From Armatimonadota bacterium (lineage in GTDB: Bacteria > Armatimonadota > UBA5829 > DTJY01), in assembly GCA_023511795.1 (NCBI GenBank), contig JAIMAU010000002.1:124001-188000 (forward strand): a DNA stretch of 64,000 nucleotides, written 5' to 3'. Numbering within the stretch: the stretch's first letter is position 1; the number at the start of each line of letters is the position of its first letter. The position numbers and the translations under genes are program-made. The notes under the pieces were generated by a model. That model did not search any database. It was given only the letters and a program-made list of their open reading frames with translations, and was not told the origin of the DNA. Positions 1 through 64,000 of the stretch are shown here, one piece after another.

Positions 1-706
1 CGTCGACAATTCCTCCTCGGGCAACATTAATGATGCGCACTCCTGGCTTCATTTTTTCAATCTCATCTTTGCCGATTGAGCCCTTTGTATCTTTTGTTGC
101 TGGTACGTGGATTGTAATATAGTCACTTCTTCTAAGGAGTTCATCCATGCTAACAAGCTCGACGCCTATCTTGCTGGCGTACTCTTCGGAAACGAATGGA
201 TCGTATGCTATGATGTCCATCTCGAAGCTTTGCGCCCGCTTGGCAACAGCGCTTCCAATCTTTCCAAGCCCATAGATACCCAGCGTTTTTCCATAGAGCT
301 CATTACCGACGAATTTGCTTCGTTTCCACTCGCCAGCGCGCAATGAGGCATGCCCTTGGGGGATATTCCGTGCGAGAGCTAGCATCATTGCCATCGTAAG
401 CTCAGCAGCAGCAATAGTGTTCCCGCCGGGTGAATTGACAACAATGATTCCTTTCTCGGTAGCAACAGGGACATCAATGTTGTCTACGCCGACGCCTGCC
501 CGGCCGATGATTTTCATGTTTTTTGCTGCTTCGAGAACATCGGCTGTGACTTTTGTCTCGCTTCGAACAATCAGAGCATCATAGTCGCCGATAATCTCGA
601 TTAGCTTGGATTTCTCCAATCCGGTCTTTACATCTACGTCGAAATGCTTCTGGAGAATTTCAATTCCTTCTTTTGCGACAGGATCGCTTACTAAGATCCT
701 TGGCAT
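1..706 (-). CDS. serA: D-3-phosphoglycerate dehydrogenase, C-terminus beyond the window
   Basis: Catalyses NAD-dependent oxidation of 3-phosphoglycerate, the first step of serine synthesis, in the cytoplasm. About 235 codons are visible and the frame is still open at base 1, so the C-terminal part lies outside. The start ATG is at 706. Residues 1-100 form the substrate-binding lobe (RAGVGVDNID loop, then NSPGGNT), followed by a Rossmann fold with the dinucleotide loop GIYGLGKIG and the conserved NVARGGIVD segment at the window edge. These are hallmark SerA/hydroxyacid dehydrogenase motifs. Whether a C-terminal ACT domain exists cannot be seen. A good promoter and a hairpin-rich leader precede it. 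Other D-2-hydroxyacid dehydrogenases are possible, but the N-terminal lobe reads as SerA. Confidence 0.93.
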   Translation of the reverse strand, partial: MPRILVSDPVAKEGIEILQKHFDVDVKTGLEKSKLIEIIGDYDALIVRSETKVTADVLEAAKNMKIIGRAGVGVDNIDVPVATEKGIIVVNSPGGNTIAAAELTMAMMLALARNIPQGHASLRAGEWKRSKFVGNELYGKTLGIYGLGKIGSAVAKRAQSFEMDIIAYDPFVSEEYASKIGVELVSMDELLRRSDYITIHVPATKDTKGSIGKDEIEKMKPGVRIINVARGGIVD

Positions 707-735
707 ACCCACCTCGTCCTTCCAGTTCTTGCCAT

Positions 736-774
736 CTACTCCTTTGGCACATATGCCAGGCATGCCTGGAGTAG
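736..774 (-). promoter_or_regulatory. hairpin in the serA 5' leader
   Basis: On the minus strand, CTACTCC (774-768) and GGAGTAG (742-736) can pair as a 7-bp stem that encloses the inverted repeats AGGCATGCCT and TGGCATATGTGCCA. The element lies between the serA promoter and its start codon, so it would be in the leader RNA. The GGAG part of the closing stem is about 30 nt upstream of the ATG, so direct SD masking is not obvious. A regulatory role is inference; no known riboswitch class is recognised. Confidence 0.35.
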
Positions 775-802
775 CCGGCAATTAGTTTACCCGAACAATG
801 AG

Positions 803-832
803 ATGATACACCAAGCTAAGTGAAAATGTCAA
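803..832 (-). promoter_or_regulatory. sigma70-type promoter for serA
   Basis: Minus strand TTGACA (832-827), an 18-base spacer and TATCAT (808-803). The -35 box is a perfect consensus. Transcription would start near 796, giving a leader of about 90 nt before the serA ATG. Confidence 0.7.
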
Positions 833-837
833 TCGAA

Positions 838-1572
838 CTATTGGCCATGCTCGAGCCGCATCTCGGGAGCAGAGCGGTGGATGTAAAAAGGAACGAGCAA
901 AAGGGGGTCGGATGTTTCACCGGCAGCAATTTTTTCTAAGGTCAGCCTCGCTAGAATTGAAGCCTTTGGATAGGAAAGCCATTTGGATGCCGGGACTACC
1001 CGGTCGCCAAGCGACTTGCTTAGTTCTTCCAAGGCGTCCTCTACGCCGTCCCCGCAGAAAATGATTCTGCGCTCTGATTTCTGGCTTTTTGTTTTGGGAT
1101 GTGGGGAGAGATTCTGGGCCATCTTAATTACTTCATTTATTGGTCCAGCCGAGTAGTCGGTAATCTGCTTAATTTTTCCATTGCATGTGTGAAAGAAAGC
1201 CCAGTATACCTCACCCTTTCGAACTTTCACAAGCGGACAGACGGTCGCATTGGGAAGGTAATCGAATTGATGGGCTAGAAGGTCGAGTGTGATGATTCCA
1301 ACGATTGGGATATTGAGCACTTGAGCAAGGGTTTTTGCTGTTGCAACTCCGATTCGCAAGCCAGTAAACGATCCAGGTCCGAGTGAAACCCCAATGCAGT
1401 TAAGGTCTTTAATTCTCAGGGTGCAGTCTTTAAGCATTGAAACAATATCTGGCATCAACCGCCGAGAGAGGTCCATTTTGTGAGCAAAGTTGTATTCGGC
1501 GAGTAGGTTATTCTCGTCGGCAACTGCGATGCTTGAGGTGTCTGTTGTTGTATCTAATGTCAATACTTTCAT
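838..1572 (-). CDS. tsaB: tRNA threonylcarbamoyladenosine biosynthesis protein TsaB
   Basis: TsaB is the non-catalytic partner of TsaD in forming the universal t6A37 modification on ANN-decoding tRNAs. The protein starts MKVLTLDTTTDTSS, the phosphate-1-like segment of the ASKHA fold, and has the family signature SLGPGSFTGLRIG around residues 68-80, followed by VKVRKGEVYWAFF. Its length of 244 residues is normal for TsaB. I chose the ATG at 1572 rather than the in-frame GTG at 1578 because homologs begin at this methionine; no clear SD is visible for either. The shorter sequence around IIFCGDGVEDALEE is the variable C-terminal half. It is a single gene convergent with nothing, reading towards serA. 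Confidence 0.92.
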   Translation of the reverse strand: MKVLTLDTTTDTSSIAVADENNLLAEYNFAHKMDLSRRLMPDIVSMLKDCTLRIKDLNCIGVSLGPGSFTGLRIGVATAKTLAQVLNIPIVGIITLDLLAHQFDYLPNATVCPLVKVRKGEVYWAFFHTCNGKIKQITDYSAGPINEVIKMAQNLSPHPKTKSQKSERRIIFCGDGVEDALEELSKSLGDRVVPASKWLSYPKASILARLTLEKIAAGETSDPLLLVPFYIHRSAPEMRLEHGQ

Positions 1573-1614
1573 TGGCACATGTAATTATATTCCCACGTGT
1601 CGATACGGTCAATG

Positions 1615-1643
1615 TTGCCAAACCAAGGCTTGCGTGGTAGAAT
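1615..1643 (+). promoter_or_regulatory. sigma70-type promoter for the STN gene pair
   Basis: TTGCCA (1615-1620), a 17-base spacer and TAGAAT (1638-1643). It lies about 70 bases ahead of the TTG start at 1712 and probably drives the coupled genes up to 4921. Confidence 0.6.
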
Positions 1644-1711
1644 GCGAATAGTAGACCCTCAGTTTGGGCATATACGCCTTAGGCATTTTCTACAATTAAG
1701 GAGTGATAACC

Positions 1712-2404
1712 TTGAGGGTGCCCGTAAAATTAGGATTCCTCTTGTATTTGATACTAATTCTTGCCTTCGCGTTGCCTGCGGTTGCTCAGAAGACTTTTGA
1801 CTTTGAGAAACTCAAGAAGCAAGTGGACATTACGCTTGTTAACGGGTCAATGGTGGATGCAATGGAGGCGTTAGCAAAGCAGGCGGATATTGAGATTGCC
1901 GCTCCTGCTTTTCCCGAAAAAGGTATTAGCACGAGCCTAAAGGGTCAGCCGCTCAAGGTGGTCCTCGATATGCTTACGAAGATGACAGGTCTGTCTTGGT
2001 ATATTGAAGGCAGCATCATTGTATTCAGGCGGCCAGCGGAGGTAGCCACAAAAGATGTGCCCGAAAAGCCGCTAGATAAGCTCACTCCGGAAGAGTACAT
2101 GACTGAAGTACTAAAATCGCTCGATGGCGCTCAGCTTTTTAAACTTTCGCGTGGATTTCCGCTTTCATATGCTGAGCTCACTCCTTTCCAGCAGGAGATT
2201 CTCAGGGCGATGCTTGCTTCGCCCACGGTTGGCCTGACCGAAGCGGGCCAAGTTGTTAAATCTTTGCCAAAGCCCGAGGAAACAGTGTTGCTATTTCGTA
2301 TAATTCCTTACTTGCTTATTCCGAGGCCTGATTTGAAGGAAGATCTTGCCTTACGCATGGATTCGATGCCTTATATATACCTAAAGAAGGTGATGGTGCC
2401 TTAA
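1712..2404 (+). CDS. exported STN-domain protein
   Basis: The protein opens with a clear signal peptide: a basic start, a long hydrophobic run (LLYLILILAFALP) and a cleavage site near AVAQ. Residues of about 30-110 match the secretin/TonB short N-terminal (STN) fold: repeated beta-alpha units with SMVDAMEALAKQADIEI and PLKVVLDMLTKMTGLSW. The rest (about 120 residues) is helical and unrecognised. There is no secretin pore or TonB barrel, so this is an orphan STN protein of about 230 residues. I chose TTG at 1712 because AAGGAG at 1698-1703 lies 8 bases ahead; the upstream GTG at 1703 overlaps that SD. Its stop overlaps the next start (TAATG), indicating translational coupling. Function unknown; three other STN proteins occur in the window. 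Confidence 0.72.
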   Translation: MRVPVKLGFLLYLILILAFALPAVAQKTFDFEKLKKQVDITLVNGSMVDAMEALAKQADIEIAAPAFPEKGISTSLKGQPLKVVLDMLTKMTGLSWYIEGSIIVFRRPAEVATKDVPEKPLDKLTPEEYMTEVLKSLDGAQLFKLSRGFPLSYAELTPFQQEILRAMLASPTVGLTEAGQVVKSLPKPEETVLLFRIIPYLLIPRPDLKEDLALRMDSMPYIYLKKVMVP

Positions 2405-4452
2405 TGGCGGTTGCAAATTTGGAAATTGAGAACTGGAATTCTGACTTTCCGGCACTCTCTAGGAGAGGATGCAGGTTTAGCTTCTCTCAATTTATGCGGG
2501 CTTTCTTAGCAACCCTGCTGGTTATTCCGGCGGGTTGTGCGCTTGCCCAAGCCGAACGCGCGGGAGAGTTGAATTGGGCGGCGGATGAGAGAATGATCGC
2601 ATCGGTCACGATTCCGGCTGAAGTGATGCCTTTGAAGGAATTGTGCTCAGTATTAAGCAAACAAACGAGCTCGGAGTTTTACGTAGACCAGAGGCTTGAG
2701 GAAACAAAAATCGTCGTTCACATTGGGGAAACTCGCCTCAAGAGCATAATGAACATGGTTGAGGCAATCACCGGTTTCCAATGGCGGTTAGTGGATGATG
2801 TCTTTTTTCTAACGCGAGATGCCCGCGGTTCTGCAGTAATGGCTTGGAGGGAACGATATTTGGAAGCCAAGAAAGCTCAAGAGGCTGGCAATCTTGAGGC
2901 AGACGTTCGACGTTGGCTTAATATGACTATGCCGTTCCTGCCAAGCGTTGATCCTGCATGGCAGCTTACGCCACTCCAGCAAGAGCAGATTGCTTATCAG
3001 CAAGCGATCTCGTTGCTTACCTTGACACCATCGCAGGTGGATTGGCTGAACGCTGCTCTTCGTGCTGCTGGTTTCAAGACAAGCGAGGTAATGACGCCGG
3101 TTGACCAGCTTGCAGTGGATCTTCGAGAAGTCCCTGTGAAACTAAACGCTGCCATGATAATACGTTCGAAGAGCGGCGACTTTCTCATTGAAAAGCCGCT
3201 TATGCCTATTATGCCAAAGGTTGCCCCGCCTGCACCTCCTAAAGTTGGAACAATTAAAATTGATGAAGTCAGGGAAAAGGAAGAGGAAAAAAAGATTGCA
3301 ATTAAGGACAAGCTCCAAGGGTTATGGATTACTAATGTAGACCTCGATGGCCTAGATGATGTTGTGAGTCTTGCTAAAGCACAAGGTTTTGATACTATTT
3401 TCGTCCCAATATTTGGGGCTGGACAGCCAATCTATCCAAGCAAAATATTTACCCAAGATAGGAAATATGCTGACGATGATCCGCTTAAGAAGGCAATTGC
3501 TTTGGCACATGGGCAAGGCTTAAAGTTGATTGGTGTGTTGGATGTGACACTTTGGGGTGATGCCGAGCATCCTGCTCCTCTGGTAATTGCAAGCCATCCC
3601 AGCATCCAAGATTGCAACCTTCTCGGCAGGCGTTATGCTGAACAAGAGGTTTGGCAGAACGCCGAGATGCAAAATCTCAAACCGAAGTCTGCGGACGTTA
3701 TTCCGGTTGCGGAGGCTAAAACCTCTGGCAAGGAGGTTTACATCTGCCCGGCTTCGTCCCAGGCGGCAAGGCTTCTGAAATCATTATTAGCCGAATTGAG
3801 CCTTAACTATGAACTTGATGGTATTTGCCTCGATCGAGTTGATTATGCGCACAGTAAGCCTTTTATAGTAGCTGGGCAGGACCTCACGCCGCCATTTGGA
3901 TACACGGTGGAGGTGCGTAAAGAAATGATTCGCCTTCACCAAATTGATCCTATCGATGTTGATTTGTGGGGGGTGCGAACTGACGCTGATGCGCAAGCTT
4001 TGGCATTATGGGATAAGTTTCGGCGGGGGAAGCTCATAGGTCTTTTGACGGAACTTTCAAAGCAGTTTAAGATGGACAATCCTAACGGCATTTTTGCGGT
4101 GACCGTTGATCTTGCTTCTGATAGCCAGTCACCTGTTCACTGGGCGGAGGTGCCCAAAGTTGATGCTCTCATTCCAAAACTTACATTGGCAAAGTCCGAG
4201 AGTGAGGGCACATATGTTTATTCACAAAGCGAGGCAGAGGCGATAGTCAGCTTGAACCGTGCATCTCTCAAAGCTGCTGCAGTAATCCCGGCGGCCGGTG
4301 AGTTTGGTGCCGAAAGGCTAGCTGAGCAGATTACAGCATTGAGCCGAGTTGTTAAATTGGCGAAAGATGAAAACCTTGGGGGCTATATACTTATCGGCGA
4401 TGTTTCTGGTCTGAGAGCGGCTTTGGAGGCGATTGGCAAACAGGTGCCATGA
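2404..4452 (+). CDS. exported STN-domain protein fused to a glycosidase-like (GHL10-type) domain
   Basis: Residues 31-50 form a signal peptide (MRAFLATLLVIPAGC, possibly a lipobox), so the mature start may be internal, yet the ATG at 2404 overlaps the preceding stop. Residues of about 60-145 repeat the STN pattern (MPLKELCSVLSKQTSSEFYV, then TGFQWRLVDDVFFLTR). A proline/lysine-rich linker near residues 275-300 leads to a TIM-barrel-like region (LQGLWITNVDLDGLDDVV, AKAQGFDTIFVPIF, GQGLKLIGVLDVTLW, ELDGICLDRVDYAH) that resembles the putative glycosyl hydrolase families GHL10/DUF4015, in which a barrel strand ending DRVDY is typical. Fusion of an orphan STN module to a glycosidase-like barrel is unusual. 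Substrate unknown; a sugar or peptidoglycan ligand is inference. Confidence 0.68.
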   Translation: MAVANLEIENWNSDFPALSRRGCRFSFSQFMRAFLATLLVIPAGCALAQAERAGELNWAADERMIASVTIPAEVMPLKELCSVLSKQTSSEFYVDQRLEETKIVVHIGETRLKSIMNMVEAITGFQWRLVDDVFFLTRDARGSAVMAWRERYLEAKKAQEAGNLEADVRRWLNMTMPFLPSVDPAWQLTPLQQEQIAYQQAISLLTLTPSQVDWLNAALRAAGFKTSEVMTPVDQLAVDLREVPVKLNAAMIIRSKSGDFLIEKPLMPIMPKVAPPAPPKVGTIKIDEVREKEEEKKIAIKDKLQGLWITNVDLDGLDDVVSLAKAQGFDTIFVPIFGAGQPIYPSKIFTQDRKYADDDPLKKAIALAHGQGLKLIGVLDVTLWGDAEHPAPLVIASHPSIQDCNLLGRRYAEQEVWQNAEMQNLKPKSADVIPVAEAKTSGKEVYICPASSQAARLLKSLLAELSLNYELDGICLDRVDYAHSKPFIVAGQDLTPPFGYTVEVRKEMIRLHQIDPIDVDLWGVRTDADAQALALWDKFRRGKLIGLLTELSKQFKMDNPNGIFAVTVDLASDSQSPVHWAEVPKVDALIPKLTLAKSESEGTYVYSQSEAEAIVSLNRASLKAAAVIPAAGEFGAERLAEQITALSRVVKLAKDENLGGYILIGDVSGLRAALEAIGKQVP

Positions 4453-4453
4453 C

Positions 4454-4921
4454 ATGAAGCTAATCTGTGTCGCTGGACTTCCTGGCACTGGCAAAACCCA
4501 CCTAGCTATGCGCCTAGCAGATGAGATGGGCGCACTTCGTTTGAGTCGTGATGAAGTTAGGGCAAAGCTCTTCACCACACCGAGTTACTCAAATTCCGAG
4601 AAGGCTTTAGCTTTCGGTGCTATGCTCTTCATTGCCCGGTATTTTCTAAGCCAAGGCAGGGACGTTATCCTTGAAGGAATGCCGTTTTCTAGGCGGTCCG
4701 AGCGTGATGCTGCAAGAGCGCTTGCGAAGGAGGTGGGTGCGGAATTCGAGTTGCTCTATTGTGTCTGCCCAGATGAGGTTGCCCTCCAGAGAATTGCTCT
4801 GCAGGACCATCCGGCTGCAGATCGAAATGAAGACCTTTACTACCAGGTTAAGGCACGTTTTGAGCCAATTGGGGAAGATGAGGGTGCGGTTGTAGTCGAT
4901 ACCGGGCAATCTGTTGATTAG
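4454..4921 (+). CDS. P-loop ATPase/kinase of the AAA_33 (zeta-toxin-like kinase) type
   Basis: A 155-residue cytoplasmic protein beginning MKLICVAGLPGTGKTHLA, with the Walker A loop GLPGTGKT at residues 8-15. SRDEVRAKLF, and later EGMPFSRRSERD, follow the pattern of small P-loop kinases that phosphorylate small molecules (AAA_33 family). The C-terminal part has the arginine-bearing lid expected of nucleoside-kinase-like folds. The start ATG lies one base after the upstream TGA, so it is probably translated with the STN pair. No partner antitoxin is present, so a toxin role is not supported. Substrate unknown. Confidence 0.7.
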   Translation: MKLICVAGLPGTGKTHLAMRLADEMGALRLSRDEVRAKLFTTPSYSNSEKALAFGAMLFIARYFLSQGRDVILEGMPFSRRSERDAARALAKEVGAEFELLYCVCPDEVALQRIALQDHPAADRNEDLYYQVKARFEPIGEDEGAVVVDTGQSVD

Positions 4922-4959
4922 GGCACTTTCGATTTAAGGCAACAATACCTTGGTGAACA

Positions 4960-5664
4960 TTACCAACTTTTTGCCCAATCCGTAGCCGTTTGAATTTTCC
5001 AAAGGTTGCCTGTAGCTACTAGGTAAATAAATGAGCCGCCCAGGAAAATGAGAAATAGAGCGCAAATCTGCACTATTGCGCGATAGATATTTGTGCTCAG
5101 GAGCCTTCGCCCGCTAGCAACAGCTGCACCAACTATCAAGTACCAGATGATGTCTCCCATGCTATGGCCTACATAGAATGCTCCGAGTGCCCAGAGCACG
5201 TTTTGGCGAAGTCCTGCGAAAAAAGTTATTCCAGCAAGACCAATTGTTGCCCACCAAATAATCCAGTAAGGATTTGTAATACTTACTGCCATTCCGGTAA
5301 GCATGGAGTTCAGCATGGAACCTTTGGATTGGGTTTCTCGGTGAGATGTTTTTGTTGAGGGAGGGTCGAGGGCGCCGCACCGAGCGTCATGAAACATGCT
5401 CCAGCCCATAAAAAGAAGCGTTATTCCTCCGATAATGGCGATTCCGCCAGTTATTGGCTTCATCCTAAGGACGTGACCCAAGCCGGAAAATAGAAAGATA
5501 ACTAAAATAAGTTCCAGGGTCACGTGACCTACGACGAGAAGCACTGACGAAACGAAGCCTTTCTTTGCAGTCTGGGCAATGGTTACCGTAAGTAGTGGTC
5601 CAGGCATTAGTGCTCCCGAAAGGGCCACCATGAACGATGATATAAAGATTGCGCTCAGTGTCAA
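4960..5664 (-). CDS. LysE/RhtB-family amino acid exporter
   Basis: A 234-residue inner-membrane protein with about six hydrophobic segments. The N-terminus has the LysE signature FMVALSGALMPGPLLTVTIAQT, in which the proline-glycine-proline motif follows the first helix, and the central segment has SITNPYWIIWW, also conserved. LysE proteins export basic or other amino acids. The TTG start at 5664 is set by AAAGGAG eight bases upstream. It stands alone and faces the tail of the kinase gene. A basic insert near residues 85-110 (DPPSTKTSHRE) is the cytoplasmic loop. The substrate cannot be told. Confidence 0.88.
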   Translation of the reverse strand: MTLSAIFISSFMVALSGALMPGPLLTVTIAQTAKKGFVSSVLLVVGHVTLELILVIFLFSGLGHVLRMKPITGGIAIIGGITLLFMGWSMFHDARCGALDPPSTKTSHRETQSKGSMLNSMLTGMAVSITNPYWIIWWATIGLAGITFFAGLRQNVLWALGAFYVGHSMGDIIWYLIVGAAVASGRRLLSTNIYRAIVQICALFLIFLGGSFIYLVATGNLWKIQTATDWAKSW

Positions 5665-5760
5665 AGCGGTTTCTCCTTTGTTTCAGGGTTTGAAGGTTCT
5701 GAGTCATTATGCACTCATCGGGATAATTAGTATAGCAAAAACGAAGCGAATGGGAAATTA

Positions 5761-5805
5761 AAAAGAGGAGTACCGCAGCAAGGAATAATGCGGTACTCCT
5801 CTTTT
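5761..5805. terminator. bidirectional intrinsic terminator
   Basis: A perfect 17-bp stem: 5761-5777 pairs with 5789-5805 around an 11-base loop, with the sequence ending CTCCTCTTTTTAG on the plus strand and the equivalent T-run on the minus strand. It lies 45 bases past the stop of the minus-strand gene at 5850 and is the likely end of that transcript, insulating the LysE gene. Confidence 0.88.
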
Positions 5806-5849
5806 TAGTTTGTTGATTATCTATTCTGATTTAAGGATAACCACTAAGC

Positions 5850-7049
5850 CTACATCTCCTCTTCGGGCATTGGTGCGGGAGACATCTCTTCCTGGTTTGT
5901 CTGTGGTGGAGTCGTCGCGGAAACTCCCGGCATTGTCATAGTTCCGCTCTGTCTTGGAAACATAATAAGCGATGAAATTACCGCGTTATTTAAAGTGGGT
6001 GGCTTTTCGGCAAATGCCCTGCAGGCTTCTGGGCTCGCGTCGAAGCGCATAAAGTTGTCCTCGGAAGAGGTTGCTACGCACATAGCATTGGAAATGGCGC
6101 TTGAAGTGCCGACTATTTGTGCGGCCCCAATAATGACCCCGGTCTCGGGTGAGCAAATTGGAACAATCTTCGTATTTAGGCCGGCTGGGAAAGCAAGATT
6201 GTGCTCTTTTAGCTTGTTGTTAATCATCTGGTTCCAGCTTGAGCTCATCCTGTTGATAGTATCCCTGATATCCATGCCTGTTCGAATCATATCCATGGAT
6301 ATGAAATTCGACGGCAGGCCTACAACACCTACACCGTTTACTCGCATAAGCGTCCCTGTAGTTGATGTGCCAGTAATCGGCACAAATGTCCAGACCACCG
6401 CATCGTCCGAAGTTGATGAGTAGTAGACTACAGATTTCACAAGGTCAAGCCTGCTCTGGGGACCTGCTACGGTCACACTACCCAATGTATTGCCGGTAGA
6501 TGAGTCCAGCAGCGGAAGAGTTTTTGTCGGAGAATTCTGCCACATTATTAGTTCTTCACGGGCGCCGGCAACTCTTACGGCTATTGGCTCAATTTGCATT
6601 GCAATCTTGCTAGGCTGGCCACCAAGAGCTACTACGGTTGTTCGCGCCCATAGACTTGCTAGTCTGCCAGGCGTTCTATTAAAGGCGCGTGCTGATTTAG
6701 AGTCCGCGGTAACAATCACGTAGTCGCCGAGGACAACTACCCAATTGCCGTTTACCTGGGCGACACGCACATTTTCCCAGTTCTGACCTGCTGAGAAGGC
6801 ATTGTTGAGCCTTTCTGCAACGATTCTGGCGCGTTGAATGGGGCTCATACCTCCGGCCGAGGCAGGAATACGCATAGCAAATCGGCCATCTATGAAGATA
6901 TCCGCCGCTGCTGGCAATCCAGGTTGCATAGCGGGAGCCGCTTTAACTGTAGCACGAAGTTGTTGGTTTGCCTGTGCCATTAGTGCGTAGCTAGCTAGCA
7001 AAACCAAACTCAAGATTAGCATGGCGCGAATTAAAGTGCTTGTTTTCAT
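5850..7049 (-). CDS. exported protein of unknown function
   Basis: A 399-residue protein with a good signal peptide (MKTSTLIRAMLILSLVLLAS, cleavage near ALMAQA). After it come two similar mixed alpha/beta stretches: AADIFIDGRFAMRIPASA and the segment RVAQVNGNWVVVLGDYVIVTAD at about residues 95-120. The C-terminus is proline/glutamate rich (SPAPMPEEEM) and probably unstructured. I do not recognise the family; there are no catalytic motifs or membrane anchors. AGGAGG lies 6-7 bases ahead of the ATG. The gene is monocistronic, ended by the strong terminator at 5761-5805. Alternatives such as a periplasmic binding or scaffolding protein remain open. Confidence 0.65.
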   Translation of the reverse strand: MKTSTLIRAMLILSLVLLASYALMAQANQQLRATVKAAPAMQPGLPAAADIFIDGRFAMRIPASAGGMSPIQRARIVAERLNNAFSAGQNWENVRVAQVNGNWVVVLGDYVIVTADSKSARAFNRTPGRLASLWARTTVVALGGQPSKIAMQIEPIAVRVAGAREELIMWQNSPTKTLPLLDSSTGNTLGSVTVAGPQSRLDLVKSVVYYSSTSDDAVVWTFVPITGTSTTGTLMRVNGVGVVGLPSNFISMDMIRTGMDIRDTINRMSSSWNQMINNKLKEHNLAFPAGLNTKIVPICSPETGVIIGAAQIVGTSSAISNAMCVATSSEDNFMRFDASPEACRAFAEKPPTLNNAVISSLIMFPRQSGTMTMPGVSATTPPQTNQEEMSPAPMPEEEM

Positions 7050-7233
7050 ATAACTTCCTCCTTTCGAACGTTGTTCGCTTCAGTATAATCTTCCACTTTT
7101 TAGGCTAATAAAAACTTTGAATTTTTATGATGCGGTTTATTTGCATAAGTAGGTTTTTCTTGTTTAAAAGATGTATCAGAGGTTGTCAGAGATTATAATT
7201 CTTCGGAGTTCGGGCCGAGGCTAGCATATTGGG

Positions 7234-7263
7234 TTGATTATAGTAAATGTCAAACACTATAAT
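7234..7263 (+). promoter_or_regulatory. sigma70-type promoter for the glycosyltransferase gene
   Basis: TTGATT (7234-7239), an 18-base spacer and a perfect TATAAT (7258-7263). Transcription would begin near 7270, about 47 bases before the chosen ATG. Confidence 0.65.
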
Positions 7264-7316
7264 GTCAATTGCGTAAATGTTTAAGCTCATGCGTTTGATT
7301 ACGCATGGAGGGTGCA

Positions 7317-8045
7317 ATGCGTGGCATAGTAGTTGTACCAACTTATAATGAGAGAGACAACATTGTTCAGTTAATTGAGGCCGTAATGAAAATCCCGATA
7401 GAACTGGACATGCTAATTGTTGACGATAACTCCCCCGACTGCACCGCCGATTTAGTTGAACAAATAAGCTTGACAAATGCCCGGGTTCATCTGATGAGGC
7501 GCACTGGGAATCGAGGTTTTGGCCCTTCTTATGTTGATGGTTTCAAGTGGGCGCTTGCAAAAGGATACGATGCGATATTCAGCATGGATGCGGATTTTTC
7601 GCATGATCCAGAAAGTTTGCCAAGCTTGGCGAAGGCATTAGAAGAACATGATATGGTACTAGGTTCGCGATACTTTGAAGGTCGCGTAAGTGTTGTGAAC
7701 TGGCCTCTGTTTCGGCTTTTTCTGAGCGTGTTTGCCGGAAGGTATGTACGATTAATCACTGGTTTAAAGGTTGGAGATCCCACAACTGGGTTCAGAGGTT
7801 TCCGAAGGCATGTGCTTGAATCGATTAATCTTGATACAATCAAATCCAACGGCTACTCTTTCCTTGTCGAGACTCTTTATCGCGCGTATAAGTGTGGTTT
7901 TGACATAGCGGAAGTTCCTATCATATTCACTGAAAGGAGAGAGGGAAGCTCAAAGATGTCAAGAAAAATAATGTTTGAAGCTGCGTTAATGCCTTGGCGT
8001 TTAAGGTTCGGCCGCTTCCGCCCTCCCAAATCTTGTAAACCTTAG
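7317..8045 (+). CDS. polyprenol-phosphate mannosyltransferase-like GT2 glycosyltransferase
   Basis: A 242-residue family 2 glycosyltransferase. Beginning MRGIVVVPTYNERDN, it has the nucleotide-binding DDNSPD at about residues 38-43, FSMDADFSHDPE with the metal-binding DAD, GSRYFEG, and TGFRGFRR, all conserved in dolichyl- or polyprenol-phosphate mannose synthases (DPM1-like). These load a sugar on a lipid carrier at the inner face of the membrane for later transfer outside. No C-terminal membrane segment exists, as in the soluble DPM1 type. GGAGG lies 4 bases before ATG 7317, so I prefer this to ATG 7305, which overlaps the SD. It ends 13 bases from the convergent GT2 gene. Confidence 0.87.
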   Translation: MRGIVVVPTYNERDNIVQLIEAVMKIPIELDMLIVDDNSPDCTADLVEQISLTNARVHLMRRTGNRGFGPSYVDGFKWALAKGYDAIFSMDADFSHDPESLPSLAKALEEHDMVLGSRYFEGRVSVVNWPLFRLFLSVFAGRYVRLITGLKVGDPTTGFRGFRRHVLESINLDTIKSNGYSFLVETLYRAYKCGFDIAEVPIIFTERREGSSKMSRKIMFEAALMPWRLRFGRFRPPKSCKP

Positions 8046-8057
8046 TGAAGAGCGTAG

Positions 8058-8738
8058 CTAATCTACGAATCGGTACTTGATGAGCGTCCAGAGAGCTTGC
8101 ACACCATCGGTCCACTTAATTTTTTTTCCTTGTGCAGTGTTTCGTGCTTTGTAGTGAATGGGGACTTCATGGATGGTTACGCCTCGCTTCCGAAGTTTTG
8201 CGGTTACCTCTGGGCAGAATTCAAACCGCGTGCACTTAAGCGGAAGTTTTTTTATAACGTCGGTGCGAAATGCCTTATAGCAGGTGGCTTCGTCGGTTAT
8301 ATCAGCTCGATATAGAATGTTTGCCACCAAGGTAAGTATGCGATTGGCAATTAGATTTGGCAATCGCATCCCTTCTATTTTCCCACGAAAGCGGGAGCCG
8401 TATACAACATCTGCTTTGCCTTCAAGTATTGGCTTAATTAATTCAGGATACTGTTTTGGGTCATATTCCATGTCGGCATCTTGAATTATTACAATGTCTC
8501 CAGTTACATATTCAAGTCCCTTACGAATTGCCGCGCCCTTGCCTGCATTTTTTGCGGACGAGTGGATTACTATTGGGTAGCGTTTGCTATATTCGTGCAA
8601 TACCTCAGCAGTGTTATCAGTGGAGCCGTCATCAATGACTATTATCTCTTTAGGTATGTCTACAGCTCTAACTGCGTCAAGTACATCAGTAATATTCTGA
8701 AACTCATTAAAGCAAGGGATTATGACCGAAAGTTTCAA
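8058..8738 (-). CDS. GT2 family glycosyltransferase
   Basis: A 226-residue inverting glycosyltransferase of family 2. Its motifs are SVIIPCFNE at the N-terminus, VIDDGSTDNT at about 35-44, NAGKGAAIRKGLEY, and the metal-binding QDADMEYDP near residue 85-93, then ATCYKAFR and RFEFCPEVTAKL. This set fits polyprenyl-phosphate glucosyl- or glycosyl-transferases. TTG at 8738 is preferred because GGAGG sits 6 bases upstream; a longer in-frame ATG at 8777 adds a 13-residue tail absent from the fold. Convergent with the other GT2 gene; both may feed envelope glycolipid or glycoprotein synthesis. Confidence 0.85.
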   Translation of the reverse strand: MKLSVIIPCFNEFQNITDVLDAVRAVDIPKEIIVIDDGSTDNTAEVLHEYSKRYPIVIHSSAKNAGKGAAIRKGLEYVTGDIVIIQDADMEYDPKQYPELIKPILEGKADVVYGSRFRGKIEGMRLPNLIANRILTLVANILYRADITDEATCYKAFRTDVIKKLPLKCTRFEFCPEVTAKLRKRGVTIHEVPIHYKARNTAQGKKIKWTDGVQALWTLIKYRFVD

Positions 8739-8830
8739 AGGATGCCTCCGATGGGGTCCGGTTTGGGATGGGCGCATACAAGAAGTATGGTTTTTCTTTA
8801 ATATTATACCCAGTTCAATTCCTGGCAGTC

Positions 8831-8860
8831 AAGACATGCAAATAATCGGCATGATATACT
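8831..8860 (+). promoter_or_regulatory. probable promoter for the sialidase-fold gene
   Basis: AAGACA (8831-8836), an 18-base spacer and TATACT (8855-8860). The expected transcript start near 8867 lies at or just before the ATG at 8868 and favours the TTG start at 8883. Confidence 0.5.
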
Positions 8861-8882
8861 AAAGTTGATGGAGGTGGAGAGT

Positions 8883-9950
8883 TTGTTTGGAATACTTGCG
8901 ATTCTCGGTTATGCAATAACAACAAGTATAGATATGGGATTTACAACCATGGTGGCCCCAGCGACTAACATGTTTCCAAGAAATACCGAGGGGTCAATAG
9001 TTGAACTCAAGGATGGCCGACTTTTACTTGCGTGGACCCAGTTCTACGGCGGCACGGCTGATAATGCAGGGGCGGTGATTGCGGGGGTTACTTCCAGCGA
9101 TGGCGGTCGGTCATGGAGCAAGCCATTCCTGCTTCAGGAGAACGTTGGGAAATGCAATGTTATGTCGGTAAGCCTTCTTCGGCTGAAATCTGGAAGAATA
9201 GGCATGTTTTACTTAGTAAAGAACTCTCTAAGCGACTTGCAGGTCTATGCTAGATATTCTTCGGATGAAGGCAAAACCTGGGGTTCGCCGGTGCGTATAA
9301 CGCCCGATGAGGGCTACAACGTCATGAACAACGACAGGGTAATTCAGCTATCCAGCGGGCGTATTCTAGCTCCTATTGCCTATACGCCGGATATCAGCAA
9401 GCCAACGCCGGCAGTTTCGTTTGTGCTATATTCTGACGATGAAGGGCGCACGTGGAGAAAGTCGTCGCCAGACATCTATGCGCCAAAGAGGGGGGCAATG
9501 GAACCCGGCGTTGTCGAGCTTGCAGACGGACGAGTCTTGATGATAATTCGAACGCAGACAGGGAGGATATATCATACCTACTCCTACGATGGTGGGGCAC
9601 ATTGGGAGGAAGCAAAGCCAATGTGTGTAGTTTCGCCGGAGTCGCCGGCAAGCATCAAGCGGATTCCGGGGACAGGCGACTTGCTTTTAGTTTGGAACAA
9701 CAACTTTGAGCCGGAAAAGAGTCATGGGGGCATACGCAATCCTTTGACGGTGGGCATATCCCGCGATGGTGGAAAAACTTGGACCAATATTAAGAACATT
9801 GAATCAGCACCAGGAAAGTCATGGGCTTATACGAGCATCCTATTTTTAGGTAAAGACGTGCTGCTAACTTATTATGAGACAGAAAACTGGGCTGATGGCT
9901 TATCTCTTAAATTCCGGAGCATACCACTTGAATGGCTCTATCAACCTTGA
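8883..9950 (+). CDS. sialidase-fold exo-glycosidase (BNR/Asp-box protein)
   Basis: A 355-residue six-bladed beta-propeller of the sialidase superfamily. Five Asp-box repeats are readable: SSDGGRSW, SSDEGKTW, SDDEGRTW, YDGGAHW and SRDGGKTW. An arginine-rich RNTEGSIVELKDGRLLL near the start fits the first arginine of the sialidase triad region; GVVELADGRVLMIIRTQTGR supplies another. The N-terminus (LFGILAILGYAITT) is weakly hydrophobic, so secretion is uncertain. TTG at 8883 follows GGAGGTGG by 5 bases; ATG 8868 and TTG 8865 are alternatives. It could release sialic acid or a related terminal sugar, or act on a quite different substrate, as many such proteins do. Confidence 0.78.
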   Translation: MFGILAILGYAITTSIDMGFTTMVAPATNMFPRNTEGSIVELKDGRLLLAWTQFYGGTADNAGAVIAGVTSSDGGRSWSKPFLLQENVGKCNVMSVSLLRLKSGRIGMFYLVKNSLSDLQVYARYSSDEGKTWGSPVRITPDEGYNVMNNDRVIQLSSGRILAPIAYTPDISKPTPAVSFVLYSDDEGRTWRKSSPDIYAPKRGAMEPGVVELADGRVLMIIRTQTGRIYHTYSYDGGAHWEEAKPMCVVSPESPASIKRIPGTGDLLLVWNNNFEPEKSHGGIRNPLTVGISRDGGKTWTNIKNIESAPGKSWAYTSILFLGKDVLLTYYETENWADGLSLKFRSIPLEWLYQP

Positions 9951-10026
9951 TGATGGGTGATTGACATGTGTTGCGCGCCGTCGTTATACTTTTGAGAAAA
10001 TCAAACCCGTAGGAGAGAGTTGGCTT

Positions 10027-11016
10027 GTGCAACCAAATGTGAACGGCAAATACATAATTGGTGTAGACCTAGGCGGCACAAACGTCCGGGCCGCAATCAC
10101 CGACAAAGAGGGCAATTTTTTAGGAGAAGGTCGTCGGCCTTCGCTGGCAATGGAGGGCTTTGAGATTACACTTGCCCAGATTATTCAGGCGATTCGTGAC
10201 GCAATTTCCGCTGCCAGGGTAGACGTTGATGATATTTGCGGAATTGGGATGGGCGTTCCAGGCCGTCATATTTCCAAAGAAGGCATCGTACTGTGGTCGC
10301 CAAATTTCAAAGATTGGGGCGGCGTTCAACTTCTTGCACCTATCCGTGAAGCAATTGGGGTGCCGGCTTACATGGGCAATGATGTCAATGTTGCAGCACT
10401 CGGAGAATTTCGTTTCGGTGCAGGAAAGGATGTCAACAGCTTGGTAATGCTGACCCTTGGCACGGGAATCGGCGGGGGGATTATTCTCGATGGAAAGCTT
10501 TGGCTTGGCGCAAATGAAGGTGGCGGCGAAATCGGGCATCAAATTGTGAATCCAAATGGCTTTCGGTGTGGATGCGGCCGGTTTGGCGACCTTGAGGCGG
10601 AAGCAGCGCAAGCAGGAATAATTGAGCGAGCCCAGCGAATGATTCGTGCTGGCCACAAGAGCGTTCTTCTCAAGCGTGGTGGCCCAAACCTTGATGACAT
10701 AACGCCTGCGATGATTGCGGAGGCGGCAACCGAAGGCGATGAAGTCGCGCGCGAAGTTATGCGTCAAACCGGATATTGGGTTGGGATTGGAGTGGCAAAC
10801 GCCATAAACTTCCTGAATCCAGAGATGGTTGTTATAGGTGGCGGGATTTCCCAGGCTGGGCCAGTGCTGTGGGAACCTCTTATGGCTACTGTTAAGGCGA
10901 ACGCCCTTGCTGAGGCGTTGAGCGTGTGCCAAGTAGTGCCTGCTGCACTTGGTGACGATGCAGGTATACTTGGCGGCGTTGTGTTGGTGCTTCAGGAGTT
11001 GGAAGCATGCAAATGA
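10027..11016 (+). CDS. ROK-family sugar kinase (glucokinase-like)
   Basis: A 329-residue cytoplasmic kinase that phosphorylates a hexose, most likely glucose or an N-acetyl sugar. IGVDLGGTNVRAAITD near the start is the phosphate-binding loop; GNDVNVAALGE carries the catalytic aspartate; GTGIGGGIILDG is the second phosphate loop; GEIGHQIVNPNGFRCGCGRFG holds the ROK signature and zinc-binding cysteines (CGCG). GTG at 10027 is chosen for AGGAGAG nine bases ahead, although the open frame extends to 9961. It follows the sialidase gene by about 75 bases on the same strand, so sugar release and phosphorylation may be coupled. Substrate cannot be fixed from sequence. Confidence 0.9.
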   Translation: MQPNVNGKYIIGVDLGGTNVRAAITDKEGNFLGEGRRPSLAMEGFEITLAQIIQAIRDAISAARVDVDDICGIGMGVPGRHISKEGIVLWSPNFKDWGGVQLLAPIREAIGVPAYMGNDVNVAALGEFRFGAGKDVNSLVMLTLGTGIGGGIILDGKLWLGANEGGGEIGHQIVNPNGFRCGCGRFGDLEAEAAQAGIIERAQRMIRAGHKSVLLKRGGPNLDDITPAMIAEAATEGDEVAREVMRQTGYWVGIGVANAINFLNPEMVVIGGGISQAGPVLWEPLMATVKANALAEALSVCQVVPAALGDDAGILGGVVLVLQELEACK

Positions 11017-11070
11017 AAAAGCAGACAATTGTGAAGGAAGATGGTCGTTTACTCACATATTACTGGTTTA

Positions 11071-11105
11071 CGCACTCCAGCAATAAACGTAAAAAACGGA
11101 GTGCG
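11071..11105. repeat. 8-bp inverted repeat upstream of galT
   Basis: CGCACTCC (11071-11078) and GGAGTGCG (11098-11105) are perfect complements with 19 bases between them. A competing pairing of TTTACG (11068-11073) with CGTAAA (11088-11093) overlaps the left arm. It is located between the ROK gene and galT; there is no following T-run. It may be a regulator site or an RNA switch; this is inference. Confidence 0.4.
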
Positions 11106-11200
11106 AAAAGTATCGTAACAAGAAAGCTAGCGTCTAACTCTACCAATTAAGAATTACAATATACTTCAGAAATCAAACTTAGCCTCAAAAGGAGTATCAA

Positions 11201-12178
11201 GTGTCAGAACTACGGTGGAATCCTCTGCTCGAGCAGTGGGTAATTACCGCAACACATCGCCAGGACCGGACTTTTTTCCCTCCTGACGATTATTGTCCGC
11301 TGTGTCCTACTAAGAAAGGCGGTTTCCCAACGGAAGTTCCGGCGGAGAACTATGAAATCGTCGCATTTGACAACAAATTCCCATCTCTTCAGCGACGACC
11401 ACCAGAACCAGCCATAGACGGAAACGATATATACAAAGTCCGCCCAGCTGCCGGAGTTTGTGAGGTTGTTCTTTATTCGCCAAAGCATCAGGGCACGCTG
11501 ACGGGGATGAGTGTTGAGCATATTAAAAACCTAATTGCTGTATGGACTGACCGTTATTGTGAGCTAGGCCGCCTTGATTTTGTAGACTATGTCTTTATAT
11601 TCGAGAATAAGGGTAAGGAAATTGGCGTAACGCTCACCCATCCCCATGGGCAGATTTACGCATATCCTTTCATTCCACCGATCATTCAGAAGGAACTTGA
11701 TTCTTGTCGAAAGCATTATAAAAAGACTAAGCGATGCCTGCTTTGCGATATTATTGAGCGCGAGATTATGGATGGACGACGCATTGTAGATACGAATAAA
11801 AGTTTCGTAGCGTTTGTCCCATTCTATGCAAGATATCCGTACGAGGTGCACATACTTCCGCGAGACCACAAGCGTTCGCTTAAGGAGTTTACCGAAGGCG
11901 AGAGATTGGACCTTGCTCGGATTTTAAAGACAGTGCTGACTAAATATGACAACCTTTGGGGTTTTGACCTGCCCTATATGATGGTGCTTCATCAAAAGCC
12001 GACCGACGGAAAGCAGCACAAGTACTATCATTTCCACATTGAGTTCTATCCTCCATACAGAACGCCAACCAAGCTTAAATTTCTTGCGGGGTCGGAATCG
12101 GGCGCTGGGGTTTTTATTAATGATACACTTGCAGAAGAAAAAGCAAAGGAACTTCGGGAAGCAAAGCCTAAGACCTAA
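11201..12178 (+). CDS. galT: galactose-1-phosphate uridylyltransferase
   Basis: Transfers UMP from UDP-glucose to galactose-1-phosphate, the second step of the Leloir pathway. A 325-residue HIT-superfamily protein: zinc ligands in CPLC at residues 32-35; the HPHGQ active site at 147-151 with the histidine nucleophile H149; a second zinc-type CLLCD pair near 182; and YHFHIEFYPPYR near the C-terminus. The start is GTG at 11201, with AAAGGAG about 6-7 bases upstream. It is 32 bases ahead of galK, same strand, so the two are an operon. No galE epimerase gene is in the window. Length is normal for the short bacterial class. Confidence 0.95.
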   Translation: MSELRWNPLLEQWVITATHRQDRTFFPPDDYCPLCPTKKGGFPTEVPAENYEIVAFDNKFPSLQRRPPEPAIDGNDIYKVRPAAGVCEVVLYSPKHQGTLTGMSVEHIKNLIAVWTDRYCELGRLDFVDYVFIFENKGKEIGVTLTHPHGQIYAYPFIPPIIQKELDSCRKHYKKTKRCLLCDIIEREIMDGRRIVDTNKSFVAFVPFYARYPYEVHILPRDHKRSLKEFTEGERLDLARILKTVLTKYDNLWGFDLPYMMVLHQKPTDGKQHKYYHFHIEFYPPYRTPTKLKFLAGSESGAGVFINDTLAEEKAKELREAKPKT

Positions 12179-12210
12179 TATGGATAGTTTCGTTTATCGA
12201 GGTTTGAATT

Positions 12211-13389
12211 ATGGCGAATCTTGAGCAGCGTATTGAGCATTTAAAAGAGAAGTTTGAGGAAGTCTTTGCCGGGCCTCCTAAAGTAATTGTACGCGCTCCG
12301 GGACGCGTAAATCTTATCGGTGAACATACCGACTATAACGATGGATATGTGCTTCCAATTGCAATAGACCGTGAGATACTTATAGCCGCTTCTAAGCCGT
12401 CGGACTCAATGTTCCACTTATATTCAGACAACTTCGACCGGATTGCTGTTTTCCCATTAGACAACATCCAAAAAGACCCAGAAAATAAATGGAGCAATTA
12501 CCCTCGGGGCGTGGCGTGGATGCTTCAAAAGCGCAGAAAGCACATAGAACCAACAAACATGGTCATCCATGGAGATGTGCCCTTAGGTGCAGGCTTGAGC
12601 TCGTCTGCTGCCTTTGAGGTCGCATCAGCTATGGCATTCCAGGCGCTTTATGGTTTTGAGATGACCGGCGAGGAGATGGCGCTTCTCTGCCAGGCCGCGG
12701 AGAATAAGTTTGTAGGCGTGAACTGTGGCATCATGGATCAGTTCATTTCACGCTTGGGTAGCAAAGATCACGCACTTTTTATTGACTGTCGGACTCTGGA
12801 ATCCTCACCTGTGCCCCTACCATCAGAAGAGGTAAAGGTGATTGTTGCAGACACCACACGGAAGAGGGGGCTGGTGGATTCTGAATACAATATTCGGCGT
12901 GCCCAGTGTGAGGAGGCGGTATCAATACTAAGGCGCTACCTTCCGCATATACGTGCCCTTCGAGATGTGACGGTTTCGGATTTTCGTAGATTTGGTCACC
13001 ACCTCCCGCCAACGGTACGCAGGCGAGCAGAACACGTAATTACCGAGAATGAGCGCGTTCTTAAGAGCACTGAGGCCTTACGTCATGGCAAGCTCTCCAT
13101 CTTCGGTCGGTTGATGAACCAGTCGCATGAATCGCTTAGAGATCTTTATGAAGTCAGTTGCAGGGAGCTCGATGCACTGGTTGAGGCGGCTTGGAAAATA
13201 CCCGGCGTGTATGGAAGCAGGATGACGGGAGCTGGGTTTGGTGGATGCACTGTTAGCTTAGTCGCCAACGAAGCTGTGGATGAATTTCTCGAGCGCGTGC
13301 CTCAAGATTACAAAGCGCGCATAGGGATAACTCCGCACGTATATGTGTGCTCCCCGTCGGATGGGGCCGCTGTTATCGCATGTAATTAA
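12211..13389 (+). CDS. galK: galactokinase
   Basis: Phosphorylates galactose at C1 with ATP, the first Leloir step. The 392-residue protein is a GHMP kinase: the galactokinase signature GRVNLIGEHTDYNDG at residues 31-45, the phosphate loop PLGAGLSSSA near 118-127, the catalytic-aspartate segment CGIMDQFISRLG, and the C-terminal GHMP motif SRMTGAGFGGCTVSL. ATG at 12211 lies 32 bases after galT. The stop is 6 bases from the convergent proS stop, with no terminator visible between them. Function is certain by motif; galactose could come from the secreted glycosidases encoded elsewhere in the window. Confidence 0.96.
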   Translation: MANLEQRIEHLKEKFEEVFAGPPKVIVRAPGRVNLIGEHTDYNDGYVLPIAIDREILIAASKPSDSMFHLYSDNFDRIAVFPLDNIQKDPENKWSNYPRGVAWMLQKRRKHIEPTNMVIHGDVPLGAGLSSSAAFEVASAMAFQALYGFEMTGEEMALLCQAAENKFVGVNCGIMDQFISRLGSKDHALFIDCRTLESSPVPLPSEEVKVIVADTTRKRGLVDSEYNIRRAQCEEAVSILRRYLPHIRALRDVTVSDFRRFGHHLPPTVRRRAEHVITENERVLKSTEALRHGKLSIFGRLMNQSHESLRDLYEVSCRELDALVEAAWKIPGVYGSRMTGAGFGGCTVSLVANEAVDEFLERVPQDYKARIGITPHVYVCSPSDGAAVIACN

Positions 13390-13395
13390 GTGAGG

Positions 13396-15090
13396 TTATT
13401 CTAGTCGTCGGCGAACAGACTGGACAACTTCTTCTGCGGCGACCATTTCGCTTGTCTTGGTTGCTCGGTCGCGAATTTCGACCTTGCCTTCTGCAGCCGT
13501 CCTGCCAACAACAATCTGGATGGGTATACCAATCAAATCGGCATCCTTGAATTTTACCCCGGCACGCTCCTCACGGTCGTCGTAAAGCACCTCAATGCCA
13601 GCTTTACATAGGAGGTCGTAAGTCTTTTCAGCAAGGTTCTGTTGGGCTTCTTCCGTGATGTTCGCACAGATTAAATGAACCGAGTATGGAGCAATGCTGA
13701 GCGGCCAAATAATGCCATTTTCGTCGTTGCTAACCTCGGCGACTGCTGAGATGATACGGCTGACGCCAATCCCATAGCAACCCATAATTATGAGCTTATC
13801 TGCTCCATTCTCGTCGGTAAAAGTTGCGCTGAGTGGTTCTGAGATTGCATATCGGAGCTTGAATATGTGGCCAAGCTCGATGCCGCGCTTCTCTTCGAAC
13901 GGAGTTTCGCATACATCACAGATATCGCCTGCAACAGCGAATCTCAGGCGCTTCCATGTGACTGTTTGTTTGATGTCAGACCAGTTTACGTTCACTAGAT
14001 GGGTATCTTTCTTGTTTGCTCCTGTTACAAAGTTCACCATGCCGCGCGTTTCTTCGTCTGCGTACATCGGTATTTTTAATCCCACAGGACCGCTGAAGCC
14101 AAGTGGCCCGCCGGTGTATTCTTGAATCTGTTCAGGAGTTGCCATCTCAAGCGTTTTAGCTCCTAGAATTGCTTTGAAGCGTCCCTCATTTAACTCTCGG
14201 TCGCCCCGAACTAGCGCCGCGACGGGCTTACCGTCCGCCATGTAAATAAGGGTCTTGAGCAGACGGTCGGGGGTTGTGCGGAGGAACTCGCAAACTTGTT
14301 CAACTGTGTGAACGCCGGGTGTGTCCACTTCTGCCATCTCTCGCTTTGGCTCGGCAACTTCTGGAATGATTAGCCGAAAGTCCGCAACTTCCTGGTTTGC
14401 TGCATAGCCACAAGATGGGCACAGGAATATCGAATCTTCACCTGCATCAGTGAGGAGCATAAACTCCTTTGTTTCCTTGCCGCCAATTGCACCACTGCTT
14501 GCATCAACAGCAATTGTGGATAGGCCGCATCGCTTAAAAATAGCAGTGTATGTGTCATACATTTTAAGATACTCTGCATCAAGATCTGCCTCACTGCTGT
14601 GGAATGAATAAGCATCTTTCATTAGGAATTCCCGTGCGCGAATTAACCCTCCGCGTGGCCTTGGTTCGTCGCGGAACTTCATCTGTATCTGATAGAGGTT
14701 GAGCGGCAGGTCACGGTATGAGCGCACGTTTCGCTTCACTAAATCGGTAATGACCTCTTCGTGCGTGGGCCCAAGATAATACTTAGTACCCTTGCGGTCC
14801 TCTGTGCTGAGAAGGACATCGCTCATTGCTGCCTCACGGCCACTTTCCGCCCAAAGATCCCTTGGGTGAAGCGTGGGCAGCAGTAGCTCTTGAGCGCCAG
14901 CTTTGTTCATCTCATCACGGATAATATCCGATATCTTGTTAAGCACTCGCCACCCAAGCGGTAGGAATTCATAGATTCCAGCTGCAAGCTGGCGGATAAA
15001 TCCTGCCCTTAGTAGCAGAACATGACTCCGCATTTCGACATCAGCGGGAACTTCTCTGAGTGTAGGAGCAAACAAGCGAGAATAACGCAA
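13396..15090 (-). CDS. proS: prolyl-tRNA synthetase
   Basis: Charges tRNA-Pro with proline. The 564-residue protein is a class II bacterial-type ProRS with the editing (INS) domain between motifs 2 and 3. The N-terminal RLFAPTLREVPADVEM is diagnostic; LLPTLHPRDLWAESGR, YLGPTHEEVITDLV and the motif-2 FRDEPRPRGGLIRAREF follow. Motif 3 (MGCYGIGVSRII) is near residue 440 and an anticodon-binding domain ends the protein. TTG at 15090 follows GGAGGT by 8 bases. Convergent with galK. No T-box leader is recognisable in the region upstream. Confidence 0.97.
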   Translation of the reverse strand: MRYSRLFAPTLREVPADVEMRSHVLLLRAGFIRQLAAGIYEFLPLGWRVLNKISDIIRDEMNKAGAQELLLPTLHPRDLWAESGREAAMSDVLLSTEDRKGTKYYLGPTHEEVITDLVKRNVRSYRDLPLNLYQIQMKFRDEPRPRGGLIRAREFLMKDAYSFHSSEADLDAEYLKMYDTYTAIFKRCGLSTIAVDASSGAIGGKETKEFMLLTDAGEDSIFLCPSCGYAANQEVADFRLIIPEVAEPKREMAEVDTPGVHTVEQVCEFLRTTPDRLLKTLIYMADGKPVAALVRGDRELNEGRFKAILGAKTLEMATPEQIQEYTGGPLGFSGPVGLKIPMYADEETRGMVNFVTGANKKDTHLVNVNWSDIKQTVTWKRLRFAVAGDICDVCETPFEEKRGIELGHIFKLRYAISEPLSATFTDENGADKLIIMGCYGIGVSRIISAVAEVSNDENGIIWPLSIAPYSVHLICANITEEAQQNLAEKTYDLLCKAGIEVLYDDREERAGVKFKDADLIGIPIQIVVGRTAAEGKVEIRDRATKTSEMVAAEEVVQSVRRRLE

Positions 15091-15376
15091 GGTCTTTTAC
15101 CTCCCGTGCAGTCTTCAATTAGCAATTTGAACCTAAATATTGCCTAGCTATCCGCTACACAAGTAAACCTCTCGATGAGCGAACCCAGCCTTTTGTTTAA
15201 TCAAAGGCAAGGCACATCGCCGCCAATTTTATCAAAATGGGCTACTCATAGTAAAGTCACCGGACGACTAACGTCAGAGTTTCCAATTTCTGGTTTTAAA
15301 AAGGAACCAATCCCTGGATGGAATAGCAGGAGAGAAAGCCTTTACTGCTATCAGAGAATAGGTCTCTATTTATGGC
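15091..15376. other. intergenic region between proS and the CAP gene
   Basis: Together with bases 15377-15497 this is a 407-base divergent gap. The first part holds the proS leader on the minus strand with its GGAGGT. I see no RNA gene, T-box motif or repeat here; short open frames in it lack a ribosome-binding site and look accidental. Confidence 0.6.
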
Positions 15377-15405
15377 TTGACATAGTTATCTTGATGCATT
15401 AAAAT
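15377..15405 (+). promoter_or_regulatory. near-consensus sigma70 promoter for the CAP-domain gene
   Basis: TTGACA (15377-15382), a 17-base spacer and TAAAAT (15400-15405). The predicted leader is about 85 nt before the ATG at 15498. Confidence 0.75.
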
Positions 15406-15497
15406 TATGCATCCATTTGTCGGTCTGCCGCCGAAATTCCATCCACGCTTTAGCGCAAAAGTATGGAATGATAAGGTTGGTAGTGGAGGAGGGATGA

Positions 15498-16010
15498 ATG
15501 ACCAAAATATCGCTTTTCCTTGGTCTCTTGATGACCGTAAGTAACTTTACATCCACCACGGTAACCAACCGTCCGCCTACCGGATATGACAGCGTGGTGA
15601 TGACCCAGGAAGAGATTAGGTTCGTAGAGCTAGTCAATAAAGAACGAGCTAGTAGAGGACTCCCACAGCTTACGGTTGATCCGCTCTTAGTACAGGTTGC
15701 GCGGGCCCACAGCGAAGAGATGGCAGTAAAGCACTATTTTTCTCATAACTCTCCGACGCCTGGATTAAAAACTGCAATGGACCGATATCTTGCGGCGCTC
15801 AAGCGCCGACCAACTTGGGCTCTTGTTGGGGAGAACCTATTTTACTGTTCGATAGTTGATGTGGCGCGTGGGCATCAGGCGCTTATGGATAGCGAAGGTC
15901 ACCGCGCAAATATCCTTGAGCCCAGATTTACGGCGATTGGTGTGGGCAGTTATATCACGGAGTCAGGCGAGTTCTATGTAACCCAAATGTTTTTAGCTAA
16001 GACTGACTAA
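15498..16010 (+). CDS. CAP-domain (SCP/PR-1-like) protein
   Basis: A 170-residue protein. The N-terminal hydrophobic stretch (ISLFLGLLMTVSNFTSTT) is a short signal peptide, so the product is probably exported. Residues of about 40-168 form a CAP domain: LVNKERASRGLPQLTVDPLL, ARAHSEEMAVKHYFSHNSP, the GENLF segment, and GHRANILEPRFTAIGVG. The conserved HxE/HFSH histidine-glutamate set of the CAP cavity is present. Bacterial CAP proteins are secreted and often linked to cell wall or spore functions, but a molecular activity is not established. The gene has its own promoter and terminator; GGAGGAGGG precedes the ATG closely. Confidence 0.88.
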   Translation: MTKISLFLGLLMTVSNFTSTTVTNRPPTGYDSVVMTQEEIRFVELVNKERASRGLPQLTVDPLLVQVARAHSEEMAVKHYFSHNSPTPGLKTAMDRYLAALKRRPTWALVGENLFYCSIVDVARGHQALMDSEGHRANILEPRFTAIGVGSYITESGEFYVTQMFLAKTD

Positions 16011-16041
16011 CTTCCCTGGCCTAAATAGCTACAATCTTAGG

Positions 16042-16068
16042 AGACCGTCCTTTCGGGCGGTCTTTTTC
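16042..16068 (+). terminator. intrinsic terminator after the CAP gene
   Basis: AGACCGTCC (16042-16050), a TTTC loop and GGGCGGTCT (16055-16063) form a 9-bp stem with one G-U pair, followed directly by TTTTTC. It is 32 bases past the CAP stop. Confidence 0.9.
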
Positions 16069-16098
16069 TTTTGAGCTTTGCTTATTGCAATCCCGCAC

Positions 16099-16128
16099 TT
16101 GAATCAAGCCCATCAGTTCAGCTATAAT
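16099..16128 (+). promoter_or_regulatory. promoter for glyS
   Basis: TTGAAT (16099-16104), an 18-base spacer and consensus TATAAT (16123-16128). It lies 48 bases ahead of the glyS ATG. Confidence 0.7.
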
Positions 16129-16175
16129 CTTTAGGATATTCTTTTGCTTAATTTTTTCTTTTCTGGAGATTTGGC

Positions 16176-17567
16176 ATGGCCGAAAGCTTGGATAATATCG
16201 TGAACCTTTGTAAGCGAAGAGGATTGGTATTTCCTTCAAGTGAGATATATGGTGGGATAGGTTCGACTTGGGACTACGGACCTATTGGCGTCCTACTGAA
16301 AAACAATATCAAAGCTGAATGGTGGAAATCTGTTGTTCAAGAGCGTGACGACATAGTTGGGCTTGACGCTGCAATCATGATGCATCCAGATGTTTGGAGG
16401 GCAAGCGGTCATGTTGAGTCATTCACTGACCCGATGGTTGACTGCAAGCAATGCAAGCGGCGTTTCCGGGCCGACCATCTAGTTGAGGCAATGCGGACGG
16501 AGGAAGATGCCGTCAAGCGCACGCCTGAGGAGTTAAGGAATCTTGAGAAAGCACTCGAAGGCGTTAGATGTCCTGAATGTGGCGGTGAGCTTACTCCTAT
16601 GCGGCAGTTCAATATGATGTTCAAGACTTACATGGGGCCTGTGGAGGAAAGTGCGGCAATCGTATACCTTCGGCCTGAAACGGCACAAGGAATTTTTGTA
16701 AACTTCAAAAACGTGCTAAATGCTACTAGAAAGAAACTGCCGTTTGGTATTGCACAAATTGGCAAATCATTCCGCAACGAGATTACCCCTGGCAACTTCA
16801 TTTTCAGAACGCGGGAGTTCGAGCAAATGGAAATCGAGTACTTTACGCGTCCTGAGGAGGCTGAGGAGTGGTATAAATATTGGCTGGAAGAGCGCTACAA
16901 TTGGTATGTTAGCCTTGGTATAAAGCGGAATAATCTGCGGCTTCGGCCGCATGGCGAGGATGAGTTAGCCCACTATGCTAGTGCATGCTCTGATGTTGAA
17001 TACCAGTTCCCCATGGGGTGGAGCGAGCTTGAGGGGATTGCGAACAGGACGGACTATGATCTCAAGCGCCATATGGAGTTCAGCGGGAAGGACCTTAGTT
17101 ACTTTGATGAGGAAACGGGTGAACGATTTGTACCCTATGTGATTGAGCCCTCGGGTGGCGTTGACCGGACGCTACTTGCGTTTCTATCAGATGCCTATGA
17201 GGAGATCCCTGGTGGGCGCGGGGAAGCGGGGGCGGAGGTCGAGGTCATACTTCGGCTACACCCCAGGATTGCACCAATCAAGATTGCAGTTCTCCCTCTT
17301 TCCAAAAAGAGCGGGCTACCCGAGATTGGCCAGAAGTTGTACCAGGAGCTTCGTAAGTATTTCTTTGCGGATTACGATGATGCTCGAAGCATTGGCCGGC
17401 GCTACAGGCGCCAAGATGAAATTGGAACACCTTGGTGTGCGACTGTTGATTTCCAGACGCTAGAGGACCAGGCGGTCACCATCCGCGACCGCGACACAAT
17501 GCAGCAAGTACGTATTTCTTTAGACAAGGTGAAAGATTGGGTTCGTGACAAGTTGGAAGAAAGCTGA
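16176..17567 (+). CDS. glyS: glycyl-tRNA synthetase, single-chain alpha2 type
   Basis: Charges tRNA-Gly. The 463-residue protein is the dimeric class II GlyRS found in archaea, eukaryotes and part of bacteria, not the alpha2beta2 GlyQS. It starts LVNLCKRRG-like ([20 protein letters not shown]), then has [13 protein letters not shown], the motif-2 region [19 protein letters not shown], the [19 protein letters not shown] loop and the motif 3 [13 protein letters not shown], and ends in an anticodon-binding domain with TVDFQTL and TIRDRD. Cysteine pairs CKQCKR (residues near 88) and CPEC (near 130) suggest a zinc site in the insertion. GGAG precedes the ATG by 7 bases. Confidence 0.96.
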
Positions 17568-17666
17568 GCTTGCAGTCAGCTGAAATTTAGGTTGGCTTTT
17601 AGGGACAAAAGGTTTCTAAAAGAGATTAGATAACCTTCTTTGGTCAGGCTCACCAGCGTTCAATTT

Positions 17667-19085
17667 TTAGTGCTCAGTGCTTTTAGGGTTTGGCGGTTTG
17701 TTTGTTTCCATGGAGTCTTCGGCAACTTCCTTTGAAGCTTCTTGTTTGCTTCGTAGCTGTTCTAGCCTTTCTTTTATTTTTGCTTCGTATCCATGGTCGG
17801 TTGGCTCGTAATATGGGCCTGACTTTATTCCGTCGGGCATGTACTGTTGTTCGACCCAATTATCTGGGAAATCATGGGGGTATTTGTATCCCTTCCCGTG
17901 GCCTAGCCGGCTTGCTCCGCGGTAGTTTGCATCACGAAGGTGAATTGGCACTGGCTTGGTTTCTTTCTCTGCAACATCTTTGAGGGCACGGTTTATACCC
18001 TTATATGAGGCATTGCTTTTTGGTGCGCATGCAAGATAGATAGTAGCTTGGGCGAGTGGGATTTGTGCCTCTGGCATCCCGACGTATTCGACTGCATGAG
18101 CGGCGGCGGTTGCTACAACAAGCGCCATGGGGTCTGCATTCCCTATGTCTTCGGCTGCTTGGATTACAATTCGGCGGGCAATGAATCTGGGGTCCTCGCC
18201 CGCGTAAATCATCCTAGCTAGCCAATAAAGGGCGGCATCTGGGTCTGAACCGCGCATCGACTTAATGAACGCCGAGATTACGTCGTAGTGATTATCGCCA
18301 TCCTTGTCATAGGCTAGCGCTCTCTGTTGGATGGCGTCTTCGGCCACCTGGAGGGTCACAACTCGGCGCCCGTTTTCGTCTGGCGGGACGGTTAGAGCGG
18401 CTAGTTCTAAAGCATTTAGTGCGACCCGAGCATCGCCATTTGCCGCATCAACCAGGTGTGCCATTGCCTCGTCAGTTATAACGACATTCCAGCTGCCGAG
18501 ACCTCGCTCTTTATCTTCGATTGCTGTTCGGATTAGCTGTTCGATTTGCTCTGCTGTAAGGCGCTCAAACCTGAATATGCGAGAACGTGAGATTAGGGGC
18601 GAATTTACTTCAAAGAAGGGGTTTTCGGTTGTTGCGCCGATTAATACAATTGTGCCGTTTTCCACGTGTGGAAGAAATGCGTCTTGTTGAGCTTTATTGA
18701 AGCGATGTATCTCATCTACGAAGAGGATTGTTTTTCTGCCATGGAGTTTTTGGCGTTCCTTTGCTCTTTCTATTATCTTGCGGATGTCGGCGACGCCTGA
18801 GGTAACAGCACTAAAGTTTTCGAATGCAGCTTTAGAAGTCTTCGCGATAATAGCTGCTAGGCTACTCTTCCCGCATCCTGGGGGCCCCCAAAATATGGCT
18901 GATTGAAGCTCATCAGCTTCAATTGCTCGACGGAGAAGTTTTCCTGGTCCAATTATATGTGCCTGGCCGACGAATTCATCTAGCGTACGAGGACGCATTC
19001 GAGCGGCAAGCGGCATCTCAGAATGTGACTCCGCCGCATGGTCGAACAGATCCATTGGCTGGGAGTTTTCCGCAGAGGTTCGCAT
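17667..19085 (-). CDS. rarA: replication-associated recombination protein A (AAA+ ATPase)
   Basis: RarA (MgsA, Mgs1/WRNIP1 family) acts at stalled replication forks as a clamp-loader-like tetramer. The 472-residue protein has PLAARMRPRTLDEFVGQ, Walker A GPPGCGKS at residues 67-74, Walker B ILFVDEIHRFN near 120, sensor-1 GATTENPFFEVN, and the C-terminal tetramer domain with KSMRGSDPDAALYWLARM and YPHDFPDNWV. The first ATG is at 19085; ATG 19055 (MDLFDH) matches how many homologs begin and is an equal candidate, as neither has a strong SD. A serine/lysine-rich tail is probably disordered. It stands immediately downstream of the candidate 6S RNA region. Confidence 0.95.
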   Translation of the reverse strand: MRTSAENSQPMDLFDHAAESHSEMPLAARMRPRTLDEFVGQAHIIGPGKLLRRAIEADELQSAIFWGPPGCGKSSLAAIIAKTSKAAFENFSAVTSGVADIRKIIERAKERQKLHGRKTILFVDEIHRFNKAQQDAFLPHVENGTIVLIGATTENPFFEVNSPLISRSRIFRFERLTAEQIEQLIRTAIEDKERGLGSWNVVITDEAMAHLVDAANGDARVALNALELAALTVPPDENGRRVVTLQVAEDAIQQRALAYDKDGDNHYDVISAFIKSMRGSDPDAALYWLARMIYAGEDPRFIARRIVIQAAEDIGNADPMALVVATAAAHAVEYVGMPEAQIPLAQATIYLACAPKSNASYKGINRALKDVAEKETKPVPIHLRDANYRGASRLGHGKGYKYPHDFPDNWVEQQYMPDGIKSGPYYEPTDHGYEAKIKERLEQLRSKQEASKEVAEDSMETNKPPNPKSTEH

Positions 19086-19103
19086 GGCACTGAAAAAGAT
19101 TAA

Positions 19104-19174
19104 CGAGTAACGAGTAACTTTTCCCTTGCCCTTGAATATAAATGGAAATTGTTTTGCTAGTTACTCGTTACTCG
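19104..19174. repeat. 16-bp perfect inverted repeat built from two CGAGTAA units
   Basis: CGAGTAACGAGTAACT (19104-19119) is the exact reverse complement of AGTTACTCGTTACTCG (19159-19174), with 39 bases between the arms. Each arm is itself a tandem of the unit CGAGTAA. It lies between rarA and the candidate 6S RNA. The right arm overlaps the proposed -35 to -10 spacer of that RNA. It may be an operator, a mobile repeat or a recombination relic; I cannot choose. Confidence 0.6.
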
Positions 19175-19186
19175 CTAGATTAGAAA

Positions 19187-19320
19187 CCCCACGGTGCCGT
19201 GTGCCTAACAAGTTTTTGAACCCGTAGAGCACGGGCGGGTGCCCTCACGATTGCTTTGCGATTCCCCAAAAGAAATTTTGAGCGGGGCTGCCACGCCACA
19301 ACCGAATCAGGCCCCATTTT
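19187..19320 (+). ncRNA. ssrS: candidate 6S RNA (RNA polymerase regulator)
   Basis: No protein reading frame explains the 355-base gap upstream of rarA. Reading plus, GTGCCGTG (19194-19201) pairs with CACGCCAC (19292-19299) with one mismatch, and GCC (19203-19205) can extend it with GGC, closing a long rod. Inside is a bubble strand with GTTTTTGAACCC followed by the hairpin CCCGTAGAGCACGGG, then an apical hairpin ATTGCTTTGCGAT (19250-19262), and a 3' strand hairpin CAAAAGAAATTTTG. The TTTGAACC strand next to a small hairpin in a central bubble recalls 6S RNAs, and 6S genes are often beside rarA. A TTTGCT/TAGATT pair (19153-19181) could be its promoter. Length is short for 6S, so ends are uncertain. 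Confidence 0.45.
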
Positions 19321-19440
19321 ACTTTGAGTGTCGGCTCAAAACTTCCTCGGCCAAATCACGAACACAGCAGGGTTTCTCGACAATCCTGTGGTGCTATTTT
19401 GATAATACCATATGATAGTGGAATTTGCAACCTGGTATTC

Positions 19441-21273
19441 TTACCTGACCATTGCCTTGGCGGGGGAATTTGCTGTCCCAATCTCCATCCACCCGCAGGA
19501 GTCGAGGTTATCCATATCGTTTTCCGTGCCAGGATTGAGCATCTGTGCAATATCTATAAAGGTTCCGGAGCCAGTACCATTTCTGCGGTGAACTGAAATG
19601 CTCCATATGGGTATCCAAGGTCCATTACCAATGCGCATGCGACTTTGTTTTAGCTTGAGGATAACGAATTCGGCTTGTTCATTGCTTGCGTCAGCGGCTT
19701 TATCTTTCCATATTGATGCAGAATATTCGTCTGAGGTTGCCCAGTTTTTGAGAAGCTTTCTTTGGTTTTCGCTTAGCTCATCGAATGGAAGGCCATCGTT
19801 AGTTTCGGCTTTTGCGCGTTGTTGTGGGGTGAGGCTGCCCAGAAATAAGAGGAGCCGCTTGTTGTTTTTTATTTCCTTGCCGTCGCCTAGTCCGTAGAAG
19901 CTGAGGTCATCTAGTTGTCTGTCGTTTAATGTGGCAATTTCAAATAACTCCTGCAATCCTAACCCGCGCTGCTTTTTTATTTGCTTCCAGCGTGCTAGCA
20001 ATTTGCAGGGGATCTCTCTTTGTCTGTATCTGGACCAGTTTGGACTTGATATGACATAGATTCCGTCTAACTCAACCACTTCGCAGTCAGTCAAGAATGC
20101 GATTCGGTATATGAATGACTCGGGTGGCTCTGGTTCGTCAAGCTCTTCTGGTTCCCATTCGTTTTGGGCGAGGTATGTAAAATATTCGGTGATAATTGGA
20201 ATTCCTGTCTGTTGAGCAATCTCATCGAGCAGGTAGTACAACGCGAGAGGCTTGTTAAGTTGGAGTTGCACAGGTGGCCGCGTTGGCGCCTTTGGTTTTG
20301 GCCATGCTCCATCAGCCTTTTCATCAGCTGGTTCATTGTCTTTTAGTGTTTCCTCCCTGGGCAAGGTGGCAAAAGTAATTATGTGTGTGCAGCTTTTCGC
20401 ATCCCCTACTTTTTCAGAAGTCTTTTCTTTTTCTCCATAAATAGTGCATACCAGAACTGCACCAAAATCTAGGTCGTCTTGTTTGATTGTGAATACAATG
20501 CTTCCAATAGATTTCCAAAAGGCAGCCTTTGCGTTTGTGGCTTTGGTATTTGACATCTGATTTTCAGAATCCGTCTGGAGCTGTTGCTCTACCGCCTCTT
20601 GCCATTCATTTGTTCTTCGATTTAGGGCGGCCAGCAACATAGCCGAGAACTCTGGCGTCATCTGTTGGCTGCCTATCCTGAGCTCACTGCTTTGCCACAA
20701 AATGTTCTTTTTGGAAGTAGGCAAAGCGTCATATAGGCGAAGAACCATTATGTTGATTTCATCCCGGAGGTCAAGGTAAATTGGGTCGATTTCTTGGTAT
20801 TTGTTCTTCAGTTCCTCTGGCGAGAGTTTAGATGCAGCGGCAAGCTCTTGGACATATTTGCGCAAATTCTTGATCTCGCCCCGCCTATTTGCTGCCGCTT
20901 CAGCGCGTGCTGCAGAATCCATTTGGAAGGTATATTGCCATTTTCCGTCTTTCCCTTTCTCTCGTGAACTTTGGAGGTGAAGCGCTGCCCCGATGGCGCT
21001 CTGCAATTTCAGAATCGGAATGTCTTTGACAAAAACAGCGAGCTTGTTTTCTGAGACTTCCTTGTCGGCGGTAAATTTCACGCCTGTTTTTGCACTCAAC
21101 TTTTCAAGAAATTCCGTGAGGGGTATTCCGATTGCCCTTATGCTCACCTTGTTGGCAAGACGGCTATCGTCCGCGAAATTGTTAACTTTTGGGTTTTCAG
21201 CTGCATAGGTTGACAATATAAGGCACTTTGAGATCGCAAAGAAAAGGGAAACTCGGGCAAGACGTCTGCACAT
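19441..21273 (-). CDS. exported STN-domain protein, paralog of the next gene
   Basis: A 610-residue protein with a signal peptide (ARVSLFFAISKCLIL, cleavage near YAAEN). Residues of about 35-125 form an STN-like module: LANKVSIRAIGIPLTEFLEK, SAKTGVKFTADKEVS, then AALHLQSSREKG and WQYTFQMDS. A second similar unit occurs near residues 345-410 (LALYYLLDEIAQQTGIPII, then DGIYVISSPNW). An asparagine/aspartate-rich LNDRQLDDLSFYGLGDG stretch is shared with the neighbour. No catalytic motif is seen. AAGGAG precedes ATG 21273. It follows the 547-residue paralog by 27 bases on the same strand, so they are one operon and likely arose by tandem duplication. Function unknown. Confidence 0.7.
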   Translation of the reverse strand: MCRRLARVSLFFAISKCLILSTYAAENPKVNNFADDSRLANKVSIRAIGIPLTEFLEKLSAKTGVKFTADKEVSENKLAVFVKDIPILKLQSAIGAALHLQSSREKGKDGKWQYTFQMDSAARAEAAANRRGEIKNLRKYVQELAAASKLSPEELKNKYQEIDPIYLDLRDEINIMVLRLYDALPTSKKNILWQSSELRIGSQQMTPEFSAMLLAALNRRTNEWQEAVEQQLQTDSENQMSNTKATNAKAAFWKSIGSIVFTIKQDDLDFGAVLVCTIYGEKEKTSEKVGDAKSCTHIITFATLPREETLKDNEPADEKADGAWPKPKAPTRPPVQLQLNKPLALYYLLDEIAQQTGIPIITEYFTYLAQNEWEPEELDEPEPPESFIYRIAFLTDCEVVELDGIYVISSPNWSRYRQREIPCKLLARWKQIKKQRGLGLQELFEIATLNDRQLDDLSFYGLGDGKEIKNNKRLLLFLGSLTPQQRAKAETNDGLPFDELSENQRKLLKNWATSDEYSASIWKDKAADASNEQAEFVILKLKQSRMRIGNGPWIPIWSISVHRRNGTGSGTFIDIAQMLNPGTENDMDNLDSCGWMEIGTANSPAKAMVR

Positions 21274-21300
21274 GGTTTTTCTCCTTATTTTTGGGTGAGT

Positions 21301-22944
21301 TTACTTGAGCTTCAAAATATCTGTTCTGATGCGGCCGTCTCGGGTTTTAACACTAAATACAACATTATCGTTCCCTTGCTTTTTAATCCAAACAGTTGCT
21401 CCCTCAGCATCCGGCGCGAAAAATTTCGAAGGATCACGGTCGGGAAGCATCGCAGACTCAAGCCATGCAATTAATCTATCCTTCTGAAGCTGAGATAATT
21501 TCTTGGATGGCAAACCTTGTTTGCTCTCGGCTAGCTTCCATTGTTCACTATTGAGAGTATATGCAAATTTCAAGGGCTTTACAGCATCCAAGAGCGATGG
21601 CGGATAGGTCACTCCCATGAATCTCAGTGCTTTTATTTGTCTGTCATTTAGGTTGGCAATCTCTATTAATTCTTTCAATCCGAGCCTGCCTGATGTTTTA
21701 AGTACATCCATCCAATGGGCTATCTTGCTTTGGGATACATTGCTATCTCTGTCATAGTACCATTCCTTGCCATATAGGATACATGTTGGGCCATTCATTT
21801 TCCAACGGCAGTAGAACAAACCGGCGACTTTCTCGATTAGTTGTGCGAGCGAGTCCCCACCGACGAAGATCCACTCATTGACTCCCATCGAAGTTAGATA
21901 GCGGGGTACAAAGTAATCGCAGACAAAGTTAATGCCTTCGGCGTCGCACATTAGTTCTAGAGCTTGCGGGAGAACTACTGACTTAGGAAACTGCGTCTTT
22001 GCTTTTTCTGCAAGGCGGCCTTCAAGAGGTTTTTTAGGCACAACTTTGTAGACTTCACCTAATACTGGGTCAGGCTCGGTTGTTATCTTAAAAAGGTCTG
22101 TATTCTGCGCAATGTCAATGCCTGATTCTGGAGATGGGTTGAGTACAAGGCTCATGTTGTTATTGTTGCTGCCCTTTAGTGTCAGCCAGAGAGATCTTCC
22201 GCCTAAAGGGTCATCCTGAGCTTCAAAGCATATGGCTACTAGTTTATCGCCAAGTTTTATGTTCTCGGATTTTTCGCGATACTTGATATTTTCGTCAAAA
22301 TTGCTAATGATGCGTTTACGCAAATCAGCAGGTAGCTCAGAAATTTTAATTGGAAGTGTGCCATTTTTCCACAGCCTAGACTTCTTTGCATCATCGAGCC
22401 AACCGTAAAGTGCAACGGCCATTCTAAACTCTTTTTGGTCTATAAAAGGAGCAACAATACGGTCTTCCTTGATTTTCTTTTGAATTTCTGCTTCAGGCAA
22501 CTTCAAAGTTTCCACAGCTAGCGCCATCTGGCGTGCAAGCTGTTGCTCTGCATTCTTCTTTAAGATATTCGCCTCCCGAGCGGTCTTGGCGTCTTGGTAG
22601 AATACATATTCCCACTGTCCCTCCATTCCCTTTCTGGATATTTGAAGGTGGAGTGCTTGGGCGACCGAGTCAAGGAGATTTCCCAATTGGATATCCTTTG
22701 CCATAACTATCAGTCTAAGGTCTCCTACGTCTCCATGGGCGCTTAACTTGACGCCGGTTTGCCTTGAGATATTTGCGAGAAATTCGTTGAGAGGCTGTCC
22801 TGATACCTTTACGCTTACTTTTTGATCTAGCCGAGGGTCTTTTGCTAGTTCGGAAAGACCACATTGGCTGAGGCCCATAAAGAGGCAGACTGTGAAAACG
22901 AAGAGGAAAGCAAACGTTGTGACTTTTTTAGGCGCTGGCATCAT
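21301..22944 (-). CDS. exported STN-domain protein, paralog of the downstream gene
   Basis: A 547-residue protein with a signal peptide (TTFAFLFVFTVCLFMGLSQC, possibly lipidated at that cysteine). The first STN module is at about residues 35-115: LDQKVSVKVSGQPLNEFLAN, SRQTGVKLSAHGDVG, ALHLQISRKGMEGQWEYVFY. The second is near 320-385 (VVLPQALELMCDAEGINFV, then YGKEWYYDRD). The shared element IANLNDRQIKALRFMGV matches LNDRQLDDLSFYGL in the paralog. It lies first in the operon, 27 bases ahead of the 610-residue gene. It has no secretin or transporter domain. A periplasmic ligand-binding or structural role is a guess. Confidence 0.7.
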   Translation of the reverse strand: MMPAPKKVTTFAFLFVFTVCLFMGLSQCGLSELAKDPRLDQKVSVKVSGQPLNEFLANISRQTGVKLSAHGDVGDLRLIVMAKDIQLGNLLDSVAQALHLQISRKGMEGQWEYVFYQDAKTAREANILKKNAEQQLARQMALAVETLKLPEAEIQKKIKEDRIVAPFIDQKEFRMAVALYGWLDDAKKSRLWKNGTLPIKISELPADLRKRIISNFDENIKYREKSENIKLGDKLVAICFEAQDDPLGGRSLWLTLKGSNNNNMSLVLNPSPESGIDIAQNTDLFKITTEPDPVLGEVYKVVPKKPLEGRLAEKAKTQFPKSVVLPQALELMCDAEGINFVCDYFVPRYLTSMGVNEWIFVGGDSLAQLIEKVAGLFYCRWKMNGPTCILYGKEWYYDRDSNVSQSKIAHWMDVLKTSGRLGLKELIEIANLNDRQIKALRFMGVTYPPSLLDAVKPLKFAYTLNSEQWKLAESKQGLPSKKLSQLQKDRLIAWLESAMLPDRDPSKFFAPDAEGATVWIKKQGNDNVVFSVKTRDGRIRTDILKLK

Positions 22945-23147
22945 ATTTACTTTTCACCTCGGGTTAACTATATGTCGGAAAGGGTGAATTGTCAACCATA
23001 TTTCTTGGTTAAAAAGCTTTTTGCCGTGGTAAAGGTCTTTGCATTTGCAACGAGAATAGCTTATGGGTTTGGAGGTAAGAGTCATAGGGTTAGAGAAACT
23101 TAGCTTAAAAATAGTAAGACGGAGTTTCTTAGAAAAAGAGGATAAAA

Positions 23148-23561
23148 GTGCGGCCCCTGGATATTATTCGCAAAAAGCGAGACGGCGAAGAAAATTCTCC
23201 TGAGGAGATTAATTTTTTCATGGAAGCATACATTCGGGGCGAGGTATCCGATTTTCAAATGGCCGCCTGGCTAATGGCCGTCTACTTTCGAGGCATGAGT
23301 GCCAGTGAGACTGCCGCTCTCACTATGGCCATGGTTAGAAGTGGCTGCATCCTTGAGCTTAGCTGCATTCCTGGGCGAAAGGTTGATAAGCACAGTACTG
23401 GGGGTGTCGGCGACAAGACTACTATAGTTTTGGTTCCTCTCTTAGCTGCTGTCGGACTCCCGGTGATAAAAATTTCTGGTCGAAGTCTTGGTTTTACAGG
23501 TGGCACAATTGACAAAATAGAGTCAATACCGGGATTTCGAACAGAGCTCTCGACTCAGTAA
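23148..23561 (+). pseudogene. pdp: pyrimidine-nucleoside phosphorylase, N-terminal part before an in-frame TAA
   Basis: The family cleaves thymidine or uridine with phosphate to free base and (deoxy)ribose-1-phosphate. The 137-residue fragment starts at GTG 23148 ([17 protein letters not shown]) and has [15 protein letters not shown], the phosphate-binding signature, and [22 protein letters not shown]. It stops at TAA 23559-23561. The next codon continues in the same frame with the rest of the enzyme, and family alignment from memory places a glutamate or similar residue at the stop, so GAA to TAA is the simplest change. Either a real loss of function, a recent sequencing/assembly error, or rare readthrough. 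Read through, the protein would be 435 codons, the usual family length. Confidence 0.85.
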
Positions 23562-24452
23562 ATGGTCGACCAGGTGCGACGAATAGGTGCAGCTATTGTG
23601 GCCCAGTCAGAAAACCTAGTTCCTGCTGACAAGAAGATTTATGCGCTGAGAGACCTCACCGCCACTGTGGAATCCATTCCACTTATTGCGGCAAGTGTGA
23701 TGAGCAAGAAGGTTGCAGCCGGCGCTGATGCAATTGTTCTTGACGTTAAGGCAGGGTTGGGAGCATTCATGAAGACCATCGCTGAGGCTCGGCAACTGGC
23801 ACAAACTATGGTAAGTATTGGCAAAAATGTGGGTAAGGAAACTGTAGCCGCCATAACCAATATGGACCAGCCGCTCGGACGTGCTGTTGGAAATTCACTT
23901 GAGGTAAAGGAAGCCATTGAGACTCTGAAAGGGAATGGGCCGCCAGATTTGGTTGAACTCTGCGTGCGTCTTGCATGCATAGCGTTGGTGCTGGGGCGGA
24001 AGGCTTTAACACTGGCTGAGGGGGAGAGAGCGGTCCGCGAAGCGCTTTGCTCGGGGAACGGGGCCGCAAAGTTCAAAGAGATAATCGAAGCTCAAGGAGG
24101 CAACCCAGCGGTTGTAGATGACCCAACGCTTCTTCCGAAGGCTCCTGTGGTCCGGGAAGTTGTTTCGCCTGCTAGTGGTTATATTTGGCAATTGGATGCC
24201 TATAAAGTTGCTCGAGCAGAGGTAGAACTTGGAGGTTGTAGAGGCGAGGTAGGAGCATCACCAGATCCAGCGGTTGGGATTGTTCTGCATCGGAAGGTTG
24301 GTGATAAAGTGTCTGTTGGCGAAGTTTTGGGGGAAATTCATGCTGGGGACGGGAGGCTCGCCTTAATGGCGGAGGAAATTGTACTTAGTGCATATGCTTT
24401 TAACTCAGAACCGCCGCCTCCCCAACCGATAGTTCACGAAATTATTGCATAA
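23562..24452 (+). pseudogene. pdp: pyrimidine-nucleoside phosphorylase, C-terminal part after the in-frame TAA
   Basis: The same frame as the fragment before continues from ATG 23562, immediately after the TAA. The 296 residues carry ADKKIYALRDLTATVESIPL, SVMSKKVAAGADAIVLDVK and the catalytic-domain AFMKTIAEARQLAQ, then a C-terminal biotin-like barrel (VGIVLHRKVGDKVSVGEVLG) and the usual end VHEIIA. No SD precedes the ATG except a weak GAG stretch, so efficient reinitiation is doubtful. All residues after the stop look well preserved, with no other lesion, which suggests a young event or an error. Folded alone it would lack the alpha domain that forms the dimer. Confidence 0.85.
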
Positions 24453-24522
24453 TGAGGCGAATTGAAAACGCAGTTTGGAAATTGTCACCAATAATGTTTA
24501 TGATGATAGGGGGTGAGCCGAT

Positions 24523-24603
24523 ATGAAAACCAAGACTATTGCGCTAGTAATTTTAGCACTTGTTGTTTCGGCGTTAGTTGGCGGGTGCAAAGGGGGCCCA
24601 TGA
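24523..24603 (+). CDS. 26-residue putative lipoprotein
   Basis: A small open frame below the usual length limit: ATG at 24523, AGGGGG nine bases ahead, and 26 codons. A lysine-rich start is followed by a hydrophobic run (IALVILALVVSALVGGC) with a textbook lipobox, then only CKGGP before the stop. The layout recalls entericidin-like tiny lipoproteins, which also end just after the lipidated cysteine. It lies between the broken phosphorylase gene and the DUF2752 gene. Alternatively the downstream sequence is a decayed longer lipoprotein. No function can be assigned. Confidence 0.55.
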   Translation: MKTKTIALVILALVVSALVGGCKGGP

Positions 24604-24656
24604 GGTAAGTCGCCGACTTCCGGTCCGGAAGCTGCCATACGTATAACACTAGTTTG

Positions 24657-25082
24657 ATGGTTTGGACAGCGCATTTTGCGTCAAAGAGAAGCTTTTTAGG
24701 ACTTGAAATCGTGTTAAAAAAGCTTGCATTAGTTGCGTCGTTTCCTGTATTCATCTTTGCGGCAAAGTTTTTTCCGTACGAGCACATGCCAGGCATATGC
24801 GTGTTCTATAAACTAACTGGCTATCCTTGTCCAACTTGTGGCATGACGAGGTCGGTTATTGCCCTGACACGTCTAGATTTCCATGAGGCGTTTGCTTATA
24901 ATGCACTGGCTCCCTTCCTGATTGCAGCTTTCGGCATATGGTGGGGTAATCTAGTGTACAAGACGGTCTATGGCCGGAGAACATGGCTTGATGATTGGTT
25001 TGTACGTCACCTAAATATTTTGGTTGTCTTGGGGTTTGTTGTACTTCTTACTTGGGATATGCTCCGAATACTTTTGATGTAA
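24657..25082 (+). CDS. DUF2752-family membrane protein
   Basis: A 141-residue inner-membrane protein with about three hydrophobic segments. It carries the DUF2752 hallmark CVFYKLTGYPCPTCGMTRS near residues 49-67, with the cysteine-rich CPTCGMTR core, in the loop after the first helix. Members are small membrane proteins of unknown role found in many phyla. The start is uncertain: ATG 24657 gives a long tail, and an internal GTG near the LKKLALVASF segment is plausible. No strong SD is seen for either. It follows the tiny lipoprotein gene by about 50 bases. Confidence 0.8.
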   Translation: MVWTAHFASKRSFLGLEIVLKKLALVASFPVFIFAAKFFPYEHMPGICVFYKLTGYPCPTCGMTRSVIALTRLDFHEAFAYNALAPFLIAAFGIWWGNLVYKTVYGRRTWLDDWFVRHLNILVVLGFVVLLTWDMLRILLM

Positions 25083-25185
25083 TTTCGGAAGTTTCATGAA
25101 AAGTATGCCAACACGAGCGGTGCAGGATAATTATCCATATTAGTCGAACAAGAAATAAGTTAACTCTATCAGCGGAGCAATTTGC

Positions 25186-25662
25186 ATGTCAGAGCAGACC
25201 AATAGAAAAGTTTGCCCATATTGTCAAGCGAACAATTTCCTTTCCAGCGGGATATGCTGGCGTTGCGGTCGGCCGCTACCGCCACAAGAAGGACAGCTGG
25301 AACAACCGAAGACACCTCCGACGACAGCCCAGCCTCAGATGAATCAGGCGGCGCCTCCTCCTGCACAACAACACCCACAATACTCATCTAGTCAGCCTTC
25401 GGGAGGCACAAGTGGACTTATTATCGCAGGCTTCATTCTGGCGGCGTTATCCTTTATGTGCTATCCTTTATTCTTGCTGGGCGCAGTTTCGATAATATTG
25501 GGTTCAGTCGCCTATGGTCGCGGTGACCGAATGGGGATTTGGGTAATAGTTGCTGGTGCGATTGGCATGCTTTTTGGGGCAATGGCATTTGGCTTAACTA
25601 TCTGTTCGCTTAGTGACGTTTTCTGGCAGGCTAGAGCCTGGCCTGGCCTTGCCCGAGAATAG
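25186..25662 (+). CDS. zinc-ribbon membrane protein (DUF4190-like)
   Basis: A 158-residue protein with an N-terminal double zinc knuckle, CPYCQAN (residues near 10-16) and CWRCGRP (near 25-31), then a long proline/glutamine-rich linker (about 32-80), then two hydrophobic segments (GLIIAGFILAALSFMC and GIWVIVAGAIGMLFGAM) with the intervening LGAVSIILGSVAYGRGD, as in DUF4190 proteins. GGAG lies 8 bases before the ATG. Function of the family is unknown; a metal-binding or signalling role at the membrane is inference. Confidence 0.75.
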   Translation: MSEQTNRKVCPYCQANNFLSSGICWRCGRPLPPQEGQLEQPKTPPTTAQPQMNQAAPPPAQQHPQYSSSQPSGGTSGLIIAGFILAALSFMCYPLFLLGAVSIILGSVAYGRGDRMGIWVIVAGAIGMLFGAMAFGLTICSLSDVFWQARAWPGLARE

Positions 25663-25785
25663 ATTAAAGTGTTCCGTTTGAATACCGTAGTTTTTGGCGG
25701 TGACCTCAGTATCACTTGTGCCTCTTGACAATCTATATTCTCAATTCTAACATACCAAGCAATTATAAAAGCGGAGGATGAAAAG

Positions 25786-26367
25786 ATGATTGAAGACATC
25801 ATAAAAGCAAGTCGGAGCTATCGAAGGTTTCATGAAGACAAGCCTATAAGCGAGGACACTCTCAGATATTTGGTCAATTTAGCAAGGCTCTCGCCATCGG
25901 CGGCTAACCTTCAGCCTTTGAAATACATAATCTCCGCCGACCGTAATTTGAATGAACGAATATTTCCAACTCTTGCATGGGCAGGTTATTTGCGGCCTTG
26001 GATGGGGCCAGCAGAAGGCGAGCGGCCCGTTGCTTACATAATCATTCTCGGCGATACAGAAATAACAAAGAACTTTGGTTGCGACCATGGCATCGCTGCT
26101 CAGAGCATAATGCTTGGTGCTGCAGAAAAAGGGATTGGCGGATGCATGGTTGGTGCTATAGATAGGCAGAGGCTTCGTGAGGTACTTGGGCTTCCTGAGC
26201 GGTATGAAATTCTGCTTGTCATTGCACTTGGCTACCCTAGCGAGAAGGTGGTTCTTGAGGACGTTGGTCCTGATGGGAGTATCAAGTACTACCGTGATTC
26301 TCACGATGTCCACCATGTCCCCAAGCGGCCATTGGAAGAGATTATTCTTAAGGTGGGTGGGATTTAG
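25786..26367 (+). CDS. nitroreductase-family FMN oxidoreductase
   Basis: A 193-residue protein of the nitroreductase/flavin reductase family, which uses FMN and NAD(P)H. The N-terminal SRSYRRFHEDKPISEDTLR and RLSPSAANLQPLKYII hold the FMN-phosphate contacts; AAQSIMLGAAEKGIGGCMVG is the conserved central stretch, and IALGYPSEKVV lies near the end. GGAGG eight bases before ATG 25786. The stop overlaps the next gene's GTG start by one base, so it is translated together with the Gfo/Idh/MocA oxidoreductase. The physiological substrate is not evident. Confidence 0.9.
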   Translation: MIEDIIKASRSYRRFHEDKPISEDTLRYLVNLARLSPSAANLQPLKYIISADRNLNERIFPTLAWAGYLRPWMGPAEGERPVAYIIILGDTEITKNFGCDHGIAAQSIMLGAAEKGIGGCMVGAIDRQRLREVLGLPERYEILLVIALGYPSEKVVLEDVGPDGSIKYYRDSHDVHHVPKRPLEEIILKVGGI

Positions 26368-27635
26368 TGAAAACAGATAAGCATGTAAGCAGGCGGGAGT
26401 TTTTAAAGCAGTCGGCAGTTGTAGGTGGGATTGCACTCCTAGGTGGCAACCTATCTGCTCTTGGAGCCAATAGTAAGTCAACTTCGCCGAATGAGCGCAT
26501 AAATGTTGGCGTAATTGGTTGTGGCGGCATGGGAAATGCTCACATAAATGCGCTTCTTGCCTTGAAAGGTTCTGGCTATCCGGTCGAAATAATTGCCGTA
26601 TGTGATGTATACCAGCCCAGATTGAATGCTGCTGCAAGCCGAACAGGTGGCATGGCATATCAGGATTATCGCAAACTTCTCGAGCGCAAGGATATTGATG
26701 CAGTCACCATTGCTACCCCCGACCACTGGCACTCGCGCATGGCCGTGGACGCTGCGGATGCAGGAAAAGATGTCTACTGCGAAAAGCCAATGACTCACTG
26801 GCGGGATCTCCAAGAGGCTAAGGATGTTGTTGACGCAATCGCTAGAAATAAGCGCGTGATGCAGGTTGGCACGCAATATATGTCGTCAAGCACATGGGAA
26901 GAGGTAAACGAGCGTATTAGAGCTGGTGCAATCGGCAAGCTAATTCATGCCCAGGCAAGCGATATGCGTAATGGCTATATAGGAGTTTACGACCCAAATG
27001 CTAATGATGGTCAGGCTGATCCTTCAAAGAACCTAGATTGGAAAATGTGGCTTGGTCCAGCAAAAAAACGGCCGTGGGAGCCTGGTAGGTTCTTTGCATT
27101 CCGTTCGTTTTGGGATTACTCGGGCGGTATTGGCACCGACTTCTTCCCTCATTCATTAACGCCGCTTATTCGAGCGATGGGTCTTGGATTCCCGAAACGT
27201 GTTATCGGCACGGGAGGCCAATATCAGCACAAAGATGGGCGCGAGATACCGGATATATTCACAATCACTGCTGAGTATCCTGAAGGCCCGTCGGTGCTTC
27301 TGGTAGCTTCGCTTGCGACGAATGCCGGCTTGCCTTGGGTAATACGAGGCTATGAGGGCACAATCAACCTCGACATAAACGGTGCAGTCATCGAGCCACA
27401 GAAGGCGGTTGTAGGCGAGAAAAGATCCAGGGAGGAGATCAAAGCTGCGCGGAACTTCTCGCTAGAGGAACATTTCCGTGACTTCCTGGAGTGTATTCGC
27501 AGCCGCCAGAAGCCCAGGAGCCATGAAATTCTTGGCTATCAGGTTATGACCGTTCTCCATATGGGCGTTCGCTCTTACAAGGAAGGCAAAGTGACGGAGT
27601 TTGACCAAAGGACTGAGCAAGTAAGGCCAGTTTAG
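26367..27635 (+). CDS. Gfo/Idh/MocA-family oxidoreductase with Tat signal
   Basis: A 422-residue NAD(P)-dependent sugar or polyol dehydrogenase-like protein. The N-terminus SRREFLKQSAVVGG is a twin-arginine signal followed by a hydrophobic run, so it would be exported folded. The Rossmann fold has INVGVIGCGGMGNAHINA, then AVTIATPDHWHSRMAVDAAD, CEKPMTHW, which is the conserved EKP motif, and TDFFPHSLTPLIRAM. GTG 26367 overlaps the preceding stop. Such Tat-exported family members are common in bacteria with large carbohydrate-degrading repertoires and are thought to act on sugars outside the cytoplasm. Exact reaction unknown. Confidence 0.88.
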   Translation: MKTDKHVSRREFLKQSAVVGGIALLGGNLSALGANSKSTSPNERINVGVIGCGGMGNAHINALLALKGSGYPVEIIAVCDVYQPRLNAAASRTGGMAYQDYRKLLERKDIDAVTIATPDHWHSRMAVDAADAGKDVYCEKPMTHWRDLQEAKDVVDAIARNKRVMQVGTQYMSSSTWEEVNERIRAGAIGKLIHAQASDMRNGYIGVYDPNANDGQADPSKNLDWKMWLGPAKKRPWEPGRFFAFRSFWDYSGGIGTDFFPHSLTPLIRAMGLGFPKRVIGTGGQYQHKDGREIPDIFTITAEYPEGPSVLLVASLATNAGLPWVIRGYEGTINLDINGAVIEPQKAVVGEKRSREEIKAARNFSLEEHFRDFLECIRSRQKPRSHEILGYQVMTVLHMGVRSYKEGKVTEFDQRTEQVRPV

Positions 27636-27662
27636 GAAAAGGGTCGTAGCCGGGGATTCAAA

Positions 27663-29297
27663 ATGAACCGGAGGTTTTGCATGGGAATGGTTATTCTATC
27701 TCTTGTGTTCGCTTTATGTACGCTAACCCATCTTGGGTGTGCCGCTAATTCTGAGAAAAAGCTCATTGAGTATGGTTGGGATTGTCCGACTACGGCTTTC
27801 TTTAAGCAGAACGTCAAGAAAATGGAAAAGCTGCCTTTCGATGGCGTGGTAATCCAAGTTGCTCACCCAGAAGGCGGGTGGAGCCTCGGTTGGCGGGTAT
27901 TCTCTAAAGTAAAGTTTAGGCCATCTGAGTATGCTCACGCAATAAAAGATCTTGCGAATATAAAATCTTCTAAGTTGACGGATAATTTCATTCAGGTTAT
28001 CGCCATGCCCGGTGACGTTGATTGGTTTGATCCCGAATGGTCAGCAGTGGCTTATAATGCTGCCTGTCTTGCGAAAGTAGCCAAGCTCGGTGGATGCAAA
28101 GGGATAATGTTCGATCCCGAGATGTATGGTGAGCATCAGATTTGGAGCTACAAGGCACAGCCTGCCGAGGCAAAAGCGGTGCATACTTATGGTGATTACG
28201 TGGCAATGGTTAAGGAGCGGGGTAAGGAGTTCATCCGTGCAATTAATAAGGAGTTCCCAGATATTACAATCCTAGCTCTGTTTGGTCCAGCGCTACCATA
28301 CGAGCAATCTGTTGCATGTGGTGGCATCGAAAATGCGGATTACTCACTCCTTGCTGCTTTCTATGATGGAATCTGCGAGGCGGCAACTCCGGGCACAATT
28401 CTTATAGATGGCTATGAGCAGTCGTACGGCTTCATTGGGCAAAAACCTTTTGAACAAGGGCGACGCACAATTCTTGAGGGCGCTAAAACGATTTCAACTG
28501 CACCAAAGGCCTTCACAAAGCATGTTAGGGTGGGATTCGGCATCTGGGCTGATTATTCGAGCGGAAAACTTGGGTGGCATCCTGAGGATTTTACCAAAAA
28601 TTACTTTTCGCCTTCAGCGCTCAGGGCATCTACCCATTTTGCTCTAAAATTCAGCGACGGCTATGTGTGGATTTACTCTGAAAGGTTGCGGTGGTGGGAC
28701 TTCAACGTGCCGAGCGAATATATCGAGGCCCTTGCTCTTGCGAAAACCGGTCCCGGAGCTGGCAACTGGCAGTCTTGTCAGCTTTCAGCAGGTGTGCCGC
28801 ATGCCGCAGAACAGCCTGGCTACTCAGATGAACAGACTTTCGCTGAGTTTCGAAAGACTCTAGAGGAGGTTTATGACCTCCCGAAGGATGGATGGCGGTT
28901 CAGTCGGGACGAATCTAATTTTGGTGAAAAACAGGGATGGGCTCAGCCGACTTTTGATGATTCGGAATGGCGGACGATTAGTATTGGAAAGTTTTGGGAA
29001 GAGCAGGGCGAGAGCTATGACGGTTTTTCGTGGTATCGTTTGAAGTTTATCGCGCCGAAAATTGAGACAGGGAAGCAGGTCTTTCTCGTTTTTGGGGCGG
29101 TAGATGAGTCAGCCTGGGTATGGTTGAATGGCAATTTTGTTGGCAAACACGATCTTGGCGGAATTGGCTGGCTTATTCCTTTTAAGCTAGATATTACAAA
29201 AGCTTTAAAACCCGGCGGAAACGTCCTTGCAGTGAAGGTGCTGGACACCGCCGGTGCAGGGGGAATTTGGAAGTCCGTCAAGCTGATGACAAAATAA
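27663..29297 (+). CDS. exported glycosidase-like lipoprotein with a beta-sandwich sugar-binding domain
   Basis: A 544-residue protein with a lipoprotein-like signal (MVILSLVFALCTLTHLGC). The N-terminal 400 residues look like a TIM barrel: PFDGVVIQVAHPEGG, GGCKGIMFDPEMYGEH with an acid in a strand end, DITILALFGPALPYE and VRVGFGIWADYSSGK. The last 140 residues are a jelly roll of the GH2 sugar-binding type (WAQPTFDDSEWRTI, FSWYRLKF, VNAVDES-like AVDESAWVWLNGNFVGKHDL, and VLAVKVLDTAGAGGIWKSV). I know no family that fits exactly. It is 27 bases after the Gfo/Idh gene, same strand, probably an operon acting on extracellular glycans. Confidence 0.72.
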   Translation: MNRRFCMGMVILSLVFALCTLTHLGCAANSEKKLIEYGWDCPTTAFFKQNVKKMEKLPFDGVVIQVAHPEGGWSLGWRVFSKVKFRPSEYAHAIKDLANIKSSKLTDNFIQVIAMPGDVDWFDPEWSAVAYNAACLAKVAKLGGCKGIMFDPEMYGEHQIWSYKAQPAEAKAVHTYGDYVAMVKERGKEFIRAINKEFPDITILALFGPALPYEQSVACGGIENADYSLLAAFYDGICEAATPGTILIDGYEQSYGFIGQKPFEQGRRTILEGAKTISTAPKAFTKHVRVGFGIWADYSSGKLGWHPEDFTKNYFSPSALRASTHFALKFSDGYVWIYSERLRWWDFNVPSEYIEALALAKTGPGAGNWQSCQLSAGVPHAAEQPGYSDEQTFAEFRKTLEEVYDLPKDGWRFSRDESNFGEKQGWAQPTFDDSEWRTISIGKFWEEQGESYDGFSWYRLKFIAPKIETGKQVFLVFGAVDESAWVWLNGNFVGKHDLGGIGWLIPFKLDITKALKPGGNVLAVKVLDTAGAGGIWKSVKLMTK

Positions 29298-29352
29298 GGG
29301 CGCAGTTTTATATGCCAAAATTTCGTATTCAAGCGCTTTTTAAAAAATTGCC

Positions 29353-29380
29353 TTGCATTTTGCAAAAAAAGTGCTATACT
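29353..29380 (+). promoter_or_regulatory. promoter for the cold-shock gene
   Basis: TTGCAT (29353-29358), a 16-base spacer with an A-tract, and TATACT (29375-29380). The predicted start near 29387 gives a leader of about 120 nt. Confidence 0.72.
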
Positions 29381-29387
29381 GCAACTA

Positions 29388-29502
29388 AAGGCGCAAAGAC
29401 GCCTGAAATACCGCAAGTGCTTAAGTAACAACTTCGTAGGCAAAGCGGCTGTAATGCCAGACCTCCTAGTTGCGAACTTAACGCTTGGCTGGAAAAGGAG
29501 GT
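29388..29502 (+). promoter_or_regulatory. structured 5' leader of the cold-shock gene with SD-masking hairpin
   Basis: Immediately after the predicted start is GGCGCAAAGACGCC, a 4-bp hairpin. Near the end AGACCTCCT (about 29459-29467) is complementary to AGGAGGTTT (about 29496-29504), which contains the Shine-Dalgarno sequence; nine base pairs with one G-U. Two further complementary segments, CTTAAGT and ACTTAA, lie in between. Such a leader fits temperature- or ligand-controlled translation of Csp proteins. The covering pattern is not a known riboswitch class. A GCAACTA/TAGTTGC pairing enclosing the region is excluded if the promoter above is right, because its left arm precedes the transcript start. 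Confidence 0.5.
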
Positions 29503-29508
29503 TTGGGG

Positions 29509-29709
29509 ATGGCTACCGGCAAGGTCAAATGGTTTAGCGAAACCAAAGGCTATGGATTTATAGCCATGGACGATGGGAACGACATCTTCGTCCATTACAC
29601 CGGAATCGTCGGAACCGGTAGAAGGAATCTCTTCGAGGGACAGGAAGTCCAGTTCGACATCGTCCAAGGGCCGAAGGGACCCCAGGCGGCGAACGTCGAA
29701 CCGGCCTGA
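29509..29709 (+). CDS. csp: cold-shock protein, CspA family
   Basis: A 66-residue single-stranded nucleic acid chaperone of the OB fold. [18 protein letters not shown] carries RNP1 (KGYGFI) and the next strand DIFVHYTGI carries RNP2 (VFVH-like DIFVH). The end [14 protein letters not shown] is typical. AAGGAGGT ends six bases before ATG 29509; in-frame upstream codons back to 29485 lack a site. Length is normal. It is monocistronic, with its own promoter, long leader and terminator. Csp proteins destabilise RNA structure, often autoregulate through their leader, and help growth after temperature drop; this fits the hairpin masking the SD. Confidence 0.95.
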
Positions 29710-29742
29710 TTTTTCGCGCTGCTGAAATAGCTAGAGATAGCG

Positions 29743-29776
29743 AAGCCCCCGCTCCGGGTTGGTGCGGGGGTTTTCT
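29743..29776 (+). terminator. intrinsic terminator after csp
   Basis: CCCCCGC (29746-29752) pairs with GCGGGGG (29764-29770) around an 11-base loop, extended by G-U and A-U pairs, followed by TTTTCTTTTTT. Confidence 0.9.
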
Positions 29777-30006
29777 TTTTTGTCTGCTTAAAGCAATTCT
29801 TTGCATTACCAAGTTGGGAATTGAAGGAAGACACAATATTGTAACTTAAAATACAGCTAGAAAGAACTGTATGTTATATAAAAAGGCAGATTTGCTGGGT
29901 GTAAGAACGTGATTAACTACCGGTTGTTTTAAGCTCTACACAAAGGAAGGGGCTTTAAGCGGTTGGAAATTATCATTTCGCAAAAGCCAGAAGGGTGGTG
30001 TAGAAA

Positions 30007-33000
30007 GTGGCTTTTGTTCTAGCTTTGCTTGTTAGTGTTTCTCTAGCATTGTTTGGTCTCCCGGTGCATGCCGAGCAAGCTGCGATGATTGCCAAATCCC
30101 CATGCTCCGGCGTTTATGTTGACCGAGACGGCGTTAAGCACCTCTGGCATGTGAATCAGGCGCACACTTTGATATGGGATGGGAGGCCGTACGTGCCAGT
30201 TGGCGGTATGTATTGTCCGCCTTATATATGGGAGCAGAGCGAAGCTGGCTGGCAGCTTACTAAGAATCAGATTGATATTCTAAAAGAAAAAGGCGTAATT
30301 GACCTATATATTCACTTTTGCATGGCATGTCCGCCGGAATGTCTCCAAAAGGTAATTGATTACCTAGAGGTAAAGGGCTTTAGATATGGCATTGAACTTG
30401 CAGATGGACCAGGACCTGGGGTGGGCTATTTGGTACAGAATGAAGGTTTAAAAGTTGATGGCATTGCAAGTTCTGGGACTTATGGAGTTGAGTGTCCAGA
30501 CGCAATAGGTGGAATCTATATTCTTCGAGATGAGCAGACTTGCGAGATAATTGACGCTGGTTGGGCAAAGATTTATGAGAGAGAGGAGCCAACCGGAAAG
30601 AACCTCAGCAACGGCCAGCCTGAGATGGTCAAAAAGAAAGGGCTCGAAGTTGACGTACACTGTCCACCAAATCGGACGCTTTGCCTCTGCTTTACTCCAA
30701 AGGTGATTGGGGGACAGCCCTACTTCTGGGAGGGCGGCCTTGAAAAGTATCAGGAGAAGTTACATAAGCACTTTAATAAGATTAAATTTGGCAAGGGCTT
30801 CAGGTTTGTTGTTGATCCTCTTCAAAATGAGATGAATATTTCACATACTTTCCTGCCGGCTTCGCAAGAGTATGGTAGGCAATTTGCAAGATGGCTAGTC
30901 GCTAGGTATGGATCTATTGAAAAGTTAAATGAGGCATGGGCGGCGACAAGCAAGATCCCCGATTTTGAGACTGCCGGCCGCTTTGTGCCCATTAGGGTTG
31001 TTGGCATCTGCAAGCCCTCAGCCATTGGCGTGTTTTTCGACCCGAATACAGGGAAGATTTACAAGACTGATGCTAAGCGGTCTCAAGCTTGGTATGACTT
31101 CATGGACTTCTCGGGTGAACGGGTAGCTAGGTACTGCAATGCCTTGTGTAAATTTTTCAAAGAGAGAATCGCAGATGTTCCGATTATTTTCAAACATTCT
31201 GGACCAATTGCGACTTACAGAATCAACCCTGAACAAGCAGGTTTTGACGGAATTGGGATGCAGGCATATGGCGTTGGTGAAATGCTTATCCCAATGAATG
31301 CCGCCGTATGTTGGTCGGAGGTAGAACAGTCAGCGCGGAATATGTGGTTAGTGGTAACAGAGTTTTCACAAGCCGCCTTTGAAAATCAGCTAGAAAATAT
31401 TGGGCATATGGACCGCGAGAGCATGTATGCCGATATGAGTGCTCTTCTGGGTGCTGGCGCAAAAGGGATTTTCGTCTTCGGGCTTGCATTTGGCCCTTGG
31501 AATAGCGGTCAGTTCTGGAAGAGCGAGTTTTTCCGCGATCCTCGACAGCTAGAGTGGATAGCTACCTTTCGCCGAATTATAGAGAGTAGTACAAAGCTCG
31601 CAGACTATCGGCCTACGTATTATTATAGGTTCCCTGCACGGCATGTGGAGGCTCGAGCGTTTAGCCTACCGCTAAGTGATTTTGTTGGCATTGATGGTGG
31701 TTGGGTGGGATACAGCGGCAGCAATTCACGCGCAATCATGCGAGGGCCAGACGGTACATGGATCCTCCCAACGTGGACAACTTTGGTGGACACGCCGCTT
31801 ATCATTGCGAATCTAAATGATTCGCCGGCAAGCTTGAGATATGGTGCAGAGTTAGAAAAGATTATCGAGGCGGGCAAACCACTGCTTACATATATTGGCT
31901 TCCGACTGGATCTAGGTACCATTCCGTCGCTCGACAAATACTTCACCAGCAAGTTTGCTACTGACGCCGATGGTCGAAGAATTCAAGTTCTTAACCCAGG
32001 ACCTAAGAGCGAGGTGCTTTCTAAGACCCCCGATGGTCATGTGTGGAACATGATTGAAGGCAACCTTCAAATCATTAGCAAGGAAGTTGAGGACAAGGAA
32101 GGCTGGCAGCCGGAGGGCCTTCGCATTCCCCTTGTAGACCAGATACACCAGCCAGAGCGTTTCATAGCCGAGGTTCTTGGTGTGCGAGAGTTTCGTCTCG
32201 ACCCTGACATACGTGGCTTTAGCTTTACTCTAGCTGGCCGACCTATTACGTATCTTTGGTCGGAAAAAATGACATCGAGCATCCGGATTTCGCCTGAAAA
32301 GGCTGATAAGGTCAAGGCACGATATGCGAATTCCGAGAAAGCTGGCGGCAAGGCGAAAGACGGCTCGCTCAACTTGCGTATTCCATTGAAGAAACAGCCT
32401 GAAATTGTTGAGGGTGACGTGCCATATATTCGTGGTAAGCACTGTCCTACCGAGAAATGGGAGGAGGCACTTATAATAGATGGTTTAGCTCCCGAGGACA
32501 TTGCCAAACCGGACGAGATACTTCCAGCCTATCAAGCGCCGAATTGCGCTCCAAATATTTGGATTGAAGCGGAGGATTTCATTGACAGCAACTTCAATCT
32601 AGGCAAATATGGCGGAATGACTAGGCTCTCGAATGGCGCATTGTGGGCACTCGACACGTTCGTTGACCCTTCCCCTGAGACTGGTTACTATGCGAAATAT
32701 ACGTTCAAATCCCAGCAAGCTGGCGAGTTTGACCTTTGGGTTAGAGAATGGGTTGGGAAATCGCCTTGCCATTGGGTGGTGAATGGAGGCAGGTGGACCC
32801 TCGCTTCGGACAAGCTGGGGGAGCATGGCAAGCAGTTCTGCGGGCCGTGGGCGCTCTACGATGATTCAAGAATAATGTTTGCTTGGCGTAATTATGGGAA
32901 AGCCCAGCTGAGAGAAGGTGATAATACCCTTGAAATCCGTGTGATTGCTAAGCGCAAGAAAGGCGATAAATATTGCAAGTTTCTTGATGCTTTTGCCTTC

Positions 33001-33036
33001 ACTACCGGTGGCGTTAAGCCATGGGAGATTGATTGA
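30007..33036 (+). CDS. large exported GH42-like glycoside hydrolase with C-terminal carbohydrate-binding module
   Basis: A 1009-residue protein. MAFVLALLVSVSLALFGLPV with HAEQAAM is a signal peptide. Residues about 35-450 look like a GH42-type barrel: WDGRPYVPVGGMYCPPYIWE, FVVDPLQNEMNISHTF with the acid/base in NE, WLVARYGSIEKLNEAWAATS (typical GH42 region), and WLVVTEFSQAAFENQ with a candidate nucleophile E. A middle beta-rich part is followed by a C-terminal jelly roll (about 855-1005; WIEAEDFIDSN, GYYAKYTFKS, WVVNGG) resembling CBM35/CBM6 modules that bind galactans or uronans. The GTG start follows AGAAGGGTGG weakly. Substrate is inferred as beta-galactoside-type glycans. Confidence 0.75.
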   Translation: MAFVLALLVSVSLALFGLPVHAEQAAMIAKSPCSGVYVDRDGVKHLWHVNQAHTLIWDGRPYVPVGGMYCPPYIWEQSEAGWQLTKNQIDILKEKGVIDLYIHFCMACPPECLQKVIDYLEVKGFRYGIELADGPGPGVGYLVQNEGLKVDGIASSGTYGVECPDAIGGIYILRDEQTCEIIDAGWAKIYEREEPTGKNLSNGQPEMVKKKGLEVDVHCPPNRTLCLCFTPKVIGGQPYFWEGGLEKYQEKLHKHFNKIKFGKGFRFVVDPLQNEMNISHTFLPASQEYGRQFARWLVARYGSIEKLNEAWAATSKIPDFETAGRFVPIRVVGICKPSAIGVFFDPNTGKIYKTDAKRSQAWYDFMDFSGERVARYCNALCKFFKERIADVPIIFKHSGPIATYRINPEQAGFDGIGMQAYGVGEMLIPMNAAVCWSEVEQSARNMWLVVTEFSQAAFENQLENIGHMDRESMYADMSALLGAGAKGIFVFGLAFGPWNSGQFWKSEFFRDPRQLEWIATFRRIIESSTKLADYRPTYYYRFPARHVEARAFSLPLSDFVGIDGGWVGYSGSNSRAIMRGPDGTWILPTWTTLVDTPLIIANLNDSPASLRYGAELEKIIEAGKPLLTYIGFRLDLGTIPSLDKYFTSKFATDADGRRIQVLNPGPKSEVLSKTPDGHVWNMIEGNLQIISKEVEDKEGWQPEGLRIPLVDQIHQPERFIAEVLGVREFRLDPDIRGFSFTLAGRPITYLWSEKMTSSIRISPEKADKVKARYANSEKAGGKAKDGSLNLRIPLKKQPEIVEGDVPYIRGKHCPTEKWEEALIIDGLAPEDIAKPDEILPAYQAPNCAPNIWIEAEDFIDSNFNLGKYGGMTRLSNGALWALDTFVDPSPETGYYAKYTFKSQQAGEFDLWVREWVGKSPCHWVVNGGRWTLASDKLGEHGKQFCGPWALYDDSRIMFAWRNYGKAQLREGDNTLEIRVIAKRKKGDKYCKFLDAFAFTTGGVKPWEID

Positions 33037-33084
33037 TGATTGCTTCATTATCGATAAATATAATGAGGGTGAGTGGAGGAAAAA

Positions 33085-34251
33085 ATGCCCAACAAAGTTA
33101 CCATTGACGAATACAGACGCATTTTTCTTAATGGCGAGCCGTGGTTTCCCATTTGCTTTACTCCGTTTGCGCCGCCTCTTGGAGCGAAAGATCCGACGGG
33201 TAGAGACGCGATTGAGGTTTTGGCGGAGGGGGGCGTGGACTCCTTTCGCATTGGTAGAGGACACAACGACCCTAGCGAGGACGAGGAATGCCAGAAATAT
33301 CTCGACTGGTTTGCTGAGTATGGGGTTTATGGGTGGCCGTACATTGCCGATATGACAGTTTTTGACCCGAAACATCCTGAAAGGAAGGAACGGCTTCGAC
33401 AGTTCGTCGAGCGCTTTAGAGAGCATCCAGCGCTGGCAATTTACAAGACCATGGACGAGCCGGCTTGGGGTAAGCACTCAATCCCTGGAATGCTGGCAGC
33501 TTATAGGTATCTCAAGCAAATTGACCCCGATCACCCTGCATGGATGGTTCACGCCCCTAGGGATACTGTCGAGCTGTTGACTAAATATTGCAAGGCGTGT
33601 GATATAGCGGGCATTGACATCTACCCAATTTCCGTGCCGATGGGCCTTCACAGTCATCTGCCAAACAAAAATATCAGCGTTGTAGGTGATTATGCTGACT
33701 TCATCAATAGTGCTGTGCGCGGAAAGAAGCCTTTCTTTATGGTCCTCCAGGTTTGTTGGAGCGGGGTTACGCCTCCAAAAAGGATTCTTGTAATGCCAAC
33801 TTTTCACCAGGAGCGCTATATGGCATACCAGGCTATCATTAAAGGTGCGCGTGGCCTTGTTTTCTTTGGTATGCCGGTTGCATTGCAGGGCAAGAATGCA
33901 GAGCTAGGCTATAATTGGACATTTTGGGAAGAGGTCTTGCGGCCGCTCCTTAGTGAGTTTAAAAAAGGAACAGAATTGTATTCAGCGCTTGTTGCTCCTC
34001 CTTCGAACCTACCTTTAAGCGCAACAGGTGCACCCGACATTGAGTTTACTACTAGAAAGGTAGGACCGAACGTATACATCTTTGCTGCCAAGCGTGAGAG
34101 CGCTGAGGTGCCGGTTACATTCTTGGGCGATTTCTTGGATGGTGATATCGAAGTCTTGTTTGAAAATCGCGCAATCAAAGCCAGGGGTGGCTCGTTCACG
34201 GATTCCTTTGGCCCAAACGACGTACACGTGTACAAGTTTTGCTTAAGCTGA
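33085..34251 (+). CDS. glycoside hydrolase-like TIM-barrel protein without signal peptide
   Basis: A 388-residue protein from ATG 33085, where GGAGG ends five bases before. The N-terminus IDEYRRIFLNGEPWFPICF and PPLGAKDPTGRD resembles the first strands of GH-A sugar hydrolases, and PALAIYKTMDEPAWGK contains a strand-end acid pair. HPAWMVHAPRDT and DIAGIDIYPISVPMG continue the barrel, and GARGLVFFGMPVA is near the end. The C-terminal 90 residues (VYIFAAKRESAEVPVTFLG, VHVYKFCLS) form a beta-sandwich. No signal peptide is seen, so it may act in the cytoplasm on imported oligosaccharides. It lies 48 bases after the GH42-like gene. Its family is not certain. Confidence 0.7.
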   Translation: MPNKVTIDEYRRIFLNGEPWFPICFTPFAPPLGAKDPTGRDAIEVLAEGGVDSFRIGRGHNDPSEDEECQKYLDWFAEYGVYGWPYIADMTVFDPKHPERKERLRQFVERFREHPALAIYKTMDEPAWGKHSIPGMLAAYRYLKQIDPDHPAWMVHAPRDTVELLTKYCKACDIAGIDIYPISVPMGLHSHLPNKNISVVGDYADFINSAVRGKKPFFMVLQVCWSGVTPPKRILVMPTFHQERYMAYQAIIKGARGLVFFGMPVALQGKNAELGYNWTFWEEVLRPLLSEFKKGTELYSALVAPPSNLPLSATGAPDIEFTTRKVGPNVYIFAAKRESAEVPVTFLGDFLDGDIEVLFENRAIKARGGSFTDSFGPNDVHVYKFCLS

Positions 34252-34259
34252 TTTTTGGT

Positions 34260-34288
34260 ACCTATAACACTTTTCTCATAGGTTTTTA
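34260..34288 (+). terminator. weak terminator hairpin after the 33085 gene
   Basis: ACCTAT (34260-34265) and ATAGGT (34278-34283) form a 6-bp stem over a 12-base loop, followed by TTTTAAG. It sits just past the stop. The stem is short and AT-rich, so efficiency is doubtful. Confidence 0.45.
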
Positions 34289-34497
34289 AGTTTGCATTAC
34301 ATCATTTGAAAAATAGAAAGCAAGGAGATAATTAATTCTCAATCGGTAGCGACGTTTGAACAACAGCTATATCACCTAAGTAATTGTCGGTTAACAAGAA
34401 GATACCAGTGCTAATAGAATTACAAATAGCTGGATAAGACTAATTATTAGAAGTGAAAATCTGGCCTGAGATTGCTCCAAGAAGAATGCAGCGGATT

Positions 34498-35547
34498 TTA
34501 CGGAAAGACTTTGATTCGTCCTGGGATGTCCGAGGTTATCGAACCTATGACAGCCGCGGTAAAAACGCCTGCCGATTTGAGTTTCGCGACGAGATTATCG
34601 ACCTTCTCCGGCGCAACTGCCATGAGAAGGCCGCCTGAGGTTTGCGGGTCGCTCAGTACAAGCTGTGCGTCTTCCTTTATCTCGGGTGTGAACGTAACAT
34701 TTGCCGCCACATATTCGCGATTTGAATAAGCGCCGCCCGGTATGACTCCTTCCTCCACCAGCCGCCATGCTTCAGCTAGTACAGGAATTCTAGAAAGAAA
34801 TATTTCGGCCCCAACTTTACTTGCTAAAGTCATTTCCCAGAGGTGGCCTAACAATCCAAAGCCTGTTACGTCAGTGCATGCGTTGACTCCAATTTCAGTC
34901 ATTACTAAGGAAGCATTCCGGTTGAGGGTTTTCATAATGTCAATAGCCTGGTGTGCGGCTTGAGGTGTAGTTTCGTCAGCTTTGATGCCAGTGGTAATTA
35001 TTCCAATTCCAAGTGGTTTGGTTAGAACAAGGGCATCACCTCTCCGCGCCCCGGCATTCGTGACAGGTGCTTCCGGTGTGGTGAACCCGATGACTGCCAT
35101 GCCATACTTTGGTTCAGGGTCGTCAATTGTATGGCCGCCTACGATGGTTACCCCTGCTTCCTTTGCTTTGTCACTTCCGCCAGCTAGAATTTGATCAAGA
35201 ACAAATAGCGGGAGGGTCCTTACTGGAAAGCCGACGATATTAAGCGCAATTGAGGGTTGGACACCCATTGCATAGCAGTCACTGAGTGCATTTGCGACGG
35301 CGATCTGCCCGAAGTCGTAGGGGTCATCAACCACCGGCGTGAAATAATCCACCGTAGCGGCTATAGCTAGGTCATCGCTGACTTTGTAGACCGCCGCATC
35401 GTCTGCAGTATTCAAACCAACAAGGACATTTGGATCTGTGATTGGCGGTAGACGGCGCAGAACCTGCGCCAGGTCGGCTGGGCTGACCTTGCACGCTCAC
35501 CCACCGCCGTGGGTTAGCAAGGTCAATCGTATTTTGCTTTCAGCCAC
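34498..35547 (-). CDS. selD: selenide, water dikinase, itself a selenoprotein (UGA-encoded Sec)
   Basis: SelD makes selenophosphate, the selenium donor for Sec-tRNA and selenouridine. The plain open frame begins only at residue 45, because an in-frame TGA (35499-35497) interrupts it. Starting from GTG 35547 the frame reads VAESKIRLTLLTHGGG, then TGA, then ACKVSPADL, aligning with E. coli SHGAGCGCK so that TGA sits at the catalytic Cys17 position and Lys20 is kept. Many SelD enzymes have Sec there. A candidate SECIS hairpin follows at proper distance. The remaining 300 residues have DDAAVY, FGQIAVANALSDCYAMG, DPQTSGGLLMAV. Total is 350 codons. AGGTGG is 8 bases before GTG 35547. It follows the radical SAM gene by 48 bases, same strand. 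Confidence 0.92.
35454..35499 (-). promoter_or_regulatory. bacterial SECIS candidate directing UGA recoding in selD
   Basis: After the UGA (35499-35497, minus strand), GGCGCAG and CTGCGCC pair perfectly as a 7-bp stem (35470-35464 with 35460-35454) around the loop GTT. Between the UGA and the loop are 33 nt. Published bacterial SECIS rules require a loop beginning with G, 16-37 nt from UGA; both are met. A smaller hairpin, AGGTC/GACCT, lies between. SelB would bind here. Confidence 0.72.
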
Positions 35548-35595
35548 GGGAATCACCACCTTTCACGCAATTATTATTCTTCCCACTTTGGAGAA

Positions 35596-36681
35596 TCACC
35601 TTTTCCTGGGTTCGTATATGCAATATGGTTCTGGGGCAAGGTAGTCGCCGGTAAGAGCGTAGGCACGGGCGCGGCATCCCATGCATATTCGCCGAAATTC
35701 ACAATAACCGCATTTTCCGTGGAGACTGTCTTCATCACGAAGGCGATGGAAAACTTCGGCATTATCCCATATGTCCTTGAAGTGGGTCTGGCGTATGTTC
35801 CCGGCCGAGATTGGCAGATAACCGCAGGGATACACTTCGCCTTTGCTCGAAACAAAGCAGACTCCAGAGCCAGCAAGACATCCTTTTGTCATTGCCTCAA
35901 AGCCATGTGTTTCCGAGGTGATCTTGGCGCCCTCTGCTCGGGCGCGTTGGTGAATAATTCGAAAGTAATGGGGAGCGCAGGTAGCCTTCAAATTGATCTT
36001 AGAATCTTTCGACCGATCATATAGCCAGTTAAGCACGCGCTCATATTCCGCTGGTTCGATCATCTCATCGTCGGCTATTTCTTTTCCACAGCCCGTTGGG
36101 ACAAGAAGGAAGATATGCAGTGCCGCTGCCCCTCGGCTGGCCGCGAGTTCGAGGATTGCTGGGATTTGGTCTACGTTTTGCTTCGTAACTGTCGTGTTGA
36201 TTTGAAAGGGTATGCCATCCCTTTTCAGATATTCGATTCCCCGCAAAGCGGCGTCAAATGAGCCGTAAGCTTGTCGAAATCTGTCGTGGGAGGCGGCATT
36301 GGAGCCGTCGATGCTCACACTTACACGCCGAATCCCTGATTCTTTGATTGCTTGAGCGACTTCTGGTGTGATTAGCGTGCCATTGGTTGCCAGTGCGACT
36401 GGCAGTTCTTTTGACTTAGCATAGGATGCGATTTCGAAGACGTCAGCACGCACAAGTGGTTCGCCGCCGCTAAGCACGATAACTGGCTTGGCGAAAGATG
36501 CGATTTGGTCAATTAGAACCCTTGCTTCCGCTGTCGAAAGCTCGTCTGACGACCGCTTCTCAGCGGGAACGGCTCGACAGTGGATGCAATTAAGATTGCA
36601 TGCTGTGGTAAGCTCCCAAAACACGAGTCTTGGTGTGAACACACTGCGATGTGAATATTTCATGGAATTGCTCTTTCGCAT
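35596..36681 (-). CDS. radical SAM/SPASM-domain protein (heme-biosynthesis AhbC/AhbD/NirJ-like)
   Basis: A 361-residue iron-sulfur enzyme. The N-terminal radical SAM cluster motif CNLNCIHC lies near residue 29-36 after VFWELTTA, followed by VLSGGEPLVRAD and VSVSIDGSNAASHD, both standard AdoMet-radical features. The C-terminal SPASM region has CGYLPISAGNIR, CGYCEFRRICMGCRARAYAL and a last cysteine in YCIYEP, giving additional [4Fe-4S] clusters. Sequence style is close to the AhbC/AhbD/NirJ enzymes of alternative heme and heme d1 synthesis, but no other heme gene is near. Its neighbour is selD, 48 bases downstream. Alternatives: maturase of a peptide or selenium-linked protein. The first ATG is 36681; ATG 36663 is another. 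Confidence 0.82.
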   Translation of the reverse strand: MRKSNSMKYSHRSVFTPRLVFWELTTACNLNCIHCRAVPAEKRSSDELSTAEARVLIDQIASFAKPVIVLSGGEPLVRADVFEIASYAKSKELPVALATNGTLITPEVAQAIKESGIRRVSVSIDGSNAASHDRFRQAYGSFDAALRGIEYLKRDGIPFQINTTVTKQNVDQIPAILELAASRGAAALHIFLLVPTGCGKEIADDEMIEPAEYERVLNWLYDRSKDSKINLKATCAPHYFRIIHQRARAEGAKITSETHGFEAMTKGCLAGSGVCFVSSKGEVYPCGYLPISAGNIRQTHFKDIWDNAEVFHRLRDEDSLHGKCGYCEFRRICMGCRARAYALTGDYLAPEPYCIYEPRKR

Positions 36682-36733
36682 AGATGTTATTAGATTATAT
36701 CATCCAACTTAAGCTTATTCCATTCGATATTTG

Positions 36734-36763
36734 TTGACTGTCGCCCTACCTCTTTGATATACT
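36734..36763 (+). promoter_or_regulatory. promoter for the SGNH hydrolase gene
   Basis: TTGACT (36734-36739), an 18-base spacer and TATACT (36758-36763). The predicted leader is about 140 nt before the ATG at 36910, with AGGAG nine bases before it. Confidence 0.65.
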
Positions 36764-36909
36764 CGGTTTCAATTTAGGTTATTTTACTAACAGGATAGCT
36801 TTGAAAAACTATTGAATCATGCGCTTGATGGAACAGGTCTTCTAGCCTTGGCTTTTCGTATTCATAGTTTTGAACGAATTGTAAGTTTGTTTATTAGGAG
36901 AAAGTAGCA

Positions 36910-38211
36910 ATGTCGCCATATTATTGCATAATAGCCGTCTTCTTGATGCTTTACTGCGCCGCTGCTTACTCTGCTATCCTACCTCTCGAAAAACCCGGAA
37001 TGGGGATTCGTGTGGAGGCTGGGAAATATGTGGTGCGCGGACATGTGGTAGAGGTCAGTAAGACTACCGACTTAGCTATCGAGCCTCCTGACAAAATCAA
37101 AGTGGTAAACGAAGAGCATGTATTGAGCGACCAAAAGCCAATCGCCTGGCACTCTGGCACTGCACTTAAAAAGACCCTTGGTGCTGTGGATACAGGCACA
37201 CGCCTTCCATATGCCATTGTTCCAGACTCGGTAAGAGTTCATTCATCTCCTAATGGTGGCACAATATATCAAGAGGGGAAGGACTACTTCCTCGATGATG
37301 TTTGGGGTGGGATTTCGCGCTTAGGGACTGGCAGCATTCCGAAGGATAAGCCAGTCTACATAGATTATGAGGTTTACCTACAGCGTGTGGATTTGATAGA
37401 GGTTTCTCCTCTTGGGGCTGTAGTGGTACGAAAAGGACGCTCAATGGCTGTAAATGCCGAGATTCCTGAGCCTCATCCCGGGATGACTCCTCTTGCACAC
37501 ATTTATATCCCTTACCGCACTATTGCAATTACAAGTGAAAACATTTACCCTCTGCCTAGCAATGATATTACCTGGCGAGATTTCATCAAGGTTTCTGGGC
37601 GCGAGTATCTAGCGCATACGCTAGAACTTCTTGCCAAAGGCAAAAGGGTGACAATTGTATGTTGGGGCGACAGCGTTACAGCGGGAGGTTCTCCCAGCTC
37701 CCATGATAAATGCTATGTCGAGCTCTTTCGTGCACAGTTAAAGGCTGCCTATCCAAGGGCTGAAATTATAGTTATTAATGCGGGAGTAGGCGGCTCAAAC
37801 ACCGATTCTCGCCGAGCGGGGTTCGACCAAGAAGTTCTTTCGCATAATCCAGACCTCATCACTGTTGAGTATGTGAATGATGTCGTCATGACCCCTGAGC
37901 ACATAGCATCGAATTACGCTTGGTTCATTGCCAGGGCTAGGGCGAAAAATCCTATTATTGAGTTTATAATTCTAACTCCTCATTTTGTAATGCCAGATTG
38001 GATGGGTAACTTCAGCAAGTCCGTTCCTGCAATGCGCAAGGCTGCCTTTGAAAATAAGGTAGCCTTGGGTGATACAACAAATATATGGGCGCATCTTCGA
38101 GATATCGGCATTCCGTACATGATTCTTCAAGCCAATGGCATAAACCACCCAAATGACCTAGGCCATGAGTTTTTTGCCGAAACTCTGATGGCCCTGATGT
38201 CACCTCGTTAG
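36910..38211 (+). CDS. exported SGNH/GDSL-type hydrolase
   Basis: A 433-residue protein with a signal peptide (YYCIIAVFLMLYCAAAYS). Residues of about 25-240 form a beta-rich N-terminal region, and residues about 245-430 are an SGNH hydrolase: the catalytic serine in CWGDSVTAGG (S255), the glycine in GVGGSNTD with Asn297, and a histidine in NGINHPND (H413). The aspartate normally three residues before the histidine is not obvious (the segment reads NGINH), so activity may differ. SGNH enzymes deacetylate or de-esterify glycans. It is preceded by its own promoter and lies 26-100 bases from the efflux gene. A role in removing acetyl groups from plant-type polymers is inference. Confidence 0.8.
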   Translation: MSPYYCIIAVFLMLYCAAAYSAILPLEKPGMGIRVEAGKYVVRGHVVEVSKTTDLAIEPPDKIKVVNEEHVLSDQKPIAWHSGTALKKTLGAVDTGTRLPYAIVPDSVRVHSSPNGGTIYQEGKDYFLDDVWGGISRLGTGSIPKDKPVYIDYEVYLQRVDLIEVSPLGAVVVRKGRSMAVNAEIPEPHPGMTPLAHIYIPYRTIAITSENIYPLPSNDITWRDFIKVSGREYLAHTLELLAKGKRVTIVCWGDSVTAGGSPSSHDKCYVELFRAQLKAAYPRAEIIVINAGVGGSNTDSRRAGFDQEVLSHNPDLITVEYVNDVVMTPEHIASNYAWFIARARAKNPIIEFIILTPHFVMPDWMGNFSKSVPAMRKAAFENKVALGDTTNIWAHLRDIGIPYMILQANGINHPNDLGHEFFAETLMALMSPR

Positions 38212-38266
38212 ACAATTCAGACAATTCTGCATCAGCTTGCTATTGTTTGACAAGATTTCTGAATCA

Positions 38267-38297
38267 CAAGAGAATATTCTTAAAAAATATTCTCTTG
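38267..38297. promoter_or_regulatory. 12-bp perfect inverted repeat, likely operator, before the efflux gene
   Basis: CAAGAGAATATT (38267-38278) and AATATTCTCTTG (38286-38297) are perfect complements with a 7-base spacer. TTGACA at 38247-38252 with GAGAAT 17 bases on (38270-38275) would place the left arm over the -10 box. There is no T-run after it, so it is not a terminator; a TetR/MarR-type operator fits drug-efflux genes. No regulator gene is adjacent. Confidence 0.6.
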
Positions 38298-38311
38298 CAA
38301 GAGGGTCGTAC

Positions 38312-39718
38312 GTGGGAAGAATTGAGTACAAGTGGCTTGCAATGCTTGCGGTGTCCATTGGCACTTTTATGGCGACTGTGGATTCGAGCATTGTAAATGT
38401 CTCGCTTCCCATTATTATGGCCTCTTTGAGGACTAACCTGCCTACGATTCAATGGGTTATTGCAATATACCTGTTGGTAATCACCGGCTTACTTTTGACG
38501 CTGGGTCGCCTTGCTGATTTAGCAGGCCGCAAACTAGTTTTAGTCTGGGGATACGCAGTTTTCACAATTGGTTCACTCCTCTGTGGATTGTCTAGAAGTC
38601 CATTCCTACTCATTGCGTCCAGGGGTATTCAGGCAGTTGGTGCAGCAATGATCATGGCAAATGGTCCTGCCGTTATCACCGATGCCTTTCCACCTGGTGA
38701 ACGGGGAAAGGCATTGGGGATGTTTGCTATGGTGGTTGCTAGCGGGCTCACGATTGGGCCGGTGTTGGGAGGGTTCATAGTTGAAGCCGCCGGATGGCCC
38801 TGGATTTTCTTTGTTAACTTGCCCCTTGGCGTCTTTGGCATGATATTTGTTCAAAGAATGCTCAAATGCGAACAGCCGCGGTTGGAACAAAATTTTGACA
38901 TTTTTGGCGCCGCTCTTCTTCTCGTAAGCCTAGTGTCCCTGACGATGGCGCTCAGCCAGGGTCCTCAAAAAGGGTGGAATTCACATGAGATTGTTGCTTT
39001 ATTGATTACATGCGTTGTCTTCGGAGCTTTGTTTATATTGCACGAGAGGAGGACGCCTCATTCAATACTCACTCTTACACTTTTTCGACAGCGACTATTT
39101 GCCGCAGCATGTGCAAGCGCTTTCATTAATTTTTCCTCGACATTCTCCGTTGCTTTTCTTATGCCATTCTATCTGTCACAAGTGCTTGGGTATGAACCTC
39201 GGCGCATGGGGTTGACATTAACCGCTACACCGATTACGGTGGCTTTGGTTGCTCCTCTGAGTGGGAATCTATCTGACCGAATAGGCTCGAGAGTTTTAGG
39301 ATCGATTGGGCTTGGGTTAGCTAGCATTGGCTTGGTGTTTATCGGCTGCCTTGGGGCTTCGCCTTCACACATTCGCGTAGTTGTTGCGTTGGTGGTTGTG
39401 GGGCTAGGTACTGCTATCTTTCAATCGCCAAATAACAATGCACTGATGAGTTCGGTTCCACGGGGAATGCTTGGTGTTGCCGGTGGAATGCTTGCGACTA
39501 TGCGCAATCTGGGAATGGTAACGGGCGTGGCAATTTCGCAAGCGGTATATTCAAGCAGGCTGATGTATTACCAAACAAGGCTAGATGATATTGCCGCACG
39601 GGTTAACGCATTCAGGGATGTATTCTTAGTGGCAGCTATTATATGCACCATTGGGGTGATAACTTCGGCGGTGAAGGGTCAGGAGAGGATGAATAGTGAT
39701 GCATGCAGAATAACCTAG
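38312..39718 (+). CDS. MFS drug-efflux transporter, DHA2 (14-TM) family
   Basis: A 468-residue inner-membrane exporter of the EmrB/QacA type. It has the motif-C-like and D1 segments typical of the family: SIGTFMATVDSSIVNVSLP at TM1, LLTLGRLADLAGRK (motif A), the ASRGIQAVGAAMIMANGP stretch, and GPVLGGFIVEAAGWPWIF (motif C), then FFVNLPLG. The C-terminal half has GNLSDRIGSRVLG and motif-A-like repeats. GTG at 38312 follows GAGGG six bases ahead; the longer TTG start at 38237 would add a 25-residue hydrophilic piece that overlaps the operator palindrome. No MFP or outer-membrane partner gene is near. Exports lipophilic drugs or metabolites by proton antiport. Confidence 0.9.
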   Translation: MGRIEYKWLAMLAVSIGTFMATVDSSIVNVSLPIIMASLRTNLPTIQWVIAIYLLVITGLLLTLGRLADLAGRKLVLVWGYAVFTIGSLLCGLSRSPFLLIASRGIQAVGAAMIMANGPAVITDAFPPGERGKALGMFAMVVASGLTIGPVLGGFIVEAAGWPWIFFVNLPLGVFGMIFVQRMLKCEQPRLEQNFDIFGAALLLVSLVSLTMALSQGPQKGWNSHEIVALLITCVVFGALFILHERRTPHSILTLTLFRQRLFAAACASAFINFSSTFSVAFLMPFYLSQVLGYEPRRMGLTLTATPITVALVAPLSGNLSDRIGSRVLGSIGLGLASIGLVFIGCLGASPSHIRVVVALVVVGLGTAIFQSPNNNALMSSVPRGMLGVAGGMLATMRNLGMVTGVAISQAVYSSRLMYYQTRLDDIAARVNAFRDVFLVAAIICTIGVITSAVKGQERMNSDACRIT

Positions 39719-39750
39719 AATGATTGATTAATGATTAGGCGGTGTAAAGG

Positions 39751-41166
39751 ATGAGCCAAATAAGCAGAAGAACATTCTTATCCAAAATAAGCTGGGGAGC
39801 GGTAGGAGCAAGTGCGATGAGTATAGTGGGTTCAAATATTGTTTTTGCTCGCGAGAGAAAGCCGAATTTTATCTTTATTCTTATGGACGATATGGGATGG
39901 GCAGATTTGGGGTGCTACGGGAACACGTTCCATGAGACGCCGAACATAGATAGGCTAGCCAGCCAAGGGATGAAGTTTACGAACGCTTATTCGGCGTGTC
40001 CTGTCTGCTCGCCGACACGTGCAAGCATTCTCACGGGGAAATATCCTGCCAGGATTGGTTTAACTGATTGGATACCGGGTCATAATTTCCCATGGGCAAA
40101 ATTGAAGCCGCCAGCATTCCACCAGGAGCTGCCACTTGAAGAAATCACAATCGCCGAGACACTAAAAAGAGCTGGTTATGCAACTGCAAACATAGGCAAA
40201 TGGCATCTCGGCAAGGAGGGATACTACCCTGAGAGACATGGCTTTGACTTAAACTTTGGGGGTACGAATAAAGGCAGTCCACCGAGCTATTTCTATCCAT
40301 ATAATATTCCAACAATACCTTTTGGCAAAGAGGGTGAATACCTTACCGACCGACTTACTGATGAGGCAAAAAAGTTTATTGAAAAGAACAAGGATAAGCC
40401 TTTCTTTCTTTATATGCCGCACTTCGCAGTGCACACACCTCTCCAGGCGAAGAAGGAATATGTAGGCAAATACGAGGCAAAGCCGAAACCAAATGATGGC
40501 CAATATAACCCTGTTTATGCCGCAATGATCCAGAGCGCTGACGAAAGCGTGGGTAGAATCATAGCCAAACTTGACGAATTGGGCATTGCTGACAACACAG
40601 TTGTCATCTTCAATTCGGATAATGGTGGCTACGTCAAAGCTACATCCAATGCTCCTCTCCGTGCTGGCAAGGGTACTCTCTATGAGGGAGGCATTAGGGA
40701 TCCGCTAATCGTCCGCTGGCCTGGCAAGGTCAAAGAAGGAAGTATATGCAATGAGGTTGTGACGAGTACCGATTACTACCGCACGATTTGCGAAATAGCA
40801 GGGGTCAAGCCGCCGGAAAATCAGCCAATTGATGGTGTGAGCATTGTCTCGCTATTAAAGCAAACAGGTAGCATCAATCGAAAGGCTGTATACTGGCACT
40901 ATCCACACTATCATCCAGGCGGAACCAGCCCAGCAGGTGCAATTCGATATGGCGATTGGAAGCTAATCGAGTATTTCGAAGATGGACGCATCGAACTTTA
41001 CAATTTAAAGGATGATATAGGCGAGACTACCGACCTTGCTGCCAAAATGCCCGAGAAAGCTGCGGAGTTGAGAACAATGCTTGCGGATTGGCGGAAGTCC
41101 GTAGGTGCGACAATGCCAATTCCAAACCCAGATTATGATCCCGCAAAGGCTAACCAGCGTGGATAG
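39751..41166 (+). CDS. Tat-exported sulfatase
   Basis: A 471-residue arylsulfatase-family enzyme that hydrolyses sulfate esters. SRRTFLSKISWGAVGAS is a twin-arginine signal. The active-site sequence CSPTR has its cysteine at residue 86, to be oxidised to formylglycine by a separate maturase, with FILMDDMGWADLGCYGNT supplying metal-binding aspartates near 44-48, GKWHLGKEGYYPERHGFD, and NSDNGGYVKAT near 290. ATG 39751 follows GGTGTAAAGG closely. No anSME-type maturase is in the window, although the radical SAM/SPASM gene nearby could be considered. Substrate is likely a sulfated polysaccharide, given the fucosidase and other glycosidases in the window. Confidence 0.93.
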   Translation: MSQISRRTFLSKISWGAVGASAMSIVGSNIVFARERKPNFIFILMDDMGWADLGCYGNTFHETPNIDRLASQGMKFTNAYSACPVCSPTRASILTGKYPARIGLTDWIPGHNFPWAKLKPPAFHQELPLEEITIAETLKRAGYATANIGKWHLGKEGYYPERHGFDLNFGGTNKGSPPSYFYPYNIPTIPFGKEGEYLTDRLTDEAKKFIEKNKDKPFFLYMPHFAVHTPLQAKKEYVGKYEAKPKPNDGQYNPVYAAMIQSADESVGRIIAKLDELGIADNTVVIFNSDNGGYVKATSNAPLRAGKGTLYEGGIRDPLIVRWPGKVKEGSICNEVVTSTDYYRTICEIAGVKPPENQPIDGVSIVSLLKQTGSINRKAVYWHYPHYHPGGTSPAGAIRYGDWKLIEYFEDGRIELYNLKDDIGETTDLAAKMPEKAAELRTMLADWRKSVGATMPIPNPDYDPAKANQRG

Positions 41167-41255
41167 CCGTAGAATTTTGCTTTAGTCTGCTTTCGTGGGG
41201 CGTACGATTTCCTTACAGGGCGCGTAATTTGCGAGGTTGCGCATTCAAAGGAATG

Positions 41256-44078
41256 TCAATTTGGCAATAGACTCACGTACCTTTTCTCCCCAAAAGCAAT
41301 ATTGCCAGTTACCATTTGAAAGCTCACCAAGGTCTCAGTCGTGATTCCATCTGATAACTTGAAAGCCCGAACTTCGGCGTCGCATAGGAAGGGAGTATCC
41401 TGTGAGATGGGCGCTAGGACCTTCGATTCGCCGATAATTGCGCGGAGGTATACTGTCGACTCCCCTTGCGCTAGCCATTTCGCCTCATTTGTATTTCCAA
41501 GAGATGCACGGGCGAATATTGGCGTATTCGATTTGATAGGAATTTTGTCACCATCCTCAACTTTAATCCATTCGCGCGACGTATCTTGGATTTCAAGCGA
41601 ATTAAACTCTGCATTTAAGAACTTTGGTGGATTATTGCCGTTAAGGGGTGTTCCGCCAACAGCAATCCTCGGGAAGTTAGAGGAATCAGTGCCCGTGCCT
41701 TTGGTTCTCAAGCCGACAGTCTTTCCTTTGCTCACTGCCATGCCATATTCTGCACGCTTAGCGGCAAGAATGCCTGCATATCCGACGGTGTAGAGGTCAC
41801 GGTCAATTTCTATCCAGTAGTCAGGCTCCTTTAGGGGGTATGGTTTTGCAGCCATTTTTGCCATCTTTGTGAATTCGAACGCGGCTGGGCGAAGAGTAAA
41901 ATCGGGATTTATAACTGCAAAGTCGCTTTTTTCCCAAATTAGGTATCCTGGCCACCACCAGGCTGCTGAGCCAGCCGAACGGGTTTCATAGAACACTTGG
42001 TAGATTTTCTCATAATATTCGCGTTGTGCTTCGAGGGTCTCAGGAGTAGGGTTTGGGGATGCAGAATATCCAAGCTCAGCCCAATAGATCGGCTTCCCGC
42101 CGCTTACGAACTTGCCATAGAGGGTGGTAAACCCGCCTTCTCGAAAGCTTTGCATGTCGCCGGCGAAATTGTAGCCCTCCGGTGATATGAAGTCAAGGTG
42201 TTTTGCGCCTGAACAGAGGTCAACCGGCATTTGGGGAAGTGCATACGTAGCCATTGTTCCAGTGCCACCAAAGCCGCTCCGAACGCTGATTGGATGGTAG
42301 GGATCAATGCTACGTATGACTTGTGCGGTTTTCATGTATTGTCGGCTGAGGCGATCGTCCCAGAATCGCCGATATGCGGCTACCATTCGCCTCCAAGGAC
42401 CGTCGCTGGAGACTTGTTCGTCTGTCGGTCCATGTACTCCGCCGTCAGGCTTCTTGCGGAGGGTAAACTGCCAATCTTTCTCTGCGTTCTCCACACTACC
42501 ATATTGGTCTTCAATCCAACGCTTCCATTCGGCGTCAAAAAGCCGCCGCCTTTCTTCGCGGCCGATGCGAACTTCCCAACCTGTGTCGTAGGCAAACATT
42601 GCCGGACGTTCCCAAAGTCTAGCTTTCTTTATCAGCTCTAGTGCTTTTTCAGGCTTTGGCCACAACGGTTCGAGGCCGGCAATATAGACGTGGCATTTGA
42701 TTCCATGCTTATGTGCTCGCTCCATGAAGTCTACAAAGGCATAGGGGATCTCAACTGGATTCTCATAAATCAACGAGACAGTATTCAGCCCAATTTTGTT
42801 CATTAAATCAAGCTCAATTTCGATGATTTCTGCATCATATTGGTTGGGATGACACCAATGCTCCCAGAATGGGCCGCTTTCCATTGCGGCAACGTAGATT
42901 GGCCGATAGTTAATGCCGAGAGAGTACCACGGTTTGCCCTTGTAAATGAACTGGTCGCCCTTAATAGTAACGATTTCATTCTTATCAACTGGTTTAGATT
43001 CGACAATCGAAAATGGTTGGCGTATCTCGTCGATAAGCTTTCCATCTACATACAACGAAGTTGTTACGACATAGAAGCCGGGTGCGAGGTTAGGAAGTGA
43101 GCCAACTTCTACTATATTGCGTTTTTCGCTCAAAAATAGCGACTTCTTGGCATAAAGCGGTGGTTTAGCAGGCTTGGCTTTGGAATACTCAGGGTCATCT
43201 GCGATTTTGCATTCAACGCTGACTTGGCGTTGCAGTGAGCCAAGGTTGAGAACCACAGCACCCACGGTGGGCACTTCCTCAAAGTAGGATGCATGGTCTG
43301 TGCCCCCTGCAAGCAAGAATATTCCTTGGTCAATTCGTTGGACTAGTTTGACTGCTTCTTTGACAATTTCTTGGCGATATGATGCTAGAAAATCGGGGTC
43401 GTCGATTCCTAGTGTTGCCCAAATGCTTCCGCAATATTGTTCATTATCCTGAACGTAGAGGGCTGCTGCGGCTCCACCAATATGTCCATCTGCCATTTTC
43501 ACTGCCAATTGTGGTATCCAGCGATGAGGGGCCGTTTTGTTAAAACCTAGCCCTCGGTATCTTGGTAGCGAGCAAACAACGCTAACGGGACCTTTGAGGG
43601 CGGGTTCTGAAGGTAAGTCGTAGTATGACCCAAACGTGCGAATGAGCGCTTTTCCAGTAGTTCGGTAGGTCTTGTAAGATGGGCTGAGCGTTTCCAGAAG
43701 CGGCTGGGTGAAGTCGGGATTTCCTGCTGGATTAGGCATTGTGTGGACATCGCTAATCCATAGCGTTGCTGGTTTTTCGCGATCGTAGAGGTTGTGATTT
43801 TCGAAACCAATCTTGAATTTGACCGCCTTTTGGGGCTGGAATCGGTCGTCCGGTCCACCCGGTCCTTTCCAATGCACGAATAAATCGGCGGTCAGGGCAT
43901 AACGCTTCCACGAGGTAGTAAGTTCAATATTCGTGTACCACCGAGCTCCATCCGAATCAAGCCATGCCACGATGCATTTACGAGCGTTTTTGTTGCCTTT
44001 TGCCCAGAATGTAGTTACAGTTTCGTTTGGTGGGATGCTTTTTTGGATGGGAATATCTTGAAATTCCCAGAATCTCAC
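41256..44078 (-). pseudogene. large glycosidase-like protein, main C-terminal part after a frameshift
   Basis: A 940-residue frame that lacks a signal peptide. Reading upstream of its first GTG in the same frame, codons continue sensibly (YKGEARTVPTN, then APFALELKAPSVRFWEF) up to a TGA at 44156-44154, at the point where the shorter frame 44090-44629 overlaps. The two form one gene split by a one-base shift near 44147-44156. Residues about 400-750 are a GH-A-type barrel: GIKCHVYIAGLEPLWPK, AMFAYDTGWEVRIGREER, GKPIYWAELGYSASPNP with a candidate nucleophile E, and SAAWWWPGYLIWEK. N-terminal and C-terminal parts are beta-sandwiches. If intact it would be about 1,120 residues. Error, mutation or slippage cannot be told apart here. 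Confidence 0.8.
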
Positions 44079-44089
44079 GCTGGGTGCCT

Positions 44090-44629
44090 TTAGTTCGAGA
44101 GCAAAAGGCGCCTCTGAGATGTTGGTGGGAACAGTGCGTGCTTCACCTTTGTATCAGGTGTGCCAGTATCTCGGAACTCATTGGACCACTTGACTTTATT
44201 GAAGTCGAGCACTTTCTCACCACTCCGCATGGTTGCAAGTTTGTCGACCAGCATTTGCTGGGTGAGCCATTTGCCTTCGAGGCGTACAACCTGTTTTGAG
44301 AAAGGCGGTCCACCAATGGTGAGCAGGTTTCCATTGTGGGTTACATAGTTTACAAGAGCTTGTTTAGCGTCAACAGGGAAGTATGCTGAATTTGGGAGTA
44401 TCAACAGCCTGCGTTTGTCATTTTTGGATAGTTCAGACGCGAGTGTATCCGCGCTAACAAGTTTGGTTGCAAATCCCTGCGCTTTGAGCGAAGATGTTAA
44501 AGCCGTGATGAAAGCCGCGTCGGTGTGGGGAAACTGCTCGGCTAGGACGAAGACGACCATCTTAGAGGTGCCCGCCCTGCTTGCCAGCGCCATTGTGGCT
44601 AGCAAAATAAGAAGGAGTGCTTTAGCCAT
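44090..44629 (-). pseudogene. N-terminal part of the frameshifted glycosidase
   Basis: A 179-residue frame starting at ATG 44629 with a signal peptide (MAKALLLILLATMALASRAG). The next 120 residues (MVVFVLAEQFPHTDAAFITA, LLILPNSAYFPVDAKQAL, GNLLTIGGPPFSKQV) resemble the flavodoxin/GATase-like module found before some glycosidase barrels. The last 15 residues after DTGTPDT are out of frame and nonsensical. The true continuation lies in the next frame, so translation through a -1 shift would make one secreted protein. The start is 18 bases after the neighbouring sulfatase gene on the same strand, an operon of sulfatase and glycosidase. Confidence 0.75.
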
Positions 44630-44647
44630 TGAGTCTTCCTTTGCCGC

Positions 44648-46087
44648 TTATTCATCTGCATCAGTGAGGCCGCGCAGCATGCGCTTGTTCATTTGTGCTT
44701 TAAATCGCTTAACATAGGTCGCCGTTGGTGCGAAATCGTCGCCAACCTGCTTTAGCCACTTTTGGAGCTCAGCCTCCATTTGTTCGCGAAGACCCTTTGC
44801 CTCGGGTTTGTCAATTAGATTATTCATCTGACAGGGGTCTTTTATGTTATCAAAAAGAACGTAACCCTTGTCTCGGAATCTAGCATAAGTGTAGCGGGAG
44901 GTTCTTACACCGCGCCATTCGCCGGTTGTTTTCCTTCCGCCAACTGAGACTATTCGCTGTAGGAATACCGATTCCGGCTTTTTACTGCTCTTGCCGAGAA
45001 TTGTTTGTGAAAGGTTCAATCCTTGCACGCTCTTTGGAATAGGTACTTCGCATAGGCCTAAAAGTGTCGGCATTACGTCAACGGAGTTTAAGAGGATATC
45101 GGTTTTCTGTCCTGCTTTTATCTTTCGGGGATACCGCATAATAAAGGGGATATTTATGCTTTCTTCATATGGCACATTTTTCCCCTGCAGGCCGTGGCTG
45201 GCAAGCATGTCGCCGTGGTCGCTTGAGAAGCAAACAATGGTATCGTCCGCGATGCCGAGATCGTCTAGTACCTTTGTGATCCTGCCTATGTTGTAATCCA
45301 AAGCTGCAATCTGTGCATAGTAGATTCGTAAATTCTCGCGGTCGTCGGTGCCTTTTGGAACGTTCGGGCGCTGGGTCAGTTTCTTTGGGTCAAACATGTC
45401 GAGGTACTTTTGGGGAACTTCCCTGGGTGGGTGAGGTGGTCTCCAAGCTACAAAAAGGCAGAATGCTGACTTTGCATTCTTCTTGATGAAATTGATGGCT
45501 AGGTTAGTTTGAATATCTGTCTCGAATCCTTTGTAGTGGATTTCATCGGGTGTATCCGTGCAGTAGAAGTCATCAAATACTGAGCCGCCAAGATTGCGTG
45601 AAGCCCAGTAGTCAAAACCGAGCCGGCGTTCTTTTGGTACAAATGGATTATGATTCTTTTCGAGGTGCCATTTTCCGATAAAACCGGTCTTATATCCATG
45701 CTCTTTGAGAACCTTTGCAATTGTAATCTCGGTATTAGGAAGCTCAACTGAATTGCCAACAACTCCTGTTGAAGTGCCATAGCGTCCAGTAAGTAGCATA
45801 GCACGGTAAGGCGAGCAAAGGGGGTAGCCGCTAATGGCATTTTTGAATAGGAGGCCCTGCCTTGCAAGTTTGTCCATATTTGGAGTGTGGACCTCAGTAT
45901 TGCCCATGCATCCTAAAGATGCATTTCTCATTTGGTCTGCGAATAGGAAGATAACATTCGGTTTTCGACCATCGGTTTTTGCACACGAAGCAATGCTTGG
46001 GAACGTCCCTAGGAGCGCTGCCCCAGCGACACTAGCACTTCTGGTTATAAACTCACGTCGAGAAATTTCTTTCCTTTCTTTAGTCAT
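44648..46087 (-). CDS. Tat-exported sulfatase (second)
   Basis: A 479-residue sulfatase beginning MTKERKEISRREFITRSA, a twin-arginine signal. The active-site motif is CSPYR, cysteine at residue 91 (of C-x-P-x-R), after GYPL. PNVIFLFADQMRNASLGCMG gives the metal-binding segment (DQ in place of DD), HLEKNHNPFVPKERRLGFDYW and SSDHGDMLASHGL (metal-binding DH) follow. ATG 46087 has GAGGAG about 9 bases upstream; the frame continues to 46261 without an SD. It differs from the 39751 sulfatase in the DDM/DQM segment and in the H-loop, so it probably has another substrate. It precedes the frameshifted glycosidase on the same strand. Confidence 0.92.
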   Translation of the reverse strand: MTKERKEISRREFITRSASVAGAALLGTFPSIASCAKTDGRKPNVIFLFADQMRNASLGCMGNTEVHTPNMDKLARQGLLFKNAISGYPLCSPYRAMLLTGRYGTSTGVVGNSVELPNTEITIAKVLKEHGYKTGFIGKWHLEKNHNPFVPKERRLGFDYWASRNLGGSVFDDFYCTDTPDEIHYKGFETDIQTNLAINFIKKNAKSAFCLFVAWRPPHPPREVPQKYLDMFDPKKLTQRPNVPKGTDDRENLRIYYAQIAALDYNIGRITKVLDDLGIADDTIVCFSSDHGDMLASHGLQGKNVPYEESINIPFIMRYPRKIKAGQKTDILLNSVDVMPTLLGLCEVPIPKSVQGLNLSQTILGKSSKKPESVFLQRIVSVGGRKTTGEWRGVRTSRYTYARFRDKGYVLFDNIKDPCQMNNLIDKPEAKGLREQMEAELQKWLKQVGDDFAPTATYVKRFKAQMNKRMLRGLTDADE

Positions 46088-46371
46088 TTTAATTCTCCTC
46101 TTAGTATTCGCATCGCGGCCCTTAGTTAGAACATTTCTTAAGGTAGGTAAAAGTTTCCTCTTTGGAATAGTGCTATCATTAGATACAGTTGCAGTTTCCC
46201 CTGCAGACAGATTCTCACGGTGTTTGCTTTGATACCATTTAAAGTACAAAGTATTATGCACGGACCATAAAGGATACGTATGGGCGGAAGATGAAAAGTA
46301 AAACAGAAGGTTTCATTTGGCTGGGGATGCCGCAGACTAAAATCACAATTTAGCTTCGAATTGGTTCAAAA

Positions 46372-48336
46372 ATGTCTCTAGAACAACTTGAGAATTTGCG
46401 CATCAGGGAAAAGGATATTGGGCAAGATACCATGCCGGACAATGGCATTACCGTGCGTGCCGTTGTCATCGGTTTAATTGCTATTATTCCTGGAGTTTTT
46501 TGGGGTGTATATGGCGATGTCGTATCGCAGACTGACTTGACATCAATGTCGCTCATGATGCCGCCGGTACTTATCCTAATAACACTTCTGCTAATAAATA
46601 GCCTTTTGAGAAAGATAAAGCCTCTTTGGGTGCTCAGCCGGACGGAGCTTATCACCATTTACGCAATGCTCACGGTTTCTGTAATTCTCTCCGGCATGGG
46701 GATGCTTCAATTTCTTTGCACAACGCTGGGTGCTGTGCCCCACTACAAAAGTCTTGGTTGGGAAAATTACCTTAACATGGTGCCGCCCACAATTTTGCCA
46801 AAACTCTCGGCGATTGATGGCTTTTATAAAGGCAATTCACCAATTCCTTGGTCGGCATGGACTTCGCCAATTTTGCTTTGGAGTGGCTTTCTATTCTCGA
46901 TGCTCTTCTGCATGCTGTGTATTAATACGATTCTGCGGCGGCAGTGGGTTGAGCGCGAAAGGTTGACTTTTCCAATAGTTCAACTGCCGCTGGAGATGAC
47001 GGAGCCGAGGACTGGATTTTTTAAGAACAAACTAATGTGGATGGGTTTTCTAATTGCAATGTCGTTGGAGACTATGAACAGCTTGAATTTCCTCTTTCCA
47101 AGTGTCCCGTATATTCAACTAAAGGCAAGGGACCTACAACCGTATTTCACCACGCATCCTTGGAATGCAATCGGCTACTTTCCGACGACATTCTATCCTT
47201 TGGCAATAGGTCTTGGATTTGTGCTTGCGGCGGATGTGAGCTTCTCCTGCTGGTTCTTTTATATACTGACAAAGCTGGAGTTTGTATTTGCGGCGGCAAT
47301 TGGGTGGAAAGCGGGACCTGGCAATGTTCTAAGCGCGCCGCCATATCTAGCTCAACAATCGGCTGGGGCATTTTTTGGAATAGTTGTAATGGTGGTTTAC
47401 CTTGCCAGAAAACATTTGCGAGAGGTCTTCACAAAGGCATTTCGGTCCGATTCAGACCTTGATAGCTCTCAAGAGCCGATGAGTTACAAAATGGCAGTAG
47501 GAGGATTGCTTGCTGGATTTGCGGTTATGGTTGCGTTTTGCATGTATGTCGGCATGTCGCCACTTGTGGCGGTGGCATACCTTGCTATTTACCTAATGTT
47601 TGCAACAACCATAACCCGCTTGCGCGCCGAGGCAGGACCAGCATGGACGATGGGTCCGGGTCTAGATGCAATGGACACACTTGTTCAGCCCCTAGGAACA
47701 GGCTTATTTAGCCAGCGGAATCTAGTATCACTGGCATATTTTCATTGGTTCAGCATTGAGATGAGGTGCTGTCCGATGCCTGTGCAGCTTGAATCAATGA
47801 AAATGGCGCAATCAGTCAGACAGCGGCAGGGGATAATGACGATTATAGTTCTAATTGCAATTGTCGCAGGAATTGCGGTTGGCTTCTGGGCATGTTTGGC
47901 TGTGTGGTATAAGTTTGGTGCTGGGACGGCCAAAGTCGAGCCTTGGCGAACGCATATGGGCCGTGTGCCGTTTGATCGAGTTACAGCTTACATCAACAAC
48001 CCCACTAAAGCCGATGTCTCTGGGATTATGGCTATGGCGTTCGGTGCAGGATTTACCTTTCTTTTGAGCTATTTACGGACGAAATTCTTTTGGTGGCCAT
48101 TTCACCCAGCGGGATATGTGCTTGCGAATACGGGTACAATGTATTGGCTCTGGTGTCCTTTTCTATTGGCTTGGTTGTGTAAAGTGCTAATCATACGGTA
48201 TGGCGGGATCAAGGGCTATCGGATTACGCTTCCATTTTTCCTGGGCCTTGTGCTCGGTGACTACATAACATCAAGCCTCTGGGCACTCGCGGGGTCTATT
48301 CTTGGGATTCACATGTACCGTTGTTTCCCGTGTTGA
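46372..48336 (+). CDS. polytopic membrane protein, DUF6785/DUF6784-like
   Basis: A 654-residue protein with roughly twelve or more hydrophobic segments (VVIGLIAIIPGVFWGVYG, PPVLILITLLLINSLL, LLWSGFLFSMLFCMLC, GLVLGDYITSSLWALAGS). The SRTELITIYAMLTVSVILSG and WVERERLTFPIVQLP stretches, and TRLRAEAGPAWTMGPG, are characteristic of the large membrane proteins annotated as DUF6785, abundant in bacteria rich in carbohydrate and methyltransferase gene clusters. They are suspected relatives of OPT-type oligopeptide transporters; the resemblance to OPT loop sequences is weak. ATG 46372 lacks a clear SD; ATG 46432 is an alternative. It precedes the URO-D-family gene by about 120 bases. Substrate unknown. 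Confidence 0.7.
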   Translation: MSLEQLENLRIREKDIGQDTMPDNGITVRAVVIGLIAIIPGVFWGVYGDVVSQTDLTSMSLMMPPVLILITLLLINSLLRKIKPLWVLSRTELITIYAMLTVSVILSGMGMLQFLCTTLGAVPHYKSLGWENYLNMVPPTILPKLSAIDGFYKGNSPIPWSAWTSPILLWSGFLFSMLFCMLCINTILRRQWVERERLTFPIVQLPLEMTEPRTGFFKNKLMWMGFLIAMSLETMNSLNFLFPSVPYIQLKARDLQPYFTTHPWNAIGYFPTTFYPLAIGLGFVLAADVSFSCWFFYILTKLEFVFAAAIGWKAGPGNVLSAPPYLAQQSAGAFFGIVVMVVYLARKHLREVFTKAFRSDSDLDSSQEPMSYKMAVGGLLAGFAVMVAFCMYVGMSPLVAVAYLAIYLMFATTITRLRAEAGPAWTMGPGLDAMDTLVQPLGTGLFSQRNLVSLAYFHWFSIEMRCCPMPVQLESMKMAQSVRQRQGIMTIIVLIAIVAGIAVGFWACLAVWYKFGAGTAKVEPWRTHMGRVPFDRVTAYINNPTKADVSGIMAMAFGAGFTFLLSYLRTKFFWWPFHPAGYVLANTGTMYWLWCPFLLAWLCKVLIIRYGGIKGYRITLPFFLGLVLGDYITSSLWALAGSILGIHMYRCFPC

Positions 48337-48458
48337 TGGTGGAATATGTTATATTCCTTGGTCAATGTTTGAGGGTCCTTTTCTAACGTTCGAAAGACTG
48401 AAAGTCTGGATTTTTATGATGACGCACATCTTTGCTGAAATGGAGGGCACGAAGGGCT

Positions 48459-49484
48459 ATGAACTCAGTTGAGCGGGTACATGCTGCGTTGAGGCTTGAA
48501 CAGCCAGATAGGGTTCCCGTGGTTGAGTTCATAATTGACGAGAAGGTTGCCCGAGCAATTATCCCAGATATTCTGGATGCCCAAGACTTTATGGACCGGA
48601 TGGATATGGATGCGGTTGGTTGTGGGGCATTTTTTCGAACGGTCGCGATGAATCCAGACGGTACTTATGTTGATGAGTGGGGAGTAACATATAAGTTGGG
48701 TGGTACGGAGGCGGTTGCCCATCCGCTTTATGGACCTATAAAAACGATTGAGGATGCTAGGGCGTATACTCCGCCTGACCCTAATGCTCCACACCGTCTT
48801 GGGAAACTTCCCGAAGTTGTTGAGCGCTATAAGGGCAAGCGCGCGATTTGTTTCCACCACCGAGCGGCGTTTATGTGGTCGGCGTATCTAATGGGGCTTG
48901 ATAATCTACTCGCCGCATTTCTCGAAGAGCCCAAGTTAGCTAACCTTGTTATGGACAAAGTGCTCGAGGTAAACATGCAAACAGTGCGTAATGCCATCAG
49001 AGCAGGTGCGGAGATTATTGTTCTGGGCGATGACTATGCGCACAATCAGGGCTTAATGATGAGCCCTAAACTATTCCGAGAATTCATTCTGCCACGACTT
49101 GCTAAGATGGTGGACCTTATCAAAAGTGAAGGCGCCTTTTGCATCAAGCACTCAGATGGCAATATATATGCCATCCTTGAGGACATAGTCTCAACTGGTT
49201 GTGATGGAATCAATCCCATCGAGCCCGCGGCAGGCATGGATTTGAGGACAGTGAAACAGCTAGTGGGCGATAGGGTATGTCTTGTTGGGAATATCGACTG
49301 TGGTCGCTTGCTTCCCCATGGTACGCCTGAAGAGGTAGAAAGGGCTGTAAAACAGGCAATCGAAGATGCAGGAGGTGGAGGAGGGTTCATTCTCTCGAGC
49401 TCAAATAGCATTCATAGCTCGGTCAAGCCTGATAATTTCGTGGCTATGATAAGAGCAGTCAAGAAATATGGGTGGTACAGTTAG
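48459..49484 (+). CDS. uroporphyrinogen decarboxylase-family protein (methyltransferase-like)
   Basis: A 341-residue TIM-barrel protein of the URO-D superfamily, which also holds cobalamin-dependent methyltransferases (MtaA/MtbA, CmuA type). SVERVHAALRLEQPDRVPVV is the diagnostic N-terminal phrase, followed by HRAAFMWSAYLMGLDNLLAAF, the barrel segment HSDGNIYAILEDIVSTGCDG, and CLVGNIDCGRLLPHGTPEEV. GDDYAHNQGLMMSP continues it. True HemE residues are not retained, so heme synthesis is unlikely. ATG 48459 with GGAGGG eleven bases before. It sits between the DUF6785 gene and the D-lyxose isomerase-like gene. Probable role: methyl transfer in catabolism of a methylated compound. Confidence 0.85.
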   Translation: MNSVERVHAALRLEQPDRVPVVEFIIDEKVARAIIPDILDAQDFMDRMDMDAVGCGAFFRTVAMNPDGTYVDEWGVTYKLGGTEAVAHPLYGPIKTIEDARAYTPPDPNAPHRLGKLPEVVERYKGKRAICFHHRAAFMWSAYLMGLDNLLAAFLEEPKLANLVMDKVLEVNMQTVRNAIRAGAEIIVLGDDYAHNQGLMMSPKLFREFILPRLAKMVDLIKSEGAFCIKHSDGNIYAILEDIVSTGCDGINPIEPAAGMDLRTVKQLVGDRVCLVGNIDCGRLLPHGTPEEVERAVKQAIEDAGGGGGFILSSSNSIHSSVKPDNFVAMIRAVKKYGWYS

Positions 49485-49557
49485 TTTTTCCTTATTTTGA
49501 TTTTAAGTGGTGCCTTTCTTTGGCCAGCCAATTTTAGTTTAAGAAGAGGTAAGCGAT

Positions 49558-50238
49558 ATGAAGCGTTCTGAGATCAACCTTGCTATCCGGCGGGCTGCAG
49601 AATTTTTTGACAAAATGGGTTTCCGCCTGCCACCTTATGCATTTTGGACGCCCAGCACATGGAAGAACATTGGCCATGAAGCCGATGAAATACGCGAGTG
49701 CATGCTTGGCTGGGATGTAACTGACTTCGGAAGTGGCAACTTTGCACGTATAGGGCGAACGCTTTTTACTCTTCGCAATGGAAAGCATGGCGACCCAAGA
49801 TATCCAAAGGTTTACGGTGAGAAGGTGATTTTCAATCCCGAGGGGCAGCGAGCGCCTCTTCACTTCCACCGTTCGAAGATGGAGGACATCATTAACCGTG
49901 GTGGCGGAAACATAGTTATCGTCGTTTGGAAGGCTGGTGAGGACAATAGACCCTCAAATGATAAGTTCGCCCTTTCAATAAATGGAATTCTCCGTGAGCT
50001 TGAACCTGGCGAGATGGTGCGCCTCAGACCTGGGGAGAGTATATGCCTTCCGCCAGGCACGTTCCACCAGTTCTGGGGCGAGGAAAACACTGGACCCTCA
50101 ATTAGCGGGGAGGTCTCGAGCGTCTGTGATGACAAAACGGATAACTATTTCCTTGAAGATTTCGTGCGCTTCCCACCAATCGTGGAGGACGAGCCGCCAA
50201 TCGCACTACTTTGCCATGAGTATCCGCCGGCAAAGTGA
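49558..50238 (+). CDS. D-lyxose isomerase-family cupin protein
   Basis: A 226-residue cupin-type sugar isomerase-like protein. The metal-binding set H102, H104, E109 (PLHFHRSKMED) and H170 (GTFHQFWGEE) fits D-lyxose/D-mannose isomerases, which interconvert D-lyxose and D-xylulose or D-mannose and D-fructose with a divalent metal. VFNPEGQRAP-like IFNPEGQRAPLHFH and INRGGGNIVIVVWK are the family core. The protein starts MKRSEINLAIRRAAEFFDKM. GAGGT lies before ATG 49558. It follows the URO-D gene by 73 bases. Substrate may be mannose or lyxose; the neighbouring glycosidases could supply these sugars. Confidence 0.83.
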   Translation: MKRSEINLAIRRAAEFFDKMGFRLPPYAFWTPSTWKNIGHEADEIRECMLGWDVTDFGSGNFARIGRTLFTLRNGKHGDPRYPKVYGEKVIFNPEGQRAPLHFHRSKMEDIINRGGGNIVIVVWKAGEDNRPSNDKFALSINGILRELEPGEMVRLRPGESICLPPGTFHQFWGEENTGPSISGEVSSVCDDKTDNYFLEDFVRFPPIVEDEPPIALLCHEYPPAK

Positions 50239-50281
50239 CCCTAGTGTGGGGCCTTGGTAGTAATGAGGTAAAGGAGATTCA

Positions 50282-51295
50282 ATGAAGCGACTGGTTTTCA
50301 CAATTTTCGGATTTATCCTTGCACATTATGTATGGGCAAATGATGCCGCTGTGCGCGGCATAAGCGGGATGATTGCTCCGATAGACCAACATTCGTCAGT
50401 TTGCATGGTTTCTGAAGAGGTGAGCGCAAAGATTGGCTGGGATACGGCGGCTGTCCACTGCCATTTCGTATTCAAAAATGAGGGTGGAACTATTTCTGTC
50501 AAAATGGGCTTTCCAGAGGAGGCAAGCGGTGATGTTGGCCCAATAAAACATCCTGCGTTTAAAAGCTTTAAAGCTTGGGTTGATGGTAAACCAATAAAAA
50601 CAAAGTTTTTTCCTTCAACAGGCGAGCAGAACGGCGATTTTATTTACAGGGCTTGGCATGTGAAGGACCTGTCATTTTCAGCTGGGCAGAAAAGGGTAGT
50701 AATAAACGAATACGAGGCACCTTTGGGTGTGGATTCGATGGGCGGCAAATTTTTTACTTATATCCTCACTAGTGGAAAGAATTGGAAGGGCAAGATTAGC
50801 AATGCAAAAATTACAGTTGATGTTTCGACGCCCGCTCAGTTCTACAAAATTATTCCATCGCCAGCAGGGTATGCCCGGCGAGGAGGAAAGGTGACATGGG
50901 AGTTTAATAATTTTGAGCCGTGCGAGAACATATTAATCAGACTGGAGCCAAAGGTGAAGGCAACTCTTAATAACGCGTCTGTTTTCCTCTCGGACCCAGC
51001 TAATTTTCAGCGCACAGGGGTTTTCATGGCTGCGGCGCTTCAAATACCGGCAGCGTTGTTGTGGAAGCCCGAAACCCGGGAGTGCACAATTGCCGTGGGC
51101 GACCATAAACTTCTCATGAAGATTGGCTCGAAGGATGCATTACTTGATGAAGTTAAGAATGTAAAGCTTTCTTGCGCACCATATGTCTATGAAGGCAGGT
51201 TGATTGTTCCAATTGTTGAAGTAGTGAGGTTTCTAGGTGGGTCTGTAGCATGGGATTCGACGAATAAGACTATCAAGATGACAATTGGAAATTAG
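50282..51295 (+). CDS. exported protein with DUF4424-like and copper-amine-oxidase-N-like domains
   Basis: A 337-residue protein with a signal peptide (KRLVFTIFGFILAHYVWAN). Residues of about 25-235 read like a DUF4424-type beta-rich domain (VRGISGMIAPIDQHSS, MVSEEVSAKIGWDT, EGGTISVKMGFPEEA). The last 60 residues (KIGSKDALLDEVKNV, YEGRLIVPIVEVVRFLGG, VAWDSTNKTIKMTIG) match the repeat of the copper amine oxidase N-terminal domain (PF07833), a stalk-like beta structure common in extracellular proteins of Gram-positive-like bacteria. AGGAG precedes ATG 50282. Function unknown; a cell-envelope attachment role is a guess. Confidence 0.72.
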   Translation: MKRLVFTIFGFILAHYVWANDAAVRGISGMIAPIDQHSSVCMVSEEVSAKIGWDTAAVHCHFVFKNEGGTISVKMGFPEEASGDVGPIKHPAFKSFKAWVDGKPIKTKFFPSTGEQNGDFIYRAWHVKDLSFSAGQKRVVINEYEAPLGVDSMGGKFFTYILTSGKNWKGKISNAKITVDVSTPAQFYKIIPSPAGYARRGGKVTWEFNNFEPCENILIRLEPKVKATLNNASVFLSDPANFQRTGVFMAAALQIPAALLWKPETRECTIAVGDHKLLMKIGSKDALLDEVKNVKLSCAPYVYEGRLIVPIVEVVRFLGGSVAWDSTNKTIKMTIGN

Positions 51296-51374
51296 GAAGA
51301 GGTTGCTGTTGAGAGCCTAACCGATTATTTTAGCGGTATGCGACTTTGGTCGAAGTTGGCATTCGAGTTAAACC

Positions 51375-52430
51375 TTAGCGCCAGCCATATTCGTAGCCTG
51401 TTTCATACATCTCTACAATATTTTCTGGCGGTGTGATTGACTGGATGTTATGGCAAGGAGCCAAGATGTAGCCTCCGCCGTCACCTAGAATGCGGTAGTT
51501 ATCGAGGACCTCCTGTCGAATTTCCTCCACAGTGCCGAACGGTAGGGTAAATTGGTTGTCCATCGCACCATGGAATATCAGTTTATCGCCGAAGTCGCGT
51601 TTGAGACCTTCGCGATCCATCCCTGGGCAGCGCCACTGCACAGGGTTAAGTACTTGGATTCCTGCCTCAATCAAATCCGGAAGAATGGGGCGGATTGCCC
51701 CATCGGAATGATGGAAGACAAAAGCTCCGTTCTGCCTTGCTAGTTCCATCATTCGCTTCATCCTCGGCAGTAGAAATTCTCGGATTTGGTTTGGTGAATA
51801 CATTAGTCCTGTCTGGCTGCCTAGGTCTTCGGCGATGTAAGTAATAAGCACTTTCCCTGGGATTGATTCGTATATTCTGCGAGTATTCTCATAAGCAAGG
51901 TCAAATAGCTTATCGAGGCAGTAGTGTACGATATCTGGGTTCTCGATTAGGTCAATGAACGCCTGTTCCTCGCCCCGAAGCTTTTTGTAGAGCAAGAATG
52001 GCTCTGATCCGCCGCCTTGTATAGGCAAATGTTCCTTTCCTTTAATCTGCTCTGGCAAATCTGAGAAATCCCAATAATCTGGTTTTGGCCAGTTGTAGCA
52101 AGCCTCGATTTCTTCGACGGAGGTAAAATGAGCTAATGGGGCGTTGATTGTCTCATGATAGACTCCTAAGCCGTAATCTACAGGCTTGGTTCGAAGTCCC
52201 CAAATATCTTCGCCTTCCTTTGGTGGTGGACCGACATATCTGCCGCCAACGTGGACGGGTTTGTCAATGTGGAGGCGACGGAGCATTTCTTCGTAATCGC
52301 AGTTAAGGTATTTAAGCAATCTATCAGTCGCCTCAGGGGTCGCCCAATAGTCCATTGGAATGCGATCTGGAGTTTGTCGAGTTAGAACTGCGAGCCATCG
52401 TTCTCGCGGACTCATCGTTTCCCTTGGCAT
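51375..52430 (-). CDS. uroporphyrinogen decarboxylase-family protein (second)
   Basis: A 351-residue URO-D superfamily barrel. MSPRERWLAVLTRQTPDRIP is the standard opening, then HHSDGAIRPILPDLIEAGIQ and HGAMDNQFTLPFGTVEEIRQ, the region carrying the conserved active-site lysine or acid in related methyltransferases, and GGYILAPCHNIQSITPPEN at the C-terminus. As in the other family member, true HemE residues are absent. ATG 52430 has GAGGAG six bases upstream, and the gene starts 10 bases after the trpF stop, so it is the distal gene of the trp operon. That placement is odd for a methyltransferase-like protein; it may reflect chance co-transcription. Substrate unknown. Confidence 0.85.
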   Translation of the reverse strand: MPRETMSPRERWLAVLTRQTPDRIPMDYWATPEATDRLLKYLNCDYEEMLRRLHIDKPVHVGGRYVGPPPKEGEDIWGLRTKPVDYGLGVYHETINAPLAHFTSVEEIEACYNWPKPDYWDFSDLPEQIKGKEHLPIQGGGSEPFLLYKKLRGEEQAFIDLIENPDIVHYCLDKLFDLAYENTRRIYESIPGKVLITYIAEDLGSQTGLMYSPNQIREFLLPRMKRMMELARQNGAFVFHHSDGAIRPILPDLIEAGIQVLNPVQWRCPGMDREGLKRDFGDKLIFHGAMDNQFTLPFGTVEEIRQEVLDNYRILGDGGGYILAPCHNIQSITPPENIVEMYETGYEYGWR

Positions 52431-52440
52431 AGCTTGCTCC

Positions 52441-53121
52441 TCATTCTGTAATCTTCGCACAGCGAATGAATTCACGAACGAGCACGGGGTCCTTTACTCG
52501 ACGTGATGCTTCAACACCGGTGATGACGTCTACCGCATAAGGTCTAACTGCTCTAATAGCGTCTCTGATGTTGTTTGAGTTTAGTCCCCCCGCCAGGATA
52601 ATAGGGACAGTCACTGATTCGCGGATTAGTTTTGCGATCTCCCAGCTCACGGTGATGCCAGTGCCGGCGGGCATATCTGCCGTATGTGCGTCCAACAATA
52701 ATGCAGAAATGCCTGTATTTTCGAGGGCACGAGCTGCCGAAATGGGGTCTTCAATCTCTCCGCCTGCTTTCCCAGTCGCCACGTCAATCCGAAGGGCACG
52801 TATTAGGCGGATGCCATGCTCGGTCAGCTTTTTTGCAATTTCTGTTGTCTCATGGATGGGGTTGTCTGTATGCAGTTGGATTATTTCAGGACGGAGGTGG
52901 TCAGCAATGCCCAGGACGAACTCAGCAGAGCCCCCTGTAACGACGGCTCTGGTCACAAATGGGGGAACAAGTGGGAGAAGGTCAGCCGCCTCATCTCGCG
53001 TTAGATTCCATGGCACCGAGACAGGGTATTCCACCACGAAACCCACGCAATCTGCGCCGGCTTCTACGCAAATTTTTATTTGTTCGGCGTCGGTATTGCC
53101 GCAAATTTTCACGCGAACCAT
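52441..53121 (-). CDS. trpF: phosphoribosylanthranilate isomerase
   Basis: Catalyses the Amadori rearrangement of N-(5-phosphoribosyl)anthranilate to CdRP in tryptophan synthesis. The 226-residue TIM barrel has the N-terminal VRVKICGNTDAEQIKICVEA with the catalytic cysteine in KICG, IQLHTDN with catalytic-type acid later, LLDAHTADMPAGTG, ILAGGLNSNNIRDAIR and DVITGVEAS, the phosphate-binding end. The length is normal. Start ATG 53121 lies three bases after the trpC stop, and the gene is followed after 10 bases by a URO-D-family gene, all on the same strand. Function is secure by motif and by place in trpDCF. Confidence 0.95.
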   Translation of the reverse strand: MVRVKICGNTDAEQIKICVEAGADCVGFVVEYPVSVPWNLTRDEAADLLPLVPPFVTRAVVTGGSAEFVLGIADHLRPEIIQLHTDNPIHETTEIAKKLTEHGIRLIRALRIDVATGKAGGEIEDPISAARALENTGISALLLDAHTADMPAGTGITVSWEIAKLIRESVTVPIILAGGLNSNNIRDAIRAVRPYAVDVITGVEASRRVKDPVLVREFIRCAKITE

Positions 53122-53124
53122 GTG

Positions 53125-53820
53125 TTAAGTTTCCAGGGCAGAGACAAGATTCTTCACAGCGGCTGCTGGGTCTGCCGCTTTGAGGATAGAGGTTCCAACA
53201 AGGACGCCAAGGGCGCCAGCTTCAATTACTGCGCGAACCTCACTGCGAGATGAAATAGAGCTCTCGCTGAGCACGCGAACGTTGCGCGGGACATGGCGTA
53301 TCAGGTCCAGTGTTCTGCTGAATGTGCCGCCATCCTTTTCCAAGACATTTATATCACGATTGTTGATACCGAGTAAGTCAAGGTCCAAAGTCAAAGCCAT
53401 TCGAACCTGTGCTTCGTCGTGCGCCTCGACAAGCGTTTCAAGTCCTACCCTATGGGCTTCTTCATGCAATTCGACGAGGAGATGCCAATCGAGTTTTGAT
53501 ATTGTGAGAAGCAAGCATGATGCGCCTGCCTCCTTTGTTGCATGGACGTCTGCGGGAGAGCTAATAAAGTCTTTCCGAAGCACCGGAATTGTGACAGCGC
53601 TTGCGACTGTCCTCAATAGGTCCATGCTTCCGCCCCAATGGGTGGGCTCGGTTACCACCGAAATGCATGATGCACCGGCTGCTTCATAGGAACGAGCAAG
53701 GGTTGAGGGATCTCTGCCTTTGAGGAGATCGCCTTCTTTTGGGCTTCTGCTTTTAATTTCGGCAACCAGTGGTGCGCGGCCGGCTTTTCGAGCCGCCGCA
53801 AGCGCTTCCGTGAACTTCAT
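53125..53820 (-). CDS. trpC: indole-3-glycerol phosphate synthase
   Basis: Converts CdRP to indole-3-glycerol phosphate. The 231-residue TIM barrel has LVAEIKSRSPKEGDLLK (substrate-binding lysine), SCISVVTEPTHWGGSMD, VLRKDFISSPADVH (catalytic KDF), and LGINNRDINVLE, SESSISSRSEV and GVLVGTSILKA. ATG 53820 overlaps the trpD stop as ATGA, so translation is coupled; the longer open frame to 53871 has no site and would overlap trpD more. The protein is shorter than usual (about 255) because the N-terminal helix region is brief. Function is secure. Confidence 0.94.
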   Translation of the reverse strand: MKFTEALAAARKAGRAPLVAEIKSRSPKEGDLLKGRDPSTLARSYEAAGASCISVVTEPTHWGGSMDLLRTVASAVTIPVLRKDFISSPADVHATKEAGASCLLLTISKLDWHLLVELHEEAHRVGLETLVEAHDEAQVRMALTLDLDLLGINNRDINVLEKDGGTFSRTLDLIRHVPRNVRVLSESSISSRSEVRAVIEAGALGVLVGTSILKAADPAAAVKNLVSALET

Positions 53821-54845
53821 GATGAAGCTATTTGGTTCGATTCGGCTACAAACTGTTCGAACTTTTTCCAAGCCTCCCCACTATCAATCAATTGTTGGGC
53901 AAGCTTGACGCCGTCGCGAAGGTTGTCAACTTTGCCGCCAACCATTAAAGCGGCCGCGGCATTGGCGACTACCATGTCACGCCTTGCACCTTTCTCCTCG
54001 CCGCGGAGAATAGCCTTAAGGATTGCTGCGTTTTCTTCCGGAGTGCCGCCTGCTAGGTCTTCGTAAGTGTATCTGGGAAGACCGAGGTCTTCTGGCTTGA
54101 TTTCATACTTTCTTGCCCAGCCGTCCTTTACCTCAGCTACTGACGTCTTGCCAATTACTGAAATCTCATCGAGATTGTCGAGGCCATGCACAACGAGAGC
54201 ATGCTTAAACTTAAGCTCGACAAGAATGTCCGCCACCATTTCAACAAGGTCTAACCGATACACGCCTAAGATGTGGCGCTTTGCATCTGCAGGATTGATA
54301 AGCGGTCCGATTATGGTGTAAAAGATTGTCTTAATTCCTAGAGCGGCCTCAGGAGGAAGCACCTTATGCATAACTGGGTGAAAATTAGGAGCGTAGAGGA
54401 AGGAAATCCCTGCTTTTTCTATCAGCTTTTCTGCTTGTTTTGGTGTAAGGTCAATCGCCACCCCTAGCTTTTCGAGTACATCCGCACTTCCAGAAAGCGA
54501 TGACAGGGAGCGGCTTCCATGTTTGGCGACGTACAAACCAGATGACGCAGCTACTATGGCAACAGCGGTTGAGCAGTTGAACGTTGTTCGCCCGCCACCC
54601 GTGCCGCATGTGTCAATTAGGTCACCGTCTACTTTTGGTGAAATCTGCTCGCAATTTGCCCGCATTGCCCGTGCAATTGACGCTACTTCCCTGATTGTTG
54701 GGCCTTTCATTAGCAGCGCAACGAGGAACCCAGCGATTTGCACATCTGTGATGTCGCCGCTTCTTATGCCTCCGATTATTTCAAATATCTCTTCTTCAGA
54801 AAGATGTTCACCAACGGTTAGCTTTCTCAAAGCCGTTTGGATCAT
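53817..54845 (-). CDS. trpD: anthranilate phosphoribosyltransferase
   Basis: Transfers phosphoribose from PRPP to anthranilate, the second step of tryptophan synthesis. The 342-residue protein has LIDTCGTGGGRTTFNCSTA (PRPP-binding glycine loop and following serine/threonine), KHGSRSLSSLSGSADVLE, IGPLINPADAKRHILGVY and VVHGLDNLDEISVIGKT. ATG 54845 lies 13 bases after the stop of the AsnC-domain gene, and its TGA overlaps trpC's ATG. No trpE, trpG, trpA or trpB is in the window; they must lie elsewhere. Fully standard otherwise. Confidence 0.96.
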   Translation of the reverse strand: MIQTALRKLTVGEHLSEEEIFEIIGGIRSGDITDVQIAGFLVALLMKGPTIREVASIARAMRANCEQISPKVDGDLIDTCGTGGGRTTFNCSTAVAIVAASSGLYVAKHGSRSLSSLSGSADVLEKLGVAIDLTPKQAEKLIEKAGISFLYAPNFHPVMHKVLPPEAALGIKTIFYTIIGPLINPADAKRHILGVYRLDLVEMVADILVELKFKHALVVHGLDNLDEISVIGKTSVAEVKDGWARKYEIKPEDLGLPRYTYEDLAGGTPEENAAILKAILRGEEKGARRDMVVANAAAALMVGGKVDNLRDGVKLAQQLIDSGEAWKKFEQFVAESNQIASS

Positions 54846-54858
54846 GCCTAGCCCCCCA

Positions 54859-55107
54859 TTAACTCGAAAACTTGTAGCTTCTGAAAGCCATTAGTGTGGT
54901 CGTGCGGAGAATCGTATCTAGCGATTGGAGCTTCTCCGTGACTACCTCAGCCAGCCGTTCATATTCCTCGGTCTGGATGATTGCCACAAGGTCGTATTCG
55001 CCTGCGACGGAATATACATCCACAACTTCATCCATGTCTGCAAGCTGTTTGGCGGTCTTAGGAACTTGTCCTCTCTGGACATTCATTAAAACTAGCGCTC
55101 TGACCAA
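54859..55107 (-). CDS. stand-alone AsnC/Lrp ligand-binding (RAM) domain protein
   Basis: An 82-residue protein consisting only of the ligand-binding RAM domain of Lrp/AsnC regulators, without the helix-turn-helix. It reads LVRALVLMNVQRG, then VYSVAGEYDLVAIIQTE, the core RAM phrase, and TTTLMAFRSYK. TTG 55107 is favoured because AGGGAG is eight bases upstream; GTG 55113 would be too close to it. It is the first gene of the trp operon behind a strong promoter. In other bacteria such proteins bind amino acids and may modulate partners. Whether it senses tryptophan and controls the operon is inference. Confidence 0.8.
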   Translation of the reverse strand: MVRALVLMNVQRGQVPKTAKQLADMDEVVDVYSVAGEYDLVAIIQTEEYERLAEVVTEKLQSLDTILRTTTLMAFRSYKFSS

Positions 55108-55157
55108 CTCCACATCTCCCTTCAGTAATAGTAGTGGTAGTAGGTAGCTGTAGAGCT

Positions 55158-55186
55158 AGTATAGCACGGCTTTTGTAACTATACAA
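55158..55186 (-). promoter_or_regulatory. promoter of the AsnC-domain/trpDCF operon
   Basis: Minus strand TTGTAT (55186-55181), a 17-base spacer and TATACT (55163-55158). The start would be near 55151, with a leader of about 40-45 nt. No trp leader peptide or attenuator is visible in it. Confidence 0.72.
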
Positions 55187-55312
55187 CCAGCGCAAATTTG
55201 TCACTATGCCTAAACCGGGGTCATGGTTGAAAATAAATATGCAACAAAAAGGAATTTTTCGGATTTATCTGGAATTGCACTTCGAATAATTCCTTTGCAA
55301 AGGAGAACTTTT

Positions 55313-56047
55313 ATGCAAGATATCGAAAGTAGCAATCATAGGTCCGCATTGCCTCAGCATAACCAAATCGTGCATTCGGGGCGGCCGCGGTATGACATAG
55401 TCCTTTGGTTTGGCCAGGCTTGGAGGCTTTTCAAGGCAAAACCTTTTATGTTGGCAGCCGTCATGCTTGTTCAGTTTTTGGTAGTTTTTTTACCAACGTA
55501 TTTTTTTCTTTCTCATTCGAAGTTAATTGTTCAAAGGGCAGAATTTAAACTTATTTATCTATTGTTGTCCGCTGTTTTCGTAATGCCCTTAGCTGTTGGA
55601 GCATTTGCAGTGATGCTCAACTATGTGCGTACGGGATTGTTTGGCTGGAAACCGCTGGGTAAAGGGTTCCGTAAATGGGGCGACTGCTTTATGCTCGGCC
55701 TATGGCCCAGTGCCATAAGTGGAATATTTGGTTGGTTGTCCTGGTTCTACAGTTTATTGTTGTTTCCAATTGAGCTTCTGTTAGGTTTGTGGATTAACTT
55801 CACAGCGCTTGGTTTATGCGAGGAAGATGTTAGCTATAGGCAGGCTCTATCTAGAGGTTTCAGCCTCGTCACTATGAATTTTTGGCAAGCAATGTTGTTC
55901 CAATTGTTTGTGCTAGTCATAGGTTCAGTTGGCGTTTTTGCTTGTTGTCTAGGCATTTTCTTCTCTTATGCACTCGGTCAATTACTACTTGCGGTTGGGT
56001 ATAACAACCTTACACTAGCGAACTCCCAAAGCCAGCAAAGTTGTTAA
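55313..56047 (+). CDS. integral membrane protein (BPSS1780-like)
   Basis: A 244-residue membrane protein with about four to six hydrophobic segments (PFMLAAVMLVQFLVVFLP, YLLLSAVFVMPLAVGAFA, FVLVIGSVGVFACCLGIFFS). The WFGQAWRLFKAKPFMLAA and RGFSLVTMNFWQAMLFQL stretches resemble the small BPSS1780/DUF-type membrane proteins with repeated amphipathic starts. ATG 55313 is set by AAGGAG eight bases ahead; the frame extends upstream to 55223 without an SD. Single gene, convergent with the 56164 gene. Function unknown. Confidence 0.7.
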   Translation: MQDIESSNHRSALPQHNQIVHSGRPRYDIVLWFGQAWRLFKAKPFMLAAVMLVQFLVVFLPTYFFLSHSKLIVQRAEFKLIYLLLSAVFVMPLAVGAFAVMLNYVRTGLFGWKPLGKGFRKWGDCFMLGLWPSAISGIFGWLSWFYSLLLFPIELLLGLWINFTALGLCEEDVSYRQALSRGFSLVTMNFWQAMLFQLFVLVIGSVGVFACCLGIFFSYALGQLLLAVGYNNLTLANSQSQQSC

Positions 56048-56163
56048 GAAGGCACCGAAAGTTTTGCTTGCTAGACCAAAGCTAGTTGTATGATTATGCG
56101 GCTATTTTTTCTGAGCGGCTGAGCAGACGGATTATTACCTTTGTTTTGCGGGCTATTGAATTG

Positions 56164-56613
56164 TTACTGGTGATGGTTCGGGGAGGGCAATTCGGCGGAG
56201 AACGACCTAGTCGGAGCAGTTAGATGTTGGGCATGTTTTCTTTCTAAGGCCAGCATGTCTTTGTTTATAAAAGCAATGGAAAGAGTAACTAGGTATGCGA
56301 TGATTGTGAACCTAAGGACATGTTTTACAAATATTGGTCGGTGTATTTTTCCCCACTCAGCGATAAAGAGTGGGAGTACTACTAAGAGGGTTTTAGCAAT
56401 TATAAGAGAATCCCAGCCCTTTTTAAGGTAGAATGCCATTAGGGGATTTCCTTCTGTAGCTCGCCGTGTGGAGACAAGCCAGATTGTCAGCATAAGATCT
56501 ATTAGGCAAATGGCTAGCAGGATATAGCTTTCCTTCGCAGGCTGGAGACGCTTAAACTCTTCCATAGATTGCGCATCAATTTTCATGTATCTTTTATCGG
56601 TCATAGATTTCAT
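56164..56613 (-). CDS. small membrane protein (DUF5658-like)
   Basis: A 149-residue protein with three hydrophobic segments: YILLAICLIDLMLTIWLV near residues 30-47, LIIAKTLLVVLPLFIAEW, and FTIIAYLVTLSIAFI. The central NPLMAFYLKKGW, between the first two segments, is the phrase typical of DUF5658-like proteins. The basic, charged N- and C-termini are cytoplasmic. Start choice is uncertain among ATG 56613, 56604 and 56586; no good SD is seen. The gene follows the 56624 cyclase gene by about 10 bases, so they may be co-transcribed. Function unknown. Confidence 0.65.
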   Translation of the reverse strand: MKSMTDKRYMKIDAQSMEEFKRLQPAKESYILLAICLIDLMLTIWLVSTRRATEGNPLMAFYLKKGWDSLIIAKTLLVVLPLFIAEWGKIHRPIFVKHVLRFTIIAYLVTLSIAFINKDMLALERKHAQHLTAPTRSFSAELPSPNHHQ

Positions 56614-56623
56614 GATAGATTAT

Positions 56624-58999
56624 TTAGGCTGCACACATATTTTTTCGGCGTCTTTTGTCTGCATACATTGCCTCGTCAGCTTTTGCAATGAGCGTGCGCA
56701 CATCCGAACCATCTTCAGGATAAGTTGCGACACCTATACTAACTCCAAGGCGGAACGGCTTATCATGAGGAAGGTTAGGGACGTACTCTTCAACTGCGGC
56801 TTTTATTCTTTCGGCGGTTTCAATTGCTTCATGCTTTTCAGTTTCTGGGAGAACGATAATGAATTCGTCCCCAGCGCACCGGCATACTAGATCATAGTCC
56901 CTCACTTGAGAAAGGAAGACTTTACCAATCTCCGAAAGCACGATATCTCCTTGCTGATGCCCAAAGGTGTCATTTATGGGCTTGAAGTTGTCAAGGTCAA
57001 GGCCAAGAACAGATACTGGCTTAAAAGTGCGCTTTGCTCGGCTTAATTCTTGCTCAAGGTGCATAAAAAGATATCTTGCATTGTGTAAGCCAGTCAACGC
57101 ATCGGTAAGGGCGGACTCTTTCGTTCGCTCAAAGAGTAGGGCATTTTGGATTGCCTTACCTACCTGTGGCGCAACCGTGCAAAGGATGTGGAAGTCTTCT
57201 TCGCTGAAGGCTTGGTCCTTAGTATCATAAAGGTTTATTGTGCCGATTACTTTGTCTCCATGTGTAATTGGTACTATCATCACGCTTTTTAGTTCAATCC
57301 AGCGTCCAAAGAGCTGTCTGAGCATTACATCGTTTCTGTCATATACGGCTATAAGACCCTCACCAGTTTCAGCGACTACGCCGGTAAGACCTTGGCCTAT
57401 AATTGTGCGTCCTCCCTCAAAGTAATCAGCGTTTACTCCAACGGCAATCCGTGCAAAAAGCTTGTTTGACTCTTCATCTTTGAGGAATATGACACACGTT
57501 GAGCATGCAATCATATTGCTTATCTTGTTAGCTATTAGGTTTAATACCTCGTCGAGATTGAGACTTGTACTTGCTGTCTGCGCTATCTCAAACATTGCTA
57601 GGAATTCGTGGCTTGCCCTGGAAAGCTCTTCTGCAACACTTGTTTGTGGTGCCTTGGGTTTATCAGCTTTCCCAGGTTTTTTTGTATCGAGGCTTGCAGA
57701 AATCTCGGCGATTTCCTCGTTATTTAGGCCGGGGATATTTCCCTTTGCAATCGCCCGTTCGAAGGCACGGACAACTGCTGGATCGAACTGCGTTCCATTA
57801 GCTTTTCTAATGTAGTCCAAGGCTTGCTGGGGGCTGTAGCTTGGACGATAAGAACGCTTGGAAGTCATTGCGTCGTAGACATCCGCAATAGCCAAGATCC
57901 TTGCACCTAAAGGAATCTCTTCACCTTTGAGCCCATCAGGATATCCTGTACCATCCCACCGCTCATGGTGGCTACGTATCATTGCACCGACAGGCCATGG
58001 GAAACTTACACTGTCGAGTATCTTTTGGCCAAGAGCTGAATGTGTCTGGATGGTTGTCATGTCATGGGAGTCAAATTTTCCTGGCTTCAGCAAAACATGC
58101 TCGGGGACACCGAGCTTCCCAACGTCGTGGAGGAGCGCCGCAGTCCGAACTCCTTCGACTTCGGTTGGGAACAGGTCCATTTCTTGTGCGATTGCCACGG
58201 AGATTGACTCCACGTTTGCCGTATGAGACCTTGCAAAGCGGTCTTTTGCATCGATGGCGGTGACTATTGACTGAAGGGTTGACAGGTAGACGTCCGCGAG
58301 TTTATTCGGAAGCGCATTGCTAGGGACGGATTTTTTGGGTGGTAAAAACTCCATATATGTCTGCTTTGCTAGATAGACGATTGGTAGGACAAGGAGCATT
58401 GGGTCCCATGAGTAAAGTTCATAGAGCACGCGAACAGTCAACGCGAGAGCGATTCCCGAAGCCAATTCAACCATCGGGGGTGCGTTAAGCTCTAGTCGTT
58501 CGCGGAGTGAATTTCCTGCCAACAATTTTGTTGTCATCGCTTCTGCAAACGTGAGTATGGCAAAGCATATAATTGCAGGCGAAAGTAGCACGACTGCTTC
58601 CGAAATGAAATTAGCGGGACAAATGAGATCATCAAGTTTTGCATAAGTGATGGCTGACAGCACTCCAGCAACTGCGCCACCCATGAATCTTGCTACGAAC
58701 TTATTTCTTGGAGCAATAACGGTTTTACCATCAGGTCGAGCATGGCACGTAGCGGTTATAGCTCCAATTAATAGTCCACCGGGAATTCCAAAGTTAATTG
58801 CTGCGGCATAAGTAAGTGTGCCGGCTGACGAACGGCCTCCGTCTTGCTGAAACAGGTAACATCCCTTAATGCTTGTAAGAATCGCCAGCAGAGCGTGGAC
58901 TACAAGCGCATTGGCGTAGTGGGACCCAAAGGAAAAAACTGTCAGTATAGTAACCCAAAGTAATGCAAACGTGATAGTAGCAAGTCGTTCGTTCTTCAT
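56624..58999 (-). CDS. membrane HD-GYP/GAF/GGDEF cyclic-di-GMP enzyme
   Basis: A 791-residue protein with both c-di-GMP synthesis and breakdown modules. Residues 1-215 have six to eight transmembrane segments (MHYT/7TM-like sensor). HD-GYP spans about 235-420: HDVGKLGVPE (HD at 291-292) and HHERWDGTGYPDG (344-355), with the GYP motif intact, then DVYDAMTSKRSYR. A GAF domain is at about 468-620 and GGDEF at 625-790. The cyclase signature is AGDEF (709-713), a permitted GGDEF variant, and RDYD (700-703) five residues before is the inhibitory I-site. ATG 58999 lacks a neat SD. It lies about 120 bases from the Cys-rich gene and riboswitch. Net activity (cyclase or phosphodiesterase) needs assay. 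Confidence 0.92.
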   Translation of the reverse strand: MKNERLATITFALLWVTILTVFSFGSHYANALVVHALLAILTSIKGCYLFQQDGGRSSAGTLTYAAAINFGIPGGLLIGAITATCHARPDGKTVIAPRNKFVARFMGGAVAGVLSAITYAKLDDLICPANFISEAVVLLSPAIICFAILTFAEAMTTKLLAGNSLRERLELNAPPMVELASGIALALTVRVLYELYSWDPMLLVLPIVYLAKQTYMEFLPPKKSVPSNALPNKLADVYLSTLQSIVTAIDAKDRFARSHTANVESISVAIAQEMDLFPTEVEGVRTAALLHDVGKLGVPEHVLLKPGKFDSHDMTTIQTHSALGQKILDSVSFPWPVGAMIRSHHERWDGTGYPDGLKGEEIPLGARILAIADVYDAMTSKRSYRPSYSPQQALDYIRKANGTQFDPAVVRAFERAIAKGNIPGLNNEEIAEISASLDTKKPGKADKPKAPQTSVAEELSRASHEFLAMFEIAQTASTSLNLDEVLNLIANKISNMIACSTCVIFLKDEESNKLFARIAVGVNADYFEGGRTIIGQGLTGVVAETGEGLIAVYDRNDVMLRQLFGRWIELKSVMIVPITHGDKVIGTINLYDTKDQAFSEEDFHILCTVAPQVGKAIQNALLFERTKESALTDALTGLHNARYLFMHLEQELSRAKRTFKPVSVLGLDLDNFKPINDTFGHQQGDIVLSEIGKVFLSQVRDYDLVCRCAGDEFIIVLPETEKHEAIETAERIKAAVEEYVPNLPHDKPFRLGVSIGVATYPEDGSDVRTLIAKADEAMYADKRRRKNMCAA

Positions 59000-59116
59000 C
59001 TTTTGTCATAAGGTCGGCTGGCTTATATAAGCCTAGTAATTTTTTCTCCCATTCTTAGCGTCGGTTTAGTAGCCTTTTTTCTTTAGGCTTAACTTGCTAT
59101 ATAATGCTTTGCGTAG

Positions 59117-59317
59117 TTATGTTTTTGTTTCTTGGTTTAAATATTTCAACGCAGTTTGGTATACCCGACAAGTTTGATATTCGGAAGAATGTCTTTTAGG
59201 ACAGCAGGGGCTTTTTTCAACATCCCAGCAGTTGCAGTCGTTTAAGTACGCGGGGCAGTTCAGATAAAAGCTCGCGGGACATCCTCTCACGTCGTAGTTG
59301 CTACATACATTGGCCAT
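59117..59317 (-). CDS. 66-residue cysteine-rich protein under a c-di-GMP riboswitch
   Basis: From ATG 59317 (AAGGAGG seven bases ahead) the protein has 66 residues and eight cysteines. CPAYLNDCNCWDVEKSPCC resembles the C-P-A-Y...C-W...C cysteine clusters that occur in signalling proteins of anaerobes and in small CW-type proteins; the pattern suggests an iron-sulfur or disulfide cluster. There is no signal peptide, so it is probably cytoplasmic. Upstream on the same RNA lies a c-di-GMP-I riboswitch and a terminator-like hairpin. The stop is 118 bases before the HD-GYP/GGDEF gene start. Function unknown; a redox or second-messenger role is inference. Confidence 0.75.
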   Translation of the reverse strand: MANVCSNYDVRGCPASFYLNCPAYLNDCNCWDVEKSPCCPKRHSSEYQTCRVYQTALKYLNQETKT

Positions 59318-59383
59318 TTTATCCTCCTTGGCTAATGGCCTTTGAGCCCCCATATCGTTTATCCGAAAATCCCCAAACGCAAA

Positions 59384-59442
59384 CCAGGCTGCCGAAATTC
59401 CTAGCGCTCTTTAATCAATCTTCGCTTGCTTCGGCAGCCTGG
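59384..59442 (-). terminator. hairpin with U-rich tail in the riboswitch expression platform
   Basis: On the minus strand CCAGGCTGCCGAA (59442-59430) and its exact complement (59396-59384) form a 13-bp stem over a 33-base loop, followed by TTTGCGTTTGG. It lies about 45 nt after the riboswitch core and about 65 nt before the Cys-rich gene start. It could act as the regulated terminator. Part of the loop could also pair elsewhere; on/off sense is unknown. Confidence 0.62.
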
Positions 59443-59488
59443 CAGTCATCCGAACGCAGCAGCCAGCTCAATTCTTCACTCATCCTCC

Positions 59489-59557
59489 GGCAGTTTCCGG
59501 CGCCACATTCGGTTTAGACCCATAGCTTTGCGTCTCCGCCTTTCGGTCGGATTTGCC
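59489..59557 (-). ncRNA. c-di-GMP-I riboswitch (GEMM class)
   Basis: On the minus strand: GGCAAATCCG at 59557-59548, then a stem capped by a GAAA tetraloop (ACCGAAAGGC), then GACGCAAAGC (59534-59525) containing the conserved A-rich linker, then TATGGGTCTAAACC (tetraloop-receptor side), and GCCGG then TGCC (59492-59489) closing on the first GGC. This order matches the GEMM-I consensus, including the base equivalent to Vc2 G20 (first G of GGC, 59557) and A47 in GCAAAG, the two ligand contacts, which favours c-di-GMP over cGAMP. The core is compact (69 nt). It precedes the Cys-rich gene, in the same region as the c-di-GMP enzyme gene. Confidence 0.88.
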
Positions 59558-59673
59558 TTTTTCGGTAAGCCTTGACCAAATTGTCTTCCATTTTACTTAT
59601 GCCATATAATTGCGGCTCGAGTACCCGTAGATTTACTGGTTTTGGTCTAAGGCTACCGATAAGGATAAGGTTA

Positions 59674-60093
59674 TCAACCCTCAACTTTCGCCTTGAATCG
59701 TCGGAGATCTTCCTCAAGTTCGGAATCGAAGCGGCTGCCTACGTATAGTGCCTCAGCCACATCTCCCAGAAAGCCTGCTGGCGGCTCATACTCGATGTGG
59801 ACGGTGAGCTGGGTTTTTCCATCCACCGGCTCGAACCTTACTTCGCCGCTGTTTTGTAGTCCAGATACCGACCTCCAGCCGATTACTTTGTCTTCTTCGA
59901 CCTTGGTTGTTTCTGCTTCCCATTCTTCGTCGAGGCCTGCAACCTTAGCTTTCCAATGCGATCTTCTACCATCAAGCATCACAACATCTTTAATGTGCGA
60001 CATAAAAGTGGGGAAATTTTCGAAATTTTGCCACATTTGGAATACCTTGTGAACAGGTGCGTTTATTACAATGGACTTTTCATGAACCACCAT
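59674..60093 (-). CDS. SRPBCC-family (polyketide cyclase/START-like) protein
   Basis: A 139-residue helix-grip fold protein of the SRPBCC superfamily. The start MVVHEKSIVINAPVHKVFQM with WQNFENFPTFMSHIKDV matches the polyketide cyclase/dehydrase and Bet v1-like lipid-binding proteins; SHWKAKVAGLDEEWEAETTK and WRSVSGLQNSGEVRF are the following beta strands. GGAGAG lies about 7 bases ahead of ATG 60093. It is transcribed away from the glycosidase gene and ends upstream of the riboswitch. Such proteins bind a hydrophobic ligand or act as a cyclase; ligand unknown. Confidence 0.85.
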   Translation of the reverse strand: MVVHEKSIVINAPVHKVFQMWQNFENFPTFMSHIKDVVMLDGRRSHWKAKVAGLDEEWEAETTKVEEDKVIGWRSVSGLQNSGEVRFEPVDGKTQLTVHIEYEPPAGFLGDVAEALYVGSRFDSELEEDLRRFKAKVEG

Positions 60094-60298
60094 TTGTAGT
60101 CTCTCCTCTCATGTTAATTGCTTGTATAATGTGGAAGTACCGAAAGAAGAAGAGGTTTAAAACATCTAGCTTTTCTGAATCCCGAAATTTCCTGAAGACT
60201 TCCTTTCCGAAGCAGTTTGCTCTCTTGACAGAACTGCATATTGGTTGCCAAAATATGCGCACAGGGGGAAGCCTTTAAGTAATCTGAAAGGTGCTTAA

Positions 60299-62572
60299 AT
60301 GAAAAGATTTGCGTTCATGTTGTTAACCTTATTATTGGTCGGATACGCTCAAGCCGGGGTAGTCAATCTTCGCCTTGGGCCAGAGGGTGAAATACTAGCG
60401 TGGCTAGTTGCTGGTCCATTTCCGAACCCGCATGACAAGGATTTTAAAGCTTGCAGAGGATTCGAAACCGATTACCTTCGCAAAGAGATTAAAGCCCGGC
60501 CTACCGAAGGTCGCAAAGAGTTGTTTTCCCTCTCCTGGCGGCTTGCTGTAGGCACAAAAGAGGATGGAATAGATTTGCTCTCAGTTTTCCCGAATTCAAG
60601 GGCCGCAGTTGGCTATCTTTATGCAGGGATTTTCAGTAAATCAGATATAACTGCGCATCTCCTGGTGGGGAGCGATGATGGCGTTAAAGTTTGGGTTAAT
60701 GGAGAACTACTGCACGTAAGCCATCGAACACGAGGCGTCAAGCGTGATGAGGAGCGGTTGGTAATTCGGCTTAATGAGGGTGTCAATCACCTTCTTTTCA
60801 AGGTTGACCAGCATTTTGGGGGTTGGGGACTAATTGCTCGAATCGTAGGCACTAACGGTTTACCGATTGCCCATCTAAAGGAAGTTTTAGACGTTAACTC
60901 AAAGCCGGCTAAAAAAGAAAGTCTGGCCCTTGTGTTTCTCCGTACGGCAGTTGGCAAGCAGGGTAGCTTGGATGTGGACGCACTCAACCAATACATTAAG
61001 TGGGAGGCGAAGTCCAATTTTTGGACACCCTGGCTTTCTGAAATTAAGGATAATGCCCTGCCTCTTCAAACGTCCTTGACTACGTGGAGAAAGAGGCTCT
61101 CAGTACCTCTTCCAAATGCCGATGTGCTCTCTGCCATGCTCGGTGAGGCGGCTTTTGATCTTGAGAAGCGGTTCAATGCGGCGTGGGACAATTTTCATTG
61201 CTATATTCAGGCTCCCCGTGCTCTTCTTGACGTTGACCCTGCGAAAGAAGACTATATTCGGGTTGCCCCTGGCGGCCGGTACTTTGTACATTCCGATGGC
61301 CGATTCTTTACCCCAATAGGCTATAATCATAATCCTGAGTGGACGCCGCTCAATAGGTGTGCACCTGGCAGGCCAGAGTATGATTTGGCAGTTGCGGAGG
61401 AGTTTTTCAAGCGTCTTAAGGATTCTGGGGTAAATCTGCTGAGGATGATGATTGACCTTCCGCTAAGTTCTCTTATAGAGAAACCCATTGGCATCTTTGT
61501 GCCAGAACACGTTTTGTGGATTGATGAAATAGTAAAGCTAGCGCGAAAGCATGATATCAAGCTGATGATAACGCCATGGGATACATTTTGGATGAACCAC
61601 AGGTGGGATGAGAATCCTTACAATGTGAAGAATGGCGGACTGGTAGAAAAGAAAGTGGATTTCATCACTAAGCGAGAAGTAATTGAGGCGCAAAAACGAC
61701 GTTGGAAGTACATCATCGACCGCTGGGGCAATACTGGCGTAGTCTTCGCCTGGGAGTTGCTTAATGAAGCGGACTATTGGTGGGGGGCGTCTCCGGAGCA
61801 AGTCGTTGCGTGGGCAAAGGAAATTGGCGAGTTTGTCCGCGATTATGAGAAAAGTAAGTGGGGTAGAAACCATCTCATTTGCATCTCAACAGGCCGGCCA
61901 ATGCCGAAAGAAGGCTGGGATGAGCTTGCATATCATTTACCAGGGATGGGTTTTGCTACAACTCACCTTTATATTGGTGTCTCGAATGCCCCGGATGAAC
62001 CAATAGGTCCTGCGTTTACTGAAAAGCAGGGTGTGGAGTATGCAATTTCTCAAATCAAAGACAATCGGCCATATATTGACGGCGAGAATGGTCCGATTAA
62101 CCGCTGGATTGCTGATGTGAACTTGGATAACGAAGTCTTTCATAATATGTCATGGGCACATCTAGCATCTGGTGGCGCAGGGAGCGGCCTTAGGTGGCCC
62201 TACCGAAATCCTCACCATCTATCCGACGGCATGTATCGAACGCTCGCGCTTATGAGTCATTTTGCTAAGGAAGTTCCGTGGAGAAAGTTGGTCGGCAATC
62301 GAGTCGTGGTTGAAGTGCCGGTCCCGGAAGGCTGGGTATCGTGTTCAATCGGCACAAAGGAATGTGCACTTGTGTGGGTTGCTGCACCGAAAGCAGAGCG
62401 GATGAATATCTGCTTATCTTGGCCAAACGGCCCAAAAAGCGCAAGGTATAGGTGCTACGATACGAAAACCGGTGAGTGGGTCAACGGAGCTGCAACATTG
62501 GTTAATGGTAAGCTTGACATCCGCCTGCCAGGCGAGCATGTTTCGGTGGCAGTTGTATTGGAAAATTCTTAA
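60299..62572 (+). CDS. secreted GH-A-type (GH5-like) glycosidase
   Basis: A 757-residue protein with a signal peptide (MKRFAFMLLTLLLVGYAQA). Residues about 30-200 include a PA14/jelly-roll-like region (VGSDDGVKVWVNGELLHVSH). The catalytic barrel spans about 330-640: YNHNPEWTPLN, GVNLLRMMIDLPLS, FAWELLNEADYWWGAS with the acid/base E in NEA, and RPYIDGENGPINRWI with the nucleophile E. A beta-sandwich ends the protein (CYDTKTGEWVNGAATLV). This is a GH5/clan GH-A-like layout of mannanases or related beta-glycosidases. ATG 60299 follows AAAGG. The stop lies inside a 36-bp palindrome. Substrate is not certain. Confidence 0.8.
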   Translation: MKRFAFMLLTLLLVGYAQAGVVNLRLGPEGEILAWLVAGPFPNPHDKDFKACRGFETDYLRKEIKARPTEGRKELFSLSWRLAVGTKEDGIDLLSVFPNSRAAVGYLYAGIFSKSDITAHLLVGSDDGVKVWVNGELLHVSHRTRGVKRDEERLVIRLNEGVNHLLFKVDQHFGGWGLIARIVGTNGLPIAHLKEVLDVNSKPAKKESLALVFLRTAVGKQGSLDVDALNQYIKWEAKSNFWTPWLSEIKDNALPLQTSLTTWRKRLSVPLPNADVLSAMLGEAAFDLEKRFNAAWDNFHCYIQAPRALLDVDPAKEDYIRVAPGGRYFVHSDGRFFTPIGYNHNPEWTPLNRCAPGRPEYDLAVAEEFFKRLKDSGVNLLRMMIDLPLSSLIEKPIGIFVPEHVLWIDEIVKLARKHDIKLMITPWDTFWMNHRWDENPYNVKNGGLVEKKVDFITKREVIEAQKRRWKYIIDRWGNTGVVFAWELLNEADYWWGASPEQVVAWAKEIGEFVRDYEKSKWGRNHLICISTGRPMPKEGWDELAYHLPGMGFATTHLYIGVSNAPDEPIGPAFTEKQGVEYAISQIKDNRPYIDGENGPINRWIADVNLDNEVFHNMSWAHLASGGAGSGLRWPYRNPHHLSDGMYRTLALMSHFAKEVPWRKLVGNRVVVEVPVPEGWVSCSIGTKECALVWVAAPKAERMNICLSWPNGPKSARYRCYDTKTGEWVNGAATLVNGKLDIRLPGEHVSVAVVLENS

Positions 62573-62588
62573 GAATTTTCCAATACAA
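62553..62588. repeat. 36-bp perfect palindrome across the stop codon of the glycosidase gene
   Basis: TTGTATTGGAAAATTCTT (62553-62570) and its exact reverse complement (62571-62588) abut without spacer, so the sequence is a perfect dyad of 18-bp arms. The TAA stop (62570-62572) lies at its centre. No T-run follows, so it is not a typical terminator, though an RNA hairpin could end or protect the mRNA. It could also be a protein-binding or recombination site. Confidence 0.75.
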
Positions 62589-62589
62589 A

Positions 62590-62609
62590 AAGCTTTCACT
62601 AGAAAGCTT
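62590..62609. repeat. second hairpin just after the palindrome
   Basis: AAGCTTTC (62590-62597), loop ACTA, GAAAGCTT (62602-62609): an 8-bp perfect stem starting one base after the 36-bp palindrome. The following tail is CCTCTTCT, only partly pyrimidine-rich. Confidence 0.55.
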
Positions 62610-62743
62610 CCTCTTCTGGCTTATTCTAAGAAGTCCAGCCTTTGATATTCGATTAAGTATCTCCTCTGAAGAGGGAAACCAGATTCGCACACCGAAAGGG
62701 AAAAGGAGGTAATTTTTTACTTTTTAGAGGAGGGAAAGCAATT

Positions 62744-64000
62744 ATGAATTATACTTTAAGGGTTCTCTTTGCTTGTTTTCTTGCAAGTATTGTACTGATT
62801 GGGACCACAGTAGCCGAGGAATCTCCGGAGCAAAGAAATGCTCGAATGAAATGGTGGCGCGAGGCAAAGTTCGGTATGTTTATCCATTGGGGAATTTACT
62901 CAGTCCCTGCCGGTACATGGAAGGGACAGCAAATCCCAGGTATTGGCGAATGGATAATGTGCACTGCAAAAATCCCTGTAGCCGAATACGTTGAGCTGGC
63001 AAAGCAGTTCAACCCTGTAAAGTTCAACGCCGATGAGTGGGTTCGCTTGGCGAAGGAGGCAGGGATGAAATATATCGTCATCACCGCAAAACACCATGAC
63101 GGTTTTGCTATGTTCCGGTCAAAAGCAAGCGCATTCAATATCTACGACGCCACGCCTTTTAAACGTGATCCCCTGTTGGAATTGGCCGATGCCTGTCGAA
63201 GGCACGGCATAAGACTAGGCTTCTACTATTCTCAGGCGCAGGATTGGCACCATCGAGGTGGGAGCGCATGCCGAGGGCATTGGGACGAGGCGCAGGAAGG
63301 CGATATGATGGATTATATTCGAAACATTGCCGTGCCCCAAGTCCGTGAGCTTCTATCTAATTATGGGCGCGTCTCAATACTTTGGTGGGACACACCGTGC
63401 GGCATGACAAAAGAAATGGCTGACATGCTTCTGCCTCTTACCAAACTTCAACCGGGAATCATAACCAATAACCGCCTTGGAATTTACCCGGGCGACACGG
63501 AAACCCCTGAACAACACATTCCAGAGAATGGTTATGCCAACCGCGACTGGGAGACTTGCATGACGATGAACGACACATGGGGCTATAAATCCTATGACAA
63601 TAACTGGAAGTCAACGGAGACGCTTATTCGCAACCTAATTGATATAGCAAGCAAGGGTGGAAACTATCTGCTCAATGTTGGTCCAACAGCGGAGGGGGTA
63701 ATCCCACAGCCAAGCGTAGACCGCTTACGTGAAATAGGTAAGTGGATGAAGGTAAATGGCGAGGCGATCTACGGAACGACGGCAAGTCCGTTCAAGAATC
63801 TTCCTTGGGGGCGTTGTACCAAAAAAGGTAAGACTCTTTATCTACATGTCTTCGACTGGCCCAAGGATAAAATGCTACGCGTGCCAATGAGGGGAGAAGT
63901 AAAGAAGGCATACCTACTTGCGCAGCCTGAAAGGCCGTTGATAACAATAAAGATTGAGAATGGCATTGGCATCGTTGTTCCATTTGTTGCGCCCGACCCG
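62744..64000 (+). CDS. alpha-L-fucosidase (GH29), C-terminus beyond the window
   Basis: A GH29 retaining fucosidase, open to the last base (419 codons visible). A signal peptide (YTLRVLFACFLASIVLIG) ends near VAEES. FGMFIHWGIYSVPAGTW is the first family block, MKYIVITAKHHDGFAMF the second, with HHDGF a GH29 hallmark; SILWWDTPC carries the expected nucleophile aspartate, and GGNYLLNVGPTAEGVIP the C-terminal barrel motif. GAGGAGGG lies about 8-10 bases before ATG 62744. It follows the GH5-like gene by about 170 bases, which hold the palindromes. It removes terminal alpha-fucose from glycans; linkage specificity cannot be told. Only a few C-terminal residues may be missing, but the true end is outside. 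Confidence 0.94.
   Translation, partial: MNYTLRVLFACFLASIVLIGTTVAEESPEQRNARMKWWREAKFGMFIHWGIYSVPAGTWKGQQIPGIGEWIMCTAKIPVAEYVELAKQFNPVKFNADEWVRLAKEAGMKYIVITAKHHDGFAMFRSKASAFNIYDATPFKRDPLLELADACRRHGIRLGFYYSQAQDWHHRGGSACRGHWDEAQEGDMMDYIRNIAVPQVRELLSNYGRVSILWWDTPCGMTKEMADMLLPLTKLQPGIITNNRLGIYPGDTETPEQHIPENGYANRDWETCMTMNDTWGYKSYDNNWKSTETLIRNLIDIASKGGNYLLNVGPTAEGVIPQPSVDRLREIGKWMKVNGEAIYGTTASPFKNLPWGRCTKKGKTLYLHVFDWPKDKMLRVPMRGEVKKAYLLAQPERPLITIKIENGIGIVVPFVAPDP

Follow-up and report, generated by a model that had tools for sequence, protein, structure and literature searches.

A selD gene from an Armatimonadota bacterium with an in-frame UGA at the catalytic position and a SECIS-type hairpin downstream: a predicted selenoprotein

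The selD gene on the reverse strand of the window (the whole stretch of 64,000 nucleotides that was analysed) carries an in-frame UGA at the codon for the catalytic residue. Almost certainly it is an ordinary bacterial selenoprotein gene, for a SelD that itself contains selenocysteine (Sec), decoded by way of SelB and a hairpin downstream of the UGA. The local features are as follows:

34498..35547, reverse strand: selD, selenide water dikinase, predicted to contain Sec; 349 aa, GTG start, TAA stop
35497..35499, reverse strand: in-frame UGA, predicted Sec codon 17 of selD, from direct reading and alignment
35454..35470, reverse strand: bacterial SECIS hairpin of selD, GGCGCAG-GUU-CUGCGCC
35554..35561, reverse strand: likely ribosome-binding site of selD, AGGTGGTG, 6 nt before GTG 35547, from direct reading
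35596..36681, reverse strand: ahbD, radical SAM heme b synthase, upstream of selD; TIGR04545 536 bits, cut-off 500

The frame that opens at GTG 35547 and closes at the TAA at 34498 comprises 350 codons, and its sole internal stop is the TGA at codon 17, set in the motif HGGG-U-ACK; here the initial annotation had read the gene correctly. It was also right that standard ORF finding truncates the gene: a plain ORF finder returns 34498-35415 only, 305 aa from TTG 35415. When the TGA is translated as a residue, homology to SelD extends over the whole length of the protein. In profile searches, TIGR00476 matches residues 7-315 with 390 bits (cut-off 125) and NF002098 scores 375 bits (cut-off 299); the Pfam matches are AIRS and AIRS_C. 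Alignment with the nearest solved structure, 3u0o (8e-76), sets residue 17 against Cys17 and Lys20 against Lys20: the UGA occupies the catalytic Cys/Sec position, and the essential lysine three residues on is kept.

The predicted start at GTG 35547 is supported by AGGTGGTG ahead of it, and by a relative in another genus of the family (L020, 70% protein identity), in which AGGAGGTG precedes an ATG that aligns with the GTG and opens a protein beginning MADE-. This evidence bears on the proposal that the UGA is a real stop, with either a short SelD in use from TTG 35415 or a pseudogene. A 305-aa ORF is indeed present downstream of the UGA; however, this short form lacks both residue 17 and Lys20, the stretch ahead of the UGA is conserved from locus to locus, with a start and ribosome-binding site, and no other stop falls within the 350 codons. 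A real stop is therefore very improbable. The gene upstream, ahbD, ends 48 bp before selD on the same strand, and the two are possibly cotranscribed. AhbD is the heme b synthase of the siroheme-dependent heme route. The order ahbD-selD recurs within the family, in L020 and in a congener (L019), and was not seen at other selD loci.

Conservation of the UGA itself can be followed from close relatives to the phylum. The congener, at 97% protein identity, and L020 both have TGA at the same selD codon. Among 291 genomes of the phylum, selD was found in 138, with a TGA inside it in 116; 111 of those 116 have selA. Co-occurrence over all 291 is marked: 133 carry both selD and selA, 5 selD only, 9 selA only and 144 neither. 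Comparison of in-frame UGAs with the congener (over the selA/C, selB and molybdopterin gene stretches) was swamped by near-identity of the DNA; at 70% identity, selD alone stood out. Two genomes (G209 and G274) each carry two UGA-containing copies of selD.

A sequencing or assembly error, in which TGA stands for TGT or TGC and the gene encodes a plain Cys-SelD, is a natural suspicion, as TGA is one base away from either codon and Cys-SelD is common (41 of the 110 loci examined). Yet the same codon is TGA in the congener, in the family member and in more than 100 other genomes, and only the TGA-bearing genes preserve the hairpin downstream. Independent genomes thus already refute the error, and the chance of it is negligible.

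The hairpin was described beforehand as a ‘3′ hairpin’ with a GTT loop, 33 nt from the UGA and inside the published 16-37 nt range; loop and spacing stand, but the wording does not, as the structure is 3′ to the UGA only, lying inside the coding frame rather than at the gene's 3′ end. The stem pairs 35470-35464 with 35460-35454 (7 bp; 8 counting a T-G pair below) and closes a GUU loop at 35463-35461, the 33 nt being counted from the A of the UGA to the first loop base. The SECIS element of E. coli fdhF has a bulged U; the selD hairpin is without one, and is otherwise within the bSECIS model. That model, as restated in PMC13188914, specifies an apical loop of 3-9 nt, an upper stem of 4-16 bp, a G at loop position 1 or 2, a UGA-to-loop distance of 16-37 nt, and an energy of −7.5 kcal/mol or lower. 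The selD hairpin lies within all of these limits: the loop has 3 nt, G first and then U, the stem 7 bp, and the computed energy lies between −11.3 and −13.0 kcal/mol (comparison with dinucleotide shuffles gives z of about −3.7 to −3.9). An Rfam search of 33500-36700 found nothing at E values up to 1.

Taken alone, the single sequence gives only a moderate signal: when the peptide encoded by the 54 nt that follow the UGA was recoded with synonymous codons, 31 of 2000 versions folded no worse than the native sequence. That the hairpin goes beyond chance follows instead from comparative evidence, that is, pairing and covariation across relatives. Over all 66 distinct UGA-selD sequences, which come from many lineages, standard pairs fill 88% of stem cells, compared with 77% after shuffling of the 3′ arm (0 of 500 shuffles reach 88%), and the covariation score is 0.32 compared with 0.17 in the shuffles, which ignore relatedness. 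A set of 41 Cys-selD sequences, under much the same protein constraint, serves as a control: there only 48% of cells in these columns are paired, and covariation is at shuffle level. An alignment of 33 sequences picked from the 66 (A1) was kept out of these statistics. Paired exchanges among the relatives include GGCGCAG/CTGCGCC, GGCTCAG/CTGAGTC, GGCACAG/CTGTGCC and CGGACAG/CTGTCCG; 63 of 67 sequences open the loop with G. This exact hairpin does not form in roughly 15 of the 66 UGA-selD relatives; it is thus not placed alike in all of them.

The minimum-energy fold contains a further hairpin closer to the UGA (about 35489-35471), which was considered as part of the SECIS element and rejected. 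It does pair with covariation in UGA-selD sequences (69%); but Cys-selD sequences pair there as often (71%), and the protein code explains this.

The genome is a draft (3.09 Mb in 35 contigs, 97.6% complete with 2.45% contamination by tool estimate), and it encodes the complete selA, selB, selC and selD set. The three genes that lie outside the window are:

C14:37725-37817: tRNA-Sec (selC), anticodon UCA; 69 bits, ARAGORN agrees
C14:35514-36875: selA; 596 bits
C12:54163-56043: selB; 402 bits, with the SECIS-binding winged-helix domains wing_2 and wing_3

About 0.85 kb separates selA from selC, with one HD-domain ORF in between. The initial annotation, which called the organism a probable maker of selenoproteins, had named two grounds on which the idea might fall: absence of selA, selB and selC, and an error in the UGA. 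With all three genes in the same genome, and the UGA conserved as described, neither holds. The same genes weigh on another proposal, that the UGA is read as some other amino acid, by near-cognate suppression or under a reassigned code. Such readthrough exists elsewhere, as in the non-Sec readthrough of insect SPS1-UGA (PMC4561486). Here, however, the full Sec machinery is encoded in the genome, and the UGA falls on the catalytic Cys/Sec residue and precedes a SECIS hairpin; insertion of another amino acid is extremely improbable.

Selenium use extends beyond selD. That SelD might be the only selenoprotein of the genome was considered and rejected, as a second gene was found on the same contig:

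L159:1309-1914 = C2:312645-313040, reverse strand: prxU, PrxU-type peroxiredoxin, second selenoprotein gene; NF040737

Its in-frame UGA falls at the peroxidatic Cys (FTFV-U-PTE), and the protein scores 367 bits against NCBIfam NF040737 (cut-off 270); a short hairpin with a GGUC loop, weak at −5.7 kcal/mol, lies 17 nt after the UGA. Further selenoproteins were sought in the formate dehydrogenase, peroxiredoxin, HdrA-like and FlpD families and through hairpins of the selD type, and the selenoproteome given here is partial to that extent. No Sec formate dehydrogenase was found: the sole formate-dehydrogenase-like gene (C5:124367-126289) lacks a UGA, and its score falls below the family cut-off. 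HdrA-like and FlpD matches contain no UGA inside the matched stretch, and the selenouridine synthase YbbB was not found in this genome. Searched against the genome, a covariance model built from the selD element recovers selD itself (E 1e-16); none of the next matches (E 1.3 to 9.9) has an in-frame UGA in a convincing setting. As the model finds selD alone, it is unable to detect the SECIS elements of other genes.

A gene cluster lies in the stretch C5:118000-132000 (L144). It encodes a molybdopterin oxidoreductase with, by eye, Tyr and not Cys or Sec at the usual ligand position; the cluster also includes, judged by eye from translations, a [NiFe] hydrogenase-like set and Wood-Ljungdahl-like genes (methyltransferase, CODH/ACS delta-like, CooC-like).

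Expression of selD as a Sec gene would follow the established workings of the Sec system. tRNA-Sec would be charged by SerRS, converted by SelA to Sec-tRNA-Sec, and carried by SelB; SelB would bind the hairpin at its apical loop, which contains a G and lies 33 nt past the UGA, and would deliver Sec at codon 17 in place of termination. Sec17 and Lys20 are expected to belong to the flexible N-terminal loop in which selenide is handled. From selenide and ATP the enzyme would make selenophosphate. Selenophosphate feeds SelA; production of SelD would thus depend in part on its own product. Because of this dependence, and because the selenoproteome found is small (SelD and the Sec peroxiredoxin), the selD UGA is a candidate for a positive-feedback selenium switch: no selenium, then no complete SelD, then no further Sec synthesis. 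Such a switch seems unlikely.

A Sec-containing SelD with UGA and hairpin is a common arrangement, known for decades. Such genes made up 19% of selD genes in a set of 223 prokaryotic genomes (PMC4561486), and among bacterial selenoproteins none are more widespread than FdhA and SelD (PMC1794560). The case described here shares with the known ones the family, the residue position, the UGA, the downstream SECIS and the co-occurring selA, selB and selC; there is no difference of substance, only of host lineage. Zhang et al. 2006 observed that Sec-decoding genomes without a Sec FdhA all have Sec-SelD, and that most also have YbbB (PMC1794560). This genome is like them in having Sec-SelD and no Sec FdhA that could be found; it differs from most of them in that YbbB was not found, and it has a Sec peroxiredoxin.

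Several genomes of the phylum contain another form of the enzyme: a Cys-type SelD flanked, in one fused protein, by a Cys-rich segment on the N-terminal side and an AhpD/CMD domain on the C-terminal side. The loci are:

L164:19-1692; L165; L166:77-1657; L167; L168; L169:103-1701; L170:112-1746: fused Cys-SelD

The N-terminal segment (LGHCICNP..CPC..CPCAGE) resembles ferredoxin-thioredoxin reductase by eye, with no Pfam match; the C-terminal domain has a CxxC and matches PF02627 and TIGR00778, and the loci are often close to selA. In genome G243 a UGA-SelD and a fused Cys-SelD occur together. In the literature consulted, the only SelD fusions described are Ndh-SelD and NifS-SelD (PMC2398784); one with AhpD/CMD is unmentioned there.

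The selD finding corrects an annotation and adds no new biology: standard gene callers would drop the first 44 residues of SelD, the catalytic residue among them. As for the organism, with selA, selB, tRNA-Sec(UCA) and a second Sec gene in addition to selD, it very probably makes selenoproteins.

Follow-up and report, generated by a model that had tools for sequence, protein, structure and literature searches.

A cysteine-cluster mini-protein in a riboswitch-associated cyclic di-GMP operon of Armatimonadota: a candidate partner of HD-GYP/GGDEF enzymes

Several described systems close to the locus reported here belong to cyclic di-GMP (c-di-GMP) signaling. In the diguanylate cyclase DgcZ, a zinc-controlled CZB domain adjusts the enzyme (PMC8846402). 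HD-GYP enzymes have di- or trinuclear metal sites and are stimulated by Fe and Mn (PMC8177086), and c-di-GMP-I riboswitches govern diverse genes (PMC7266159). A further point of comparison is NCBI's two-CW domain (NF045718 two_CW_domain), whose description states no role. The open-access literature yielded no paper on the two-CW domain or on DUF6812 and nothing on c-di-GMP riboswitches of Armatimonadota, and its titles and abstract starts contain no description of the mini-protein discussed below. A c-di-GMP operon that includes a putative diverged relative of this unexplained cysteine domain is thus not described in the literature covered. Such an operon lies in the window, the whole stretch of 64,000 nucleotides that was analyzed (Table 1).

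Table 1. Positions of the mini-protein gene and associated features in the window.
Feature	Coordinates	Strand	Evidence
66-aa CPAS/CW cysteine-cluster mini-protein gene	59117..59317	(-)	ORF and translation, orthologues, dN/dS
Shine-Dalgarno-like AGGAGG	59323..59328	(-)	Sequence; 5 nt upstream of the mini-protein ATG
13-bp perfect inverted repeat	59384..59442 (arms 59384-59396 and 59430-59442)	(-)	Sequence and folds
c-di-GMP-I riboswitch aptamer	59429..59566	(-)	RF01051 68.7 bits, RF03167 59.5 bits (cmscan, genome search)
Membrane HD-GYP-GAF-GGDEF protein gene	56624..58999	(-)	Pfam and motifs; 117 bp downstream of the mini-protein gene

Translation of the minus-strand ORF 59317-59117 gives MANVCSNYDVRGCPASFYLNCPAYLNDCNCWDVEKSPCCPKRHSSEYQTCRVYQTALKYLNQETKT, a protein of 66 aa (before the stop) with eight cysteines. 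The original prediction had drawn attention to a C-P-A-Y-x5-C-W-x5-C spacing, which is accurate up to its last spacer: the motif reads C21-P-A-Y-x5-C30-W-x6-C38-C39, with six rather than five residues between CW and the next cysteine. The copy in the sister species is 89% identical, and the dN/dS of the gene between the two species is 0.155. Because of these values and the stand-alone orthologues in other genomes of the class and phylum, the ORF is not a product of chance; it encodes a genuine, conserved stand-alone protein. Its short length is what would speak for a spurious ORF, an explanation to which we assign negligible probability given the conservation across many genera, the low dN/dS, the ribosome-binding site, and the constant gene context.

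Members of the family share the frame C-x(5-7)-GCPASxYLxC-xAY-x4-NCWE-x4-PCC-x6-C-x2-C-x-VY, and all 28 members of alignment A3 contain 8 to 11 cysteines. The window copy is slightly atypical, with Tyr47 at a position where nearly all relatives have Cys and an additional Cys at 28. Alignment A1 includes four sequences that were excluded from A2 and A3, namely L017 (without the cysteine frame), L015 (with an eight-residue deletion), and the fused L002 and L025. A3 also excludes L058 and L059 as near-copies of L057, and the weak matches L018-L024 and L026-L028 were left out of A1-A3 altogether. When the genome itself and 60 relatives were searched, 23 of the 61 had a match at E<=0.1, weak matches counted. 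At E<=0.001, the broader A3 profile found matches in 45 of the 291 phylum genomes, taken as Armatimonadota by record titles. Of these 45, 16 have the gene in stand-alone form: 15 match at E<=1.6e-21, and the sixteenth is G003, where the copy is missing eight residues, one conserved Cys among them. Thirteen of these 16 carriers fall within the window's class of 28 genomes (G000-G027) and comprise the genome itself, the sister species, and 11 further genomes; three lie elsewhere in the phylum, and 15 of the 28 class genomes are without the stand-alone gene.

A scan of named genomes, a set that partly overlaps the class genomes, gave 25 loci with relatives of the mini-protein. Their titles name Armatimonadota/Armatimonadetes, Bacillota/Firmicutes, Actinobacteria/Actinomycetota, Wallbacteria, Desantisbacteria, Nitrospira, Marinifilum, and unplaced bacteria, a spread across phyla that rests on record titles, which can mislead for metagenome bins. 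No match was found by tblastn for the window protein among plasmids or for the L043 protein among phages.

The weaker matches in the phylum represent the same cysteine module within larger proteins. It occurs in MerR-type regulators (Pfam run on one of them) and in DUF6812-type proteins, including the genome's own paralogue L002 (Pfam run on L002 only). In an unnamed family with multiple membrane spans (L117-L124 and L126), the module lies between membrane segments, and an insert splits its two cysteine halves. In L086 (match near 1501-1644, minus strand), it is fused to PilZ (23.7 bits, cut-off 22.5), which by domain prediction gives the module a further connection with c-di-GMP. Together with fusions to HTH domains, these architectures bear out the original proposal that such a module normally belongs to larger sensors. 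That proposal also described the protein as standing alone, which is true of the polypeptide, where no other domain is present, but the gene itself is part of a c-di-GMP operon.

The protein was further said to be unnamed, and profile searches agree. The window protein matched no NCBIfam family at E<=10, and its only Pfam match, LUC7 at E 0.8, was not above the cut-off; nor does it reach the curated cut-off of 35 bits for NF045718. Searches with the alignment likewise returned no Pfam or NCBIfam model over its threshold. A clear match assigning the protein to a named family of different function, sought as the finding that would overturn the proposal, is absent, and two_CW_domain is the nearest family. 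Eight of the 18 rows of A1 match NF045718, all under the cut-off and with a best E of 0.033, and the own genome contains no NF045718 match at E<=0.1. Two-CW matches in relatives stand by themselves or are joined to parts of HTH, GAF/kinase-like, or PAS-like type (the last two assigned by eye). When the family profile was aligned with the two-CW profile (hhalign), the probability was 93.9 and E was 1.5e-7; the alignment score was 36.1, whereas none of 200 column shuffles scored above 18.9 and reversing the alignment also lowered the score greatly. A second shuffle control, meant to fix the cysteine columns, did not strictly preserve their spacing, since gap-rich columns move, and was given no weight. 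By this profile comparison, the mini-protein family is a probable diverged relative of the two-CW domain. Sequence searches of the PDB with the protein and the alignment returned nothing better than E 0.36. Both AlphaFold2 predictions are of low quality (mean pLDDT 60 and 67), and a Foldseek search of the PDB with the latter, a poor model of the L043 relative, returned no matches.

The mini-protein gene lies 111 nt downstream of the aptamer on the same strand. The aptamer scores far above the RF01051 gathering cut-off of 35 and barely above that of the GGC variant model RF03167 (59). There are four RF01051 sites in the 3.1-Mb genome. Among the 13 class genomes with the mini-protein gene, 12 have an RF01051 match at the operon head on the same strand; in the thirteenth (G017), the upstream sequence stops after 355 bp at the contig end, and in G018 one more gene separates riboswitch and mini-protein gene. 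A c-di-GMP-I riboswitch was also present at eight of the 25 named-genome loci. Over 271 nt, the leaders of the window and the sister species differ by three substitutions and one 4-nt gap (~98% identity). Because they are near-identical despite synonymous divergence (dS 0.29 for the mini-protein gene, 0.16 for the HD-GYP gene), the leader is under constraint. One arm of the inverted repeat runs into the aptamer's 3' strand, and the repeat may accordingly form a hairpin that competes with the aptamer and serves as an expression platform. A simple finder detected no U-tract or intrinsic terminator after the window aptamer and no intrinsic terminator in 11 of 12 leaders, the exception being L112. 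A c-di-GMP riboswitch appears to control the mini-protein operon. For the original claim of RNA regulation the support is positional, an Rfam c-di-GMP-I aptamer lying upstream on the same strand.

Elsewhere in the same genome, a c-di-GMP-I riboswitch precedes a gene for a 113-aa FlgM-like anti-sigma factor, identified by eye (L029; G000:C24, aptamer 143-245). In the window, a SRPBCC/polyketide-cyclase-like gene lies directly upstream of the riboswitch leader (59674-60093, minus strand), and a 6S RNA is found at 19182-19376 on the minus strand (RF00013, 90.5 bits).

The gene downstream of the mini-protein gene encodes a membrane N-terminus followed by HD-GYP, GAF, and GGDEF domains. The HD-GYP metal motif is intact (ALLHDVGK, HHERWDGTGYP), and with its HD pair, HH...GYP motif, and HD_5 domain (Pfam, E 1.2e-38), the protein is a predicted HD-GYP phosphodiesterase. 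Its GGDEF motif reads AGDEF, and an RxxD I-site motif is present; the AGDEF form is active in Vibrio cholerae VCA0965 (PMC3974145). An HD-GYP or GGDEF gene adjoins the mini-protein gene in all 13 carrier genomes of the class, a constant placement that fits the earlier suggestion of a partner protein. With five GGDEF and 10 HD_5 matches in the own genome, such genes are few enough that chance adjacency for one gene is estimated at ~1%. Two class genomes show altered enzymes: Arg replaces the histidine of the HD motif in G014, and the HD-GAF-GGDEF frame is divided between two ORFs in G022.

The fullest gene order in the class runs from the HD-GYP-GAF-GGDEF gene through the small gene to a gene for a membrane protein with an altered GGDEF. 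RxxD is retained in all nine listed downstream membrane proteins of this type, which would suit a c-di-GMP-binding role. Since the mini-protein gene sits between the two in several class genomes, the protein could be a structural adaptor only, a zinc-stabilized mini-domain holding the HD-GYP-GAF-GGDEF enzyme and the downstream degenerate-GGDEF membrane protein together without any sensing. Small cysteine modules that recombine with many partners are typical of zinc-stabilized mini-domains, and the many fusion partners of this module fit that pattern. However, no degenerate-GGDEF gene directly follows the mini-protein gene in the window, the sister species, or G003, and at six of the named-genome loci (L041, L043, L045-L047, L052) the small gene is adjoined by HD genes alone; we consider a purely tethering function rather unlikely. 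A second alternative is that the protein acts as a metal chaperone and supplies iron to the di- or tri-iron site of the HD-GYP domain. The metal sites of these enzymes and the coupling of the mini-protein gene to HD-GYP genes are in its favor, but the MerR, HTH, and PilZ fusions of the module offer no HD-GYP site to load, and we regard loading of the enzyme as highly improbable.

The wider family shows how far the association extends. An HD or GGDEF gene is adjacent at 15 of the 25 named-genome loci. The 10 loci without one are titled Bacillota, Firmicutes, Wallbacteria, Actinomycetota/Actinomycetes, and two Armatimonadetes, so the link to c-di-GMP enzymes is not universal. Short cysteine-module genes at four loci titled Bacillota (L057-L060) have no c-di-GMP neighbors; genes for a MutL-like protein (L058) or a pyrroline-5-carboxylate reductase (L060) are nearby. 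At the six loci with HD genes alone, the HD-GYP-domain gene lies upstream of the small gene, as called by Pfam for L041, L043, L046, and L052, where the neighbor has a 7TM part, GAF, and HD_5, and by HD match plus motif for L045 and L047. The two genes overlap by 17 nt at L043 and L045. It is in records bearing the titles of other groups that the neighbor is of this 7TM-GAF-HD-GYP type. These loci bear on a further possibility, that the mini-protein is an output effector or small regulator with an unrelated target, such as pili, adhesion, or transcription, and does no more than share a c-di-GMP-controlled transcript. The diversity of genes under c-di-GMP-I riboswitches would allow this (PMC7266159), as would the T2SSE/PilT-like ATPase gene near some copies (L041, L061) and the fusions of the module to DNA-binding domains. 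Yet HD-GYP adjacency holds at the same six loci even though searches detected no riboswitch there. This speaks for a tie to the enzyme itself and makes an unrelated output distinctly unlikely.

We favor a role within c-di-GMP turnover, to which the protein is tied by gene order, riboswitch position, and the PilZ fusion. These three separate signs connect an unnamed cysteine module of many regulators to this pathway. Most likely, the mini-protein would be a small subunit or adaptor of HD-GYP/GGDEF enzymes, possibly with a metal or redox input. The eight conserved cysteines suggest metal binding, perhaps through two four-Cys zinc sites or an Fe-S cluster. The protein might act in trans, binding the neighboring HD-GYP-GAF-GGDEF enzyme, the degenerate-GGDEF membrane protein, or both, and passing a metal or redox signal to them. 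The riboswitch would make the amount of the mini-protein/enzyme unit follow c-di-GMP and thereby close a feedback loop. That a small cytoplasmic cysteine-cluster protein works in this way with the turnover enzymes, as a trans source of metal or redox input under riboswitch feedback, is a proposal we judge to be evenly poised. More doubtful, and offered tentatively, is its extension to several phyla, in which a stand-alone cysteine subunit would give c-di-GMP enzymes a trans metal/redox input at a riboswitch-set dose. If this is true, second-messenger enzymes would have a type of small sensory subunit that has not been described before. A trans-acting sensor subunit would also offer a route to what many HD-GYP enzymes sense, by way of a small protein that can be directly expressed and tested.

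Set against known systems, the mini-protein family has the cysteine order of the two-CW domain, C..C..CP..CW..C..CxxC-x-[FY], and is likewise found alone or fused to regulatory domains; it differs in its CPASxYLxC and PCC motifs, where the two-CW domain has a GTxCxG stretch. The own paralogue, a Cys-module/DUF6812 protein (L002 1243-1710), shares the same cysteine module at 36% identity but is fused to DUF6812 and encoded at a different genomic place. The operon resembles other c-di-GMP-I (GEMM) riboswitch operons in having an aptamer above the RF01051 and RF03167 cut-offs upstream of c-di-GMP genes, and is unlike those described in the literature covered in that its target includes an unnamed cysteine mini-protein. 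Neither the window protein nor any of the 18 A1 rows matches the Pfam CZB domain, and the likeness to DgcZ lies only in the functional idea that a metal/cysteine module tunes a c-di-GMP enzyme (PMC8846402). The CZB of DgcZ is a cis fusion, whereas the mini-protein is a separate polypeptide; the zinc-controlled CZB domain would thus be the cis analogue of the role proposed here in trans.
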